From Nakamurella sp. PAMC28650 (GTDB taxonomy: Bacteria > Actinomycetota > Actinomycetes > Mycobacteriales > Nakamurellaceae), in assembly GCF_014303395.1 (NCBI RefSeq), contig NZ_CP060298.1:1922001-1986000 (forward strand): a stretch of 64,000 nucleotides of DNA, in the 5' to 3' direction. Below are positions 1 through 64,000 of this stretch, in pieces. The translations under genes and the position numbers were made by a program. The notes under the pieces were generated by a model that saw only the letters and a program-made list of their open reading frames with translations, made no database searches and was not told where the DNA came from. How positions within the stretch are numbered: the first letter of the stretch is position 1; the number at the start of each line of letters is the position of its first letter.

Positions 1-1772
1 GTGTCCACCGACGAGGTCGCCTCGTCCAGGATCAGCAGCGACGGGTCGGCCAGGAAGGCCCTTGCGATGGTCAGCAACTGCTTCTCCCCGGCGCTGACAT
101 TGCTGCCCTCGGCGTCGATCACGGTGTCGTAGCCGTCCTGCAGCGAATGGACGAATCGGTCGACGAAGGTGGCCTTCGCGGCGGCTAGGATCTCGGCCTC
201 GGTGGCACCGGGGCGGCCGTATGCGATGTTCTCCCGGATCGTCCCGCCGAAGAGCCAGGTGTCCTGCAGCACCATGCCGATCCTGGAACGCAGGTCGCTG
301 CGGGTCATCTCGCGGGTGTCGATGCCGTCCAGGGTGATCCGGCCGGCGTCGATCTCGTAGAACCGCATGATCAGGTTGACCAGCGTCGTCTTGCCCGCCC
401 CGGTCGGCCCCACGATGGCCACCGTCTGGCCGGGTGCGGCCACCAGTGACAGGTCCTCGATCAGTGGGGTGTCGGGCAGGTACCGGAAAGACACGTCCTG
501 GAACGCTACGCGGCCCTGGGTGGAGGTGATCGGGGCGACGCGCTGTACCTCCGCAGACTGCTCCGTCTCGTCCAGCAGCTCGAAAACCCGTTCCGCTGAA
601 GCAACTCCGGATTGCAGCACGTTCGCCATCGAGGCCAGTTGGGTGAGTGGCTGGGTGAACTGGCGCGAGTACTGGATGAACGCCTGCACGTCGCCGAGCG
701 TCATTGAGCCGCCGGCCACCCGCAGACCGCCGACGACGGCGACCGCGACGTACGTCAGGTTCCCGATGAACATCATCGCCGGCATGATGATGCCGGAGAC
801 GAACTGCGCGCCGAAGGAAGCCTCGTACAACTCGGCGTTCTTGTCCCGGAAGGTCTGCTCGACCTCCGGCTGACGACCGAAGACCTTGACCAGGCTGTGG
901 CCGGTGAAGGCCTCCTCGATCTGGCCGTTGAGTGCGCCGGTGTGTCGCCACTGGGCCACGAACATCTTCTGCGATCGCTTCGCGATCAAGGTGGTGACCA
1001 GCAACGACAGCGGAATGGCGACGACCGCGATCAGGGCCAGCAGGGGGGAGACGATCAGCATCATCACCAGCACGCCGACCAGCGTGAGCAGGGAGGTGAG
1101 CAGTTGGCTCATGGTCTGCTGCAGGGACTGCGAGACGTTGTCGATGTCATTCGTGACGCGGCTCAGCACTTCTCCGCGCTGCTGGCGGTCGAAGTAGGCC
1201 AGGGGCAGCCGGTTCAGCTTGTCCTCGACGTCATTGCGCAGCCGCAGGACGGTGCGCTGCACGATGCCGTTGAGCAGGTATCCCTGCCACCAGGAGAACA
1301 CCGAGGACGCGACGTAGAGGCACAGGACGGTGATCAGGACCCGGCCCAGCGAGCCGAAGTCGATGCCGTGCCCGGGGATCAGGTTCATCCCGGAGATCAG
1401 GTCGGCGAAGGAGTTCTGGCCCCTGGCCCTGGCTGCGTCGATCGCCTGCTGCCGGGTGATGCCCAGCGGCAACTGCTTGCCGACGATTCCGCTGAAGATG
1501 GTGTCGGTCGCCTTGCCGAGGATCTTCGGGCCGAGGACCGCTAGCGTCACGCTGCAGATGGCCAGCACGAAGACCAGGTAGACCCCGAGTCGTTCGGGCT
1601 GGAGTCGGCCGAACAGCCGCTTGGCCGACGGCCCGAAGTTCAGCGACTTCTCGGCCGGCTGGCCCATTCCGGCCATCGGACCACCGCTGCCCGGACCGCG
1701 ACGGGCCGGACCCGCAGCGCGAATGGTGGCCATGTCGTCCTCCGACTGGGAATTCTTGGTGGGCGTACTCAC
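1..1772 (-). CDS. ABC exporter half-transporter, canonical subunit (3' end beyond window)
   Basis: This is one subunit of a multidrug/lipid-type ABC exporter, with an N-terminal transmembrane domain and a C-terminal nucleotide-binding domain. The start is the GTG at 1772-1770, which overlaps the TGA of the preceding mini-ORF (GTGA) and gives VSTPTKNSQSEDD. A Gly/Pro-rich leader of about 50 residues precedes the first membrane helix. Walker A GPTGAGKTT lies near 380-405 (about residue 457). The signature is NVSAGEKQ near 90-105. Walker B plus D-loop, LLILDEATSSVD, lies at about 4-40, and the gene then leaves the window. This subunit keeps the catalytic Glu (LDEA), whereas its partner at 2231-3964 has Asp. 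The pair is therefore expected to be a heterodimer with one consensus and one degenerate ATP site (inference from family knowledge). It is probably co-transcribed with the partner and controlled by the TetR gene upstream. Confidence 0.93.
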   Translation of the reverse strand, partial: MSTPTKNSQSEDDMATIRAAGPARRGPGSGGPMAGMGQPAEKSLNFGPSAKRLFGRLQPERLGVYLVFVLAICSVTLAVLGPKILGKATDTIFSGIVGKQLPLGITRQQAIDAARARGQNSFADLISGMNLIPGHGIDFGSLGRVLITVLCLYVASSVFSWWQGYLLNGIVQRTVLRLRNDVEDKLNRLPLAYFDRQQRGEVLSRVTNDIDNVSQSLQQTMSQLLTSLLTLVGVLVMMLIVSPLLALIAVVAIPLSLLVTTLIAKRSQKMFVAQWRHTGALNGQIEEAFTGHSLVKVFGRQPEVEQTFRDKNAELYEASFGAQFVSGIIMPAMMFIGNLTYVAVAVVGGLRVAGGSMTLGDVQAFIQYSRQFTQPLTQLASMANVLQSGVASAERVFELLDETEQSAEVQRVAPITSTQGRVAFQDVSFRYLPDTPLIEDLSLVAAPGQTVAIVGPTGAGKTTLVNLIMRFYEIDAGRITLDGIDTREMTRSDLRSRIGMVLQDTWLFGGTIRENIAYGRPGATEAEILAAAKATFVDRFVHSLQDGYDTVIDAEGSNVSAGEKQLLTIARAFLADPSLLILDEATSSVD

Positions 1773-2234
1773 GCCGCCGCCTCCGCTCTGATGGTCGTCG
1801 CGGCGCTCGCTCCGCGCCTCGCTCGTTCCTCGCTCGTGTGCTCACTCACGCCGCCACCTCCGCTCTGATGGTCGTCGCGGCGCTCGCTCCGCGCCTCGCT
1901 CGTTCCTCGCTCGTGTGCTCACTCACGCCGCCACCTCCGCTCTGATGGTCGTCGCGGCGCTCGCTCCGCGCCTCGCTCGTTCCTCGCTCGTGTGCTCACT
2001 CACGCCGCCACCTCCGCTCTGATGGTCGTCGGGGCGCTCGCTCCGCGCCTCGCTCGTTCCTCGCTCGTGTGCTCACTCACGCCGCCACCTCCGCTCTGAT
2101 GGTCGTCGGGGCGCTCGCTCCGCGCCTCGCTCGTTCCTCGCTCGTGTGCTCACTCACGCCGCCACCTCCGCTCTGATGGTCGTCGGGGCGCTCGCTCCGC
2201 GCCTCGCTCGTTCCTCGCTCGTGTGCTCACTCAC
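1769..2234 (-). repeat. 77-bp tandem array, six copies, chain of GTGA-overlapping mini-ORFs
   Basis: Six direct copies of a 77-bp unit fill the gap between the two ABC genes (units start at 1771, 1848, 1925, 2002, 2079 and 2156). Read on the minus strand, each unit carries GTGAGTGAGCAC. A GTG start overlaps the TGA of the preceding frame, and the frame then runs 26 codons (VSEHTSEERARRGAS ... RAEVAA, stop). Unit length 77 equals 81 minus a 4-nt overlap, so six mini-ORFs link head to tail: 2234-2154, 2157-2077, 2080-2000, 2003-1923, 1926-1846 and 1849-1769. The last stop overlaps the GTG of the second ABC gene. The final five residues, AEVAA, match the C-terminus of the first ABC protein, so the unit includes a copy of that gene's 3' end. 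Copies differ at one base (C at 1801, 1878 and 1955; G at 2032, 2109 and 2186), which changes Ala to Pro. Whether the peptides are made is unknown. Confidence 0.9.
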
Positions 2235-3964
2235 GCCGCCACCTCCGCGGAGATCTGCGACCGGACGATCTCGCTGTAGGTCCCGCAGTTCTCCAGGAGT
2301 TCCTCGTGCCGGCCCATTCCGACGATGTGGCCGTCCTCCAGCACGATGATCTGGTCGGCGTCGATGATGGTCGAGACGCGTTGGGCCACGATGATCACCG
2401 TTGCGTCGAGGGTCTGCGGTTTCAGCGCAGCCCGGAGTCTGGCGTCGGTGGCCAGATCCAGGGCCGAGAAGGAATCGTCGAAGAGGTAGATGGAGGGTTT
2501 TCGTACCAGCGCTCTGGCGATCGCCAGCCGCTGTCGCTGCCCGCCGGAGACATTCGTGCCACCCTGGGAGATCGCGGAATCCAGGCCGTCCGGCATCTTC
2601 TGCACGAACCCCTTGGCCTGTGCGATCTCCAGGGCTTCCCACAGGTCGTCGTCCGTCGCCTGCGGATTGCCGTACCGGAGGTTGCTCGCCACCGTCCCCG
2701 AGAACAGGTACGGCTTCTGGGGGACGAGACCGATTCTCTCCCATAGAGTCTGAGGCGCCAGCTCACGCACGTCGATCCCGTCCATCGAGACCGTGCCGCC
2801 GGTGGCGTCAAAGAGTCTCGGGATCAACGAGACGAGCGTGGTCTTGCCCGCCCCGGTCGAGCCGATGATGGCTGTGGTGCGGCCCGGTTGCGCAGTGAAG
2901 TTGATGTCCCTGAGGACCGGCTCGTGGGCACCCGGGTAGCCGAAGTCGACCCCGGCGAACTCGAGGAGGCCGGTCCGGCGGGACGGCATTCTTGGTGAAA
3001 GCGGTGGCCGGACAGAACTTTCGGTGTCCAGCACCTCGCCGATCCGCTCGGCGCACACGGAGGCGCGCGGAATCATCACGGCCATGAAGGTCGCCATCAT
3101 GACGGCCATCAGGATCTGTAGCAGGTACGTCAGGAACGCAGTGAGCTGGCCGATCTGGAGCTGCCCGGAATCGACCCGATGACCACCGAACCAGAGCACC
3201 GCCACCGACGACACGTTCACCACCAGCATCACGGTCGGGAACAGGAGGGCCTGGTAGCGGCCGGCCTTGATCGCGGTGTCGGTGACGGCCGTGTTGGCAT
3301 CGCCGAACCTGGCCCGCTCCTGTGGCTCCCGGACGAAGGCCCGAACCACGCGAATCCCCGAGATCTGCTCGCGCAGCACCCGGTTGATGGTGTCGATCCT
3401 GGTCTGCATCAGACGGAACTGGGGCACCATCCGGCTGATGATCAGGCCGACGAGGACTACCAGCACCGGCACGCTGACCACCAGCAACCAGGACAGCCCT
3501 CCGTCCTCGGACACCGCCATGTAGACGCCGCCGATACAGGTGATCGGGGCGGACACCAGCAGGGTGCACGTCATCAGGACGAGCATCTGCACCTGCTGGA
3601 CGTCGTTCGTGTTACGGGTGATCAGCGATGGGGCGCCGAATTGGTTGACCTCACGATCGGAGAACTCGCCCACCCGGTGGAAGATGGCCTGACGCACGTC
3701 ACGGCCGAATCCCATCGCCGTGCGCGCTCCGAAGTACACCGCGACCACCGAGCAGATGATCTGCAGCAGCGTGACGGCCAACATGTAGCCGCCGCTGGTG
3801 AAGATGTAGCCGGTATCGCCTTTGGCGACACCTTTGTCGATGATGTCGGCGTTGAGCCTCGGCAGGTACAGCGAGGCGATGGTGCCGATCAGCTGGAAGA
3901 CGACGACCATCGTCAGCGGCCCCCGGTAGGGAGCGAGATACGTGCGGAGCAGTCGGATGAGCAT
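2231..3964 (-). CDS. ABC exporter half-transporter, degenerate-site subunit
   Basis: This is a 577-aa fused membrane/ATPase half-transporter that starts MLIRLLRTYLAPYRG. I chose the ATG at 3964 because GGGGAAAAC precedes it and the family usually begins a few residues before the first helix. A GTG at 4048 would add 28 residues unlike a transporter start. About six membrane segments fill residues 1-300. Walker A GSTGAGKTT is near residue 367, the signature NVSGGQRQR near 467 and Walker B YLFDDSFSALD near 490. The residue after the Walker B Asp is Asp, not Glu. That marks the non-hydrolysing site of heterodimeric exporters such as TM287/288 (family knowledge). Its partner is the next gene, which has LDEA. 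The two are separated by the 77-bp array, and the stop TGA at 2231-2233 overlaps the first mini-ORF. Confidence 0.94.
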   Translation of the reverse strand: MLIRLLRTYLAPYRGPLTMVVVFQLIGTIASLYLPRLNADIIDKGVAKGDTGYIFTSGGYMLAVTLLQIICSVVAVYFGARTAMGFGRDVRQAIFHRVGEFSDREVNQFGAPSLITRNTNDVQQVQMLVLMTCTLLVSAPITCIGGVYMAVSEDGGLSWLLVVSVPVLVVLVGLIISRMVPQFRLMQTRIDTINRVLREQISGIRVVRAFVREPQERARFGDANTAVTDTAIKAGRYQALLFPTVMLVVNVSSVAVLWFGGHRVDSGQLQIGQLTAFLTYLLQILMAVMMATFMAVMIPRASVCAERIGEVLDTESSVRPPLSPRMPSRRTGLLEFAGVDFGYPGAHEPVLRDINFTAQPGRTTAIIGSTGAGKTTLVSLIPRLFDATGGTVSMDGIDVRELAPQTLWERIGLVPQKPYLFSGTVASNLRYGNPQATDDDLWEALEIAQAKGFVQKMPDGLDSAISQGGTNVSGGQRQRLAIARALVRKPSIYLFDDSFSALDLATDARLRAALKPQTLDATVIIVAQRVSTIIDADQIIVLEDGHIVGMGRHEELLENCGTYSEIVRSQISAEVAA

Positions 3965-4089
3965 GTTTTCCCCGATGGTGATGTCGACTTCGGTGAGAAG
4001 GAGTGGGCTTGACCTGATGGTGCCGCCATCGACTGATACGGCTCGCACACGCCGCCGGGATCGGGCCGGGGCCGGGATCCGCTCGGCGA

Positions 4090-4692
4090 TCAGGGCGAGT
4101 GGGCGCGCAGGCCGTCCAGCAGCAGGTCCACGATCTCGTCCGGCTTGAGCGGGTTGTCGTCGGAGATTCGTGGATGGGTCCCGGCGAAGGTGACCAGGCG
4201 CATCACCCGGGCGAATTGTGCGACGTCGACCCGGAGGTTCTCGGCATCCGGTGCGATCAGGTCGATCAGGGCTTGGGGCGTGAGATCACTGTGCCGGTCT
4301 GAGGGAAGTGCATCGCGGAACCGGGGATTGTGCTCCGGAGGTCCCATCATCCGGAGCGCGGACATCAGTTCCCAGACGTTGTGGAGGCGGTCGGCAATGA
4401 TCTCGACGGCCTGCTGCAACCGTTCCCGCAGAGGCAGGGTGATGTCCACCGACTGCAGTTCTGCCACCGTGGGTGAGGGGTCGAAAACCCTGGTGACGAC
4501 GGCCAGGATCAGTGATTCCTTGTCCGGGAAGACCCGGAACAGAGTGCCCTCGGCGACGCCGGCGGCCTCGGCGATCTGTTTCGTGGTGACATCGTCACCG
4601 TGCTTGCGCAGCAGTGGTAGCGCGGCGTCGATGATCCCGTCCCGGCGCTGCTGCGGGGGCAGCGGAGACGCCCGGGTTCCTGGTGACCTCAC
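4090..4692 (-). CDS. TetR-family transcriptional regulator
   Basis: This is a 200-aa TetR-type repressor. The N-terminal helix-turn-helix is clear at residues 37-57 (TKQIAEAAGVAEGTLFRVFP), and the C-terminal half is the variable ligand and dimerisation domain. The start is GTG at 4692, preceded by AAGGTGG. It lies immediately upstream of the two ABC exporter genes on the same strand, about 125 bp before the chosen exporter start, as is typical for a drug- or lipid-responsive repressor that controls its own exporter. A perfect 8-2-8 inverted repeat lies 15 bp upstream of the start (4707-4724) and is the likely binding site. The ligand cannot be predicted from sequence. Confidence 0.92.
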   Translation of the reverse strand: MRSPGTRASPLPPQQRRDGIIDAALPLLRKHGDDVTTKQIAEAAGVAEGTLFRVFPDKESLILAVVTRVFDPSPTVAELQSVDITLPLRERLQQAVEIIADRLHNVWELMSALRMMGPPEHNPRFRDALPSDRHSDLTPQALIDLIAPDAENLRVDVAQFARVMRLVTFAGTHPRISDDNPLKPDEIVDLLLDGLRAHSP

Positions 4693-4706
4693 CCGACCAC
4701 CTTAAC

Positions 4707-4724
4707 TGAGTGAGTCCTCACTCA
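4707..4724. promoter_or_regulatory. Putative TetR operator, perfect inverted repeat
   Basis: The sequence TGAGTGAGTCCTCACTCA has two perfect 8-bp arms around TC. It sits just upstream of the TetR start, so autoregulation is likely. The TGAGTGAG half-site resembles operators of actinobacterial TetR regulators of efflux systems. The divergent 32-aa membrane peptide at 4842 could share it. Confidence 0.75.
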
Positions 4725-4841
4725 CAAGAGAATTCCTGCGCGAAAAGACTCCTCCCGAAAAGTGTCCGGTTCCGCGAGTGGGACAGGTCTACCTCCTGAC
4801 GCGGGCCGATGGGGCCGGCGCAGGAATCCAGGAGCACCGAG

Positions 4842-4940
4842 ATGACCCGTCCGGTTGACGCACCCAAGCACGAGATCGACTACCTGGTACTGCTCGCCCT
4901 GGTCCTGGTCATCTCGCTCGCCCTGTACGTCGCGGCCTGA
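4842..4940 (+). CDS. Small single-pass membrane peptide (32 aa)
   Basis: A short frame encodes MTRPVDAPKHEIDYL, then one hydrophobic stretch (VLLALVLVISLALYVAA) that ends at the stop. AGGAGC lies 8-9 bases before the ATG, which supports translation. The charged N-terminus followed by a C-terminal helix fits a tail-anchored micro-protein. It is divergent from the TetR/exporter genes, with the TetR operator 118 bp upstream, so co-regulation is possible but unproven. I do not recognise a family. Confidence 0.6.
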   Translation: MTRPVDAPKHEIDYLVLLALVLVISLALYVAA

Positions 4941-5065
4941 TCGCGATGCCCTTCCACGCCTATCCCTCGGGCCGGACCGTGTACCACGGGTCCGCGGGCC
5001 CGCGCGGCGACTCTTCGTCGACCGGCATCTTCCGGGTACTTGCGCTCGTCGCCGCCATCGCCGGA

Positions 5066-5185
5066 TCCAGCACGGCTGGATCGAGCCCGGCAGTGTCGAG
5101 CACGGTTGGATCGAGCCCGGCAGTGTCGAGCGGGGCGGTGTCGAGCACGGCTGGATCGAGCCCGGCGGTGTCGAGCGGGCCGGCC
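5066..5185. repeat. 15-bp tandem array (8 units)
   Basis: Eight contiguous 15-mers run from 5066, alternating mainly between TCGAGCACGGCTGGA and TCGAGCCCGGCAGTG. The 15-bp period keeps all frames open, so frames of about 100 codons through it are artefacts of repetition. It lies in an otherwise gene-free stretch (4941-5330) downstream of the small membrane peptide. Confidence 0.85.
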
Positions 5186-5282
5186 GCGCGGGGCTCCTCT
5201 TTCATGGCCTCACCCCTTGCCACCACACGACCGTTCGTTGCCGATCCGAGGATCTACCGCTGAGTTGACCGAATCGGCAGTT

Positions 5283-5317
5283 CATATCGCCGATATGGCA
5301 CTCATATTGCCGATACG
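5283..5317. promoter_or_regulatory. Twin palindromes, 20 bp apart, probable operator
   Basis: CATATCGCCGATATG (5283-5297, perfect 7-bp arms) is followed 20 bp later by a degenerate copy, CATATTGCCGATACG (5303-5317). Each is followed by GCAC. Two operators two helical turns apart suggest cooperative binding of a dimeric regulator. They lie directly before the XRE relic at 5331 and about 225 bp before the trans-sulfuration gene. Confidence 0.6.
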
Positions 5318-5330
5318 GCACGCTGGGGTG

Positions 5331-5441
5331 ATGGAGGATCTGGATGCGGTGCTTGCCGGTGTCGGACCCCGACGTGCCCACCTCCGCGCCGTCGGCCGGC
5401 GTGCCGCATCCGGCTATGCGGAGCCGAAAGCTGTGAGGTGA
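5331..5441 (+). pseudogene. Truncated N-terminus of an XRE/cupin regulator
   Basis: The 36-aa frame MEDLDAVLAGVGPRRAHLRA resembles the opening of actinobacterial XRE-cupin regulators (typically M-x-DLDAVLAxVGPRLRALR, followed by the helix-turn-helix). Here the frame runs out before any HTH or cupin domain, and no continuation is visible downstream. It is therefore most simply a deletion relic that still carries its upstream twin palindromes. The match is from memory of the family, so confidence is moderate to low. Confidence 0.4.
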
Positions 5442-5541
5442 CACCGATGTGACATGGCCGTCGCCGTGAGCTCGACCGATGAATGTCTCGTGAGCCGTGT
5501 CACCGTGCGACGACCTCTGCGCACCGACTACCGTCCGCGTC

Positions 5542-6675
5542 ATGAACAAGAGTGATACCTCGGGCCTGCGTCCGTCCACCATTGCGGTCGCGGCCGGCCG
5601 GCCGGTACCTGATCCGGGTGCCCCGCTCAACGTCGGCATCGGCCTTTCGGCCACCTTCCACGCGGGCACCGAGGCCAACTACCTACGCCAGGGTGGAAGC
5701 GACCTGACCCGAGCATTCGAGACGGCGCTGGGCGAGTTGGAAGGGGGCCGGGCGCTCGGGTTCGGCTCGGGAATGGCGGCCATCGCCGCCGTGATGGAGG
5801 GCCTGCCCAGCGGCAGCACGATCGTGGCCCCGCGTTCGGTCTACTCCGGCACCAGCATGTTGCTGGACGAGCAGATCAGATTGGGACGGGCCCAGGTCCG
5901 GCGCGTCGACATCAGCGACACTGCATCAGTTCTGGCTGCTCTTCGGCAGCAGCCGGCGCCGGCCCTGCTCTGGGTCGAAACCCCGACGAACCCGATGTTC
6001 GAGGTCGCGGACCTCCCGATCCTGGTCGAGGTGGCTCATGCGGTGGGCGCGCTCGTCGCGGTCGACTCGACCTGGAACTCGCCGGTGGTACTGCGTCCCT
6101 TGAAGTACGGGGCGGACATCGTCATGCATTCGGCGACCAAATACCTCGCCGGCCACTCGGACGTACTGATGGGCGCTCTGGTCGTCGCGGACGACGATGT
6201 GTGGGCGCAACTCAAGGCGAGGCGGGATCTGGCCGGGGCGGTACCCGGCGCACTGGAGACCTACCTGACGCTGCGGGGCATGCGCACGTTGTCGGTGCGG
6301 ATGGACCGCGCACAGGCCAACGCGGCCGAGTTGGCCGTTCGGCTGAACGCCCACCCGGGTGTCGAGAGGGTGCTGTTCCCCGGTCTGCCGGACGACCCCG
6401 GACACGAGCGGGTGACCCGTCTTCACGACGGCTACGGAGCGATGATCTCGTTCCTGGTGCGGGGCGATGGCGCAGCGGCAGATGCTGTGTGCGAACGGGT
6501 TTCGCTGATCACCCACGCCACCAGCCTCGGGGGCGTTGAGTCGCTCATCGAACGGCGTGCCCGCTATGCGGTCGACGCGGCCAACGGGGCACCGGCGAAC
6601 CTGTTGCGATTCTCCGTCGGCATCGAACACGTCGAGGATCTCTGGGACGACCTCGTTCAGGCTCTGGAGGGTTGA
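5542..6675 (+). CDS. PLP-dependent trans-sulfuration enzyme (cystathionine gamma-synthase/lyase family)
   Basis: This is a 377-aa Cys/Met-metabolism PLP enzyme. The Schiff-base lysine is in HSATKYLAGHSD (about Lys200). Other family features include the early Tyr/Arg segment NYLRQGG, GFGSGMAAI, and the late substrate region SLGGVESLIERRA. It should catalyse gamma-replacement or elimination on homoserine esters or cystathionine in sulfur amino-acid metabolism; which reaction cannot be told. I chose ATG 5542 (MNKSDTSGLRPST). A GTG at 5497 is possible, and no strong ribosome-binding site distinguishes them. The length is normal (375-400 aa). It stands alone, convergent with the HNH gene, downstream of the regulator relic. 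Confidence 0.9.
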   Translation: MNKSDTSGLRPSTIAVAAGRPVPDPGAPLNVGIGLSATFHAGTEANYLRQGGSDLTRAFETALGELEGGRALGFGSGMAAIAAVMEGLPSGSTIVAPRSVYSGTSMLLDEQIRLGRAQVRRVDISDTASVLAALRQQPAPALLWVETPTNPMFEVADLPILVEVAHAVGALVAVDSTWNSPVVLRPLKYGADIVMHSATKYLAGHSDVLMGALVVADDDVWAQLKARRDLAGAVPGALETYLTLRGMRTLSVRMDRAQANAAELAVRLNAHPGVERVLFPGLPDDPGHERVTRLHDGYGAMISFLVRGDGAAADAVCERVSLITHATSLGGVESLIERRARYAVDAANGAPANLLRFSVGIEHVEDLWDDLVQALEG

Positions 6676-6762
6676 TCCGGTTCGGACCGAGCCCGCGCTG
6701 AGTGGCGCCCATCTGAGCGGTGGCCCAGAAAGAACTATGGCTGGATCAGAATGGTGTCGCAT

Positions 6763-8823
6763 TCAGAATGGGGGCTCGTCGGGGTCAGGGTGTCGGCGCT
6801 TGTGTTCCTGTTCCATCTGGATGGCGTAGATGCCCGGCACGAGGCGTTGGGTGATTCTCCGGTTGGCGGCCTGGTATTGCTCGTAGCTGTCGAAGGTGTC
6901 GATGTAGGCCTGCACTTCGGCGGCGAACTCCTCGTCGCTGCGTTCAGCTTTCGGCCAGGGCCGTGGTGTCGGCCCGATGTAGTGGACCCGATGGGGTGGC
7001 TTGGCCAGGAACAGTCGTTGTTGTTCGGCGAGTTCCTCTGCTTCGAGTTGTTGTTGCCGTTTCCTGGCGATGAGCAGCATCGTCTGTTCCGTCTGGATCC
7101 GGGCGGTGCTGGCGCCGGGTTCGGTGGGGTTGCCATGGCCGCAGGTGCAGCTGCACACCTCCGGCGCATCCGGATCGACCGTGTGGTCGCTGCTGGCACC
7201 GTTGGGTGGGGTGTGCTCGCTCTCGGGCAGGGCGTGTTCGGTGGGGTGGTCGCGGTAGTGGTGGTGGGTGGGGCTGGTCCAGTTCATGGTGAGTCCGTCG
7301 GCGGGGTCCCGGGTGGGGGTCCAGTCGGTGAAGGTCCGGATGACGTGGTGGTGCCGGCATTCGGGGTCGAGGCAGTGGGCGGCGGTGCGCCCACCTCGTT
7401 CGGGGTCGGCGTGACGGTAGGGGATGCGGTGGTCCAGGTCGGCCAGGCCGCCGCGGATCCGGCAGGACGGGAACCGGCAGGTGGTGTTCGCTGCGATCAC
7501 CTGATCGCGGACCAGCTGGTTGGGCAGGTAGGCGGTGCCGCCGACAGCGGCGGCGTACCCGGAGCTGTCGGTGACGATCACCGCCAACGACCGGATCGAG
7601 GTGGCCATCGCGAGGGCGATGTGGGCGGGGATGATTCCGTGGCCGGTCAGGGCGGCGGGATCCTGGTCGAATTGGGTGAACGCGGCCAGCGACATCGTCA
7701 GGTTGAAGTGTGCTCCGCGACCTTGGTGGGTGGTCACCTTCGACAACCGCACCCTCACCGGAACAACCGCCGTTGCCGCCTCGGCCGGCGCGCCGGTGGT
7801 GGGGACGAAGTCGGTCGATGCTTCCGGCTCGGTGGGATCTGTTGCTGTCGAGGGGGTTCCGCCGCTCGGGCCTTCCCTGGCGTTGGTCGTGGTATTGGTG
7901 CCGGCGGGTCCCGGTTCCGGGCTCGGGCGGTGCATGTCGCCGACCTGGACGTATCCGTCGGTGAGCAGCTGCGTGCAGATGTCCACCAGAGCGTCTGCGC
8001 GGCGGGCGGCGATGGGCCGGTCATCGCAGCCGGCGGTGGCCCGGGCGATGGAATCGAGCAGGTCGTACACCGACACCGCCCCCTCCGCGGGTAGGTGCGC
8101 CCGGATCATCCCCATCCCGTCCACCGACGGACAGTGGTCCACGAACCGGTCCCGCCGCGCTGCCACCGCCCGCTTCTTCGACGCGGCCGGATCGGCGGCG
8201 ATCACCCGGCGGTCGATCATCGGTGTCAGCTGACCCGGTGTCCGGGTCTCCGCCAGCGGCAGCACCGCCGCCTCCACCCGCGCCCGTAGTTCCGGGGTCA
8301 ACAGGGCGGTGCGCTGGGCGATGGTTCGCGCCCGGGGCAGATCGATCCGCCCGTCCCGCAGTGCCGCGAGGGTGGCGGGCAGGTCCTGCACCAACTCCAC
8401 CGCATCGGCGACCCGCCGCGCGGCGCCGGGCGGCGACTGGTGCAAGGCGGCGCCGATCTCCGCCGCGGCCATCGACCGGGCCCGCTCCACGATCAGACAC
8501 TGCACCGCGAAATCGTCGGTGGACCCGTCCGGGCGGGTCGTCAACCCGGTGTGATCGACCAGGCCGTCGATGAGTTTCTGGATGTTCCTGGACCGGCCCG
8601 GCAGGGAGAACTCTGCCACCGCCGCGACCTGCAGCGCCTGTAGATGGGAGATCAACCGGTCGGTCGCCACGATCAGATCCGGCAACTCCGAAGGCGACAA
8701 GCCCGCCGGACACGCCCGGGTCACCGCCGCGAACGACTCCGCCGCCGGCACCCATGAGGACACCGCAGACCACAACGGTGCAGCATCGACCGCCACTTCC
8801 GTCACCTGCGACACCACACCCAC
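6763..8823 (-). CDS. DUF222 / 13E12-type protein with HNH nuclease domain
   Basis: This is a 686-aa member of the actinobacterial 13E12 repeat family. The N-terminal DUF222 region covers roughly residues 30-380. A C-terminal HNH motif follows at about 445-500, with CRFPSC, DLDHRIPY and two His/Cys-rich turns (HCLDPECRHHH). A low-complexity Thr/Pro/Glu linker lies around residues 310-340. These genes are numerous and mobile-like in actinobacteria, and several in M. tuberculosis are LexA-controlled (established knowledge). Consistent with that, a LexA-like box lay just upstream until IS1595 cut it (see 8860-8871). The start is the GTG at 8823. The cellular role is unknown. Confidence 0.88.
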   Translation of the reverse strand: MGVVSQVTEVAVDAAPLWSAVSSWVPAAESFAAVTRACPAGLSPSELPDLIVATDRLISHLQALQVAAVAEFSLPGRSRNIQKLIDGLVDHTGLTTRPDGSTDDFAVQCLIVERARSMAAAEIGAALHQSPPGAARRVADAVELVQDLPATLAALRDGRIDLPRARTIAQRTALLTPELRARVEAAVLPLAETRTPGQLTPMIDRRVIAADPAASKKRAVAARRDRFVDHCPSVDGMGMIRAHLPAEGAVSVYDLLDSIARATAGCDDRPIAARRADALVDICTQLLTDGYVQVGDMHRPSPEPGPAGTNTTTNAREGPSGGTPSTATDPTEPEASTDFVPTTGAPAEAATAVVPVRVRLSKVTTHQGRGAHFNLTMSLAAFTQFDQDPAALTGHGIIPAHIALAMATSIRSLAVIVTDSSGYAAAVGGTAYLPNQLVRDQVIAANTTCRFPSCRIRGGLADLDHRIPYRHADPERGGRTAAHCLDPECRHHHVIRTFTDWTPTRDPADGLTMNWTSPTHHHYRDHPTEHALPESEHTPPNGASSDHTVDPDAPEVCSCTCGHGNPTEPGASTARIQTEQTMLLIARKRQQQLEAEELAEQQRLFLAKPPHRVHYIGPTPRPWPKAERSDEEFAAEVQAYIDTFDSYEQYQAANRRITQRLVPGIYAIQMEQEHKRRHPDPDEPPF

Positions 8824-8859
8824 CCCCGCAAAGCCCTCGACAACCCACCCAGGACCTAC

Positions 8860-8871
8860 TCGGTCATATGT
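8860..8871. promoter_or_regulatory. Left part of a LexA-like box split by IS1595
   Basis: TCGGTCATATGT (8860-8871) joined to TCGA (11223-11226) across the IS1595 insertion rebuilds TCGGTCATATGTTCGA. That matches 10 of 12 defined positions of the actinobacterial LexA consensus TCGAAC-N4-GTTCGA. It lies 37 bp upstream of the HNH gene start. The element now separates the halves, and its 8-bp target duplication TCATATGT sits in the box centre. Confidence 0.55.
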
Positions 8872-8906
8872 ACTGGGTAGCTGCTTGAGTCAAGTAGTAT
8901 TTGGCC

Positions 8907-9344
8907 ATGTCAGAGCCAGTGTGTGCCTACCCGGTCGGTGGTGTCGATTACCCCCGGACCTTTCAGGAGTTGCTGGAGTGGTTCCCGGATGACTCGTCGT
9001 GTCTGGCGTATCTGGAGCGTCTGCGGTGGCCCCAGGGGTTTGTGTGTCCGGTGTGCGGGGCGCCCGGCGGTTGGCGTACGGCGAAGGCGAAATGGATGTG
9101 CACCAGGTGTGGCCGGCAGACGTCGGTGACCGCCGGCACGATCTTCCACCGGCTCCGGACGCCGCTGTCGACGTGGTTCGCGGCGATCTGGTTCATCACC
9201 TCGCAGAAGAACGGGATGTCCGCGCAAGGTCTGCAGCGGGTGCTGGGTTTCGGATCCTACGAAACAGCGTGGGCGTGGCTGCAGAAGCTACGCCGGGCGA
9301 TGGTCCGCCCCGAGCGGGAGTTGCTCTCCGGTGTGGTGGAGTTA
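8907..9344 (+). pseudogene. IS1595 (ISXO2-like) transposase, N-terminal part
   Basis: This part covers codons 1-146 of the transposase. A zinc ribbon (C47-x2-C50 ... C65-x2-C68) is followed by the conserved FHRLRTPLSTWFAAIWF and LQRVLGFGSYETAW region. The frame reaches LLSGVVEL at 9344, where the ISAzo13 element begins. Beyond that point the reading continues into foreign sequence and stops at 9434. The frame resumes exactly at 10657, so 146 + 177 codons would give an intact 323-aa protein. Confidence 0.9.
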
Positions 9345-10653
9345 GGGCCCGCCCGCGAATTATTTGGGTGTGTCCGGGCGTGTCGCGGGGTGCAGGCTGT
9401 AGTTCCAGTCGCCGTGGAAGTCATGGCGGTGTAGCTGGCTGCTTTCAAGTTCTTTGATCTGGCGGTCGCTGATCTTGATTCCCCTCTCGTAGATGCCCAG
9501 GTCCAGTTCGGCGTGGACGCTGAGCCCGGTGGTGGTGGTTGTGGCTTTGATGGTTTCGATGACGACTTCGTGGGAGGTCAGGGGTCGGGCCCGCCAGCTA
9601 CGGCTGATCGCGGAGAAGAGGCGATGCTCGATCTTGTTCCATTTCGAGGTGCCCGGCGGAAGGTGGCACACGGTGATCGCCAGTCCGGTTTCGGTGGCCA
9701 GCGCGGCGAGTTCGGTTTTCCACAACCGTAGCCGGGAGCCGTTGGACCCGCCGGAATCAGCGGTGATCATCAACCTTGTTGCGCTTGGATAAGTGTTGGT
9801 GCCCACGGTGTTCCACCATCGGCGGATGGATTCCACGGCGAACTGCCCGGTGTCGGCGTCGGTGCCGACGTTGATCCATCCGGTGTTCGCGGCGATGTCG
9901 TACACCCCGTACGGGGCGACCTTGCCCAGGGTTTTGTCCATGAAGTCGTGGACGCTGGTCCGGGTGGGTTCACCCTGGGGTTCCCATTCCTTGCCGCCGA
10001 TGCTGAAATTCCCGATCAGCTCCTTTTTCTTGGTGTCGACGCTGATGACCGGTTCACCGGCGGCGCTGAACGCGGTGGCCTGATCGTTGAGATAGTTGAA
10101 CTGGGCGTCGCGGTCGGGGTGTTGGTTGCCCTCGAGGGTCTTGACGTTGGCTTGCAGGCTGTATCCGTTGGCCTTCAACAAGTTTCCCACTGTGGATGCC
10201 GACACCGGGTGGCCGTTGGTGGTCAGCGTGGCGGCTAGTTTCGACGTCGATTTCGTTGTCCACCGCAGCATCGACATCGGATCGCCGCGGGTCACCGGAT
10301 CCACCAGGGCATCCAACGCTTCCCACAGGGTGGGGTCGGTCACCGCCGCGCTGGGCCGGCCGGCGCCGGGGCGCCGGACCCGGCCCGGGATCTGGTCGGG
10401 GTAGTCCAATTCGCGGACTCCTTGGGCCACGGTGTCCGGGTGCGCACCGATCGCCCCGGCGACCACTTTGATCCCGCCCCGGCCCAGCGCCTTGGCTTCC
10501 GAGCCGAGCAACAACCGCCAGGCCCGCTCATCCAGATGGGGTCTGATCAGCAACAACCGTGACGTGAGGACTTCCACATCGGTGGTGGGTAGGGGCATAG
10601 CACAATTCTAGCGAAAAGAACCAGTCAAACCTACGTAATTACCCGGCATGTCC
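9345..10653 (-). mobile_element. ISAzo13-family element nested in IS1595
   Basis: This 1,309-bp element is inserted in the IS1595 transposase. The first 30 bp at 9345 and the reverse complement of the last 30 bp match at 20 positions, including a shared AATTA and GCC. TTA occurs at both edges (9342-9344 and 10654-10656), consistent with a 3-bp target duplication. A single transposase gene runs on the minus strand. Confidence 0.88.
9360..10598 (-). CDS. ISAzo13-family transposase
   Basis: This is an apparently complete 412-aa transposase. The N-terminal part (residues 1-80) is a helix-turn-helix region with the conserved GRGGIKVVAGAIG. DDE-type catalytic residues are visible at about Asp187 (VISVDTKKKE), Asp278 (ITADSGGSNG) and Glu322 (WNKIEHRLFS). 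The gene ends 15 bp from the left edge of the element. It appears intact, so the element may still be mobile. Confidence 0.9.
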   Translation of the reverse strand: MPLPTTDVEVLTSRLLLIRPHLDERAWRLLLGSEAKALGRGGIKVVAGAIGAHPDTVAQGVRELDYPDQIPGRVRRPGAGRPSAAVTDPTLWEALDALVDPVTRGDPMSMLRWTTKSTSKLAATLTTNGHPVSASTVGNLLKANGYSLQANVKTLEGNQHPDRDAQFNYLNDQATAFSAAGEPVISVDTKKKELIGNFSIGGKEWEPQGEPTRTSVHDFMDKTLGKVAPYGVYDIAANTGWINVGTDADTGQFAVESIRRWWNTVGTNTYPSATRLMITADSGGSNGSRLRLWKTELAALATETGLAITVCHLPPGTSKWNKIEHRLFSAISRSWRARPLTSHEVVIETIKATTTTTGLSVHAELDLGIYERGIKISDRQIKELESSQLHRHDFHGDWNYSLHPATRPDTPK

Positions 10654-10656
10654 TTA

Positions 10657-11190
10657 GATGAAGTGTTCATCGGCAACGAGCCTCGCGGCCGCGCAGGCGG
10701 CGTGAAGGACCACACCGCGGCGATGATCGCAGTGGAATCGATCCCCGGCCGCAAGCTGGGCAGGGTCCGCATCGAGCTGGCCGAGACAGCCCGATCGGTC
10801 AGCATGCTCGGCTTCGCCGACCGCGTCATCGCCAAAGGATCAACGGTCAGAACCGATGGCGCCAACTACCTGAAGAAGCTGACCGCGGCCGGCTACGAGC
10901 ACGTCGCGTTCGTCGGGACCGACAGCGCCGAGCCCGCCCACATCAACCTCCCCGGCGTCCACATGGTCGCCTCGCTGCTCAAACGCTGGCTGACCGGCAC
11001 CCTGCATTACGCGGTCTCCCAGGAGCACCTGGCCTACTACCTGGACGAATACACATTCCGGTTCAACCGACGCACCTCGAAGAGTCGCGGGCTTTTGTTC
11101 TACCGACTGTTGCAGCAGGCCGTGAACACAGACCCACACCCGCTCGCTGAACTGCGCAATCCTGTTGCAGCAGTGGACGTCCCGTTCTGA
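10657..11190 (+). pseudogene. IS1595 transposase, C-terminal part
   Basis: This part covers codons 147-323 of the split transposase. It begins DEVFIGNEPRGRAGG directly after the TTA duplicate and includes the catalytic DDE/N region with GTDSAEPAHINLPGVH, LAYYLDEYTFRFNRR and YRLLQQAV. It is in frame with 8907-9344, since both blocks are whole codons. An ATG at 10648 inside the edge of ISAzo13 could open a 180-aa fragment, but it lacks the zinc ribbon. Confidence 0.88.
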
Positions 11191-11284
11191 ACTTTACTCA
11201 AGCAGCTACCCGGTTCATATGTTCGATTCTACCTCTGAACGTGATGCAGTGCAATAGATCTGACGTCCATGCGATCGGCTCAGG

Positions 11285-11605
11285 GTGAACATCACGATTT
11301 GCGAAGAGAGCTTGCTCTTCCGACCTCGGGTACGTGGGGGCGCTGCTTTCGTGACAGATCCGGGAAGTGTTCGGCATCGACCGACTGTTCGTTTCTCCGG
11401 AACGTCGTCGCGCAGGAATCGGGTGGGGCCCTGCTGCAGCACGTACTCCGCCGAGCCGGTCACCGGGCCGTGGTGCGTCTGGCGCCGTGCCCTCGATTTC
11501 GTCGTCAACGGGCTCGGTGAACGACCGGGCCTCGCCGCGGCGCAGTGCCCGGCGCTGACCGACGCCGAACTGGTCGCGTCGATGAAGGCGCGCCGGCGCC
11601 TCTAG
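11285..11605 (+). pseudogene. Decayed fragment, possibly GNAT acetyltransferase
   Basis: No single frame looks like a protein here. Reading across frames gives FGIDRLFVSPERRRAGIG (frame of 11367), then ALLQHVLRRAGHRAVVRL (frame of 11269), then ALTDAELVASMKARRRL (frame of 11285). The first two pieces resemble the acetyl-CoA motif of GNAT acetyltransferases (R-RRRGIG-ALL). At least two frameshifts are needed, so this is a relic if the match is right. It lies between the IS1595 and IS1380 copies. Confidence 0.35.
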
Positions 11606-11699
11606 CCTCAATCTTTCTTGAGATGACTGGCCTTCCCTCGGCGCGATAGATCTGGTGTTGTGACGCCCACCGCGGGTCTGCGGGTTCGTCAGAGCGACC

Positions 11700-13260
11700 C
11701 AGGGTCATCTGGGTGGTGCCGGATTCCACGTTCCGGTGGGTCTTCTCGATGTTGGTCGGGGTGGGGGTGCTGCGGTCAGGTGGCCTGCTTGAGGGCGTGC
11801 AGTCGGGTCAGGCCGGTGGCGAACAGGTGCTGGTGCGGGGCGTGCCCGGACAGCCGCAGCCAGACTCGTCGGGATCGGCGCGCAATGGTCGCCGCCACGG
11901 AGAACAGCTGCAACCGCAGCCGTTTCGGTTCCCACCGGCGGGCCCCGGTGCCGGTCAACGCCAGCATCTGCAGCCACGCGGTCAGCTCCGTCGCCAACTG
12001 GACGACAGCGACCCAGATCTGATTTTGCGCGAACGCAGTCAAGGGCAGGTTCCGCAGCCCGGTGTCTTTCGCGTTGCGGATCCGGTCCTCGCAGCGGGCC
12101 CGGTGGCGGTGCCGCAACTCCAGGTCCGCCAACTGCCCGCCGGTGGTGTTGGTGACAAACGCGGTCAGCCGGTTCCCGCCTGAGTCGGTGAACCGCAACT
12201 GCGCCCCGGGGTGCGGACGTTCGGCCCGCACGATCACCCGCATCCCTGCCGGCCACGTTGACAGGTCCAGCAGGCCGGTGAGTTCGGTGACCCACGCCCC
12301 GTCGCGGACCTTCCCATCGCCGTCGTAGGCCGGTGTCCACCCTGGTCGGGGATCAGGTTGATCTTGTCGACGATGTCCTGCGTCAGCCCGAACCCCACCG
12401 AATACGACAGGCCCTGCCCGGCCAGCCACTTCAGGTATTCGTGGGTGCCGCCGCCACTGTCGGCGCGGACCAGCACCCTGCGCCCGATCCGGCCACCGCG
12501 GCGGTTGAAGGGCAACTGCCGCAACGCATCCTTGGTGACCGCGATGTGGTCGGCGGCGGTGTTGGACCCGGCCCTTCCGGGGCGCAGCATCATCGACAGC
12601 GGCTCACCGGTGCCGTCGGGGCCGTGGTCCACCCACGATCCCAACGGATGGAACCCGAAACCGCGCTTGTAGGTCGGCGCCGCCAGTTCCTTCTCCGAGT
12701 GGGAGGTGATCAAGGTGGCGTCCAGGTCGATGATCAACGGCCGGTCCCGGTCGATTCCGAAGTCAGGGGCGTCCTTCCCGGCCATCTTCCACACCCGCTG
12801 TCGGACTGCTGCTCTGGCCTGGTTGATCGCCGCCAAAGCGGCCTGCGGGGTCGCGGCCAACGCGTCGACCAGCCGGGACACGGTCGGGTCCGAGGCGACC
12901 CGGCCGAACACCGCCGGCTCAGACCGCAACGCCGAGATGTCGGCCAGGCAGTCCCCGCCGATGGCGACGCTGATCGCCAGGTCCAGCAGGATCTTCCCCG
13001 GATCCAGCACCGCCCACTGCTTGCGCCACGGCTCCAACGCGGCAGACAAAGCCCGGTCCAACCCGACCTTCCCGGCGGTGGTGACCAGCAGCACCGCACC
13101 CGCATGGGACACCACCCGCTTCGCGGTCGTGTCTACTGTCAACGGCGGGTAGAAACCGGTAGGGTTCGGCATCAGAAAGGTGCTCCTGTTTGCTGACGAT
13201 GTGGATCTCAGAGACCCTCATCATCGCAGGTCGGGGCACCTTTCCCTCACTTCGAAACAC
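11700..13260 (-). mobile_element. IS1380-family element, ends not resolved
   Basis: The transposase (11776-13172) and its conserved leader (about 13173-13235, with GATGATGAGGGTCTCTGAGA on the minus strand) identify an IS1380-like insertion. I could not find convincing terminal repeats, so the limits are approximate. It lies immediately upstream of lhr. Confidence 0.7.
11776..13172 (-). pseudogene. IS1380 transposase, single frameshift
   Basis: The N-terminal frame (13172 down to about 12343) reads MPNPTGFYPPLTVDTTAKRV to KINLIPDQG and includes DRDRPLIIDLDATLITSHSE and RVLVRADSGGGTHEYL. The rest is in another frame (from GWTPAYDGDGKVRDGAW at about 12340 to ALKQAT, ending at 11776). Adding one base to the G-run at 12340-12342 (minus strand) would join them as LIPDQGWTPAYDG, giving about 465 aa, the usual length. 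Loss of one G is therefore the simplest cause. It is probably inactive unless ribosomes slip at the run. Confidence 0.85.
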
Positions 13261-13416
13261 CCACCTCAGCACTCCCGTGAAAGCGCGAGGCTAGCACTCG
13301 GACCGGCCCGACCGACCCGACCGGCCGGCCTGACTGGCCTGACTGGTCTGTCAGACCGAATGCTCGCAGACCTGCTCGGCGGACCGGCTGTCGGTGCGAG
13401 GAAGCACAATGGCGGG

Positions 13417-16400
13417 GTGGTGCGGAAGCGGGAGTCGACGACGGCGGGCACCGCTGTGCCCAGGACCGCGGACCCGGCACCATCGGAACGACCACCGCTG
13501 GCCTCGCTGGACCGGTTCTCGCCACTGGTCCGCGAGTGGTTCACCACCAGTTTCGCCGAACCCACCCCGGCGCAGGCCGGGGCGTGGGATGCCATCGGGC
13601 GCGGCGAGAACACGCTGGTGGTGGCGCCCACCGGGTCCGGCAAGACGCTGGCCGCGTTCCTGTCCGCGATCAACGCCCTGGTCACGGCCCCGGTCGCCGA
13701 GGCGGGTGCCCGCAAGTGCACGGTGCTCTACCTCTCGCCGCTCAAGGCACTGGCGGTGGACGTCGAGCGCAACCTGCGGTCGCCGCTGGTCGGCATCGGG
13801 TCGCTGGCCGCCCGCAGCGGTGTCACCGTCCCGGAGATCTCGGTGGCCGTCAGGTCCGGAGACACCCCCTCCGGTGATCGCCGCGCCTTCGCCAAGGACG
13901 GCGCGGACATCCTGATCACCACGCCGGAGTCGCTGTTCCTGCTGCTGACCAGCCGGGCCCGGGAGATGCTGACCGGCATCACGACCGTCATCCTCGACGA
14001 GGTGCACGCCGTCGCGGGTACCAAGCGTGGCGCGCACCTGGCGGTTTCGCTCGATCGGCTGGACGCCCTGCTGGACCGGCCGGCCCAACGGATCGGGCTG
14101 TCGGCCACCGTCCGACCGATCGAGGAGGTCGGCCGGTTCCTCACCGGCGGGCGCCCGGTGACGTTCGTCAAGCCGGTCTCGACGAAGCAGATCATCGTCG
14201 ACGTGGTGGTCCCGGTACCGGACATGTCCTCTCTGGGCGAGCCGACCGGCGACCTGACCGGGGCGGCGGCCGGAGAGGTGGCGCGCACCTCGATCTGGCC
14301 CCATGTGGAAGAGCGGGTGGTCGACCTGATCGAGTCGCACCACTCGACGATCGTGTTCGCCAACTCGCGGCGGCTGGCCGAGCGGCTGACGGCGAGATTG
14401 AACGAGATCTACGCCGAGCGTCAGGCGGTGGACGACGACGAGACCGCGGACGGGCCGGCCGGTCGGCCGGCGCAGGTGATGGCCCAGTCGGGATCGAGCA
14501 CCGGTGTACCCGCCGTGCTGGCGCGGGCGCACCACGGCTCGGTCTCGCGGGAACAACGCGCGTTGATCGAGGATCAACTCAAGACGGGTGTGCTGCCGGC
14601 GGTCGTCGCGACCTCGTCGCTCGAGCTCGGCGTCGACATGGGCGCCGTCGACCTGGTCATCCAGGTGGAGGCGCCCCCGTCGGTGGCCAGTGGCCTCCAG
14701 CGGATCGGGCGGGCCGGGCACCAGGTCGGCGCGCCCAGCCACGGAGTGATGTTCCCCAAGTACCGCGGCGACCTGATCTCCTCGGCCGTCGTGGCCGGCC
14801 GGATGAAGACCGGAGCGATCGAAGCGCTCAAGGTGCTGTCGAACCCGCTCGACATCGCGGCGCAGCAGATCGTCGCGATCTGTGCGATGGATCAGATCAC
14901 CGTCGATCAACTGCACGAGCTCCTGCGGAGATCGGCACCGTTCGCGGCGCTGGGTCGCGGCGCGCTCGAGGCGGTCCTTGACATGCTCTCCGGCCGGTAC
15001 CCGAGCGAACAGTTCGCCGAGCTGAGGCCCCGGCTGACGTGGGACCGGGTCACCGGCGAACTGACCGGACGCCCTGGTGCGCAACGCCTTGCGGTCACCT
15101 CGGGCGGCACGATCCCGGACCGCGGAATGTTCGGCGTCTTCCTGGCGTCCGGTGAGGGTCCCGGCCGGCGGGTCGGCGAGCTCGACGAGGAGATGGTCTA
15201 CGAGTCGCGGGTCGGCGACGTGTTCGCCCTCGGGTCCAGTTCCTGGCGGATCATGGAGATCACCCACGAGAAGGTGCTGGTGCTGCCGGCCCCCGGAGTA
15301 CCGGGGAGGTTGCCTTTCTGGAAGGGCGACTCGCTGGGCCGCCCCGCCGAGCTGGGCCGTGCGCACGGTGAGTTCGTCCGCCAGATCAGCGATCTGCCGG
15401 TCGATGCCGCCCACCGGCGGCTGTCCGGTGACGGGCTCGATGCCTTTGCCGCCGACAACGTGATCGCCTACCTGTCCGAGCAGCGGGAAGCCGTCGGCCT
15501 GGTACCGGACGAGAAAACCATCGTGGTGGAGCGATTCCGGGACGAACTGGGGGACTGGCGCCTGGTCGTCCACTCGCCGTACGGCGCCGCGGTGCACGCG
15601 CCCTGGGCGCTGGTGGTCGCGGCCAGGATGCGAGAGCGTTTCGGTGTCGACGTGCAGGCCATGCACGCCGACGACGGGATCGTGCTCCGTCTTCCGGACG
15701 TCGAATACGAGGGTGACGGCCCCGACATCCTGGACGCGATCGCGCTGGACGCCGAGACGCTGGAAGCCGAGGTGACGTCGGAGATCGGAGGATCGGCGGT
15801 CTTCGCCTCCCGTTTCCGGGAGTGTGCGGCGCGGGCACTGCTGTTGCCGCGCAGGCAGATCGGCAAGCGTCAGCCGCTCTGGCAGCAACGCCAGCGGGCC
15901 AGTCAGCTGTTGGAGGTCGCCGCTCGGTATCCGACCTTCCCGATCGTCGCCGAAGCCGTCCGGGAGTGCCTTTCCGACGTCTTCGACGTGCCGGCCCTGG
16001 TGGGTCTGATGCGTGAGATCCAGGCCAGATCGGTACGGATCGTCGAGGTGACGACCCTGTCGCCTTCGCCGTTCGCCCGCTCGCTCCTGTTCGGTTACGT
16101 CGCGCAGTTCCTGTACGAGGGCGATTCGCCGCTGGCCGAAAGGCGGGCTGCGGCCCTCACCGTCGACCCGGCGCTGCTGGCCGAGCTGCTCGGCGGCGGT
16201 GACGGCCTCTCCCTGCGCGACCTGCTGGACCCCCAGGCCATGGCGACCACCGAGGCCGACCTGCAACGGCTCAGCGAGCACCGCCGGGCCAGGTCGATCG
16301 ACGAGATCGCCGACCTGCTCAGGATTCTCGGCCCGCTCACGGTCGAGGAGGTGGCGGCGAGGTCGACGGATCTCGACGCATCGTCGGCGTTGCAACAGCT

Positions 16401-18276
16401 GGAGGCCGCGCGCCGCGCCATCGCCGTTCGCGTCGGTGGCGTGGAACGGTGGGCCGACCCGGCCGACGCACCCCTGCTGCGCGATGCCCTGGGCACGGCC
16501 CTCCCCCCCGGTATTGCGCCCTCCCTGCTGGAGCCGATCGCCGATCCGTTGGGACGCCTGCTCGGCCGTTTTGCCCGCACCAGAGGACCTTTCGTGCCTC
16601 GGGAGGCGGCGCAGCTGTTCGGCCTCGGGGTCGCGGTGGTGACCGACGCGTTGCGCAGGCTGGCCGGCTCCGGCCGCGTGGCCGAGGGTGAGTTCCGGCC
16701 GCTGGGTTCCGCGGCGTCCCCCGAACGGCCGGGCGAACCGGGATTGGAGGGCGGACGCGAGTTCATCGACGCCGAAGTACTGCGCCTGCTCCGTCGCCGG
16801 TCGCTGGCGGCCCTGCGCGCCGAGGTGGAGCCGGTGCCGGCAGAGGCCTTGGGGCGGTTCCTGCCGGCCTGGAACGGCATTGTCGCAACCGTGGCCGCGA
16901 AAGCCAAGCAGGGGAAGGGATTCGACCGGGTGGGAACGTACTCCAGTGCGCCGGTCGGTAGCCGGCCCGCGGGAGGTGTGGACGCCCTGCTGCGGTCCAT
17001 CGAGCAGCTCGCCGGGGCGATCCTGCCGGCCTCGGCGGTCGAGACCCTGGTGCTGCCGGCCAGGGTGCGCGGCTACTCGCCGGCGATGCTCGACGAGCTG
17101 ACCTCGGCCGGCGAGGTGCTCTGGACCGGTCACGGCGCCCTGGGTGGCGACGACGGCTGGGTGTCGCTCCACCTCGCCGATTCCGCACCCCTGACGATGC
17201 CCATACCGAACGACGAGATCCTGGGTGGCGGGCACGAGGAGGGTGAGACGTCCGGCCGGTTGCACCGGGCGGTGCTCGGTGTGCTGTCCAGGGGCGGGGC
17301 CTTCTTCTTCCGGGCACTGACCGACGCGGTGCTGGAGGAGACCGGCGCGTTCCATTCCGACGACGTACTGGCCGAGGTGCTGTGGGACCTGGTGTTCGCC
17401 GGTCTGGTCAGCGGTGACACGCTGGCCCCGCTGCGGGCCAGGCTGACCGGTGGTCGCACCACCCACAAGGCCAAGGCAGCGGCCCCGCGTGTCCGGCAGC
17501 GCGGCACCTCGGGGCTGGCGTTGCTCTCGGCCGGCCGTCAGCAGCGCGTCGGCCCATCGGTGCGCCGGGGCGGACCCCCGATGGTCGCCGGCCGGTGGTC
17601 GCTGATCCCCGAGGTGGAGACCGATCCGACGGTCAGGGCCCACGCATCGGCCGAGGTCCTGCTCGACCGCTACGGCATCGTCACGCGTGGCTCGGTCGTC
17701 GCAGAGGAGACCCCTGGCGGATTTGCCGCCGTCTACAAGGTGATGTCGGCCTTCGAGGAGTCCGGCCGGGTCCGCCGCGGATATTTCGTGGAGGGTCTGG
17801 GGGCGGCTCAGTTCGCCACGGCCGGCGCGGTCGACCGGGTCCGCGCGTTCGTCAGTGCCGACTCCGAGCGCACGCCGGGCGGGGGACTGGTGCTCGCGGC
17901 CGCCGATCCGGCGAATCCGTTCGGGGCGGCCCTGCCCTGGCCGGACCGGGGCGCTGCTGCGGACGACAAACACCGTCCGGCGCGCCGGGCCGGCGCGTTG
18001 GTGGTGCTGGTCGATGGTGGGCCGGTGCTCTACGCGGAGCGGGGCGGACGGACCCTGATCTCCTTCAGCGAGATCGCGGGTGATCTGCACGAGGCGGCCA
18101 GAGCGCTGGCCGAGAAGGTGACGATCGGGTCGATCGGGTCGCTGACCGTGACCAAGGTGGACGGGTCGGAGGCGGTCTCCAGCTCCGGGCCGGTGGTGGA
18201 AGCCCTGTTGGCCAACGGGTTTGCGATGACGCCGCAGGGTCTGAGGTTGCGTTCGGCCAGTGGTCGCCGTGCCTGA
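13417..18276 (+). CDS. lhr: Lhr-type ATP-dependent superfamily 2 DNA helicase
   Basis: This is a very large helicase (about 1,619 aa from the GTG at 13417). Motif I APTGSGKT is near residue 70, motif II is LDEVHAVAGTKRGAH (DEVH) near 193, motif III is LSATVRP near 227 and motif VI is QRIGRAGHQVG near 428. A winged-helix and a long C-terminal Lhr domain extend to the end. Lhr is a 3'-5' translocase that unwinds DNA:RNA and DNA ends in repair (family knowledge). I chose GTG 13417 because GAGGAAG precedes it and the sequence before it is low complexity; ATG 13360 is an alternative. Its last 8 bases overlap nei2. The adjacent IS1380 leaves only about 180-240 bp for a promoter. Confidence 0.95.
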   Translation: MVRKRESTTAGTAVPRTADPAPSERPPLASLDRFSPLVREWFTTSFAEPTPAQAGAWDAIGRGENTLVVAPTGSGKTLAAFLSAINALVTAPVAEAGARKCTVLYLSPLKALAVDVERNLRSPLVGIGSLAARSGVTVPEISVAVRSGDTPSGDRRAFAKDGADILITTPESLFLLLTSRAREMLTGITTVILDEVHAVAGTKRGAHLAVSLDRLDALLDRPAQRIGLSATVRPIEEVGRFLTGGRPVTFVKPVSTKQIIVDVVVPVPDMSSLGEPTGDLTGAAAGEVARTSIWPHVEERVVDLIESHHSTIVFANSRRLAERLTARLNEIYAERQAVDDDETADGPAGRPAQVMAQSGSSTGVPAVLARAHHGSVSREQRALIEDQLKTGVLPAVVATSSLELGVDMGAVDLVIQVEAPPSVASGLQRIGRAGHQVGAPSHGVMFPKYRGDLISSAVVAGRMKTGAIEALKVLSNPLDIAAQQIVAICAMDQITVDQLHELLRRSAPFAALGRGALEAVLDMLSGRYPSEQFAELRPRLTWDRVTGELTGRPGAQRLAVTSGGTIPDRGMFGVFLASGEGPGRRVGELDEEMVYESRVGDVFALGSSSWRIMEITHEKVLVLPAPGVPGRLPFWKGDSLGRPAELGRAHGEFVRQISDLPVDAAHRRLSGDGLDAFAADNVIAYLSEQREAVGLVPDEKTIVVERFRDELGDWRLVVHSPYGAAVHAPWALVVAARMRERFGVDVQAMHADDGIVLRLPDVEYEGDGPDILDAIALDAETLEAEVTSEIGGSAVFASRFRECAARALLLPRRQIGKRQPLWQQRQRASQLLEVAARYPTFPIVAEAVRECLSDVFDVPALVGLMREIQARSVRIVEVTTLSPSPFARSLLFGYVAQFLYEGDSPLAERRAAALTVDPALLAELLGGGDGLSLRDLLDPQAMATTEADLQRLSEHRRARSIDEIADLLRILGPLTVEEVAARSTDLDASSALQQLEAARRAIAVRVGGVERWADPADAPLLRDALGTALPPGIAPSLLEPIADPLGRLLGRFARTRGPFVPREAAQLFGLGVAVVTDALRRLAGSGRVAEGEFRPLGSAASPERPGEPGLEGGREFIDAEVLRLLRRRSLAALRAEVEPVPAEALGRFLPAWNGIVATVAAKAKQGKGFDRVGTYSSAPVGSRPAGGVDALLRSIEQLAGAILPASAVETLVLPARVRGYSPAMLDELTSAGEVLWTGHGALGGDDGWVSLHLADSAPLTMPIPNDEILGGGHEEGETSGRLHRAVLGVLSRGGAFFFRALTDAVLEETGAFHSDDVLAEVLWDLVFAGLVSGDTLAPLRARLTGGRTTHKAKAAAPRVRQRGTSGLALLSAGRQQRVGPSVRRGGPPMVAGRWSLIPEVETDPTVRAHASAEVLLDRYGIVTRGSVVAEETPGGFAAVYKVMSAFEESGRVRRGYFVEGLGAAQFATAGAVDRVRAFVSADSERTPGGGLVLAAADPANPFGAALPWPDRGAAADDKHRPARRAGALVVLVDGGPVLYAERGGRTLISFSEIAGDLHEAARALAEKVTIGSIGSLTVTKVDGSEAVSSSGPVVEALLANGFAMTPQGLRLRSASGRRA

Positions 18277-19171
18277 GGGCGACACCGTCCGGCGGACGGC
18301 ACGAAGGCTCGACGCAGCGTTGGCCGGACGCCCACTGGTCCGCGCCGAGCTGCGCTGGCCTGATCTCGGCGACATCGATCTGGCCGGGTCCACCGTGCAC
18401 GAGGTGGTCGCCTACGGCAAGCACCTGCTGATCCGCTTCGAGGAGCGCGCCGGATGGGACCCGCTCACCCTGCACTCGCACTTCAAGATGGAGGGCAAGT
18501 GGACGATCGCCCCACCCGGCCCGCAACACTGGCCGCGGGCGAGCGGAGTAGCCGTCCGTGCCGTACTGGTGAACGAGGACTGGACGGCCATCGGCACCTG
18601 GCTCGGCATGCTGGATCTGGTCCCGACGTCGGCCGAGGACCAGTTGATCGGTCATCTCGGGCCGGACGTCATGAGCGATTCGTTCCCCGAGCGTGGGCGG
18701 CCGGAATCCGTCAGCCGGTTGATCAGGTTTCCAGATCGACCCATCGGTGCGGGGCTGCTGGATCAGACTGCGGTGGCCGGTATCGGCACCATGTACATGG
18801 CCGAAACCCTTTTCCTGGAACGTCTCTCGCCCTGGACTCCGACCTCGGAGGTCGATGTGGGTGCCGTTCTGGACAGAGCCCGCCGGCTGATGCTGCGCGG
18901 TGTCACCTCGGCCGTGCAGAGCACCACCGGGAACACCCGCCAGGGGATGACCAACTACGTCCATGCCCGGTCCGGCAAGACCTGTACGCGGTGCGGAGCC
19001 GTCGTACGGGTCGCGATGATCGGGCCGGAGGGCAAGGAGCGCACCGCCTTCTACTGTCCGGTGTGCCAGCCGGGCCCGACGCCGACCGACGACGGACGAC
19101 GGCAGTCGCCGCTCGGATCCACCGCTGGTACCTCGAAGAACCGACGACCGGCGGGGTATCGCCGGCGCTGA
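18269..19171 (+). CDS. nei2: Nei2-type DNA glycosylase/AP lyase (Fpg/Nei family)
   Basis: This is a 300-aa base-excision-repair glycosylase. I chose the GTG at 18269 because it makes Pro the second residue (PEGDTVRRTAR), and the N-terminal Pro is the catalytic nucleophile in this family. The upstream GTG at 18260 would bury it. Helix-two-turn-helix residues (AGIGTMYMAETLF) and a C-terminal zinc finger (CTRCG...FYCPVCQP, about residues 238-263) are intact. It overlaps lhr by 8 bp, and the same lhr-nei pair occurs in M. tuberculosis (Rv3296-Rv3297). Coupled translation and joint work on oxidised DNA are likely. Substrates would be oxidised pyrimidines or AP sites. Confidence 0.93.
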   Translation: MPEGDTVRRTARRLDAALAGRPLVRAELRWPDLGDIDLAGSTVHEVVAYGKHLLIRFEERAGWDPLTLHSHFKMEGKWTIAPPGPQHWPRASGVAVRAVLVNEDWTAIGTWLGMLDLVPTSAEDQLIGHLGPDVMSDSFPERGRPESVSRLIRFPDRPIGAGLLDQTAVAGIGTMYMAETLFLERLSPWTPTSEVDVGAVLDRARRLMLRGVTSAVQSTTGNTRQGMTNYVHARSGKTCTRCGAVVRVAMIGPEGKERTAFYCPVCQPGPTPTDDGRRQSPLGSTAGTSKNRRPAGYRRR

Positions 19172-19198
19172 CCGGCGGCCCGTCCGGAGCCCTGTGGG

Positions 19199-20248
19199 TC
19201 AGCCCTTGTTGAACTGCTTGCGGAGCTGGGACACCCTGATCCAGCCCACCACCGTGCCCACCAGGAGCAGGACCGTCACGACGATCAGGAGCGGACCGGC
19301 GACCGCGGTCGGCGCGAATGCGGCGGCGAGGAGGAACACCAGGCAGAGCGCATGCGAGGCCATCGCGATGCTCAACATCCGGTCCGAGCGGGTGGCGGTG
19401 AGCAGCACCGGGAAGCCGCTGGGTCGGCTGCGCAGCTGGAAGGCCCAGGCCCCGAGCGTGGCGAGGACCGCGATCGGCCCCACCACATGGGCCAGCCGGC
19501 TCGTCGCCCCGGAATCCGAGAGCACGGTGAACCGCCCGAGCACCAGGAACGAGAGCCACAGGACGAGGTGGGCGATCCGGAAGGCGTTCCAGGTCGCCGC
19601 CTGCAGATTGTGCCGAGCGATGTCGTCGGTGGGATCGGCCCGGACGGCGGCGGCGAAACCGACGGCAGCGCTCGCCGAACGGCCCTTGGCGATGTCGATC
19701 CTGGCCAGCTCGCTCGTCACCGCCGCATCGCCCGGATTCAGCGCAGCCGCCTGGCCGAGCTCGACGGCGGCCTCGTCGTAGCGTCGCAGCTCGATCAGGG
19801 TGCTGCCGAGCACACGATGCGCGATGGCATCGTGGGGGGCGAGCGTGACGGCCCGTCGGGCCAGCCGTTCGGTACGCGGCGACGTGCGATGCCCCTGCAG
19901 ATCCAGCGCGGCGGCGATCCGGTACGGCTCGGAATTGTGCGGGGCGAGCCGAATCGCCGTGTCGATGGCCTCGACCGACGCGGTCACGTTCTGCCGGCGC
20001 CCCTGCACCACGGCCAGCAGCAGGTGCGCGGCCGGCTGCTCCGGCGCCAGCGCGGCCAGGCGCGCGGCGCAGTAGAGCGCCGGGTCGAGTTCGTCCAGGT
20101 CGAAATGGCACCAGCCGGCCAGCCGCAACGCGGACAGGTCGTCCGGATTCTGAGCGAGGTAGGGGGCGAGCAGGGCCAGCGCCGGCCCGGAACGACCGGA
20201 GTCCTTGAGCAGGGCTGCGCGCTCCAGGGCGCCGGCCGGATCGTTCAT
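19199..20248 (-). CDS. Tetratricopeptide-repeat membrane protein
   Basis: This protein has 349 aa from the ATG at 20248 (MNDPAGALERAALL), preceded by GGTGGAGATC. Residues 1-195 form about five TPR helix pairs (DPALYCAARLAALAPEQPAA and similar, spaced about 34 aa). Residues about 205-340 carry four hydrophobic helices, and the tail is RKQFNKG. The layout suggests a cytosolic TPR scaffold tethered to the membrane. No catalytic motif is seen. It is convergent with nei2 and divergent from PrimPolC. The specific role is unknown. Confidence 0.75.
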   Translation of the reverse strand: MNDPAGALERAALLKDSGRSGPALALLAPYLAQNPDDLSALRLAGWCHFDLDELDPALYCAARLAALAPEQPAAHLLLAVVQGRRQNVTASVEAIDTAIRLAPHNSEPYRIAAALDLQGHRTSPRTERLARRAVTLAPHDAIAHRVLGSTLIELRRYDEAAVELGQAAALNPGDAAVTSELARIDIAKGRSASAAVGFAAAVRADPTDDIARHNLQAATWNAFRIAHLVLWLSFLVLGRFTVLSDSGATSRLAHVVGPIAVLATLGAWAFQLRSRPSGFPVLLTATRSDRMLSIAMASHALCLVFLLAAAFAPTAVAGPLLIVVTVLLLVGTVVGWIRVSQLRKQFNKG

Positions 20249-20427
20249 GATCTCCACCCTGCCACGAGCGCCCCACCACCACCGCCGGCCCCGTGACCAC
20301 TGCCACGCCCCGTCGCGCATACCGTTCTGCCCGCCGCGCGTCGAAGGGCCCAGATCTGACCTATTTCATGGACATGCGGGCAGGATCATCTGCGCGGGGG
20401 AGTTCTGCATGCGCGTAGGTTCCTGGC

Positions 20428-21522
20428 ATGGCCCGAGCCTCAGCACCAGCCGTCGAACTCGAGGTTGCCGGCCGCACGGTGCGGATCAGCAGCCCGACCA
20501 AGGTCTACTTCGCCGACCGGGGTCTGACGAAACTCGATGTGGTGCAGTACTTCCTGTCCGTCGGAGATGGCATTCTGCGCGCACTGAAGGACCGCCCGAC
20601 CACGCTGGAGCGGTGGCCGGGTGGCTTCTTCGAGGGCGCCACGCTCTCCACTCGCGCCGACCATCGTGGTGACGCCTTCTATTCCAAGCGTGTCCCGCAG
20701 GGCGCTCCCGATTTCGTCGAGTCGGTGGCCATCACCTTTCCGAGCGGGCGCCCGGCCGACGAGGTGTGCCCGACCGAGCTGGCCGTGGTGGCCTGGGCGG
20801 CCAACCTCGGGACCCTGCGGTTCCATCCCTGGCCGGTGACCTCGGCCGACGTCGACCACCCCGACCAGCTGCGGATCGACCTCGACCCGCAGCCGGGCAC
20901 CGACTTCTCCGATGCCGCGTCCGTAGCTCCCCGACTGCGGGAAGTGTTGCAGGAGTTCGGGATGGACGGCCATCCGAAGACGTCCGGCGGGCGCGGGCTG
21001 CACGTCTACGTGCCCATCGAGCCGAACGCGACCTTCGTCCAGGCCCGGCGTGCGGTGATCGCTCTCGGTCGCGAGCTGGAACGACGGATGCCGGAGGCGG
21101 TGACGACCAGCTGGTGGAAGGAGGAACGCGGCGAGCGGATCTTCGTGGACTTCAACCAGATGGCCAGGGACCGGACGATGGCCAGCGCCTATTCGGTGCG
21201 GCCGAACAGCCGGGCCACCGTGTCGGCGCCGCTGACCTGGGACGAGGTGCCGCTGGTCGGACCCGAGGACTTCGACGTGCTGTCGATGCCGGCACGGTTT
21301 GCCGAGGTGGGCGACCTGCACGCCGGGCTGGACGGGCCGCGTTACGACATCGCCCCGCTGCTGGAACTTTCCGAGCGCGACGAGCGCGATCGGGGTCTGG
21401 GCGACCTGCCCTATCCGCCGGAATACCCCAAGATGCCGGGCGAGCCCAAGCGCGTCCAGCCGAGCCGGGACACCGATCGTCATCGGGAAGCTCCCGGTGA
21501 CGTGGAGCGGGCAGATCACTAG
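20428..21522 (+). CDS. LigD-like polymerase-domain protein (PrimPolC)
   Basis: This is a 364-aa archaeo-eukaryotic-primase-type polymerase, the stand-alone form of the LigD polymerase domain. Metal-binding acids are in RIDLDPQPG (about Asp151 and Asp153), and the conserved SGGRGLHVYVPI follows near residue 188. WWKEERGERIFVDFNQM and the terminal YPPEYPKMPGEPKRVQPS are family hallmarks. It fills short gaps with ribonucleotides or deoxynucleotides and works with LigC in base-excision gap repair in mycobacteria (Rv3730c-Rv3731; family knowledge). ligC lies downstream and convergent, separated now by an IS5 element. The stop TAG (21520-21522) lies within the CTAG target duplication, but the original CTAG also supplied it, so the protein is probably intact. 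Confidence 0.92.
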   Translation: MARASAPAVELEVAGRTVRISSPTKVYFADRGLTKLDVVQYFLSVGDGILRALKDRPTTLERWPGGFFEGATLSTRADHRGDAFYSKRVPQGAPDFVESVAITFPSGRPADEVCPTELAVVAWAANLGTLRFHPWPVTSADVDHPDQLRIDLDPQPGTDFSDAASVAPRLREVLQEFGMDGHPKTSGGRGLHVYVPIEPNATFVQARRAVIALGRELERRMPEAVTTSWWKEERGERIFVDFNQMARDRTMASAYSVRPNSRATVSAPLTWDEVPLVGPEDFDVLSMPARFAEVGDLHAGLDGPRYDIAPLLELSERDERDRGLGDLPYPPEYPKMPGEPKRVQPSRDTDRHREAPGDVERADH

Positions 21523-22070
21523 GGCGTGTCTTCCAATAGTCGGTTCCAGACGATGCACGCCGAAAGCACCACTGCCGCGCGGTAGGTGATGGCGAGCTTG
21601 TCGTAGCGGGTGGCCAGCCCCCGCCACTGCTTGATCAAAGCGAAGGAACGCTCGACAACGTTGCGTTCCCGGTACATCTGGCGGTCCAGCGCAGGTGGAC
21701 GGCCACCCTTGCTGCCCTTACGTTTGCGGGCGGCGATCTGGTCGCTCTTGAGCGGAATGACCACCTTGATCCCGCGGCGCTGCAGCATCCTGCGGGTGAT
21801 CCCGGCGGCGTAGGCCTTGTCCGCCAGGACGGCATCGGGTCGGGTCCGTGGTCGCCCCCGACCTCGGCGCGGAACCCGGATGTCGGCCAGTACCTGTTCC
21901 AGGACGGCACCGTCGTTGCGTTGCCCACCGGTGATGACGATCGCCAGTGGCCGGCCCTTGCCATCGACCGCGTGGTGGATCTTCGTGGTCAACCCGCCCC
22001 GGGACCTGCCAATGCCGTGACCTGCAGGTTCAGCATCGACCAGTGGCAGATTCTTGTAGTTCGATACTGC
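21519..22070 (-). CDS. IS5-family transposase, OrfB frame
   Basis: This is the C-terminal catalytic half of an IS5 (IS427-group) transposase. In this frame VDAEPAGHGIGRSRGGLTTK leads into IHHAVDGKGRPLAIVITGGQ, then DAVLADKAYAAG and the Glu-containing RNVVERSFALIKQWRGLATR. The first possible independent start is at 21992, but key residues lie upstream. It is therefore expected to be made as an OrfA-OrfB fusion by a -1 slip on the G-run 22074-22070 (125 + 183 = 308 aa). The stop TAG is supplied by the flanking CTAG target site. Confidence 0.88.
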   Translation of the reverse strand, partial: AVSNYKNLPLVDAEPAGHGIGRSRGGLTTKIHHAVDGKGRPLAIVITGGQRNDGAVLEQVLADIRVPRRGRGRPRTRPDAVLADKAYAAGITRRMLQRRGIKVVIPLKSDQIAARKRKGSKGGRPPALDRQMYRERNVVERSFALIKQWRGLATRYDKLAITYRAAVVLSACIVWNRLLEDTP

Positions 22071-22490
22071 CCCCTGTGTCCTGCTCGGGCCGTGTCGTGT
22101 TTGTGCTGGTGGGCGCGGTTGATGGTGGCATCCACCGACACGGTCCAGTCGATCTGACCGGCAGCGTCAGCGTCGGTCAACAACGCCGCGAGCACCCGGT
22201 CCCAGGTGCCGTCTCCGGCGTACCGGCGGTGCCGCTTCCACACGGTCTGCCACGGTCCGAACACGTCCCGAGGCAAGTCCCGCCAGGGGATCCCGGCCCG
22301 GTACCGGTAGGCGATGCCTTCCACCACCCGCCGGTGCTCACCGAACGGATGACCCCGCCGGCCAACATTTGTCGGCAACAACCGCTCGATCCGTTGCCAC
22401 TGCTCGTCACTGAAGACGCGGTACCGCGACGAAGGAGAACTCATTCAGTGAGCATCCCGCCACACCTACCCAACTTTTGGGAGACACGCC
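21523..22490 (-). mobile_element. IS5-family (IS427-group) element
   Basis: The element spans 968 bp. Terminal inverted repeats share GGCGTGTCT with near-matches beyond (CCAA, AG). CTAG flanks both sides (21519-21522 and 22491-22494), a typical target of this group. It inserted right at the end of the PrimPolC gene, between it and ligC. Confidence 0.92.
21989..22444 (-). CDS. IS5-family transposase, OrfA frame
   Basis: This is a 151-aa N-terminal frame, MSSPSSRYRVFSDEQWQRIE to LAGPGAG. It has the IS5 DUF4096-like domain (GHPFGEHRRVVEGIAYRYRAG, PRDVFGPWQTVWKRHRR) and the first catalytic Asp in VSVDATINRAHQHKH. After HRG (about residue 125) the natural continuation, AVSNYKNLPLVDAEPAG, is in the -1 frame. 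Residues after 125 in this frame are probably not the main product. Confidence 0.88.
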   Translation of the reverse strand: MSSPSSRYRVFSDEQWQRIERLLPTNVGRRGHPFGEHRRVVEGIAYRYRAGIPWRDLPRDVFGPWQTVWKRHRRYAGDGTWDRVLAALLTDADAAGQIDWTVSVDATINRAHQHKHDTARAGHRGQYRTTRICHWSMLNLQVTALAGPGAG

Positions 22491-22524
22491 CTAGTAGCGC
22501 CTGGCATGCACCTGTAGGGCTGCC

Positions 22525-22645
22525 GGCGCTGCTACCGGTACCCCCGCGCTGCTACCGGTACCCCCGCGCTGCTACGAGTGCGCCCCGCGCTGCGACGAGT
22601 GCGCCTGGCGGTGCGACGAGTGCGCCTGGCGGTGCGACGAGTACG
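22525..22645. repeat. 20-21-bp periodic array
   Basis: Six units of 20-21 bp carry CTACCGGTA, CTACGAGTG or CGACGAGTG at 22531, 22551, 22571, 22592, 22613 and 22634. The array lies between the IS5 insertion and the 3' end of ligC. Before the IS arrived it was the convergent gap between PrimPolC and ligC. Confidence 0.8.
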
Positions 22646-23707
22646 TCAACGCAGGCCCGGCACGATGTCGTCCAGATCGAAGGCCACCGGGCGGTCGAGC
22701 TGCTCGAAGGTGCAGGATTCCGGGGTGCGGTCCGGCCGCCAGTGCCCGAACTGGGCCATGTGCCGGAGGCGGGTCCTCTCCATGTGTTCGTACCGCACCT
22801 CGACCACCAACTCCGGCCGCAGCGGAGTGAAAGAGAGGTCCTTGCCGACGCTCCACCGGGAGCCCTCACCGGATCGAGGGGTGCGCGTTTCGCTCGCGCC
22901 GCCCCAGTCCCACGGATGACCGTCGAAGGTGGTGACCAGCGGCTGCAGTTCGGCGAACAGTTCCTTGCGGCGCGCCATCGGGAAGGCTCCGATCACGCCG
23001 ATCGAGACCAGCGTCCCCGCGTCGTCGTAGAGTCCGAGCAGCAGGGATCCGATGGCGTCCGGACCCGATTTGTGCACCCGGTACCCGGCGACGACGCAGT
23101 CGGCGGTGCGAGTGTGCTTGATCTTGAACATCACTCGCTTGTCGGGCTGGTACGTGCCGGTCAGCGGTTTGGCGACCACGCCGTCCAGGCCGGCTCCCTC
23201 GAACTCCTCGAACCAGCGCCGGGCCAGCTCGATGTCCGAGGTGGCCGGCGTGACGTGCACCGGTGGCCGGCACGACCCGAGAGCGCGCTCGAGCATGCTG
23301 CGCCGCTCGCCGAACGGCCGGCCTGTCAGGTCCTCGTCGCCCAGGGCCAGCAGATCGAAAGCGACGAACGAGGCCGGAGTGGCCTCGGACAGCATCTTCA
23401 CCCGGGAGGCTGCCGGGTGGATCCGCTGCTGCAGGGCGTCGAAGTCCAGGCCGGAGCCGGTGGCGATGATGATCTCCCCGTCCACCACGCACCGCGGCGG
23501 GAGCTCGTCCCGAAAGGCCAGGACGAGTTCCGGGAAGTACCTGGTCATCGGCTTCTCGTTGCGGCTGCCGATCTCGATCTCGTCTCCGTCACGGAAGACG
23601 ATCGACCGGAAGCCGTCCCATTTCGGCTCGTAGGACGCGCCGGCCGGAATGGCCGGGACGGCCTTGGCCAGCATCGGCGCGACCGGCGGCATGACGGGCA
23701 GTCTCAT
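22646..23707 (-). CDS. ligC: ATP-dependent DNA ligase, LigC type
   Basis: This is a 353-aa ATP-dependent ligase. The adenylation motif KWDGFR carries the nucleophilic Lys29. RNEKPMTRYFPEL, VVDGEIII, GVVAKPLTGTY and FKIKHTRTADCVVAGY cover motifs III to V, and a C-terminal OB-fold follows. There is no polymerase or phosphoesterase domain, so it matches LigC rather than full LigD. It seals nicks left by PrimPolC in a gap-repair pathway (family knowledge), and PrimPolC is the convergent neighbour. Its ATG overlaps the stop of the upstream glycosyltransferase by 4 bp (ATGA at 23704-23707), so the two are translationally coupled although functionally unlike. Confidence 0.94.
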   Translation of the reverse strand: MRLPVMPPVAPMLAKAVPAIPAGASYEPKWDGFRSIVFRDGDEIEIGSRNEKPMTRYFPELVLAFRDELPPRCVVDGEIIIATGSGLDFDALQQRIHPAASRVKMLSEATPASFVAFDLLALGDEDLTGRPFGERRSMLERALGSCRPPVHVTPATSDIELARRWFEEFEGAGLDGVVAKPLTGTYQPDKRVMFKIKHTRTADCVVAGYRVHKSGPDAIGSLLLGLYDDAGTLVSIGVIGAFPMARRKELFAELQPLVTTFDGHPWDWGGASETRTPRSGEGSRWSVGKDLSFTPLRPELVVEVRYEHMERTRLRHMAQFGHWRPDRTPESCTFEQLDRPVAFDLDDIVPGLR

Positions 23708-25014
23708 GAGTTCTCCTTCGGACCGACCTCGACGCAGTCAGCGGCTTCGGCCTCTTCGGGCACCGCCGGGGATCCAGCCGCCGGGGACCCAGCCGCCGGG
23801 GACCCAGCCGCCGGGCGGACGAGTCGCCGGAGCCGGGGCAGCATGGCGGTCAGACCCTCCTTCTGGACCTGCTCGGCGATGACGAGGAACAACAGTGTGG
23901 CAGGCAGCCAGGACAGACCGGCCAGATAGGGGTTGAGCACCGACTTGGTGGCCGGCGACAGGTAGAACGCAGCGGCCCATCCGCCGGCCGTCAGGATGTA
24001 GGTGAATCGCCACCGGTCCGAGATCGCGACGATCAGCGGGAGCGCCCACATCAGGTACTGCACACCGAATCCGGAGGTCACGATCAGCACGGCGGACAGG
24101 GCGGCCATGGTGCGGATCTCCGGTGCGCGCCTGCGCAGCAGGATCAGGACGATCACCACGCTGATCACCATGAAGGCCGAGCTCAACCCGGACAACGGGG
24201 AGTTGTACTCGGACAGGTTGCGGTGGCGTCCGAGCTGGACTAGGACGCCGGACCACGTCCACAGCTGGACGAAGGAGGAATAGCTCGCCATCCGCTTCAG
24301 GTCGGAGATCGGGGAGGTGTCGAGCAGCGCGACCCCCAGCAGCAGGCACAGCACCGGTACGAGCGCCGAGCCGATCAGGATCCGGACGATGCGCGACGGA
24401 CTTCGCAGCGGGAGGACGGTCAGCAGGATCAGGACCGGCCAGGTCTTCGCGGCCACGGCGGCACCGATCAGCACCCCGCCCAGCAGTGGTCGTCGCGCAC
24501 GCAGCACCAGCACACCGCCGAGGGCCAGTGCGAGCGCAATCGGCTCCACCTGCCCGTGCAGGGCCACCACCAGCAGGGACAGCGGATTGAATGCGTACTG
24601 CAGGGCCCGGTTGCGTCCGTCGGAACTGGCCAGCCGGGAGACGATCCAGACGATGACGCAGTCGGCGATGATCGGCACGATCTTCACCGCGTAGACCCAG
24701 GGCAGCCCGGTCCTGAGCTCTGCAGCGTGCACGAACGGCATCAGCTCCAGGAAGTTCCACTGGCGGCCGGGCATGTCGTGCAGGGGATCCTGGCCCAGCA
24801 GCACCAGATTGGCCGTCTGGCGGAAGTACTGGCGAACGTCGATCGGCGTGTAGGCGACCGAGGTCAACGCGGCGAAGGCGACGCGAACGACGACCGCCAC
24901 ACCGACGGATACGGCGACCGGCACCCGGTTGCGGGTGAAACCGGCGGCAAAGGTGGCCGCGGTGGTCAGACCCAACAGGATCCAGGTTGCTTCCGCGGTG
25001 ATTTCTTGCCCCAT
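23704..25014 (-). CDS. GT-C-type polyprenyl-phosphate-dependent glycosyltransferase (GT87-like)
   Basis: This is a 436-aa multi-pass membrane protein with about ten hydrophobic helices. The first periplasmic loop carries TPIDVRQYFRQTANLVLLG, where the acidic residue fits the catalytic site of GT-C enzymes that take mannose or arabinose from a polyprenyl carrier. The C-terminal tail has three PAAGS repeats (15-bp DNA repeat at about 23768-23815). It would glycosylate a lipid or wall polymer outside the membrane. It is upstream of and overlaps ligC, and sits beside other sugar genes (25058-28473). The sugar is not predictable. Confidence 0.78.
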   Translation of the reverse strand: MGQEITAEATWILLGLTTAATFAAGFTRNRVPVAVSVGVAVVVRVAFAALTSVAYTPIDVRQYFRQTANLVLLGQDPLHDMPGRQWNFLELMPFVHAAELRTGLPWVYAVKIVPIIADCVIVWIVSRLASSDGRNRALQYAFNPLSLLVVALHGQVEPIALALALGGVLVLRARRPLLGGVLIGAAVAAKTWPVLILLTVLPLRSPSRIVRILIGSALVPVLCLLLGVALLDTSPISDLKRMASYSSFVQLWTWSGVLVQLGRHRNLSEYNSPLSGLSSAFMVISVVIVLILLRRRAPEIRTMAALSAVLIVTSGFGVQYLMWALPLIVAISDRWRFTYILTAGGWAAAFYLSPATKSVLNPYLAGLSWLPATLLFLVIAEQVQKEGLTAMLPRLRRLVRPAAGSPAAGSPAAGSPAVPEEAEAADCVEVGPKENS

Positions 25015-25057
25015 TCTCTCGACGAAACCTGGTCTGGCGGAGGACCCCGGCCGATTC

Positions 25058-26014
25058 TCAGCCGACCGATTGGGCGGCGAGCTGTCGACGGAAGTAGTCG
25101 ACGGTCGTCGTCAGTCCCTCTGCGAGCTGGACCTTCGGTTCCCAACCGAGAACGCCCCTGGCCTGGGTGATGTCGGGCTGGCGTTGCGTCGGGTCGTCCG
25201 ACGGCAGCGGGTGGTACTCGACGCCGACACCCGTGTCGACCATGGCGATCACCTTCTCGGCCAGCTCGGTCATGGTGAATTCGTGCGGGTTCCCGAGATT
25301 GATCGGGCCGGTGACTTCGTGGGGTGTCCGCATCAGTCTGATCAAGCCGTCGACGAGGTCGTCGACGAAGCAGAACGAGCGGGTCTGGGTGCCGTCCCCG
25401 TAGATGGTCAGGGGCTCACCCCGCAGGGCCGAGACGATGAAGTTGGAGACCACCCGGCCGTCGTCCGGTCGCATCATCGGTCCGTAGGTGTTGAAGATCC
25501 GCGCCACCTTGATCGGTAGATCGTGCTGGCGTCGGTAGTCGAAGAAGAGCGTCTCGGCGCAACGTTTGCCCTCGTCGTAGCAGGAGCGGATCCCGATCGG
25601 GTTGACATGACCCCAGTAGCTCTCGTCCTGGGGATGGACCTGGGGGTCGCCGTAGACCTCCGACGTCGACGACAGCAGAATCTTGGCCTTGGTCCGTTTT
25701 GCCAGGCCCAGCATGTTGATGGAGCCGACCACGGACGTCTTGGTGGTCTGCACGGGGTCACGCTGGTAGAACACCGGTGATGCCGGACAGGCCAGGTGGT
25801 AGATCTCGTCGACCTCGACGTACAGGGGGAAGGTCACGTCGTGCCGGACGATCTCCAGCCGCGGGTCGTGCAGCACGTCGGCCAGGTTGGCCCTGGACCC
25901 GGAGTAGAAGTTGTCGACGACCAGCACCTCGTGACCCTCGTCGAGGAGTCGCCGGACCAGGTGGGAGCCGATGAACCCGGCACCTCCGGTGACCAGAATC
26001 CTTGTCTCGGACAT
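25058..26014 (-). CDS. UDP-glucuronate decarboxylase-like SDR epimerase/dehydratase
   Basis: This is a 318-aa extended short-chain dehydrogenase. The Rossmann motif [11 protein letters not shown] is at residues 8-18, the active site is [10 protein letters not shown] with CYDEGKR (Tyr-x3-Lys), and [20 protein letters not shown] is nearly diagnostic of UDP-xylose synthase/UXS-type enzymes. It would convert UDP-glucuronate to UDP-xylose (or a 4-keto intermediate) for cell-surface glycans. The start is ATG 26014 with GAAGGGC 8 bp upstream; the longer frame from 26122 has no family similarity. It is divergent from the GT2 gene, with which it probably shares a promoter region. Confidence 0.9.
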
Positions 26015-26180
26015 GTATGCGCCCTTCGGGTGGTGTCTGACGATAGGTGTGTCCACGAAGACCCTAGCGCGATCGACCGGCGCGACCCGTGCGGCGTACC
26101 GGGCGCGGACGGCTCCGATCACCCGTCTGCCCGAATGGCGGTGAACCGATCACCGACGCCGGATTGGCTATGCTGCTGCC

Positions 26181-26876
26181 GTGAAACTCTCCATCCTGAT
26201 GCCTGTCTACAACGAGGTGAAGACGCTGGAATCCGCGGTCAAGCGGGTGCTGGCCGTCAACTACCCGGTCGACATCGAACTCGTCATCATCGACGACGGC
26301 AGCAAGGACGGGACACGGGAGCTCTACTCGCAGTGGAAGAACGAGTCGCGGGTCCTGATCCACGAGAAGGCCACCAACGGCGGCAAGGGATCCGCGATCA
26401 AGAAGGGGGCCGAACTGGCCACCGGCGACTACGTGATCATGTGCGACGCCGACCTGGAGTACGCGCCCGAAGAAATCCCGTCGCTGCTCTCCCCGATCCT
26501 GAACGGCGAGTCGACCGTCGTCTACGGCACCAGGACCTTCGGCAGCCATAATGCGTACTCCTACCTGTACGTCCTGGGCAACCGGGGTGTGACGACGACT
26601 GCCAATATCCTGTTCAACTGCTACATCAGTGACCTGGAGACGTGCTTCAAGCTGATGCCGCTGGAGTTGTACCGCAAGCTCGACGTCAAGTCGGCCGGCT
26701 TCGGGATGGAGGCCGAGATCACGGGCAAACTGCTGCGCTCAGGGGTGCGCCCCTACGAGGTGCCGATCAGCTACAAGGCCCGCAGCCGCGAGGAGGGCAA
26801 GAAGCTGACCTGGAAGGACGGCGTCGAGGCCATCTGGATCCTGGCGAAGGAGCGGTTCCGCACACCGATCCGTTGA
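26181..26876 (+). CDS. Family 2 glycosyltransferase (dolichol/polyprenyl-P sugar synthase type)
   Basis: This is a 231-aa GT-A glycosyltransferase. The nucleotide-binding start is LSILMPVYNEVKTLE, then VIIDDGSKDGT, the metal motif MCDADLEYAPEE (DAD) and a C-terminal YKARSREEGKKLTWKDG acceptor region. The short length and lack of membrane helices resemble DPM1-type synthases that charge a polyprenyl phosphate with a hexose. The next gene starts 2 bp after its stop and encodes a large membrane protein that could use the product. Confidence 0.9.
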   Translation: MKLSILMPVYNEVKTLESAVKRVLAVNYPVDIELVIIDDGSKDGTRELYSQWKNESRVLIHEKATNGGKGSAIKKGAELATGDYVIMCDADLEYAPEEIPSLLSPILNGESTVVYGTRTFGSHNAYSYLYVLGNRGVTTTANILFNCYISDLETCFKLMPLELYRKLDVKSAGFGMEAEITGKLLRSGVRPYEVPISYKARSREEGKKLTWKDGVEAIWILAKERFRTPIR

Positions 26877-26877
26877 G

Positions 26878-28473
26878 ATGAGCGCCACTGGATGGAGTCG
26901 CCTCCGGCCCCGACGTGAACTCCGTGTGGATCTGGCGCTCTCCGGCCTCCTGGGCCTGGCCACCTTTGCCGTGCACGACGTCGGGTACATGTTCTCGCTG
27001 CCGTTCTGGGTGGACGAGGCATGGGTCGCCATCTCCACGAAGCTGCCGCTGGGCCAGCTCACCAGGGTGACCGCCAGCACGCCGATCGGCTGGACGTTCC
27101 TGCTCCGGCTGGTGGTGATCGGGGGTGACCAGCGGCTGCGCATCGTCCCGCTGCTGTTCGCAGCCCTCACCGTCGTCGCGGCCTACGGGTACGTGCGCAG
27201 CCTGCCCTGGCCGGGCCGTGGGGCGGCCAGGTCGGCCGCGGTCATCGCCGGGCTGGTGGCCCTGCTGATCCCGTCGGCCCTCGCACGTGGCGACCTGAAG
27301 CAGTACACCGCCGATGCCTTCGTCACGCTGATGATCCTGTGGATGGTGTCCAGGGCCGAGTCGGGCGGGCCCGGGTCGAACAGCGGTCGGTTCCGCCCGG
27401 CGCGGCGGCTGCTGCAACTGGCGGCCGTGGTCGTCGTCGGGTTCGGGTTCAGTGCCGTCAGCCTGTTCGTCGGCGTCGCCGCCTTCGCCGGGCTCCTGCT
27501 GTCGGCGATCGGCGGCCGGCGGTGGAAGGACGCCCGTGACGCCGCCGTCGTCGGCGCCGCCACCGGTGCGTGTCTCCTGGTCGTCTTCCTGATCTTCTAC
27601 CGTCCCGGCATCGTGCCGGGGCTGCACGACTACTGGGCTCATTACTACCTCCCGCTCTCGCAGGGCTGGAGCGAGAGTTGGCGCTTCCTGCAGACCGGCC
27701 TGCAGAGCCTGGCCGGCTACCTCGGCATGGGCCCGTTGCTCGTTCCAGGGCTGTTGTTCGTCGCCGGAATCATCACCCTGGTGCGGATGCGCAGGGCGGC
27801 CCTGGCGATCGCCGCGCCCGCACTCCTGCTGGAGATGGTGTCGCTCAGTGCGGCCAGGCAGTACCCGTTGTTCGACCTGCGGACCTCACATTTCCTGACG
27901 ACCGCGCTGGCGGTGACCGCGGCCATCGGGTTCGGCGGCCTGTGCGTGGTGCTCGCCAGAATCCATCCGACCGTGCCGGCGGTGGCGGCCGTCGTCGTGC
28001 TGGCCCTGTTCCTCCAGCACGTCAGCGGTGGGCTCAGGGCGCACAACATCAACGGTCCCGCGACGTCGGTGGAGGATCTCCGGACCCCGGCGGACTACCT
28101 GGCCACCCATCGCCGGACGACCGACGTCGTCGTGCTGAACGCGCTCAGCAGCTGGGGTTTTGCCTACTACTGGCGTCAGGATCCACCGCAGGTCGAGCCG
28201 GTGAGCTCCAACCTGCAGCGGTTCGTGGTGATCTTCCCCAGTCGGCCGGAGATCCTGGTGGCGACCGATCGGACCCCGGCCGCGGTGGCCGAGGTGATGG
28301 CCAGGGCGTCGGCCGCCGCAGCCCGGATCGGACCGTCGGCGCGGATCTGGTTCGTCCACCAGCACACCATCCAGGCCGAGCTCGACGACTACCGCTCGGC
28401 GGCGATCGGTCTGCACCTGCGGGACCAGTCCGTCATCGCCGGGTCACTGGAGCTCTGGACCCCGGCGGGTTGA
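26878..28473 (+). CDS. Large polytopic membrane protein, probable GT-C glycosyltransferase
   Basis: This is a 531-aa protein with about ten transmembrane helices over residues 15-390 and a soluble C-terminal part. The first extracytoplasmic loop contains PFWVDEAWVAISTKLPL; the WxDEAW pattern is where GT-C (ArnT/PMT-like) enzymes hold their acidic catalytic residues. It starts 2 bp after the GT2 stop, so it is in an operon with the likely sugar-lipid donor synthase. A role in decorating a wall or exopolysaccharide is inferred. It is convergent with the AAA ATPase gene, leaving a 6-bp gap. Confidence 0.75.
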   Translation: MSATGWSRLRPRRELRVDLALSGLLGLATFAVHDVGYMFSLPFWVDEAWVAISTKLPLGQLTRVTASTPIGWTFLLRLVVIGGDQRLRIVPLLFAALTVVAAYGYVRSLPWPGRGAARSAAVIAGLVALLIPSALARGDLKQYTADAFVTLMILWMVSRAESGGPGSNSGRFRPARRLLQLAAVVVVGFGFSAVSLFVGVAAFAGLLLSAIGGRRWKDARDAAVVGAATGACLLVVFLIFYRPGIVPGLHDYWAHYYLPLSQGWSESWRFLQTGLQSLAGYLGMGPLLVPGLLFVAGIITLVRMRRAALAIAAPALLLEMVSLSAARQYPLFDLRTSHFLTTALAVTAAIGFGGLCVVLARIHPTVPAVAAVVVLALFLQHVSGGLRAHNINGPATSVEDLRTPADYLATHRRTTDVVVLNALSSWGFAYYWRQDPPQVEPVSSNLQRFVVIFPSRPEILVATDRTPAAVAEVMARASAAAARIGPSARIWFVHQHTIQAELDDYRSAAIGLHLRDQSVIAGSLELWTPAG

Positions 28474-28479
28474 GCGGCC

Positions 28480-29769
28480 TCACCAGTGCTTGCTCTTCTT
28501 CAGGAAAGCCTTCAGCTCGGCGAAGGTGCCGTCGTCCTCGCCGTACTGCACGACGGTCCGCGCGGTGTCCATCCATCCGGACGTCGAGGGCCTGACCTGC
28601 GTCAGGGCATGCTGCAGGTCGGCCATCCCGATCATCCGGACGTTGCCGGAACGAACACCCTCCATCATCGCCCGTTCGGTGGCGAGCTCGCAGACGTAGG
28701 TGATGTCGGCGCCGGACAACCCGTCGGAGCCGGCCGCGAGCCGGCGCAGATCCACTCCTTCCACCGGGCGCTGGGCCAGGTTGGAGCGGAAGATCGCCTC
28801 GCGGGCGGCGGCGTCCGGCGGCAGCACCAGGATGGTGCGGTCCAACCGGCCGGGTCGGCGCATCGCCGGGTCGATGTCCCAGGGCTGATTGGTGGCGGCC
28901 AGCACGTAGACGCCCTCGTTGTCCGCACCGATCCCATCGAGCTCGGTCAGCAGCTGGTTGACCACGCTGCGCATCGAGGAGTTCCTGGTCTGCGTCCGTT
29001 TCTGCCCCAGGGCGTCGATCTCATCGAGGAACAGCACGCAGGGTGCGGCCTGACGGGCCTGGACGAAGAGCTCGTGGACGTTGCGTTCGCTGGACCCGAT
29101 CCACATGTCCAGGATCTCCGACAGCCCGGCCGAGATGAAGGCGGCACCCAGCTCGCCGGCCAATGCCTTGGCCAGGAAAGTCTTTCCGCATCCGGGCGGC
29201 CCGTAGAGCAACAGGCCGCCGCGTAGGTTCTTGCCGTAGAGGCGGCGTAGTTCCGGGTTCCGCATCGGGGCCAGGAAGGCGGCGTCCAACCGTTCCTTGA
29301 CCTGTTCCATGCCGCCGACGTCGCTGAGCTTGATGGTCGGCCGCTGGGTCTCGAACGCTTCGACGGGTTCGGTGCCCGGCTGTTCCTGGTCCTCGCCAGA
29401 GGTGACGAACATCGGGGCGGCGATGTCACCGAGCTGGGACTCTGCCGCGTGCCAGTCGAAACCCTTTGACGTGGAGTGTGTTTCGGGTGCCGGCGCGTCG
29501 GGTCCCGGCTCCCGGGGCGCCGGGGCGACGGTCGTTTCCGGGGTCGCGGCCGGCGGGGTGAGGGCGGCCAGCATCAGCTCCCGCGCCCCGGGATGGTCGG
29601 GCTCGGCGGCCAGCAGGACGCCGAGCTCGACGACGGCCTCGGAACCCCGTCCGGCGTCGGTGAGCAGCTGGGCCAGGTGCAGCCGGAGTGCTCCGTCTGA
29701 CGGCACGGCGGCCACCGCCCGTCGGATCGCCTCGATTGCGGCGTCGTTCCCCACCAGAGCCTCCTGCAC
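28480..29769 (-). CDS. AAA+ ATPase (Cdc48/SpoVK-like) with N-terminal TPR-like region
   Basis: This is a 429-aa single-ring AAA protein. Residues 1-70 look like one to two TPR units (AIEAIRRAVAAVPSDGALRL). A Pro-rich linker follows, then the ATPase: Walker A GPPGCGKT near residue 186, Walker B LFLDEIDALG near 243-252, the second region of homology AATNQPWDIDPAMRRPGRLD with its Arg finger, and sensor 2 SGADITYVCELA. It probably remodels or unfolds protein partners recruited by the TPR. No protease domain is attached. The start is GTG 29769. The neighbour at 29901 is a divergent TetR gene; the partner is unknown. Confidence 0.85.
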   Translation of the reverse strand: MQEALVGNDAAIEAIRRAVAAVPSDGALRLHLAQLLTDAGRGSEAVVELGVLLAAEPDHPGARELMLAALTPPAATPETTVAPAPREPGPDAPAPETHSTSKGFDWHAAESQLGDIAAPMFVTSGEDQEQPGTEPVEAFETQRPTIKLSDVGGMEQVKERLDAAFLAPMRNPELRRLYGKNLRGGLLLYGPPGCGKTFLAKALAGELGAAFISAGLSEILDMWIGSSERNVHELFVQARQAAPCVLFLDEIDALGQKRTQTRNSSMRSVVNQLLTELDGIGADNEGVYVLAATNQPWDIDPAMRRPGRLDRTILVLPPDAAAREAIFRSNLAQRPVEGVDLRRLAAGSDGLSGADITYVCELATERAMMEGVRSGNVRMIGMADLQHALTQVRPSTSGWMDTARTVVQYGEDDGTFAELKAFLKKSKHW

Positions 29770-29900
29770 TGCGACGGGAACTGCGGGTCAGCCCGACTCC
29801 TGCGATCGTACAAAGCGCGCCGACCCACCGGACACCGCTCGCCGCTCGCCGCCGGTGCGAGCGGACCTCGTCGTTGCCAGCGTCGGCGTCATCTGGTGCG

Positions 29901-30677
29901 ATGACGGTCGTGACCTCCTCGCAGCGCGGCACGCCGGCCAGGAACTCGGCCTCGCAGGCGGCCAGAGCCAGGGCGAAGGAGGCCGTCCGGATCCAACTCC
30001 GCGAGATCGCACGCCGGCACATCCAGGAGAGGGGTACCGCCGACCTGTCCCTCCGGGCGGTGGCCCGGGAACTCGACATGACGTCGTCGACGATCTACCG
30101 GTACGTCAGGAGCCGGGAGGAGTTGATCACCTCCCTCGTCGTCGAATCCTACGAAGCAGTGGCCGAGGCGGCGGAGCGCGCCGATCGCCTCCACGCCGGT
30201 GCGGGCGCAGACGCGGCCGCCCGCTGGTTGGGGATCGCCCGTGCGATCCGGACGTGGGCCCTGCTGCATCCGTACGAGTACACGCTGATCTACGGCTCCC
30301 CGATGGGAGACGTCCCGTCCGCCGCGGTCGGTCCGCCCGCGGCACGGATCTGGCGCGTCGTCGCCGGACTGATGTCCACGGCGGTGTCCACCGGGGTGCT
30401 CCATCCGCACGCCCGACCGTTCGACGTCCAGGGTCTGGTCGCAGATCACGTGCTGGCCACGCTCGGCCCGCCGGCGGCGCCGTTCGACGACTTCATCGTC
30501 CGGGGCATGGCGCTGTTCTCGTCGTTGATCGGCGCCATCTCCACCGAGCTGTCCGGCCACTTCCACGGGCTGACGACCGATGCCGACCGCCTGTTCGACC
30601 TGGTGGTGGCGACCGGTGCGCAGGGCGTCGGGCTCGATCTACCCGTCGAGGTGGTCGATGGATTCCAGCTCGGGTAG
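29901..30677 (+). CDS. TetR-family regulator
   Basis: This is a 258-aa TetR protein. The HTH LSLRAVARELDMTSSTIYRY lies near residues 45-65, followed by VRSREELITSLVVESYEAV. The C-terminal domain HPYEYTLIYGSPMGD resembles the TetR C-terminal group often annotated WHG. ATG 29901 is chosen because upstream codons are Arg/Pro-rich and unlike the family. It is divergent from the AAA gene (131-bp gap) and convergent with the metallopeptidase gene. The target genes are unknown. Confidence 0.88.
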   Translation: MTVVTSSQRGTPARNSASQAARARAKEAVRIQLREIARRHIQERGTADLSLRAVARELDMTSSTIYRYVRSREELITSLVVESYEAVAEAAERADRLHAGAGADAAARWLGIARAIRTWALLHPYEYTLIYGSPMGDVPSAAVGPPAARIWRVVAGLMSTAVSTGVLHPHARPFDVQGLVADHVLATLGPPAAPFDDFIVRGMALFSSLIGAISTELSGHFHGLTTDADRLFDLVVATGAQGVGLDLPVEVVDGFQLG

Positions 30678-30687
30678 GGGACCGAGG

Positions 30688-32136
30688 TCAGCTGGAGTAG
30701 AAGTCGTAGCACTGCCCTGCGCCGAAGACGACGCCGATGTAGAGCGACTGGACCTGATCGATGACGGCGGCCGAGGACATCCCGTTCGCATCCGTGGCCG
30801 GCATGGGCGACGCCAGCACCTCGTAGACCGCCTTGTTCAGATCGTTGGGCGAGAGCTTCAGCTTGTCCGGGCCTCTGGCGGTCCGCATCCAGGACGCCCA
30901 GCTGCCTGCATAGCACAGGCCCCGCAGACCGGACTGGTTGCCGACGGAAGTACCGCCGGAGGTGGCCTGTGCGGCCAGACCGTAGCGGCTGACCAGGATC
31001 AACACGGCGGAGAAGTCGCCGTTGTTGGATTTGAAACCGGCGTTCGGGGTGCCGATCCGTGCGAGTTCGGCGAGGTTGTAGGTGATGGTGTTGGTCGCCT
31101 GGCAGTACCCGACGGGGAACTGCGTCGGGGCGCCGTTGCACACGGGACCGGTCTTGCCCGTGAACGGGGTCAGGGTCGGCGGGCGGTAGCCCTTGACCGT
31201 CTGGGCGAAGTAGCTGTTGGCGACGGTGGCGATCTGCGCGAGGAACTTGTCGGTGATGGCGACGTTGCCGAAATTCTGGGGGGGATCGGTGAAACCGGTC
31301 TCGGTGATCCTGGCCTTCACCTCGGCCGAGGTGATCTTGCTGCAGCGCAGGGCGCCGTTGCTGAAGCCGAGGGTGAAGGAGTACGAGCGGTCGAACCCAC
31401 TCCCGTGCGCATCCTGGGCGCTGGTGGTGGTGCCGACCGGGTCGCCGGTGGTCATCATGGCCGACAGGACCATGCGGATGCCGGCGGTCTGGTTCAGGTC
31501 GAAGTACTTGGAGTTGCCGTCGGCGACCCACCGCCAGTAGCCGCCGGCGTAGCAGTCGGCCTGCTCCTCCAGCAGGAGCACGTCGTCGGTCTTCACCCCC
31601 AGCCGGTTCTGCACCAGGTGGCCCATCTCGTGCGACAGCACGGTCGGTGCCGCCAGGGTGCCGACCTGCCGGGTCAGGTCCGGGAGCAACTGACCCCGGT
31701 CCCAGACGATCGTGTCGGCGCAGGGGTTGTACGAGGCGTTGACCGATCGGTAGAGCGAGCGCCCGCACACCGTGGGGCCGTCCTTGACCGCGGAGTCGTA
31801 GGAGATCAGCGCCTTCGCCGGGGTGAAGGCCTTGCCGAAGTCCTTCTGGAAGATCTGGCCGTAGTAGTCGTAGAGATCTTCGATGGTGTTCTTGGCCAGG
31901 GTGTCTGACTGGGTTCGGCCGTCGTTGCCCACCGTGACATCTGCCGGTGTGACGCCGGTCTTCGGCCCGCTGGGACCGGCCGCCGCGGTGGCCGAGCTAC
32001 CGGTCCCGGCCGCTGCACCCACCTTCACCGCCTGGCCGGAAATGGCGTTCGCGCAGCCCGCGAGCATCAGACCGGCAGCGGCCAGCGCGATCAGCCGGCC
32101 GGTCCGGGGGCGCTTCCACGTGCGGGTGGGTGACAT
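30688..32136 (-). CDS. Putative neutral zinc metallopeptidase lipoprotein
   Basis: This is a 482-aa secreted lipoprotein. The N-terminal signal TGRLIALAAAGLMLAGC has a lipobox (LAGC). The domain carries VLSHEMGHLVQNRLG, a HExxH zinc motif near residue 165, with a downstream acidic EEQADCYAGGYW as the third-ligand region typical of the YpfJ-like neutral zinc metallopeptidases. A long C-terminal part to CYDFYSS has many Cys. ATG 32136 is used because the signal peptide starts right after it. The substrate is unknown. It is monocistronic, with a repeat-rich 1.3-kb upstream gap. Confidence 0.87.
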   Translation of the reverse strand: MSPTRTWKRPRTGRLIALAAAGLMLAGCANAISGQAVKVGAAAGTGSSATAAAGPSGPKTGVTPADVTVGNDGRTQSDTLAKNTIEDLYDYYGQIFQKDFGKAFTPAKALISYDSAVKDGPTVCGRSLYRSVNASYNPCADTIVWDRGQLLPDLTRQVGTLAAPTVLSHEMGHLVQNRLGVKTDDVLLLEEQADCYAGGYWRWVADGNSKYFDLNQTAGIRMVLSAMMTTGDPVGTTTSAQDAHGSGFDRSYSFTLGFSNGALRCSKITSAEVKARITETGFTDPPQNFGNVAITDKFLAQIATVANSYFAQTVKGYRPPTLTPFTGKTGPVCNGAPTQFPVGYCQATNTITYNLAELARIGTPNAGFKSNNGDFSAVLILVSRYGLAAQATSGGTSVGNQSGLRGLCYAGSWASWMRTARGPDKLKLSPNDLNKAVYEVLASPMPATDANGMSSAAVIDQVQSLYIGVVFGAGQCYDFYSS

Positions 32137-32437
32137 GCCTGACCCGGGCTCTCTCTTCGTCGGGGTCCACCCCCGGCTGCGTGACCGAACCGTCCATGCG
32201 CCTCGCGCGCAACGCAGCCCCGGCCCGGCCGGAGGACCCCGGCCGCACGGATGTGACGCTACCGGGCCCGCATCGGCTCCGTCGAACACCGAAGAAGTTG
32301 GAAGAGCGGTCCAGGCGCCACGCAGCAGGCAGCACGAGGCCGACGCACGGACGGGTTTCTCGCACGGGTTTTCGGGCGGAGGTGTTCAGGCAGGGGTGTT
32401 CAGGCAGGGGTTTTCACGCGGAGGTTTTCAGTCAGAG
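32137..32437. other. Gene-free upstream region with short tandem repeats
   Basis: No convincing gene lies here. From about 32363 to 32436 a GGTGTTCAGGCAGG / GGTTTTCACGCGGAGG word recurs four to five times every 14-18 bp, just before the strong hairpin at 32438. The metallopeptidase promoter should lie in 32137-32250 (minus), but I could not pick a clear -10/-35. Confidence 0.5.
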
Positions 32438-32472
32438 GAGGCCCCGGCCATCCGAGGGTCGGCCGGGGCCTC
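32438..32472. terminator. Strong GC hairpin
   Basis: GAGGCCCCGGCC (32438-32449) and GGCCGGGGCCTC (32461-32472) form a perfect 12-bp stem with an 11-nt loop. No T-tract follows. It could be a terminator of the GC-rich kind, but no gene clearly ends here. It stands between repeat clusters. Confidence 0.5.
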
Positions 32473-32923
32473 TCTGCGCGGCGCCGGATTCAACGGGGGG
32501 CGCAGCACTGCACCCGTCCCGCGAATGCCAGGGTGACCACCTGGACCTGTCCTGCGCCGACGAGATCCGCCCGATCGCGAACCTCCCGAACGGGAGAATC
32601 ACGGAGGAATCACTCGTGTCGCCGAACAGCCGCTCACCGCAACCGGGAGCGCGAGGTGCAGGACCCACATCCGGCGTCACTGGCTCCGGGGGTAGCGGCG
32701 GGGAGGGCGACCTGCGTCGCCGGTGCCCGTCACCGTTCGTCCTGCTCGCACTTTCGGTTCACTCAGGGGTCCAGACGGGCACGTTCAGCGGCGCTACCGG
32801 CCATGCCTGGATGAAATCCGTCGTGTGACAACAGTTCTTACTCCACAGCGGGCTATCCCAACAAGGGGTTGGGCGTTCGGAATCGATACACCGAGGCGCT
32901 GACGGGCACTTTGACCTGCCCTG

Positions 32924-33430
32924 CCCGGTATGACTGCCGGGCCGCGGGCATGAGCGCCTTGCCCCGGTATGACTGTGGGGCCGTGGGTATGACGTGCCTT
33001 GCCCGGGTGTGACTGCCGGGCCCGGGGTATGACGCGCCTTGCCCGGTATGACTGCCGGTCCGGGTGTACGACGCTCGAGGGGCAGACGAGCGGGTCTCCG
33101 GTCCGACGAGCTGCGGACGGTGCTACCAGCTGCGGCTCGAGGGGTAGACGAGCGGGTCGCCGGTCCTACGAGTCTGGCGTGGCTTCCCCTGTACGACTGC
33201 CGGGCCTGGGGTATGACGCTCGAGGGGTAGACGAGCGGGTCGCCGGTCCTACGAGTCTGGCGTGGCTTCCCCTGTATGACTGCCGGGCCTGGGGTATGAC
33301 GCTCGAGGGGCAGACGAGCGGGTCGCCGGTCCTGCGAGCGTCTGGCGTGGCTTCCCCTGTATGACTGCCGGGTCTGGGGTATGACGCTCGAGGGGCAGAC
33401 GAGCGGGTCGCCGGTCCGACGAGCTGCGGA
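32924..33430. repeat. Two-tier repeat array built on GTATGAC/GTACGAC words
   Basis: From 32924 to 33065 four units of 39-40 bp each hold two GTATGAC-like heptamers about 20 bp apart (32928, 32967, 32987, 33007, 33027, 33046). From about 33062 to 33430 larger units of 83-85 bp follow (GTAYGAC at 33191, 33274 and 33359, each with a second at +20), joined by GCTCGAGGGGYAGACGAGCG. Frames through it are repetitive and not genes. It lies downstream of gtrA and upstream of the metallopeptidase. Confidence 0.85.
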
Positions 33431-33435
33431 CGGTG

Positions 33436-33966
33436 CTACCAGCTGCGTTCGGAAGAGATCGGGCCGTGCCCGCGGAGGACGACACGGATCGCGGACGCGA
33501 CCGAGCCGAGCCGGCTGCCGAAGCGTTGCCCGGAGGCGCTGAGCCACCAGCGCATGCCGACGAAGCGGGCGGCACCGACGATGGTGTTGACCGCAAGGAT
33601 CGCGATCACGCCGGAGAGCCCGTCCGCGTCCGAGAGTTCGGACAGCACCAACGAGGTGATCAGCAGCCCGACGACGCAGGTGAGGAAGGCGACGAGCTGG
33701 TCGGAACGGTTGCGGCGGGTGCCGTGCACGCCGAAGGTCACGGCCCGGTGGGTGGCATTGGTGACCAGGGTGGAGACCAGCCAGGAGGCGATCGACGCGA
33801 CCTGAGCGCCGATGAAGGTGGCGGTCGCGGCATAGAGACCCAGCTGAAGGATGGTGCCGGCGCTGCCCACGCCGACGAAGCGGATGCCCTGGGCACGGAT
33901 CGTGCCGGAGATCGCGACCGGTGTGCTCGGTGCCGGTACCGGCCCTGAGGTGATCAACTGCGTCAT
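33436..33966 (-). CDS. GtrA-family membrane protein
   Basis: This is a 176-aa protein with four transmembrane helices (about residues 28-50, 55-75, 88-108 and 115-140). RFVGVGSAGTILQLGLYA and TNATHRAVTFGVHG are typical GtrA/DPMS signatures. Such proteins are thought to help flip or hold polyprenyl-phosphate sugars at the membrane (family knowledge). ATG 33966 begins MTQLITSG; the much longer frame upstream overlaps the divergent editing-protein gene and is spurious. No glycosyltransferase is adjacent, though several lie 5-10 kb away. Confidence 0.87.
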   Translation of the reverse strand: MTQLITSGPVPAPSTPVAISGTIRAQGIRFVGVGSAGTILQLGLYAATATFIGAQVASIASWLVSTLVTNATHRAVTFGVHGTRRNRSDQLVAFLTCVVGLLITSLVLSELSDADGLSGVIAILAVNTIVGAARFVGMRWWLSASGQRFGSRLGSVASAIRVVLRGHGPISSERSW

Positions 33967-33991
33967 GGTGATTACTTTGCCTTGCTCATGA

Positions 33992-35077
33992 TTGGACTGG
34001 CTGTCCGCCTGCTGTGTCGACCCTGTGACTGCTGACCCTGTGACTGTCCCCGGGGTCGCCGTGGTGCGGGTTCCAACGGACTTCGGTGGCCTGGGGTCTG
34101 CCGGACTGGTCGGTGTGACGCGGTCGCGGCGCAGCCGGCAGGCCGTCCTGCGCAAGGATGGGCAGGTGCTCGAACTCATCGATACCCGCGTGACGTTCCC
34201 CGCCGGAGGTCTCCGCGCCGATGCCGAGGTGCTGGCCGTCGTCGAGGTCGACAGATCCGAAGCGTCGACGGTCGACCCCGCTGTCAGGGGTGCGGCGGCG
34301 GAGGTTGGTGCGCTGACCGGCCTCGTCACGACGATCTCGCCGTTCCATCCGGTCGACCACGGCTGGCCGGACCAGGGTCCGGACCGCGGGACCGTCACGA
34401 TCGACGGGGTCACCGTCGAAGTCGTCGACGCTGTTCTGGGGGCCACACAAGGTGTGAACTTGCTGACTGCAACTAATATTCCGGTGCGCAGGGGCGAGCC
34501 CGGCTGGGCCTTCGTGGTCGTGCACGTGCTGGCTCCCGGCAGTCCCGTTCCGGTCGTCGGTCGACGGGTGCTGCTGGAGGTGGACGCCCCCTACCGCGAG
34601 TCGCTGTGCTTCGGGCACACGGCCTGCCACATCGCTGCACTCGCCCTGAATGCCGCGCTGGCGGATCGCTGGCGCAAGCCGGTGCCGACCGATGGCCTGG
34701 GCCACCCGAACTTCGACGGATTGGCGCTGGTCTCCTCGCGGATCCGTCCGGATGGGGCCCGCGACGTCTACCGTCTGGGAAAGTCCCTGCGCAAGAGGGG
34801 TTTCGACGCGACCGGCCTGTCGGTCGAAGCAGTGGCCGCGGCGGCGAACGGGACACTGGCCCGCTGGGTCGAGGCCGGCGCGACCATCGCCGTGGAGACC
34901 GAGGGGCCCGGACTGACCGACCGCCGGACCTGGGTGTGCGACCTGCCGGACGGGCAGGAACGAATCGCCTGCGGTGGCACCCACCTGCAGTCCCTGGACG
35001 GGGTCGCCGCCATCACGGTCGACCTGGACGTCACCGATTCCGAGCTCACGATGGAGACGGAGGTCACGCGGTCCTGA
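33992..35077 (+). CDS. AlaX-like alanyl-tRNA editing/metal-dependent hydrolase
   Basis: This is a 361-aa protein with the zinc-binding pattern of the AlaRS/ThrRS editing domain: [11 protein letters not shown] (HxxxH) near residue 208 and [10 protein letters not shown] (CxxxH) near 326. The N-terminal half has the split-barrel typical of stand-alone AlaX proteins. It would hydrolyse mischarged Ser- or Gly-tRNA(Ala) or a related ester. The first ~20 residues are uncertain; ATG 33992 lies only 25 bp from the divergent gtrA start. Its stop overlaps the convergent dipeptidase stop by 14 bp. Confidence 0.8.
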
Positions 35078-36290
35078 CGGAGCCCGAAGAGGTGGCCGTC
35101 ACGTCGGCGGCATCCTCGGCCGCCTGGAGAACGCGCAGGATGTTGCCGCTCGTCAGGCCCGCGAGGTCGGCGTCGCTCCAACCCCGCTCGGCGAGCTCGC
35201 CCAGCAACGCCGGGTAGGTCGAGACGTCCTCGAGGCCGGTGGGGAGCGATTCGACGCCGTCGTAGTCGCCGCCGAGGCCCAGGTGGGCCGGGCCGGCGAC
35301 CTCCCGGGCGTGGTCGAGGTGGTCGGCGACGTCGGACAGGGTCGCGACCGGGGCGGGGTGGGCGGCCTCCCATTCCTGCATCGCCTTCAACGCGGCCGGA
35401 TCGTGCTCGGTGTCGACGATTTCGGTGTAGACGGTGGTCTTGGCGACGCCCAGCTCCTCGCGGCGACGGTCGTGCGCCGCGGTGTGGTCGGCCACGGCCT
35501 GGTTCACGAAGTCGGGCACGAAGGTCACCATCAGCACGCCATCGTTGGCGGCGAGCCTGGTCAATACGTCGTCGGGCACGTCGCGGACGTGATCGGTGAC
35601 CGCCCGGCAGGAGGAATGCGAGAAGATCACCGGGGCCGTCGAGGTGTCCAGCGCATCGGCCATGGTGGCCGGCGCGACGTGCGAGAGGTCGACCAGCATG
35701 CCGATCCGGTTCATCTCCCGCACCACATCGCGTCCGAAAGCGGACAGCCCGTCGGCCTCGGGCCGGTCGGTGGCGGCGTCGGCCCACGCGACGCCGTCCT
35801 TGCGTGGATTCTGGTTGTGGGTGAGCGTCAGGTAGCCGACCCCGAGTCGTTGCAGGGTCCGCAGGACGGCGAGTGATCCGGCGATGCTGTGCCCGCCTTC
35901 GGCGCCCATCAGCGCGGCGATCCGACCGGATGCCATCACCTGACGCACCTCCGCCGCCGTCCTCGCCGCCGCGAACGTCTCCGGGTAACGGGCGAGAATA
36001 GCTGCCACGCAATCGATCTGCTCGAGGACGGCGACCACCGCATCGCCGGTAGGCATGGTGCCGGGGACGTAGACGGAGAAGAACTGGGCGCCGACCCCGC
36101 CCTGTCGAAGTCGCGGGATGTCGGTGTGCAGCAACGGTTGTGACGTCGCGAGGTCTCTCCGGTCGAGGTCGTAGGCGACCTGACGCCGCAGCGCCCAGGC
36201 GACGTCGTTGTGGCCGTCCAGCACCGGGTGATCGTTCAGGAGGGCCTGGACGCGTGCTGCGGTCCCGGAGCGGGGGGTGGGGGAGATCAT
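35064..36290 (-). CDS. Membrane (renal-type) dipeptidase, peptidase M19
   Basis: This is a 408-aa zinc dipeptidase. The metal site [11 protein letters not shown] lies near residue 24. [10 protein letters not shown] (bridging Glu), [36 protein letters not shown] and the late [15 protein letters not shown] are all M19 signatures. It cleaves dipeptides, including ones with D-residues. Its ATG (36290) overlaps the TGA of the upstream aminotransferase gene (ATGA), so the two are coupled and may act on peptide-derived amino acids together. Confidence 0.93.
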
Positions 36291-37462
36291 GCGCTCATTC
36301 TCGCAAGCCCGGCCGCCGCAGCATCGATGATGTCGTCCTTCTTGCAGAAGGCGAACCGCACGAACGGTGTGCCGTCGGCCGGATCGTCGTGGAAGACCTC
36401 CTGCGGGACGGCGACCACACCGGCCAGCCGGGGCAGGTCGAGGCAGAACGCCATCCCGTCGGCCGGGCGGTCCAGACGGTCGGCCACCGAACGGATGTCG
36501 GTGACCACGAAGTAGGTGCCCTGCGGCCGGTGCACCGTGAAGCCGGCGGCCAGAAGGCCCTCGCAGAGCCGATCCCGTTTGTGCTGCAGGCTGTCCCGCA
36601 TACCGGCCACCCAGTCCATCTCGTGCTCGAGGGCGTAGGCGATGGCCGGCTGGAACGGTGCGCCGCCGACGTAGGTGAGGAACTGTTTCGCCGCCCGGAC
36701 CGCCGCGATCAACGGAGCCGGACCGCAGGCCCAGCCGATCTTCCAACCGGTGGCGTTGAACGTCTTCCCGGAGCTGGACACGGTGATGGTGCGCTCGGCC
36801 ATGCCGGGCAGGGTGCCGATCGGGAGGTGCTGCGTGCCGTCGAACGTCAGGTACTCGTAGACCTCGTCGGCCACCACGACCAGGTCGTGATCGATCGCGA
36901 GCCGGGCGATGCCGGCCAGTTCGTCGGCTGTCAGCACCGTCCCGGTCGGATTGTGCGGGGTGTTGAGCAGGATCAGCTTCGTGGCCGGGGTGATCGCGGC
37001 GGCCAGGTCGTCCAGATCGAGCGCGAAACGTCCGTCCGTCGTGCGCAGCGGTACCGACACGTGCCGGGCACCGGACATCGCGACCACCGCCGGGTAGGAG
37101 TCGTAGTGCGGTTCCAGCATGATCACCTCGTCGCCGGTCTGGACCAGCGCGATCACCGCAGCGGCGACGGCTTCGGTCGCGCCGACCGTCACCAGCACCT
37201 CGTCTTCGGGATCGAAGACCTGGCCGTGGTCGCGACGCCTCCCGTGCGAGATCGCCTGCCGCAGTGCCGGGATCCCCGGGCCGGGCGGGTACTGGTTGAA
37301 CCCGTCACGGATGGCGCGCTGGGCAGCCTCCAGCATGGCCGGCGGCCCGTCCGTGTCCGGAAAACCCTGCCCGAGATTGATCGCTCCGGTGGAGACGGCC
37401 AACGCCGACATCTGGGCGAAGATCGTGGTGCGGAACGGCTGCAGCGCCGGGACCAGAGGCAT
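36287..37462 (-). CDS. PLP aminotransferase, class I/II (DapC/YbdL-like)
   Basis: This is a 391-aa fold-type I aminotransferase. The Schiff-base Lys is in [17 protein letters not shown] (about residue 234). [19 protein letters not shown] and the terminal Arg in [11 protein letters not shown] are conserved. Close relatives include the mycobacterial Rv0858c protein, annotated N-succinyldiaminopimelate aminotransferase, so lysine biosynthesis is possible but not certain; kynurenine or methionine aminotransferases look similar. It is divergent from DUF445, with a 66-bp gap. Confidence 0.9.
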
Positions 37463-37528
37463 GGCTCATTCCTACCGCACGCGTGGGTCCTGGCCCCCGG
37501 GGTGGTCGCAGCCACGCACAATGGGCGC

Positions 37529-38791
37529 ATGACGACGCAACAACTCCTGAATCCGGCCGATCAGGAGCGGAGGCGGCGTCTGGTGCAGATGAAGGTCATC
37601 GCCACCTCGATGCTGGCGGTGATGGCGATCATCTTCGTCGTCGCGTTCTCGCTGCAGGCGCGTCATCCGTGGCTCGGCTACGTCCGCGCCGCCGCCGAGG
37701 CCGGCATGGTCGGCGCGCTGGCCGACTGGTTCGCGGTGACGGCCCTGTTCCGCCGGCCCCTCGGCCTGCCGATCCCGCACACCGCGATCATTCCCGAGCG
37801 CAAGGATGCGATCGGCTCCTCGCTCTCGGAATTCGTCGCGACCAACTTCCTGTCGGAGGAGGTGATCAGGGAGAAGCTGTCCCGGTTCTCGATCGCTTCG
37901 AGGCTCGGCGGGTTCCTCGCCTCCCCGGAGGGTGCCGCCCGCATCACCGACGAAATGGCGACGGCCGTCCGGGGGATCTCCACCGTCCTCAAGGACGACC
38001 AGGTCGCCGGTGTGCTCGAGGCCGTCGCGCGGCGGAAGATCGCCGGGACCGAGGTCGGCCCGCCGCTCGGCCGCATCGCCGCGGAGGTGTTCGCGAGGGG
38101 TGAGCACCACCCGTTGGTCGATTTCATCATCGACCGGGTCTACGACTGGATCAGGGGCAACTACACGCTGGTATCCAGGGTCGTCTCCCAGCGGGCGCCG
38201 TCGTGGTCGCCGAAATTTCTGGACGGGTACCTGGCCGACAAGATCTACCGGGAGGTCGAAGCGTTCGCCCTCGCCGTGAAGACCGACCCCCAGCACCAGC
38301 TGCGGATCGCCCTCGACCACTTCCTGGGTGAGTTCGCCGACGATCTCCAGCACGACCCGGTCACGATGGCCAAGGCCGACGCCATCAAGGACCGGATCAT
38401 GGACAACGATCAGGTCCGGCTGCTGGCGGCGGGCGCGTGGCGCTCGATCAAGGAGACGCTCCTCGCGGCGGCGGCCGACCCGGAATCGCCGCTGCGGGTC
38501 TCCGTGCTCGAGGGGCTGACGGCGTTCGGCCGGCGTCTGCAGGAGGACGGCCCGACGGCATCGAAGGTCGACGCCTGGGTGGCCGACGCCGCCGGCTACC
38601 TGGCCCGCCACCACGCCAGGAGCATCACCGCCGTGATCGACGAGACCATCGCCCGTTGGGACGGGGAGGCCACCAGCCGCAAGATCGAGCTGCAGGTCGG
38701 ACGGGACCTGCAGTTCATCCGGATCAACGGCACGGTGGTCGGGGCCCTCGCCGGACTGGTCATCTACACCCTGGCCACCGCTCTGCTCTGA
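37529..38791 (+). CDS. DUF445 family membrane protein
   Basis: This is a 420-aa protein with one N-terminal helix (SMLAVMAIIFVVAF), the conserved AAAEAGMVGALADWFAVTALF, a long alpha-helical middle and a C-terminal helix (VGALAGLVIYTLATAL). That arrangement defines DUF445. The function is unknown; a membrane-anchored helical bundle is all that can be said. The ATG at 37529 starts MTTQQLLNPADQERR. Confidence 0.9.
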   Translation: MTTQQLLNPADQERRRRLVQMKVIATSMLAVMAIIFVVAFSLQARHPWLGYVRAAAEAGMVGALADWFAVTALFRRPLGLPIPHTAIIPERKDAIGSSLSEFVATNFLSEEVIREKLSRFSIASRLGGFLASPEGAARITDEMATAVRGISTVLKDDQVAGVLEAVARRKIAGTEVGPPLGRIAAEVFARGEHHPLVDFIIDRVYDWIRGNYTLVSRVVSQRAPSWSPKFLDGYLADKIYREVEAFALAVKTDPQHQLRIALDHFLGEFADDLQHDPVTMAKADAIKDRIMDNDQVRLLAAGAWRSIKETLLAAAADPESPLRVSVLEGLTAFGRRLQEDGPTASKVDAWVADAAGYLARHHARSITAVIDETIARWDGEATSRKIELQVGRDLQFIRINGTVVGALAGLVIYTLATALL

Positions 38792-38936
38792 CGACGTCGC
38801 CGGATGCCTTCCGCGCAGACGAAAGCGACGGTTCGGGTGGTGATCTCGTCTCGAACGGGAATTCTGGGACGCGCCGGGGAGAACTGTCTGCGCGGGGGTT
38901 GCCTGGGCCGGGGGGATCGGGGGGACGATGGTAGGC

Positions 38937-39320
38937 ATGACGGAACCGAGTGCTCTGACCCCCATCGCCACCTTCGACCTGACCGTCCTCGACACCGCCG
39001 ATCCCCGGTCCCTGGCCGAGTTCTACTGCGCGGTGCTCGGCTGGGAGATCCAGGACGCGAGTGACGACTGGGTCACCATCCGGGGCGCCGGCGGCCCGGG
39101 AATGGCGTTCCAGCTCGCGCCCGGTTACGTACCGCCGACCTGGCCGGACGAGGCGGTGCCGCAGCAGGTGCATCTGGATCTCGACGTACCCGACCTGGAC
39201 CGCGGGGAGCAGCAGGTCGTTGCGCTCGGAGCCCGTCCGACCGGCCTCCCGGGGGGCGACGCCAACTTCCGGGTCTTCGTGGATCCGGCGGGGCACCTGT
39301 TCTGCCTGTGCAAGTCCTAG
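38937..39320 (+). CDS. VOC-family (glyoxalase-like) protein
   Basis: This is a 127-aa single-domain VOC protein: TFDLTVLDTADPRSLAEFYC at the start, HLDLDVPDLDRGEQQVVALG in the middle and FRVFVDPAGHLFCLCKS at the end. It resembles the abundant actinobacterial VOC proteins of unknown substrate. ATG 38937 (MTEPSAL) is preferred; an ATG at 38928 adds three residues and has GGGGGGAC before it. Confidence 0.87.
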   Translation: MTEPSALTPIATFDLTVLDTADPRSLAEFYCAVLGWEIQDASDDWVTIRGAGGPGMAFQLAPGYVPPTWPDEAVPQQVHLDLDVPDLDRGEQQVVALGARPTGLPGGDANFRVFVDPAGHLFCLCKS

Positions 39321-39392
39321 CGTTCGCCCGGCCGTGCTCGAACCCGGACCGCACCGCTCCTCGGTCTCGACGCCGATGGCAAGCTGGGACCG

Positions 39393-40076
39393 GTGCGATT
39401 CATCCCGTTGACCCCCGCCAGACTCGTGGAGGAATTGGCCGCCTGGATCCGGACGACCGTGCTGCCGTCCGCGGTCCGTCCGTCGCTCGGCACGGCCGGT
39501 GCCCCCGGGGGCACCGTCATCGGATTCGACGGGCCCGCCGAGGTGGGCGCGACCGATCTGGCCGATCAGGTCGGTGAGGTACTGCGGTCGTCCGGCTGCC
39601 CGGTGGTGAGGGCGTCCACCACCTGGTGGTGGCGGCCGTCGGCGCTCCGGCTGGAACTGGGCCGTCATGATCTGGACATGCTGATGACGGGGTGGGTGGA
39701 CTCCGAGGCCCTGACCCGCGAGCTGATCGGGCCCGTCCGGGAGGGCCTGCCCCACCTGACGAGGCTGCGTGACCCGGTCAGCGACCGATCGGTGCGGCAG
39801 CAGTACTCCCCGGGGCGGCCGGGCGCCGTCCTGCTGCTGGACGGGCCCTTCTTGTTTGCGGCCGGGTTGCAGCTGGACGCCGTGGTGGGTCTGGAGGTGG
39901 GCCGGGGCGCGCTGGGACGGGCGTTGCCACCGGATCGGGCCTGGTGGGCAGCCGGTTTCGAGCGCTACCGCGACGAGTACGAGCCGCTCGGGAAGTGGGA
40001 CGTCGTCCTCGCCTACGACCACCCGTCGGCACCGGCCGCCGCCGGCCTGGTCGGGGAGGGGGCCGGTCGACGATGA
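39393..40076 (+). CDS. Uridine-kinase-like P-loop protein with degenerate Walker A
   Basis: This is a 227-aa protein with the layout of actinobacterial uridine-kinase-like proteins: VIGFDGPAEVGATDLADQV where the P-loop should be, STTWWWRPSALRLELGRHD, VREGLPHLTRLRDP, AVLLLDGPFLFAAGLQLD and WWAAGFERYRDEYEPLGKWD. The usual GxxGxGK[ST] is replaced by GPAEVGATD. The invariant Lys is missing, so ATP hydrolysis or phosphotransfer is doubtful. The start is GTG 39393. It could be a decayed or repurposed kinase. Confidence 0.72.
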   Translation: MRFIPLTPARLVEELAAWIRTTVLPSAVRPSLGTAGAPGGTVIGFDGPAEVGATDLADQVGEVLRSSGCPVVRASTTWWWRPSALRLELGRHDLDMLMTGWVDSEALTRELIGPVREGLPHLTRLRDPVSDRSVRQQYSPGRPGAVLLLDGPFLFAAGLQLDAVVGLEVGRGALGRALPPDRAWWAAGFERYRDEYEPLGKWDVVLAYDHPSAPAAAGLVGEGAGRR

Positions 40077-40294
40077 TCACCGGATCGCGATGACCGCCGG
40101 AGCGCCTGCCTCGTTCCGCGGGACGGCTGGACCGGGTCCCACCGGACCGGGATCCACCGGGCCGGATTCATCGGGTTGTCACGGCCCGCGGGGGCCGGGG
40201 TAACAATTCGGTGTCACGCTGGAGCCGTTCGGCGGCGTGGCTCTGGCCGATGTGCAGATTCCCCACCGGCGGGCAGATCCCAGGGAGTGCAGTG

Positions 40295-41365
40295 ATGACG
40301 ACAGACCTGTTCGGCACGTCCAGGCCGACCACGTTCCAGGTGCCCGTGGTGGACATCGGTCCCTACGTCGGGCCGGGGACGTCGCAGCAGCGGGCGGAGA
40401 CTGCGGCTGCCGTCGATCACGCCTGTCGGACGGTGGGTTTCATCCAGATCGTGGGGCATGGCGTAGCGCAGTCGACGATCGACGGGCTCACCGCGGCGAT
40501 GGACGATTTCTTCTGTCTGCCATTGGATGTCAAGAAGGAGTCGGTGATCGCCGGGGTCAACCGCGGCTACAGCGCGCCAAGGACCGAGCAGCTCTCGCTG
40601 AGCCTCGGGGTGGGATCGGCGACCAGGATGAACGACTTCTTCGAGGCGTTCAACATCGGCCAGGGCGTGGACGCCTATCCCGACCTCGACCTCCCACCCG
40701 AGCACTACGCCGACAACGTCTGGCCTGTCGGGGTTCCCGGCTTCGCCGAAGGCGCACTGACCTGGTTCGCCGAGGCCGGACGGGTCGCCAGGACACTGAC
40801 GGTGATCTTCGCGGATGCGCTCGGACTACCGGCCGGCTACTTCGGCGAATTCACCGATCATTCGCTGGATGTGTTGAGGATGAACAACTACGCGCTTCCG
40901 CCGGGCGAGATCGAACTGGTCGGTGACCTCACCGGAATGGGCGAGCACACCGACTTCGGCATCGTCACCGTCCTCTGGGCGGACCGGGTGGCCGGCCTCC
41001 AAGTGCTCGCTGAGGACGGTTCCTGGCACGACGTGCTGCCCGAACCCGGTGCGCTGCTGGTCAATCTGGGCGATCTGACGGCGCGCTGGACCAACGAGGT
41101 GTGGCGTTCCACGCTGCACCGGGTCAAGCCCCCGGTCGTCGACGGTCGGATCGAGCGCCGCAGATCGGCCGCCTACTTCCACGACGGAAACGTGGACGCC
41201 GTCATCGCCACCCTGCCCGGCGTGGTCGGCCCCGGGGATGTCGAGCTCTATCCGCCGGTCACGGTCGCCGAGCACATCTCGTCCAAGTTGAACGGCTCGC
41301 GCAATCTGGTCTCGAACGACCGCGCCACCCGCGAGGCGCAGCGGGTTCTCGATTCTGCGGTGTGA
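40295..41365 (+). CDS. 2-oxoglutarate/Fe(II) oxygenase, isopenicillin-N-synthase family
   Basis: This is a 356-aa non-haem iron oxygenase. The N-terminal DIOX_N domain has VPVVDIGPYVG and CRTVGFIQIVGHGV. The iron triad is GEHTDFG (His and Asp near residues 218-221) and STLHRVKPP (His near 275), with the 2-oxoglutarate-binding Arg expected in ERRRSAAYF. The reaction is hydroxylation, desaturation or ring closure of an unknown substrate. ATG 40295 follows AGGGAG. No biosynthetic cluster surrounds it. Confidence 0.88.
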   Translation: MTTDLFGTSRPTTFQVPVVDIGPYVGPGTSQQRAETAAAVDHACRTVGFIQIVGHGVAQSTIDGLTAAMDDFFCLPLDVKKESVIAGVNRGYSAPRTEQLSLSLGVGSATRMNDFFEAFNIGQGVDAYPDLDLPPEHYADNVWPVGVPGFAEGALTWFAEAGRVARTLTVIFADALGLPAGYFGEFTDHSLDVLRMNNYALPPGEIELVGDLTGMGEHTDFGIVTVLWADRVAGLQVLAEDGSWHDVLPEPGALLVNLGDLTARWTNEVWRSTLHRVKPPVVDGRIERRRSAAYFHDGNVDAVIATLPGVVGPGDVELYPPVTVAEHISSKLNGSRNLVSNDRATREAQRVLDSAV

Positions 41366-41434
41366 CACCGACTGCTGCGCACCCCACCCGGCGCGGTGAC
41401 ACCGGACACATGCGGCCCGCCCGCGTTAGCAGTG

Positions 41435-41454
41435 GTGCTTGCAATAGCAAGCAC
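41435..41454. promoter_or_regulatory. Palindrome upstream of the XRE-hbhA operon
   Basis: GTGCTTGC-AATA-GCAAGCAC has perfect 8-bp arms. It lies 73 bp before the XRE regulator start and about 70 bp after the oxygenase stop, as expected for an autoregulatory operator. Confidence 0.65.
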
Positions 41455-41526
41455 CCGGCCCTACCGTGAAGCGCAGAGATCGGGAACGCAGGGATTGTCG
41501 ACCAGTACGCAAGGGGTGAACGCGGG

Positions 41527-41976
41527 ATGGATCTGTTCCCCGTGCTCTCTCCCGTCAAGGATCTGGGCACCTTCATCCGCGATCAGCGCACCAGTGCGCA
41601 GATCTCGCTGCGCGGTCTGGCCGCCAAGGCCGGGGTGTCCAATCCGTATCTGTCGCAGGTCGAGCGCGGGCTCCGGCGCCCCAGTGCTGACATCCTGGCG
41701 CAGATCGCCCACGGCCTGTCGATCTCCGTCGAATCGTTGCTGGCCAGGGCCGGGATCCTGGAAGCCGCCGAAGCGCCGGAGGTGGTACTGGCCATCCGCG
41801 CCGATGCGGTGCTGACCGAACGGCAGAAATCCTCGTTGGTCGACATCTACTCCGCCTTTCGCAAAGAATCCGAAGCGTCGGTGGCGCAGGTGGTTCCGGT
41901 CGGAGGGGACATGCCGTCGGGCCGGACGGCAGCCGAGAGGGCCGGCCCTCCAGGACAGATCAAGTCGTCCCGGTAG
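41527..41976 (+). CDS. XRE-family helix-turn-helix regulator (Rv0474-like)
   Basis: This is a 149-aa DNA-binding protein. The HTH_3 domain covers residues 13-70 (SLRGLAAKAGVSNPYLSQVE, then RGLRRPSADILAQIAHGLSI). The C-terminal part is acidic then Gly/Pro-rich. AAGGGGTG precedes the ATG. The order XRE - hbhA-like - DUF2516 equals Rv0474-Rv0475-Rv0476 of M. tuberculosis, so the assignment rests on synteny as well as sequence. It likely binds the palindrome at 41435. Confidence 0.9.
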   Translation: MDLFPVLSPVKDLGTFIRDQRTSAQISLRGLAAKAGVSNPYLSQVERGLRRPSADILAQIAHGLSISVESLLARAGILEAAEAPEVVLAIRADAVLTERQKSSLVDIYSAFRKESEASVAQVVPVGGDMPSGRTAAERAGPPGQIKSSR

Positions 41977-42055
41977 TGAAAATCGCATCAGCAGTGAGAA
42001 GTACCGCCCACCAACGTCACGGTCGTGCTCCGGCAGCGGCCGAAAGGAGAGCAAC

Positions 42056-43105
42056 ATGTCTTTGATCACCGATATCCGCGCCGTGTCGGAGAATGCGGTC
42101 GAGCAGATCGCCGCTCGCTTCGGCGGCCTGCCCCGTCCGGTGCTGGCGGCCATCGGCGCCGGGCACATGGCCCTCGAGCGCTTTGCCGACCTGCGGGAAT
42201 CTCTCTCGGACTCCATCGGGGAACGGGTTCCGACGCCTTCGATCGACATCACCGACGTCAGGTCTGCGGCCTCGGATCTGGGATCGAAGGTCTCCGACCT
42301 ACCGTCGCGGGCGCAGAAGGTCGCGGCCGACGTGGCCGGCACGATCGAGCAGTTCGCGGCGGAGGCCCCGGCCAAGGCGCAGGAGTTCATCGCGCAGATG
42401 CCCGAGAAGGTTGCCGAGTTCCAGGTCGTGGCGCAGTCGCTGTCGCCCGATGCCGTCCAGGAAACCGTGGAGGCGTACTCACACCTGTTCGGCATGATCT
42501 ACGGCAATCTCGCCGACCGCGGCGACAAGACTTGGACCAGGATGAGGGCCACCGGAGTGCACCCCGGCGCCGTCGCCGAGGCGGTGGCGGCGAAGGCCGG
42601 ACCGGTCGCCCGGGCGGCCGTCAAGCTTCCGGTCAGGGCCGCTGCGAGAGCTCGGCCCACCAGGACCGCGGCGCCCACGGCCGCAGATCCGACGGTTGCC
42701 ACCCCGGCGGTCCCCACCCCGAAGGCAGGTCCGAGAACGGCGGCCGCGCCAGTGGCTGCGAAGTCGGGCGTGATGACTCCGACCGCTGCGAAGCCGGCGC
42801 ACGTGAAGCCGGTAGCCGTGAAGCCGGTAGCCGTGAAGCCGGTGGCCGTGAAGCCCGCGGCCGTGAAGCCGGTGGCTGCGAAGCCGGTCGCTGCGAAGCC
42901 CGTCGCTATGAAGCCGGTGGCCGCGAAACCGGCACCCGCCAAGCCCGCGAAGCGGCCCGTCACCAAGTCCGCCGACAAGGTCGTCCCCAAGGCCGCCCCC
43001 AAATTCATCACGGCGAAGCAGACCGTCCGGAGGTCGGCCGGTCGGACCACCGTGATGCCGGTCGTCGAAACGGTGGTCATCCACCCGGAAACACCCGAGA
43101 GCTGA
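42056..43105 (+). CDS. hbhA: HbhA-like heparin-binding protein with Lys/Pro/Ala repeat tail
   Basis: This is a 349-aa protein. Residues 1-170 are a helical coiled-coil region (DIRAVSENAVEQIAARFGGL) like the body of mycobacterial heparin-binding haemagglutinin. The C-terminal half is Lys/Pro/Ala-rich, with ten KPVAV-type pentapeptides encoded by a 15-bp repeat at 42791-42940. In HbhA the Lys-rich tail binds heparan sulphate or nucleic acid and is methylated (family knowledge); here it is much longer than in M. tuberculosis (about 199 aa in total). AAAGGAGAGCAAC precedes the ATG. No signal peptide is visible. Confidence 0.82.
   Translation: MSLITDIRAVSENAVEQIAARFGGLPRPVLAAIGAGHMALERFADLRESLSDSIGERVPTPSIDITDVRSAASDLGSKVSDLPSRAQKVAADVAGTIEQFAAEAPAKAQEFIAQMPEKVAEFQVVAQSLSPDAVQETVEAYSHLFGMIYGNLADRGDKTWTRMRATGVHPGAVAEAVAAKAGPVARAAVKLPVRAAARARPTRTAAPTAADPTVATPAVPTPKAGPRTAAAPVAAKSGVMTPTAAKPAHVKPVAVKPVAVKPVAVKPAAVKPVAAKPVAAKPVAMKPVAAKPAPAKPAKRPVTKSADKVVPKAAPKFITAKQTVRRSAGRTTVMPVVETVVIHPETPES
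42791..42940 (+). repeat. 15-bp coding repeat (KPVAV x10)
   Basis: Ten in-frame 15-bp units (AAGCCGGTAGCCGTG and variants) start at 42791, 42806, 42821 and so on up to 42926. They encode KPAHV, KPVAV (three times), KPAAV, KPVAA, KPVAA, KPVAM, KPVAA and KPAPA. The copy number may vary between strains. Confidence 0.9.
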
Positions 43106-43271
43106 TCGGTCCAGCACAGGTTGGTCGGTCGGGTGCGTCTCCTGGCCCGGTCGGCCACACCGCCCGCCGAGGGGCCGCGGCCCGCGCCGTTCTCGGTACG
43201 GATCCATCCACCGACCCACCCTGTGCCCGAGACCGCGGTGAGGACCGCCCGCGCGCACGTATTCTGGATCC

Positions 43272-43586
43272 ATGGACATCGTCAATCCGATCATCAACTC
43301 CATCGATTGGATTCTGCAGATCGCCGGGGCGCTGCTCGGAGTCTTCGCGGTGTCCGACGCCGCCACCCGGCGGCCGGACGCGTTCGCCGCCGCCGACAAG
43401 CAGACCAAGGGCACCTGGAGCGGCATCACCGCGGCGTGCGCCGTGGTCTCGGTGCTCGGTGTGCTGGTCCAGGGGCCGTTCGCGGTCTTCGGTCTGCTCT
43501 GGCTCGCCGCGCTGATCGGCGACCTGGTCTACGTGCTCGACGTGCGACCGAAGCTGCGCGAGGTGCAGCGCGGATCCCGCTGGTAG
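43272..43586 (+). CDS. DUF2516 family small membrane protein (Rv0476-like)
   Basis: This is a 104-aa protein with hydrophobic segments near residues 10-28, 50-68 and 72-90, including LQIAGALLGVFAVSDAATRR and the terminal YVLDVRPKLREVQRG. It matches DUF2516, which follows hbhA in mycobacteria. The function is unknown. A strong terminator follows at 43620. Confidence 0.88.
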   Translation: MDIVNPIINSIDWILQIAGALLGVFAVSDAATRRPDAFAAADKQTKGTWSGITAACAVVSVLGVLVQGPFAVFGLLWLAALIGDLVYVLDVRPKLREVQRGSRW

Positions 43587-43619
43587 CAGTCGGTCTCGCG
43601 CATCCAGACCTGATTGGAC

Positions 43620-43659
43620 GAAGAAGGCGGACCCGCCGAACGGCGGGTCCGCCTTCTTC
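43620..43659. terminator. Bidirectional rho-independent-type terminator
   Basis: An 18-bp perfect stem (GAAGAAGGCGGACCCGCC and its complement) encloses a GAAC loop. The outer GAAGAA/TTCTTC gives A- and T-rich flanks on both strands. It lies between the convergent DUF2516 and ppa genes and should stop transcription from both sides. Confidence 0.9.
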
Positions 43660-43689
43660 ACTTCCGGGACACGTCCCGGGACAGGGTGC

Positions 43690-44223
43690 TCAGTGGACCG
43701 GTGGGGTCTCACCGTTCGCCAGCGCCTCGGCCTCGGCGGCCAGGCGCTTCTTCTCGCGTCCGAAGGAGATGCGGATCTCGGTCTCGGCGTCGCCGCGGCC
43801 GACCCAGTTGGCACCCTCGACGCTCTTGCCCGGCTCGAGATCCTTGTAGACCTCGAAGAAGTGCTGGATCTCCAGGCGTTCGAAGATCGACATGTCGCCG
43901 ATGTCCTGCAGGTTCGCCTGGCGCGGGTCGTTCGCCGACACGCACAGAACCTTGTCGTCGGGGCCCTTCTCGTCCGTCATCCGGAACATGCCGATGGCCC
44001 TGGCCAGGATCAGGCAACCGGGGAAGGTCGGTTCGGACAGGAGCACCAGAGCATCCAGGGGATCACCGTCCTGCCCCAGGGTGTCGTCGATGAACCCATA
44101 GTCTGCGGGGTACTGGGTCGCTGTGAAGAGGGTGCGGTCGAGACGGATGCGACCGCTGTGGTGGTCGACCTCGTACTTGTTCCGGCTGCCCTTGGGGATC
44201 TCGATGGTGACGTCGAATTCCAC
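43690..44223 (-). CDS. ppa: Inorganic pyrophosphatase
   Basis: This is a 177-aa family I soluble pyrophosphatase. Conserved parts are [33 protein letters not shown] (metal-binding Asp cluster), [13 protein letters not shown] and the terminal His/Lys region [20 protein letters not shown]. It hydrolyses PPi to drive biosynthesis. It is divergent from dacB, as in M. tuberculosis (Rv3628/Rv3627c). Confidence 0.97.
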
Positions 44224-44601
44224 GGTCTATACCTTCTCTCGCCTCGTTGCGATCGACCCCGGGGTCGAACACCGCCGGTCGGATGATCGTAACTGCCCTT
44301 GTGGAGGCGATTCTTCAGGTCCTGGCCCGTTCTCACGAGGGAATCCCGGGCCACCGCTTCACAAACTGCCTACGTCGAGACTCTAGTCTGGAGTCCGACC
44401 GTGCCGGGTCGGTGTTGCCCGGTTGCCTTGCGCTGCGGGGCGAGGTTTCAATCACACTGTGTCGGCGGAGGTCGCGGTCACCGTGTGGTTCTGCGCCGCG
44501 GGTCGCTCTGCGTCGCACGGCGACCCGCTCGTGTGCCGGCCGGGGTTCTCGGGGTGGTGCCGTTGCGATGACCGGTTCGGATGTGCGACAGAAGGAGAGT
44601 T
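44224..44601. other. Divergent promoter region, ppa / dacB
   Basis: This is 378 bp without a gene. It must hold promoters for both neighbours. AGACTCTAGTCT (44378-44389) is a perfect inverted repeat whose TAGTCT could be a -10 element. No other clear signal is seen. Confidence 0.4.
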
Positions 44602-46020
44602 GTGTCAGGGACGCGTTCGTCGGGCCGCAAGGCAATGATCATCGTGGTGTCGCTCCTGCTGGTGGCTGCGGCCGCGACGGTCGCCGTGCTGTTCTGGCCG
44701 AAGACCGCCAATTCGACGACGACGACCCCGGGGGTCAGCTCGGTCGTCGCCCCGCCGACCATCTCCGCAGTCGACCCGCCGGTGACCGTGGCCGCGGCGA
44801 GGATCAAGCCGTTGGCGGTCGATGCGGGCAAGGTCCCGACCGCGGCCGGTGTCACGAAGATCCTCGGGCCGGCGCTGGCCAACCGGGCGCTGGCCCAGTT
44901 CACGGGCATCGTGATCGACGCGGCCACCGGAAAGGTGCTGTGGAGCAAGAGCCCGAACACCGTGAGCCAGCCGGCGTCGACGATGAAGTTGCTGACCGGT
45001 GCCGCGCTGCTGTCCAAGGTCGACCCGGCCAGCCGGTTCACCACCAGGATCGTCCAGGGAGCCGACGGCACCATCTACTTCGTCGGCGGCGGGGACGTGA
45101 CGCTGTCCGCCAGGTCGGCCAACGTGAACACGGTCTATTCCGGAGCCCCGACGGTCGCTGACCTGGCCGCGCAGGTGGTGGCCTCCGGCGCCAAGGTGAC
45201 CAGGATCGTCACCGACACCAGCTACTGGACCGGCGACGACCTGGCGCAGGGCTGGGATGCCGGTGACGTCGCGGGCGGGTTCATCACCAAGATGCAGGCC
45301 CTGATGGTCGACGGCGACCGGAAGGATCCCTCGGACGAGAACTCCTCGCGCACCGGCACCCCGGCGATGACCGCAGGGAAGGCGCTGGCCAGGGCGCTGG
45401 GCAACCCGAATCTGAGCGTGACCACCGATGGCACCGCACCCAAGGGCGCGAAGGTGCTGGCCAGCGTCCGGTCCCAGCCCATGTCCGTGCTGCTGGCCCA
45501 GGCCCTGCTCAACTCCGACAACGTGCTGGCCGAGGCGCTCGCCCGCCAGGTCTCCATCACGCTCGGCGGCGCACCGAGTTTCACGGGCGCCGCTCAGGCC
45601 GTCACGATCGCGCTGCAGGATCTGAAGTTCGACACGGTCGGCCTGACGATGGTCGACGGGTCGGGTCTGTCGATCATCGACCGAGCGCCGGTCGCCCTGA
45701 TGGCCGGCGTGATGGACGCTGCCGTCAGCGGACGGATCCCGGCGCTGCGCGGCCTGATCACGGGTCTTCCGGTGGCGGGCGTTTCGGGCACGCTGTCCAA
45801 GGCCCAGAACCGGTTCACGTCCGCCGCGGCCAAGCCGGGTATCGGTTGGGTGCGGGCGAAGACCGGAAAGGTCCAGGTCACCTACGCGATGGTCGGCTAC
45901 GTCCCGGATGTCGACGGACGACTCCTGGTGTTCGGGCTCAACTCCAACGGGGTGTCCAACCCCGGGCTGAACGCGCAGGACGTCTTTGCGGCCGCGTTGC
46001 GCGGGTGCGGCTGCAGCTGA
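44602..46020 (+). CDS. dacB: D-alanyl-D-alanine carboxypeptidase/endopeptidase (PBP4, DacB type)
   Basis: This is a 472-aa S13 penicillin-binding protein. An N-terminal anchor/signal (AMIIVVSLLLVAAAATVAVL) is followed by a Thr/Ser/Pro linker. The catalytic motifs are SxxK in QPASTMKLLTG (Ser near 126), SDN in LNSDNVLAEALARQ (near 305) and KTG in VRAKTGKVQVTY (near 420). It trims or cleaves peptidoglycan stem peptides outside the membrane. GTG 44602 is chosen for AGAAGGAGAG just upstream and a sensible signal peptide. It is the Rv3627c counterpart by synteny. Confidence 0.93.
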   Translation: MSGTRSSGRKAMIIVVSLLLVAAAATVAVLFWPKTANSTTTTPGVSSVVAPPTISAVDPPVTVAAARIKPLAVDAGKVPTAAGVTKILGPALANRALAQFTGIVIDAATGKVLWSKSPNTVSQPASTMKLLTGAALLSKVDPASRFTTRIVQGADGTIYFVGGGDVTLSARSANVNTVYSGAPTVADLAAQVVASGAKVTRIVTDTSYWTGDDLAQGWDAGDVAGGFITKMQALMVDGDRKDPSDENSSRTGTPAMTAGKALARALGNPNLSVTTDGTAPKGAKVLASVRSQPMSVLLAQALLNSDNVLAEALARQVSITLGGAPSFTGAAQAVTIALQDLKFDTVGLTMVDGSGLSIIDRAPVALMAGVMDAAVSGRIPALRGLITGLPVAGVSGTLSKAQNRFTSAAAKPGIGWVRAKTGKVQVTYAMVGYVPDVDGRLLVFGLNSNGVSNPGLNAQDVFAAALRGCGCS

Positions 46021-46107
46021 CCGGGCTTCTCGTGCGGGTTGGCCTCCCCCCGGTTCCGGGGTGCGGTGCGGGGACCGGCCGGAGCGCGGCTGCTCTACCG
46101 TTGACCC

Positions 46108-47151
46108 ATGGCTGCCGAAGCGATCGACTGGGCTGCTGCCGTCCGTGCCGGACAGCGGCTGGCCCCCACCGGGCCGCACGTCTCGCACCTGGAGGCCCGG
46201 CAGGCCGTCGACGACCTTCAGGACTTCTCGGCCAGGGCCGAGCTGATCGTCAGGGACACGACCGGGCTCGGGCACGGACTTCCCGTCGAACTGGCCAGGA
46301 TCGTCGATCGGCCGCACTGGATCGAGGCCACCGCGGCCGGGATGGCCGAGCTGACCGCGCCGCTGGCAGCCAAACTCAGTGGCAAGCTCGGCCAGGCGCC
46401 ACGTGCCAAGGCCGCTGCCGGCGCCCAGCTGGGTGTGGTGCTGAGCTTCCTGTCCAGCCGGGTGCTCGGTCAGTACGACCCGTTGACGCTCGCCGGTCCG
46501 GATGCCGCCACCCCCGGAGTGTTGCTGCTGGTCGCGCCGAACATCATCAAGGTCGAGCGGGAGCTGGAGGCCGATCGGGCCGACTTCCGGATGTGGGTGT
46601 GCCTGCACGAGAGCACCCACCGTCTGCAGTTCACGGCGGTGCCGTGGCTGCGCGAACACTTCCGGACGCTGGTCGCCGAATTCGGGGCGGCCGCCGACAC
46701 GGATCCGAGCGAGCTGCTGGGCCGGCTCGTGCGGGCGGTGAAGGGCGGCTCCCGATCCGGCGCAGGCGGCTCCTGGATCGAGACGATCCAGACACCGGAG
46801 CAACGCGCGATCTTCGACCAGTTGATGGCACTGATGACCTTGCTGGAAGGTCACGCCGACCATGTGATGGACGCGGTGGGGCCGAGCGTGATCCCGTCCG
46901 TCGGGTCCATCCGCAATTCGTTCACCGCGCGTCGCAAGAAGGGCCGTGGCCCGTTCGACCGGATCCTTCGGTCGCTGCTCGGGATGGACATGAAGATGGC
47001 GCAGTACGTCAAGGGAGCTGCGTTCGTCGGTTCTGTCGTCGAGGAGGTCGGGATGGAGCGGTTCAACACCATCTGGACTTCCCCGGAGACCCTGCCCACC
47101 AGGGCGGAGACCACTGATCCGCAGGGCTGGATCAACCGGGTCCTGCAGTGA
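46108..47151 (+). CDS. DUF2342 zinc-dependent metalloprotease-like protein
   Basis: This is a 347-aa cytosolic protein with WVCLHESTHRLQF (HExxH-like, near residue 167) and a later LLEGHADHVMDAVG whose Glu/His fit a third zinc ligand. The family is often labelled 'coenzyme F420 biosynthesis-associated', without biochemical proof. It is the counterpart of Rv3626c, located between dacB and tilS. Its stop overlaps the tilS start by 4 bp (GTGA). Confidence 0.9.
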   Translation: MAAEAIDWAAAVRAGQRLAPTGPHVSHLEARQAVDDLQDFSARAELIVRDTTGLGHGLPVELARIVDRPHWIEATAAGMAELTAPLAAKLSGKLGQAPRAKAAAGAQLGVVLSFLSSRVLGQYDPLTLAGPDAATPGVLLLVAPNIIKVERELEADRADFRMWVCLHESTHRLQFTAVPWLREHFRTLVAEFGAAADTDPSELLGRLVRAVKGGSRSGAGGSWIETIQTPEQRAIFDQLMALMTLLEGHADHVMDAVGPSVIPSVGSIRNSFTARRKKGRGPFDRILRSLLGMDMKMAQYVKGAAFVGSVVEEVGMERFNTIWTSPETLPTRAETTDPQGWINRVLQ

Positions 47152-48110
47152 GCGTCGATCTGGTCGGCGCCGCCGTCCGGAGCTGGATGTCCGAGTTCGG
47201 GGCATCCTGTGCCCGCGTGACGGTCGCCTGTTCGGGAGGCGCCGACTCGCTGGCCCTGGCCCTGGCAGCGATCGCCGAGATCGAGGAGTCGATCCTGGAC
47301 GCCGTGACCGTCGATCACCGGTTGCAGGAGGGATCGGCCGGCCAGGCGCTCCGGACGGCGGAGCAACTGCACGACATCGGCTATAGCACCGTGCGGATCG
47401 AGACCGTGACGGTGGGCACGCAGGGTGGCACCGAGGCAGCGGCCAGAGCCGCGCGGTATCGCTCACTGCTGCCCGCCTCCGGTGACCTGGGCACCGCCCA
47501 CCACGCCGTGCTGCTGGGCCACACGGCCGACGACCAGGCCGAGACGGTGCTGCTCGGGCTCGGGCGCGGGTCGGGCCCCCGGTCGATCGCCGGGATGTCG
47601 CGGTGGCGCCGGCCGTGGGGTCGCCCACTGTTGGAACTGGGCCGTGAAGACACTGAAAAAGCGTGCCAGGAAGCAGGTCTCGACTACTGGGCGGATCCGC
47701 AGAACTTTGATCCGGCGTTCACCCGGGTCCGGCTGCGGCGCGAGGTGCTGCCGCTGATGGAGGACGTACTAGGGGGCGGGGTCCGGTCGGCACTTGCTCG
47801 AACGGCGACCCTGCTCGCCGAGGACCTGCAGGCGCTGGACTACCTGGCGGCCAGGGTGCTCGCGGAGGTCTGGCAGTCCGGCGGGGTGGTCGATCTCGAG
47901 GCGCTGGCCGCCCATCCGGTCGCGCTGCGACGCCGTGCGCTGCGGGCCTGGGCCGATGCGATGGGCGCGAAAGCACTGACTGCGGAACACCTTCTGCGGC
48001 TCGATTCGTTGGCGATGGGGCCGCGGCGGACCGGGGCGGTACGCCTGCCCGGTGCGGTCGACGCCGTCCGGACCGGGACCACGCTGCGGGCCGTCCCCGT
48101 CGACGCCTGA
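47148..48110 (+). CDS. tilS: tRNA(Ile)-lysidine synthetase
   Basis: This is a 320-aa ATP-PPi-loop enzyme that changes C34 of tRNA(Ile) to lysidine. The PP-loop VACSGGADSLALALA is at about residues 25-39, then VDHRLQEGS, GHTADDQAETVLLGLGRGSG and RPLLELGREDTEKACQE. The C-terminal tRNA-recognition part is short, as in actinobacteria. GTG 47148 overlaps the preceding stop. Confidence 0.96.
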   Translation: MSVDLVGAAVRSWMSEFGASCARVTVACSGGADSLALALAAIAEIEESILDAVTVDHRLQEGSAGQALRTAEQLHDIGYSTVRIETVTVGTQGGTEAAARAARYRSLLPASGDLGTAHHAVLLGHTADDQAETVLLGLGRGSGPRSIAGMSRWRRPWGRPLLELGREDTEKACQEAGLDYWADPQNFDPAFTRVRLRREVLPLMEDVLGGGVRSALARTATLLAEDLQALDYLAARVLAEVWQSGGVVDLEALAAHPVALRRRALRAWADAMGAKALTAEHLLRLDSLAMGPRRTGAVRLPGAVDAVRTGTTLRAVPVDA

Positions 48111-48276
48111 GACCGGTACCGGAGCTTGCGCGGGTGCCGGCGCGCGTCAGGTCCGACCCCGATGGACTCTTGACGGGCGCGATGGCAGGCTGACCCGTGA
48201 GCCGCCGACGGTGGCCACCGCATCCGTAGGTACGGCCCGTCGTGCGGGACCGGACCAGACCAATCTGGGGAGACGC

Positions 48277-48921
48277 GTGCCCGGCATCCCGGCAACCGCA
48301 AATGCTCTGACCACCATCCTGACCTCCGCCGACGCCGTCCGCCCCGGCCCCGGCGACCTCGATCCCGGCGTCGAGCACGGATATCACGGCGAGATCGCGG
48401 CGACCCTCATCTCCGAGCAGGTGCTGCAGGCCAAGATCAGTGCGCTGGCCAAGGCGGTAGCGGCCAACCACACCGGGGACACCCCACCGCTGCTCGTCTG
48501 CGTCCTCAAGGGAGCGGTGATGTTCGTCACCGACTTCGCGAGAGCGTTGCCGATCCCCTCGGAGCTGGAGTTCATGGCCGTCAGCTCCTACGGTTCGGCG
48601 ACCTCGTCGTCGGGGGTGGTACGGATCCTCAAGGATCTCGACCGGGACATCACCGGCCGGCGCGTCGTCATCGTCGAGGACATCATCGACTCCGGCCTGA
48701 CCCTGTCCTGGCTGCAGCGGAACCTCCAGACGCGCGGGCCGGCCTCGATCGAGATCGTCGCCCTGCTGCGCAAGCCGGAGGCGGTGAAGGTGGAGGTCGA
48801 GGTCGCGTACGTCGGGTTCGACATCCCCACCGACTTCGTCGTCGGCTACGGTCTGGACTTCAACGAGCGCTATCGCGACCTCCCGTTCGTCGGGCTGCTC
48901 GGGGAGCACATGTACGCCTGA
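48277..48921 (+). CDS. hpt: Hypoxanthine phosphoribosyltransferase
   Basis: This is a 214-aa purine-salvage enzyme. The PRPP-binding loop VVIVEDIIDSGLTLSWLQ lies near residues 131-147. LVCVLKGAVMFVTDF, SYGSATSSSGVVRILKDLD and the base-binding VGYGLDFNERYRDLPFVG are present. GTG 48277 follows GGGGAGACGC. It has a ~20-residue N-terminal extension before the usual start. It follows tilS, as in mycobacteria. Confidence 0.95.
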   Translation: MPGIPATANALTTILTSADAVRPGPGDLDPGVEHGYHGEIAATLISEQVLQAKISALAKAVAANHTGDTPPLLVCVLKGAVMFVTDFARALPIPSELEFMAVSSYGSATSSSGVVRILKDLDRDITGRRVVIVEDIIDSGLTLSWLQRNLQTRGPASIEIVALLRKPEAVKVEVEVAYVGFDIPTDFVVGYGLDFNERYRDLPFVGLLGEHMYA

Positions 48922-49180
48922 CGCGCGGCTCGCCAGGCTCGCTCGGCTCGGCTCGGCCCGGCGGCCCGGCTCGGCCCGGCGGCCCGGCTCGGCCCGGCAT
49001 AGCTCGTATGACCGGCCCCGGCTCAGCTTGTATGACCGGCCCCGGCTCAGCTTGTACGACCGGCCCCGGCTCAGCTTGTACGACCGGCCCCGGCTCAGCT
49101 TGTACGACCGGCCCCGGCTCAGCTTGTACGACCGGCCCCGGCTCGTATGATCCGGTGCCCCCTAGTAGGACGCTTGAGCG
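48922..49180. repeat. Convergent-gap repeat array, 24-bp period
   Basis: First come GGCTCGGCCC-type repeats (48930-49000). Then GTATGACC or GTACGACC heads 24-bp units at 49006, 49030, 49054, 49078, 49102 and 49126, with a partial unit at 49145. The spacer is CGGCCCCGGCTCAGCTT. The array fills the gap between hpt and the convergent DUF559-type gene. It contains no gene. Confidence 0.88.
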
Positions 49181-50266
49181 TCATACGACCTGGTCAGTGG
49201 TCATACGAGATGGGCTGCGTGGGCTGCGATGGGCTGCGTGGGCTGCGGCGACGGGCTGGGGCGAGGCGCCGCGCGGAGAGATCTGCTGCGGCAAGGAGAG
49301 ATCGGCTGCGGTGAGGAAACGACGGGGTTCGGGACGCCAATCCGGGCATCCGGCACGTGCGAACGCTGCACCGAACCGCTGGAGCACCGCGGCACCGCGC
49401 GCGAGATCCGCCCAGGTGACCCTGACCATCTGTCGTCCGGTGTCCCGGATCCGGTCTTCCCTCACCTTCTCGTGGAAGACCGCGTCACCGGGACTCTGTC
49501 CTGGCTGGAGCAGCCGCCCGTACTTCACCCGGCCGTCGAACTCGCAGACGGTTCGCTGCCCGGCGAAGTCGAAATCGACACGTGCGGTAGTGCCTTGACC
49601 GGCGAGCCGGATCTCCGTCTGCAGTTCGGGGATCGGGAGACCCAGTTGGGCCATCCGGAGTCGGCAGATGGATTCCCCGACGCTCTCGGCTCTGGCGTCG
49701 GCGAACGCAAGGAGTCGGCAGGCCAGGAATGCGCCCGGGATGCCCGGGTTGCGCTCGATCACCGCGCGCAGTTGCGCCGCAGTCGTCAGGTTCAGCCGCA
49801 GCGCCGAGTCGGCTGCAGCGAGAGTCCGTTCCGGCGTCGACGACCTCGCCACGTCGAACACGGTGCGCGCAGCACTGGTCGTCAGGACCCCTTCGACCAG
49901 GGTGAGGTCCTGCCGGTCCAGCCGTCCTCGATGGGGGTGCACATTGGTGGTCGCCCGGCGTCCGGGACTCCCCGGCCAGGTCACGTGCACCTTGCCCGGT
50001 GGGCCGGACGGTGGTTCCAGCCCCAGCAGCAGAGCGGCCGACTCGTGGCTGATCACCGCTCGTCCGCCGAGTTCCCCGCCGAGTTCCAGAGCCCGCAGCC
50101 GATGACGCTCCTGTTCGGTGGACCGGGCCCAGACCTCTCCGGCGATATACCGCCCTCGGCGCAGTCGGTGCAGTTCACCCGAGCGTTGCAGGCCATCGAG
50201 GCGCGCGACGGCCACATCGCCAGCCAGCAACTTGGCACGATCGAGGAACAGCGGGGTCTCGTCCAT
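49181..50266 (-). CDS. DUF559/AbiEi-type domain protein
   Basis: This protein has 361 aa from ATG 50266 (MDETPLFLDRAKLL). The N-terminal winged helix (RLDGLQRSGELHRLRRGRYI) is of the AbiEi antitoxin type. The middle is STPERTLAAADSALRLNLTT, and the C-terminal part VDFDFAGQRTVCEFDGRVKYG is like the DUF559/Vsr-related nuclease fold common in actinobacteria. The last ~35 residues (ISPRGASPQPVAAAHAAHRS) are low complexity and may be an extension into repeats. No partner toxin lies adjacent. The role is unknown; it interrupts the otherwise conserved hpt-ftsH order. Confidence 0.75.
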   Translation of the reverse strand: MDETPLFLDRAKLLAGDVAVARLDGLQRSGELHRLRRGRYIAGEVWARSTEQERHRLRALELGGELGGRAVISHESAALLLGLEPPSGPPGKVHVTWPGSPGRRATTNVHPHRGRLDRQDLTLVEGVLTTSAARTVFDVARSSTPERTLAAADSALRLNLTTAAQLRAVIERNPGIPGAFLACRLLAFADARAESVGESICRLRMAQLGLPIPELQTEIRLAGQGTTARVDFDFAGQRTVCEFDGRVKYGRLLQPGQSPGDAVFHEKVREDRIRDTGRQMVRVTWADLARGAAVLQRFGAAFARAGCPDWRPEPRRFLTAADLSLPQQISPRGASPQPVAAAHAAHRSPRSPSRMTTDQVV

Positions 50267-50400
50267 GCTGCACACTCTCGCGGTCGGACGATCCTGCGGG
50301 CCTGGCCATCGGCCAGGATGTGGACAACTCCGAGCATGGGGATGGACCAGGACGGATCCTCCCCGGTATGACGGGCCGGGCACTCGTCGGACCCTCGAGC

Positions 50401-50612
50401 GTCCTACCGGGACGGCCCGCGTCCTACCGCCGGGATGCGGTCATACCGCCCGGGGCGCGGTCATACCGCCCGGGGCGCGGTCCTACCGCCGGCATGCGGT
50501 CCTACCTCCGGGGCGCGGTCATACCGCCGGGATGCGGTCCTACCGCCGGGATGCGGTCCTACCGCCGGGATGCGGTCCTACCGCTGGGGCGCGGTCATAC
50601 CGCCTGATCACG
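50401..50612. repeat. 20-bp tandem array upstream of ftsH
   Basis: About ten units repeat at an exact 20-bp period (50401, 50421, 50440, 50460, 50480 and so on), each with GTCATACCGCC or GTCCTACCGCC. GTCATAC is the reverse complement of the GTATGAC word of the other arrays. The array lies in the 597-bp divergent gap 50267-50863, which otherwise holds the ftsH promoter region (about 50640-50860) and no gene. Confidence 0.88.
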
Positions 50613-50863
50613 CCCTGCGCGGAACACGCGGGGAACCAATCTGGTCCGCGGTACGCTCAATGCAATGGTCGGGCCCGGCGATTCGGTGGTCGGTGGTCGA
50701 GGTTGACGCCTTGGCCGCAGGCGCCGGAACGGCGGGTCGGACCACTGGAGCAAGTCATCGGAACAAGACCACGCAAGCATGTGGGTTCACGGCGTCGCCG
50801 CCGGCGAACCGGGATGTCTGATTTCTCAGAGAGGGTGGAGGCCGCTCGCCGGCCGAACGCCAC

Positions 50864-53287
50864 ATGGACCGTAAGCGCCTGATTCGCTCGCCTCTGCTGT
50901 GGGTGGCCGTTGCCTTCGTCGCGTACCTGCTGTACTCCTACCTGTCCGACGACACCAAGAACTACAAGGCGGAGCCGACCTCGGTCGTGCTGGCCCAGTT
51001 GTCCAACGGCAACGCCAAGCAGGCCACCATCGACGACAAGGAACAGCGGATCCGGCTGACCTTGAACAACCAGGTGGACGGATCGAGCCAGATCTACGCG
51101 CTCTACCCGGACGCCGCGTCCAACGACGTGTTCAAGGCCGTCCAGGCCTCCAAGGTCGCCGGGTACGACACTGCGGTGACCAGCCAGTCCGGACTGTTCT
51201 CGCTGCTGATCTACCTGATTCCGATCGGCCTGATCATCCTGTTCCTGCTCTGGATGATGAACAACGCCCAGGGTGGCGGCAACAAGGTGATGTCGTTCGG
51301 CAAGTCCAAGGCCAAGTTGCTGAACAAGGACATGCCGCAGACCAAGTTCACCGATGTCGCCGGTGCCGACGAGGCGGTCGAGGAGCTCGACGAGATCCGT
51401 GACTTCCTGCAGAACCCGGCCAGGTACCAGGCGCTCGGCGCCAAGATCCCCAAGGGTGTCCTGCTCTACGGGCCGCCCGGCACCGGCAAGACCTTGCTGG
51501 CCCGCGCCGTCGCCGGCGAGGCCGGCGTGCCGTTCTACACGATCTCGGGCTCGGACTTCGTCGAGATGTTCGTCGGGGTGGGTGCTTCGCGCGTCCGGGA
51601 CCTGTTCGAGCAGGCCAAGGCGAACGCCCCGGCCATCATCTTCGTCGACGAGATCGATGCCGTCGGCCGGCACCGCGGTGCCGGGATGGGCGGCGGTCAC
51701 GACGAGCGCGAGCAGACCCTCAACCAGCTGCTCGTCGAGATGGACGGGTTCGAGGCCAAGGGCGGCATCATCCTGATCGCCGCCACCAACCGGCCCGACA
51801 TCCTGGACCCCGCTCTGCTGCGGCCCGGCCGTTTCGACCGCCAGATCCCGGTCGGGCAACCCGATCTCAGGGGGCGTCAGGCGATCCTGGCTGTGCATTC
51901 CAAGGGCAAGCCGTTCGCTCCGGACGTCGAATTCCTGCCGCTCGCCAAGCGCACCGTCGGCATGTCCGGCGCAGACCTGGCCAACGTCATCAACGAGGCG
52001 GCCCTGCTGACCGCGCGCACCCATGGCACCGTCATCACGAACGCCGCGCTCGAGGAATCGGTCGACCGCGTCGTCGGTGGGCCGGCCCGCAAGGGCAAGG
52101 TCATCTCCGAGAAGGAACGCAAGATCACCGCGTACCACGAGGGCGGACACGCGCTGGCGGCGTGGGCGATGCCCGATCTGGAGCCGGTCTACAAGGTGAC
52201 CATCATGCCGCGGGGACGCACGGGTGGTCACGCGCTGGTCGTGCCCGAGGACGACAAGGGCCTGATGACGCGCACCGAGATGATCGCCCGCCTGGTGATG
52301 GCGATGGGCGGGCGTGCCGCCGAAGAACTGGTCTTCGCCGAGCCGACCACCGGCGCGTCCTCCGACATCGCCCAGGCCACCAAGATCGCACGCGCCATGG
52401 TCACCGAGTACGGCATGTCGGCGAAGCTGGGCGCGGTCAAGTACGGCACCGGCGACGACGAGCCGTTCCTGGGTCGGACCTACGGCCACTCGCCCGACTA
52501 CTCGCTCGAGGTCGGTGCGGAGATCGACGGCGAGGTGCGCGCCCTGATCGAGGCCGCCCACACCGAGGCATGGGCCGTCTTGAACGAGTACCGCGACGTG
52601 CTGGACGATCTGGCCACCAAGCTGCTCGAGCGGGAAACGTTGGAGCGCAAGGATCTCGAGGTCATCTTCGCCTCGGTCGTCAAGCGCCCGCGGATCACCA
52701 CGTTCGACGACTGGGGCCAGCGGGTCCCCTCCGACCGTCCGCCGATCAAGACCCCGGGCGAACTGGCCGTCGAACGCGGCGAGCCATGGCCGCCGCCGCA
52801 GCCCCCGCAGCTCACGAAGGCGCCGGTCCCGGTCGGGGCCCCGATGGGATCACAGCCACCGGCCGGGTACGGGCAGCCCTATCCCTACGGCGCACCCCAG
52901 GGCCCGCCGGCCGGCTACGGCCAGCCGTACCCCGCTCCCAATCCGTACGCCCCCGCCCAGAACGGCGGACGGCCCCAGAACTGGACGGGTGGCGTCCTGC
53001 CCGGGCCGCTGGCACCGCTGCCGGGCACCTGGCCCGGCGGTCCGCAGAACGGCGTACCCCAGAACGGTGGACCCCAGAACGGCGGTGCCCAGAACGGTAG
53101 TCCGCAGAACGGTGGTCCGCAGAACGGCTGGTCCGGACCGGCCAACGGCGGCTCCGGCAACGGTTACCCCCAGGCCAACGGGCACAACCCGGGCCCTCCC
53201 ACGGGTGGACACCGCGCTCCGGAGGGTCAGAACGAGGAGAACGGACCGATCGATCCCTGGGCGCCCCCCGGGGATCAGCGCCGATGA
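50864..53287 (+). CDS. ftsH: ATP-dependent zinc metalloprotease FtsH
   Basis: This is an 807-aa membrane-anchored AAA protease. Helices lie near residues 9-27 and 107-127, Walker A GPPGTGKT near 203, Walker [12 protein letters not shown], the second region of homology [20 protein letters not shown] and the zinc site HEGGH near 425. It degrades membrane and regulatory proteins. The C-terminal ~150 residues are a Pro/Gln/Gly/Asn tail with repeated QNGGP (53041-53130) beyond the conserved part. The stop overlaps folE by 4 bp (ATGA). Confidence 0.97.
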
Positions 53288-53868
53288 CGGTGAAGCTGCC
53301 GTCGTTCGACCAGGCCCGCGCCGAGGCGGCCGTGCGTGAGCTGTTGATCGCCTGCGGCGAGGACATCGACCGGGACGGTCTGAAGGACACGCCCGGCCGG
53401 GTTGCCCGCGCCTTCGCAGAGCAGTTCAGTGGCCTCTACACGGATCCGGACATGGTGCTGGAGACGGTGTTCTCGGAGAACCACGCCGAGATGGTGCTGA
53501 TCCGGGACATCCCGATGTACTCGACGTGCGAGCACCATCTGGTGCCGTTCTTCGGTAACGCCCACGTCGGCTACATCCCCGGCCCGGACGGCAAGGTCAC
53601 CGGTTTGTCGAAACTGGCCAGGGTGGTGGAGGGCTACTCCAAACGCCCCCAGGTCCAGGAACGTCTGACGACCCAGATCGCGGAGGCGTTGGTGCGCAAG
53701 CTGCACCCGGCCGGCGTGATCGTCGTCATCGAAGCCGAGCACCTGTGCATGGCGATGCGCGGCATTCGGAAGCCGGGGGCGATCACCACCACGTCCGCGG
53801 TGCGCGGGATCTTCCAGACCAGGGCCAGTACCCGTGCCGAGGCGATGAGCCTGATCACGGGACGCTGA
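53284..53868 (+). CDS. folE: GTP cyclohydrolase I
   Basis: This is a 194-aa homodecameric zinc enzyme, the first step of tetrahydrofolate synthesis. Zinc ligands are in [20 protein letters not shown], with [20 protein letters not shown] and [11 protein letters not shown] further on. It overlaps ftsH and is followed by folP 5 bp later. Confidence 0.97.
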
Positions 53869-53873
53869 GTCAG

Positions 53874-54842
53874 GTGAGTACTTCTGCGTCGTTCCCGGCC
53901 TTCGGACCACGTGCCTGGGTGTTCGGGGTCCTGAACGTGACGCCGGACTCGTTCTCGGACGGCGGCAGGTGGGATCGGGCTGCAGCGGCGATCGAACACG
54001 GGGTCGCCCTCGCGGCAGCCGGGGCCGATGTCGTGGACGTCGGGGGCGAGTCGACCAGACCGGGCGCGCACCGCATCGATGCCGAAACAGAAGCCGGGCG
54101 GGTCATTCCGGTGATCCGAGAGCTGCACGCCAGGGGCATTCTCTGCTCGGTGGACACCACCAGAGCCGTGGTGGCGGAGGCGGCGCTGCAGGCCGGGGCG
54201 TCCATTCTCAACGACGTGTCGGGTGGACTCGCCGATCCCGGGATGGCTCACGTGGCCGCCGATTCGGGCGCGCCCTGGATTTTGATGCACTGGCGGGCAC
54301 ACAGCGCGACGATGGCCGGTGAGGCGCACTACCGTGACGTGGTCGGAGAAGTTCGTGACGAACTGCTGCGTCAGGTGGACGGCGCCTTGGGGGCCGGGGT
54401 GGACCAGCGCAGCCTGATCCTGGATCCCGGGCTCGGATTCGCCAAGAACTCGGACCACAACTGGGCCCTGCTCCGGAATCTTGGAGCGTTGGTGGACCTC
54501 GGGCTGCCGGTGCTCATCGGTGCGTCCCGCAAGCGGTTCCTCGGCGAGTTGCTGGCCGGGGACGACGGGGAGTTCCGCCCGGCGGCCGGTCGGGAGGCGG
54601 CGACCGCGGCGGTCTCGCTGCTGGCCGCCCGGGGCGGGGTCTGGGGTATCCGGGTGCACGAACCAGAGCCGACGCGGGACGCCCTGAAGGTGCTGGCCGA
54701 GTCCGGTCCCGGCCCGGAAATACTCTTCGGAGACCGGGGTTTCGCTCGCTCAGATCCGCCGGGGCCGCTGGCGCCCGATGGCGGGACGGCCACCGGTCCC
54801 GACTACCATTTCGGACGACTGACCAGGAGGACCCATGGCTGA
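53874..54842 (+). CDS. folP: Dihydropteroate synthase
   Basis: This is a 322-aa TIM-barrel enzyme that joins p-aminobenzoate to dihydropterin pyrophosphate. [16 protein letters not shown] is at the start, then [38 protein letters not shown] and [13 protein letters not shown] 53874 ([11 protein letters not shown]) is chosen since it lies 5 bp after folE and the barrel begins soon after. A ~40-residue C-terminal tail exceeds the usual ~280 aa. It overlaps folB by 8 bp. Confidence 0.96.
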
Positions 54843-55212
54843 CCGGATCACCCTCACCGGCCTGCGGATCTTTGGTCATCACGGTGTTTTCGAGCACGAG
54901 AGGCGTGAGGGTCAGCACTTCGTCATCGACATCACGCTGTGGCTCGACCTCAGCGATGCGGTGGTCACCGACGACCTCAAGACCACCATCCACTACGGCG
55001 AACTGGCCCAGTTGGCGGCCGAGATCGTGGCCGGCCCGCCGAGGGACCTCATCGAAGCGGTGGCCGGCCAGATCGCCGACACCGTGATGCGCACCTACGT
55101 GCTGCACGCCGTCGAGGTCACCGTCCACAAACCCTCGGCCCCGATCCCGTTGGATTTCACCGACGTGGCAGTGACGATCCGGCGGTCGGTCAAACGCGGG
55201 GGGACACCATGA
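54835..55212 (+). CDS. folB: Dihydroneopterin aldolase
   Basis: This is a 125-aa enzyme with [20 protein letters not shown] at the start, the substrate Glu/Lys region HYGELAQ and [16 protein letters not shown] near the end. AGGAGGACCC precedes the ATG. It converts dihydroneopterin to hydroxymethyl-dihydropterin. It overlaps folP (8 bp) and folK (4 bp). Confidence 0.96.
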
Positions 55213-55694
55213 CGCGTGCGGTGCTGTCCCTGGGTTCCAACCTGGGGGACCGCCACGCCCGTCTGACCGATGCCGTTGCGGTGCTTGCCAAACAGGTTGA
55301 CCTGCTTGCCGTCTCCTCGATCTACCGGACGCCGCCGTGGGGTCCGGTCCCTCAGGACGACTACTACAACCTCACCCTGATCGCGATATCGGGGGAGCTG
55401 GATGCCTACGGCTGGTGGGGTCTGTGCCGCGAACTCGAGCAGGCCGCCGGCCGGGTCCGAGACATTCGCTGGGGTCCGAGGACTCTGGACGCCGATGTGG
55501 TGATGGTGGACGACATCGAATCGCTGGACCCCGATCTGCTCCTGCCACATCCGCGTGCTTTCGAGCGGGCGTTCGTGCTGGTGCCTTGGCTGGAGATCGA
55601 CCCGATGGCCGTGCTGCCGGGGTACGGATCGATCGCCGGTCTGCTGGCCGGGCTCGACGCTTCCGACATCACGATGGTCGGGCATGTCGGCTGA
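55209..55694 (+). CDS. folK: Hydroxymethyl-dihydropterin pyrophosphokinase
   Basis: This is a 161-aa HPPK with [55 protein letters not shown] and the [17 protein letters not shown] loop. The ATG at 55209 overlaps the folB stop (ATGA). With folB and folP it completes the pterin branch. Confidence 0.96.
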
Positions 55695-56178
55695 CCGCGA
55701 GAATCGGATGGGCTCCACTCGCCCCCGCGACATGTTGGCCGTTGCGCTGATCGCCGCGATCGCCGGATATCTGTTGGTGCGCCTGAACTATGGGCGCATT
55801 CCCGCGCTGCCTCGGTTCGCCGGCCTGGCGGCCGCCCTGGTCGGGGTCGCCGAGGCGATCTTCGGGCGTGGGTTGCGGGCCAGGATCCAGGCCCATCGTG
55901 GGACCGACCGTCCTGCGGTCAGACCCGTCCCGCCGTTGACGGCTGCGCGCGCCCTGGTGGCGGCCAAGGCGACCGCACTGGCGGGCGCGGCCCTGTCCGG
56001 GTTGTGGCTGGGACTGCTGCTCTACGTGCTTCCGGACTCCTCGGTGATCTCCGCCGCCCGATCCGATTCGTTGACCGCAGTGGTGGGACTGGCGTGCGCC
56101 GCGGTCATGACCGCGGGCGCGCTGTACCTCGAATACTGCTGCCGTGCACCGGTTGATCCGCGGGATGTGCGCCGGTGA
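55684..56178 (+). CDS. DUF3180 membrane protein (Rv3605c-like)
   Basis: This is a 164-aa protein with about four helices (MLAVALIAAIAGYLLV; a second near residues 45-60; ALVAAKATALAGAALSGLWL; LTAVVGLACAAVMTAGALYL). It ends EYCCRAPVDPRD. It follows folK in many actinobacteria, hence DUF3180. ATG 55684 overlaps folK by 11 bp; ATG 55708 is an equally possible start. The function is unknown. Confidence 0.88.
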   Translation: MSADRENRMGSTRPRDMLAVALIAAIAGYLLVRLNYGRIPALPRFAGLAAALVGVAEAIFGRGLRARIQAHRGTDRPAVRPVPPLTAARALVAAKATALAGAALSGLWLGLLLYVLPDSSVISAARSDSLTAVVGLACAAVMTAGALYLEYCCRAPVDPRDVRR

Positions 56179-56324
56179 CGCCGTCGACGAGAACGCACGA
56201 TGCGTGAGCACGATGCGCTCCCGGCGGTCGTCTGCCGCCGGTCGACCCGTGCTGACAGATCACCGGCCTCCCGGCGCGGGTGAGTCCGTCTACGAACACG
56301 TCTGCTCCCGGTAACCTGTGGGCC

Positions 56325-57845
56325 ATGAGTCCAGCAGCGAACCGCTCCCGCCGTGGTGCGACGCCTGTGCTCATGCGGGGCCTGCTGGTGCTGGGTTTCC
56401 TGCTGGCGATCGGGGCCGTCGCCGTCGCGGTGTTCTCCACTGACGTCCGCCTGCTGAAGCTCGCTGCGCTGCTGGGGGTCTGGGCTGCGCTCACCACGGC
56501 ATTTCCGGTGGTCTATTTCCGCAGGACCGCCCGAACGGCCGAGCAGAAGACCGAGGAGAGCAAGCGAACCTACGAACTGGAACTGCACCGGGAGATCAGT
56601 GCCCGGCGTGAGTACGAGATCGGGGTGTCCGAAGCCGCCCGGGAGGATGCCGAGACCAGGCACCGCGAAGAACTGGCGGGCCTGAGGGAGCAATTGGACC
56701 GACTGAACAACACGCTGTCCGGGCTGCTGGACGGCGATCTGCTCTTCGAACGGCTGACCCTGTCGGCCGAATCGACGCGCGTGCGACAGGTGGGCGGCGA
56801 TAGTGGCCGCGGCCGGCTGGCCGCCATGGCGCGCACCGGGCAGATCGAGAACGTCCCGGGGTCGACCGGACCCTACGTCGGAGGTCAGTCGGGGGCGCCG
56901 GTGGCCGTCGGGACTCCGTCGGGGCCGCCGTCACGCACGCCGTACCCGATGCGGGAGGACGACACGGTGCAGTTCCCGCGGGCGACCTTCGGAGCCGGAG
57001 TGCGCGGGGGCACGGATGCGTCGGTCGGTCCGGTAGTGGTCGATGCGCCCGTCCCCGTCACCGGGAACGTCCCTGGGAACGGACATGCACAGGGCCAGGC
57101 GCCGGCGTCGCCGTTCGCGAACGTGGCGACACCGTTCACGCAGGCGTCCGTGCCGCCGGCCGCTCCCGCCGCGGTGGCCGTCGCGCCGGGCGAGGCCGAC
57201 GAAGTGCCGGAACCCGCAGCCGAGGTGCCGCACGTCGACGACGTGACGCCGGTTGACGAAGTCGCGCAGGTACACCAGATCGCGCATGTCGACGACGTGG
57301 CGCCGGTTGACGAAGTCGCGCAGGTACACCAGATCGCGCATGTCGACGACGTGGCGCCGGTTGACGAGGTCGCGCAGGTACACCAGATCGCGCATGTCGA
57401 CGACGTGGCGCCGGTTGACGAGGTCGCGCAGTTACACGAGGTCGCACCCGTCGACGATGCGGCGCACGTCGATGCGGCTGCACCCGTTGATGGAGCCGCG
57501 CACGTGGTTGAAGCCGAGGCCGAACCGGCGCCGGACCCCGAGCCGGAACCCGAACCCGAACCGGCAGTTGAGGCTGAAGTCGAACCCCAGCCGGCGCCAG
57601 AGCCGACGCCCGAGCCGGCGGCCGTCGTCATGGCGGCGACGACATCGGAGCTCGACCCGGAAACCGTGATCGCCGACACCGAACCAGTGACCGCCGACAC
57701 CGAACCAGTCATGGGCCCTGACAGTCCGCCGGAGCATGCGGACGCCGGGACCGGGCATTCGGCCGGGATCTCGGTGGCCGACCTGCTCGCTGCCTACGGC
57801 GCCACCGAGGGCACGCCGCGCCGCCGCCGCCGCGCCGAGGACTGA
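56325..57845 (+). CDS. Rv3604c-like membrane protein with Ala/Pro/Glu repeat tail (DUF6779-type)
   Basis: This is a 506-aa protein. Two helices (LMRGLLVLGFLLAIGAVAVA and LAALLGVWAALTTAFPVVYF) precede a coiled-coil (about residues 70-130, TEESKRTYELELHREISARR). The rest is low complexity and acidic. It includes four copies of an 18-aa unit (HVDDVAPVDEVAQVHQIA, from 54-bp repeats) and EPEPEPEP runs. Position after DUF3180 matches Rv3604c, also Ala/Pro-rich. ATG 56325 begins MSPAANRSRRG. The function is unknown; a cytoplasmic scaffold is possible. Confidence 0.8.
   Translation: MSPAANRSRRGATPVLMRGLLVLGFLLAIGAVAVAVFSTDVRLLKLAALLGVWAALTTAFPVVYFRRTARTAEQKTEESKRTYELELHREISARREYEIGVSEAAREDAETRHREELAGLREQLDRLNNTLSGLLDGDLLFERLTLSAESTRVRQVGGDSGRGRLAAMARTGQIENVPGSTGPYVGGQSGAPVAVGTPSGPPSRTPYPMREDDTVQFPRATFGAGVRGGTDASVGPVVVDAPVPVTGNVPGNGHAQGQAPASPFANVATPFTQASVPPAAPAAVAVAPGEADEVPEPAAEVPHVDDVTPVDEVAQVHQIAHVDDVAPVDEVAQVHQIAHVDDVAPVDEVAQVHQIAHVDDVAPVDEVAQLHEVAPVDDAAHVDAAAPVDGAAHVVEAEAEPAPDPEPEPEPEPAVEAEVEPQPAPEPTPEPAAVVMAATTSELDPETVIADTEPVTADTEPVMGPDSPPEHADAGTGHSAGISVADLLAAYGATEGTPRRRRRAED
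57231..57446 (+). repeat. 54-bp coding tandem repeat (x4)
   Basis: Four 54-bp units start at 57231, 57285, 57339 and 57393, nearly identical, each encoding HVDDVAPVDEVAQVHQIA; the last diverges. High identity suggests recent expansion or ongoing homogenisation. Confidence 0.92.
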
Positions 57846-57921
57846 CGAACGCCGGCCTTCTCTCCAGCCGAACTCCCGAGGCCCGGGCTCCTGCTGTTAC
57901 CCCGGCCCGTACCGGTCGTCC

Positions 57922-58851
57922 CTACGGCTGCGGCCCCACATGGCCGAAGGCGGCATCGAGGTCCTGGAGCAGCCGGGCCCGCAGTTGCTGCCCGCGCCGG
58001 GCGAACTCCTTCTGGGCGACGACGTACTCGGCCCGGCCGGCGGCGTTCTCGATGGTGATCGCCGGGAGGCCGAGCTCGCCGAGGTCGTAGGGCGACGCGC
58101 GCATGTCGACCTCCCTGATGGCCCGGGCGAACCGGAAGCAGTCCAGCAGCAGGACGCTCGAGACGATCGGGGTCAACCGGTAGGCCCACTTGTAGAGGTC
58201 CATCGAAGCGTGCAGACAACCCGGCTGCTCCATCCGGTCCCGGGAGGCGAGATCCGGCGCCAGCAGATTCCGCGGCCTGGCCGCCGGTGTGAAGAATCTG
58301 AAGGCGTCGTAGTGGGAGCAACGGATCTGCTGGTCGCGGACGACGGCGTCGGTACCCGCGCGGCCGAGGCGAAGTGGCCAGGACAGATGCCGCCGCTCGT
58401 CCTCCTGGAAGACCATGGCCCACTCGTGCAGACCGAAGCAGCCGAACTGTGGGACGGCGACGGCCGTCCGCTGCAGGAGTTCGCGGATGAACAGCACGCT
58501 CTGGCCCCGGACCGTCAGGAACTCCACCGGGTCGGCGACCACGGCCGTCCGCCCGCCGGCCGCGCGATCGAGGGTCCGATGAAAGCGCCACGTCGCTCGG
58601 TGGGGCGCGTCCAGCAGGCCGATACCGGACCCGGGATGCCAACGCCGGAGCTGGGACGGCCGGAACGAGTAGTAGGTGAAGAGGAAGTCCTCGACGGGGT
58701 GCGTGCGGTGCACCGCGGAGCGGGCGCGGTGATCGGCGGTGAGTTCGTCGACCTGTGCGTGGTGCTGCTGCTCGAGCATTTCCCACCGGTCGCTCTCGAG
58801 GAGGATCGGGAGCCGGTCACCGGCACCGTCGGCCGGCGCCGGAACAGCCAT
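57922..58851 (-). CDS. Putative 3-methyladenine DNA glycosylase
   Basis: This protein has 309 aa from ATG 58851 (MAVPAPADGAGDRLP). HPVEDFLFTYYSFRPSQLRR, WHPGSGIGL, SVLFIRELLQRTAVAVPQFG, CFGLHEWAMVFQ and HASMDLYKWAYRLTP are conserved in an actinobacterial family annotated as 3-methyladenine glycosylase, though direct proof of activity is not known to me. No HhH motif is visible, so the name is tentative. It is convergent with the Rv3604c-like gene. Confidence 0.65.
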   Translation of the reverse strand: MAVPAPADGAGDRLPILLESDRWEMLEQQHHAQVDELTADHRARSAVHRTHPVEDFLFTYYSFRPSQLRRWHPGSGIGLLDAPHRATWRFHRTLDRAAGGRTAVVADPVEFLTVRGQSVLFIRELLQRTAVAVPQFGCFGLHEWAMVFQEDERRHLSWPLRLGRAGTDAVVRDQQIRCSHYDAFRFFTPAARPRNLLAPDLASRDRMEQPGCLHASMDLYKWAYRLTPIVSSVLLLDCFRFARAIREVDMRASPYDLGELGLPAITIENAAGRAEYVVAQKEFARRGQQLRARLLQDLDAAFGHVGPQP

Positions 58852-59283
58852 CGGACATTTTGTACCGAGGTCCGGAATTGAAGTCCGCTTCGTCATCGAA
58901 TGGCACCCCGGTAGCAATTCGTTTCCCGGCGGTCGACGTCAGTCCTTCGATCGCCACGCCGGCCCGAAACTGAGTACCCCATGCATTCGATTGTCCACCC
59001 TCTCCGGTCCGGGATATCGACCGGCGGTATCGGGGAGATCGGGCTGCCGGGGCGGATCCGATCGTGGTCGGTCGCTACCCTGCTGCGTTGAAGCCCCACG
59101 GCGGTGAAGCCACCGCTGCGTTGAAGCCACTGCTGCGTTGATGCCACCACAGCGTTGATGCAGAGGTGATCGCTCCGGGGAGTGACGCACGCGAACCAGG
59201 CGTCACGGCTGCGTCCGGGCACGGGCCGACCACGGCCGATTTATGTCCGGAACGTGGAACCCGGCGACGTAGTCTGGACAACT
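58852..59283. other. Divergent gap with 16-bp repeats upstream of lysS
   Basis: No gene lies here. Between 59081 and 59162 a GCTGCGTTGAAGCCAC-type word occurs about five times every 15-17 bp. Promoters for the glycosylase (minus) and lysS (plus) should be here. No clear -10/-35 is seen. Confidence 0.55.
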
Positions 59284-60897
59284 GTGAGCTCTGCATCCGG
59301 CGGTCCAGTGGACGACGCCAACCACGACGAACCGATCAATTACCCGACATCGATCCCTTCGGGGTCGGATAAGTCCGGTTCCAACCCCCGACCGCCCGCT
59401 ACGCCGGATGATGATCTGCCCGAGCAGATGCGTGTTCGCCGCGAGAAGCGCACTCGTCTGTTGAATGCCGGAATTGATCCTTACCCGGTGGGCGTACCGC
59501 GTACGACGGGCCTTGCCGAACTCCGCGCCGAGTTTCCGGATCTCGAACCCGACGCGAAGACCGGGAAGATGGTGGGGGTCACCGGTCGGGTCATCTTCCT
59601 GCGGAACTCCGGGAAGTTGTGCTTTGTGACACTTCGCGAGGGTGGAGCCGGGGAGACGGGTACCGAACTCCAGGTGATGGTCTCGCTCGCGTCCGTCGGC
59701 GCCGAGTCGCTGGCCGCATTCAAATCCGATGTCGATCTCGGCGATCACCTTTTCGCGAGTGGAGAGGTGATCACCTCCCGCCGAGGCGAACTGAGCGTGC
59801 TGGCCGAATCATGGCAGCTCACCGCCAAGTCGCTCCGGCCGCTGCCGGTGGCCCACAAGCCATTGTCGGAGGAGAACCGTGTCCGGCAGCGCTACGTCGA
59901 CCTGATCGTCCGCCCGCAGGCCCGGCGAAACGTGGAAGTGCGGGCGCTGGCGAATCGGTCGCTGCGACAGACCCTCCACGAGCGGGGATATCTCGAGGTG
60001 GAGACACCGATGTTGCAGGTGCTGCACGGTGGTGCCGCCGCCCGGCCTTTCGCCACGCACATGAACGCCATGGACATGGATGTCTTCCTGCGGATCGCGC
60101 CGGAGCTCTACCTGAAGCGTTGTGTGGTCGGCGGTATCGACCGGGTCTTCGAGATCAACCGTAACTTTCGCAACGAAGGCGCGGACTCGTCGCATTCACC
60201 CGAATTCGCGATGCTCGAGACCTACGAGGCCTACTCGGACTACAACGCGATGGCCGAGCTGACCCGGACCCTCATCCAGAACGCGGCCGTCGAGATCTTC
60301 GGGACCACCGCGGTGACGCACGCCGACGGCTCCATCTTCGATCTCGGCGGGGAGTGGGCCAGCATCACCTTGTACGGCGCATTGTCGGAGGCGGCCGGCA
60401 CCGATATCGACGTCGAGACACCGATGGCCCGTCTGGTCGAGTTGGCCGGCAGGTTCGATGTCGCGGTGGCTCCGCACTACGGTCCGGGGAAACTCGCCGA
60501 GGAGCTGTTCGAGGCCCTGGTGGTCGACTCGCTGGTCCTCCCGACCTTCGTCCGGGATTTTCCGGCCGAGACGTCACCGTTGACCAGGGCCCACCGGGAC
60601 ACCCCGGGCCTGGCCGAGAAGTGGGATCTCTACATCCGCGGAGTGGAAACGGCAACGGCCTATTCGGAGCTCGTCGACCCGGTGGTGCAACGGGAGCGAT
60701 TTGTCGACCAGGCACGGTTTGCCGGCCTGGGTGACGTCGAGGCCATGGTGCTGGACGAGGACTTCCTCCGGGCGATGGAATACGGCATGCCGCCGTCGGG
60801 CGGGATGGGTATGGGAGTGGACCGGCTGCTGATGGCACTGACAGGTTTGGGAATCCGGGAGACCATCCTGTTCCCCTTCGTGCGCCCAGGGGAGTGA
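59284..60897 (+). CDS. lysS: Lysyl-tRNA synthetase, class II
   Basis: This protein has 537 aa. The N-terminal OB-fold is [20 protein letters not shown]. Class II motif 1 is [21 protein letters not shown], motif 2 [20 protein letters not shown] and motif 3 [15 protein letters not shown]. It charges tRNA(Lys). GTG 59284 adds ~35 residues before the core; the longer frame from 59182 is unlike the family. It sits between the glycosylase gene and lsr2, as in mycobacteria (lysS-lsr2-clpC1). Confidence 0.96.
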
Positions 60898-61234
60898 AGA
60901 GCGCCAGCCATTGGAGTTCGTTGCGGACAATCCCGGACACCCGGCCGTAGCAATCGTCACGTGATTGACGCGGGCTGGTCATGGGCTCGGGAGTTTGTGC
61001 ATAGCCGGGTGAAAAGGTGTGAGAGAGCTGGGCGGTGTGCTCGTTTCCCGGGCCGGTGACCATCTCGATCCAACAATCGCGGGCCGGCTAAACCGATTGA
61101 ATCGCCGGGTGTCGGTCGACACAGCGAAGGCGGCCCGCCCAATGGGGCGTGGTGGTTGGTTATTTACCCTTTTGTGATCTAATCTGGTGATTGAACATCT
61201 CACGGCCGACCTGGCCCTATCAGGAGGAAAATCC
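60898..61234. promoter_or_regulatory. lsr2 upstream region
   Basis: This is 337 bp without a gene. A candidate promoter is TTGGTT (61156-61161), an 18-bp spacer and TAATCT (61180-61185), in a locally AT-rich patch 50 bp before lsr2. Lsr2 often binds its own AT-rich promoter (family knowledge). Confidence 0.5.
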
Positions 61235-61603
61235 ATGGCCACCATGACCACCGTCAGTCTCGTTGATGATTTGGACGGAACCGTCGCCGCCGAAACCGTT
61301 GCCTTTTCACTGGACGGCGCGAACTTCGAGATCGATCTGACCGACAAGAACGCCAAGAAACTTCGCGATGCGCTGGCCAACTTCACGGCCCATGCCCGTC
61401 GCATCGACGGCGGCCGCCGCGTGGTCGCCGCCCGCAGCGCCAAGGCCAAGCCGGCCAAGGCCACCAAGTCCGCTGCCCGCACCGCACCCGACCGCGAGCA
61501 GACCGCCGCCATCCGCGAATGGGCCCGCGCCGCGGGCTACGAAGTGTCCGAGAGGGGCCGTCTGTCGGCCGCAGTCCTGGATGCCTTCGAGTCGGCTCAC
61601 TGA
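61235..61603 (+). CDS. lsr2: Nucleoid-associated protein Lsr2
   Basis: This protein has 122 aa. The N-terminal oligomerisation domain is VSLVDDLDGTVAAETVAFSL and NFEIDLTDKNAKKLRDAL. A Lys/Ala linker follows, then the DNA-binding domain REWARAAGYEVSERGRLSAA with the RGR minor-groove motif. It is the H-NS-like silencer of AT-rich foreign DNA. CAGGAGGAAAATCC precedes ATG 61235. A terminator hairpin follows. Confidence 0.97.
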   Translation: MATMTTVSLVDDLDGTVAAETVAFSLDGANFEIDLTDKNAKKLRDALANFTAHARRIDGGRRVVAARSAKAKPAKATKSAARTAPDREQTAAIREWARAAGYEVSERGRLSAAVLDAFESAH

Positions 61604-62013
61604 TCCGATCGACGCCCGTTCGTCGGGCGGCACAGTCCGACCCCCGGCCGCCACGCGGCCCGGGGGTCGTCTGCGTCTGCTGGGTCTGCGTCTGCGGGGC
61701 CTGCCCCGGTGCGGTCGTGTCTCGGGACGGTCACAACTGCGCGTCCCGAGCGCGCGGACGGTCGTTGTTCGCCCTCGGCGTACCGAAGGTCTCTGGTGGA
61801 ACGCCGCAGCTAGGGGGAGCGTTGTAGACATCGTGGGGGCTCTGGTGCGCAGAGCTCTCTGTCACGAGTGGATGAAGGAACCGGGCCTGCTGGCCCGGCC
61901 CGACTAGACTTTCGACGATCCGGTCCGTATCGGCTTCGGCAGCGAACTACTCGCTGAGGACGTCAACACGGAATGGACCACCTCCCTGCCGCGCACGCTC
62001 GTAAGGAGTGCAC
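61604..62013. other. lsr2-clpC intergenic region
   Basis: This is 410 bp holding the lsr2 terminator (61638-61669) and the clpC promoter region. TAGACT (61905-61910) is a possible -10. CTTCGGCAGCGAAC near 61930 resembles a ClgR site only weakly. Nothing else is recognised. Confidence 0.45.
61638..61669 (+). terminator. lsr2 terminator hairpin
   Basis: CGACCCCCGGCCGC pairs with GCGGCCCGGGGGTCG with one bulged base, around CAC. It starts 34 bp after the lsr2 stop. A very stable GC stem of the type used in actinobacteria. Confidence 0.75.

Positions 62014-64000
<1,987 letters not shown>

Follow-up and report, generated by a model that had tools for sequence, protein, structure and literature searches.

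Mycobacterial interspersed repetitive units (MIRU), reportedly described by Supply et al. in 1997, are present in many dispersed copies per genome. In the available text of a 2025 review, MIRUs appear to be mobile, insert at start codons, carry an ORF coupled at −4 nt, and probably have little effect on the gene (PMC12548453). Accessible parts of further papers describe senX3-regX3 units of 77 bp whose number varies (PMC4213456, PMC9392950), with one of the two adding a 53-bp unit, variation of the 77-bp units among BCG strains (PMC9392950), and an M. tuberculosis stem-loop family containing MIRU repeats (PMC2267715). Excerpts from work on gene overlaps report short overlaps as enriched among subunits of heteromeric complexes (PMC10666635, PMC6728339) and, from reporter work, coupling as nearly lost at about 20 nt between genes (PMC10666635).

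The window, meaning the whole 64,000-nt stretch of DNA that was analysed, holds a tandem array with a 77-bp period at 1767-2248 (6.3 copies, 99% matches, score 936 by TRF), placed between the stop of ABC1 (2231-4048, minus strand) and the GTG start of ABC2 at 1772. The locus contains the following features.

4090..4692, minus strand: TetR-family regulator (Pfam TetR_N, 2.3e-12), upstream of ABC1 and in the same direction
2231..4048, minus strand: ABC1, first exporter half (ABC_membrane and ABC_tran; 8wcw_A, 9.2e-219; 3qf4_A, 1.2e-132)
2235..2248, minus strand: ABC1 3′ end, GCGGAGGTGGCGGC, with Shine-Dalgarno-like GGAGGT; recurs at the unit ends (one change in unit 6)
2158..2234, minus strand: unit 1 (mini-ORF 2154-2234)
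2081..2157, minus strand: unit 2 (mini-ORF 2077-2157)
2004..2080, minus strand: unit 3 (mini-ORF 2000-2080)
1927..2003, minus strand: unit 4 (mini-ORF 1923-2003)
1850..1926, minus strand: unit 5 (mini-ORF 1846-1926)
1773..1849, minus strand: unit 6 (mini-ORF 1769-1849), with GGAGGC before the ABC2 start
1..1772, minus strand: ABC2, second exporter half, GTG start at 1772 (8wcw_B, 3.5e-215; 3qf4_B, 2.2e-123)

The units start on the minus strand at 2234, 2157, 2080, 2003, 1926, and 1849, and each is a 26-codon GTG...TGA frame overlapped with its neighbours by GTGA. All junctions are GTGA, five between units and two with the flanking genes, and the stop-to-start path runs through 26, 26, 26, 26, 26, and 26 codons before ABC2. 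All six units translate as VSEHTSEERARRGAS[A/P]TTIRAE[V/A]AA*, differing in sequence only at position 49 (C/G) and position 71 (T/C, in the last unit), and GGAGG stands 7 nt ahead of all seven starts, those of the six mini-ORFs and of ABC2, the final copy before the ABC2 start being GGAGGC as opposed to GGAGGT elsewhere. A preliminary description of this DNA had claimed a six-link chain of 4-nt-overlapping 26-codon frames between the ABC genes, with a coupling geometry of 77 = 81 − 4; the TRF array and the traced GTGA chain bear out the chain, and the constant GGAGG spacing goes with a geometry that is real. The anatomy is as claimed, but its position on the minus strand had been left unsaid. 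The idea had also been put forward as new, a view that does not survive the MIRU ORFs coupled at −4 nt and the varying 77-bp senX3-regX3 units in the available text of earlier work (PMC12548453; PMC4213456, PMC9392950).

An open frame by itself is not surprising here: when one unit was dinucleotide-shuffled, the coupled frame stayed open in 1534 of 2000 cases, and any open 77-bp unit, repeated in tandem, preserves the chain automatically. The position, rather than the frame, is what carries information. Three things exceed chance: the array as such, the precise spot it occupies within a stop/start overlap that is free of units in 14 of 16 genomes of the genus, and the core motif, which has six matches at ≤3 mismatches in the window against a mean of 0.88 and a maximum of 4 in 100 shuffles.

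ABC2 runs beyond the window edge and is intact, with 685 aa counted from the GTG at 1772, and the real start of ABC1 is probably near 3964, because its matches in 14 of 15 other genomes start at residue 23-29 (in the 15th, the ABC1 locus, L040, is a contig end). Among solved transporters, the A chains of 8wcw and 3qf4 match ABC1 and the B chains match ABC2. FDD is found in ABC1 and SAGEKQ in ABC2 where such motifs normally lie, which we take to point to a heterodimer in which one site is degenerate, and the two proteins look like unequal halves of a heterodimer.

Unit number, which the preliminary description had expected to rise or fall without breaking the chain, is indeed found as zero, one, and six within the genus. 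ABC1 was searched for in 17 genomes of the genus, its own included, with a cut-off of E 1e-150, and was found in 16, the remaining genome (G004) not reaching that value. In 14 of these 16, the ABC1 stop and the ABC2 start overlap directly by 4 nt with no unit between them (13 ATGA, 1 GTGA). The closest relative, G001, whose ABC1 protein is 83% identical, carries exactly one unit, with a chain of a single 26-codon frame and then ABC2, whose start is shifted by 77; the window's genome, G000, carries six, with the ABC2 start shifted by 462. The unit of G001 is identical to the window units at 66-67 of 77 positions. The last 24 nt of the unit match the genome's own ABC1 end at 18/24 positions in G000 and 20/24 in G001, as against 15/24 in both cross comparisons, a likeness that fits copying of the gene end when the element inserted, homogenisation afterwards, or a separate event in each genome, the last being possible. 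From the distribution of empty and filled sites, the repeat probably entered the 4-nt stop/start overlap and was amplified later, a direction of gain over loss that we infer. At ≤2 mismatches, the 20-nt core occurs in its own genome at this array only, and the sister genome has one exact core copy, so any case for mobility rests on other families.

The window also holds arrays of 39 bp and 83 bp at 32918-33074 and 33135-33423, both containing TATGACTGCCGGGCC, which in the whole genome occurs at six places (≤1 mismatch), all confined to these two arrays. Further TRF arrays lie at 50421-50604, 48993-49144, and 57229-57465, with periods of 19/57, 24, and 54 bp.

Among 397 genomes sampled from the order, 75 had the exact 17-nt core, with family f16 as its main holder and one match noted in the reversed control; in a phylum-wide sample of 198 genomes, 3 had it (the window's own, G837, and G806), the G806 site having no surrounding element by eye. 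In G837, which lies outside the order, three core copies are spaced by 83, the first just past a TGA (L236). The similarity of the core to repeats of families f7 and f16 reached a score attained by 0 of 500 shuffles, which used a 77-nt array slice offset four bases from the unit boundary, and the GCGAGGAACGAGCGAGG element family, with six exact core copies in the window, shares a core beyond chance. Local slippage of host sequence alone, an explanation confined to a single genome, was ruled out because the core recurs in many genomes. The exact 17-nt core was also seen in 12 viral stretches (L194-L205), and one plasmid match of 32 nt (E 0.004) was found on a Clavibacter plasmid.

To place related copies relative to genes, we studied 161 copies at ≤1 mismatch, drawn from the matches listed (30 loci, 80 regions, 30 more loci, plus 17 loci); the window, duplicates, and copies <150 nt from the start or <200 nt from the end of a locus were excluded, and the set retains some likely chance matches. 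All placement counts follow ORF rules without annotation. The stop of a long high-GC3 frame lay ≤60 nt upstream in 92/161 copies in the sense direction, compared with 13/161 in the antisense direction and 42/673 random positions, and 93 of the 99 stops were TGA. By a slightly different rule, a 4-nt overlap within 70 nt was found at 84/161 copies, of which 44 overlap into a long frame, 25 form an in-frame fusion, 12 come to a halt, and 3 are ambiguous, an open onward path thus being kept in 69/84 under the ORF rule. At the other 77/161 an overlapping upstream stop of a host gene was missing, so the targets are not confined to coupled pairs. By a similar rule, overlaps in the three frames numbered 44, 26, and 24 of 161 in the sense direction and 1, 1, and 3 in the antisense direction, with 39/2816 and 17/2816 random positions showing an overlap in sense and antisense, respectively. 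Onward continuity does not clearly set the elements apart from background: it was seen for 71 of their 94 sense-frame hits and for 27 of 39 random sense positions with an upstream overlap, natural overlapping pairs continuing by nature. The surroundings of the core were open in all three frames in 130/161 sense and 144/161 antisense cases, and since the antisense direction is open as well, openness reflects composition. A permutation test on direct repeats gave 9.15 versus 6.50 nt (0/5000), a result inflated by pooled classes and included tandem neighbours, and the copied length at insertion is not sharply defined.

Tandem core copies elsewhere have spacings of 57 to 83 in the loci printed. 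One of them, L179 in a probable Mycobacterium, lies before a yvcK-like gene and obeys the same rule as the window array: it has two units at a spacing of 77, both of them 26-codon ATG...TGA frames, and the first shares ATGA with the stop of a 442-codon frame. The chain rule, with its GC3 cut-off of 0.75, misses true cases such as this one, whose host frame has a GC3 of 0.742. The L098 array has a period of 78 and units read through in frame, and no 4-nt overlap was flagged at the f16 arrays L100, L057, L096, and L142. The same junctions, just before carA-like and yvcK-like genes named by eye from their first residues, hold different repeat families across genomes (L011, L045, L046, L148, L219; L179, L220), which makes these overlaps look like hot spots.

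The arms of the f16 repeats covary. Across 39 f16-type rows (class B), the 8 nt ahead of GACAG pair with the 8 nt past the core, the outer arms forming 6.19 of 8 Watson-Crick pairs versus 4.05 when permuted (26 distinct pairs) and the inner arms 3.32 of 4 versus 2.21 (19 distinct), values reached by 0 of 10000 permutations in each case. The stop of a long GC3-rich frame fell in or beside the 5′ arm in 21 of the 39 rows, where the arm is thus the host gene's end; the rule found none in the other 18. Class A has 41 rows, of which 24 are distinct and 29 lie at a 4-nt overlap; here the inner arm reached 4.08 of 5 versus 3.19 permuted, again with 0/10000 permutations as good; a first cut of 36 rows, with the arm one base off, had given 2.38 versus 2.42, and re-cutting at the aligned position with a wider selection gave the 41 rows. 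All these arm statistics overstate independence, since related genomes and tandem copies share history. Among L041-L150, mostly f16, we observed dispersed repeats, many right after gene ends, with an outer arm pairing with 8 nt at or near the host stop and often a second copy of the host gene end downstream. By eye, and in two species only, the ABC1 end in the window, GTGGCGGCG, can be set against the arm complement GTCGCGGCG, and the base in the overlap is A opposite T in G001 but G opposite C in G000, which weakly suggests a host-matched arm layout in both genomes. A wider reading would make the window repeat one of a widespread class of tiny mobile hairpins that find or fit gene ends by base pairing, the variable 3′ arm being complementary to the host's last codons and stop; insertion would duplicate the end of the gene together with the ribosome-binding sequence and the start that overlaps it, the elements would be mostly stop-free, so that coupled genes stay translated, and the six units of the window would be an extreme tandem case, whose unit number could become a dial. 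We regard this as unlikely.

Comparison with MIRUs shows both likeness and difference. In the window and its sister, small ORFs overlap the neighbouring genes by 4 nt at both ends; the insertion lies at an operon stop/start overlap that is unit-free in 14 of the 16 genomes with ABC1, if the direction was one of gain; and the tandem units are of 77 bp, their number varying between species (0, 1, 6). By contrast, the window genome, of family f1 where the probable mycobacteria belong to f7, has one locus with six copies, at an ABC exporter, and no dispersed copies of the 20-nt core at ≤2 mismatches. Against a 53-bp MIRU-type composite, used in place of an authentic M. tuberculosis MIRU, the window unit, cut as the same offset slice, had a local score of 23 with a shuffle mean of 19.1 (89 of 500 as good), and for an f7 element 405 of 500 shuffles scored as well against the same composite, so that neither is detectably similar to it. 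The MIRU-type core, GATGCAGAGCGNAGCGATG, was found in 13 of 31 genomes around G456, all of genus g7, with tandem spacings of 50-54; we infer that g7 is Mycobacterium and this core is MIRU. Elements of ~53 bp carrying it (L206-L235, probable Mycobacterium), as distinct from the GCGAGGAACGAGCGAGG core of the window family, also often lie at ATGA-type overlaps, with an ~18-codon ORF leading into the next gene, as in the chains 18-336 (L209) and 18-359 (L220). Of 27 distinct sites whose flanks were long enough, 10 have a chain that leads to a long frame, 1 has a chain that stops, and 16 have no overlapping upstream stop under the rule used. Judged by its anatomy, the array may work like a MIRU, while the comparison with the composite suggests a separate family. 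In the open-access literature, top-ranked matches gave no description of such repeats outside mycobacteria, a weak negative with most subscription journals outside its scope.

Taking these observations together, we consider it likely that the array is a MIRU-like non-autonomous repeat that was inserted in the ABC1-ABC2 overlap and amplified to six, the mini-ORFs keeping the pair coupled as the price of a tolerated insertion. An element of ~53 bp (77 minus the copied tail; GYGAGCACACGAGCGAGGAACGAGCGAGGCGCGGAGCGA...) would have entered the 4-nt ABC1-ABC2 stop/start overlap, as the empty and filled sites suggest, and duplicated ~20-24 nt of the ABC1 end, among them the Shine-Dalgarno-like sequence and the overlapping stop/start. 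The single unit would then have become six by unequal recombination or slippage. Ribosomes finishing ABC1 would get to ABC2 through seven rounds of termination and restart, serial restart being possible because the unit is open, has a length of 3n−4, and ends in the copied GGAGGT...GTGA. Since coupling is nearly gone at ~20 nt in the available text of the reporter work (PMC10666635), the 458-nt gap should leave ABC2 uncoupled if ribosomes are not returned by the mini-ORFs or by the repeated GGAGGT. The mini-ORFs would preserve the coupling of the pair, so that the insertion would cost little, and they are probably neither working peptides nor an evolved dial. Termination-reinitiation at 4-nt overlaps is thus invoked here for each junction, with the difference that six mini-ORFs are interposed and seven successive restarts would be needed.

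Equal output is expected of the two halves of a heterodimer, and ABC1 and ABC2 resemble unequal halves of one; moreover, 14 of the 16 genomes manage without any unit, and every unit's own ribosome-binding-like sequence could restore initiation. These points argue against copy number as a functional dial, in which ribosomes lost at each restart would depress the ratio of ABC2 to ABC1 in a six-unit array and slippage would give heritable variants, although unit number does vary between species, GGAGGC replaces GGAGGT before ABC2 in the last unit, and, in the available text, the 77-bp senX3-regX3 units vary between BCG strains (PMC9392950). Tuning of translation by copy number, as the preliminary description proposed, is possible on anatomical grounds, but we think it improbable that the array exists as such a dial. 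Only slightly less credence goes to a repeat that acts through RNA or DNA structure, as a processing site, stability element, or protein-binding hairpin, with incidental mini-ORFs: the f16 arms covary (class A inner, class B inner and outer, each 0/10000 permutations), but one unit with its flank folds no better than shuffles (z −0.58, 48/200 as good), the array has z −1.47 (8/100 shuffles as good), Rfam gave no family at the array and one sub-threshold match adjoining it inside ABC2, and the preference for orientation and overlap points to translation.

Should the array instead supply a promoter for ABC2, it would parallel the M. tuberculosis senX3-regX3 intergenic MIRU region, for which the available text reports promoter activity (PMC4213456); however, a separate promoter just upstream of 1772, which the preliminary description had named as evidence against its chain, was looked for with a scan limited to the sigma-70-type consensus, and no promoter-like site was found in 1700-2300. 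We rate this explanation as very improbable. Least probable of all, and close to negligible, is a function as six copies of a small peptide, the second proposal made earlier. The six frames are all open and nearly identical, and the sister's unit encodes a similar peptide, MSEHTSEERARRGANVATTMEAEVAA, but openness is expected from composition (the 1534 of 2000 shuffles above), the carboxyl end resembles the ABC1 end, and all three sense frames are in use among related copies (VSEHRSEERARSGA, VSIAARNERGAERA, VTTAPGASQRGTSEERT), so that conserved peptides are unlikely on the sequence comparison.

If the array is a tolerated MIRU-like insertion, the empty, one-copy, and six-copy states in one genus show a repeat entering an overlapping gene pair with a possible coupled path left, and would carry the MIRU lifestyle over to a repeat of unrelated sequence and to families beyond that of the probable mycobacteria. 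The natural 0/1/6 series may serve to measure the number of termination-reinitiation steps that a ribosome can survive, and the host-matched arms in relatives offer a clue to how short repeats choose or adapt to gene ends.
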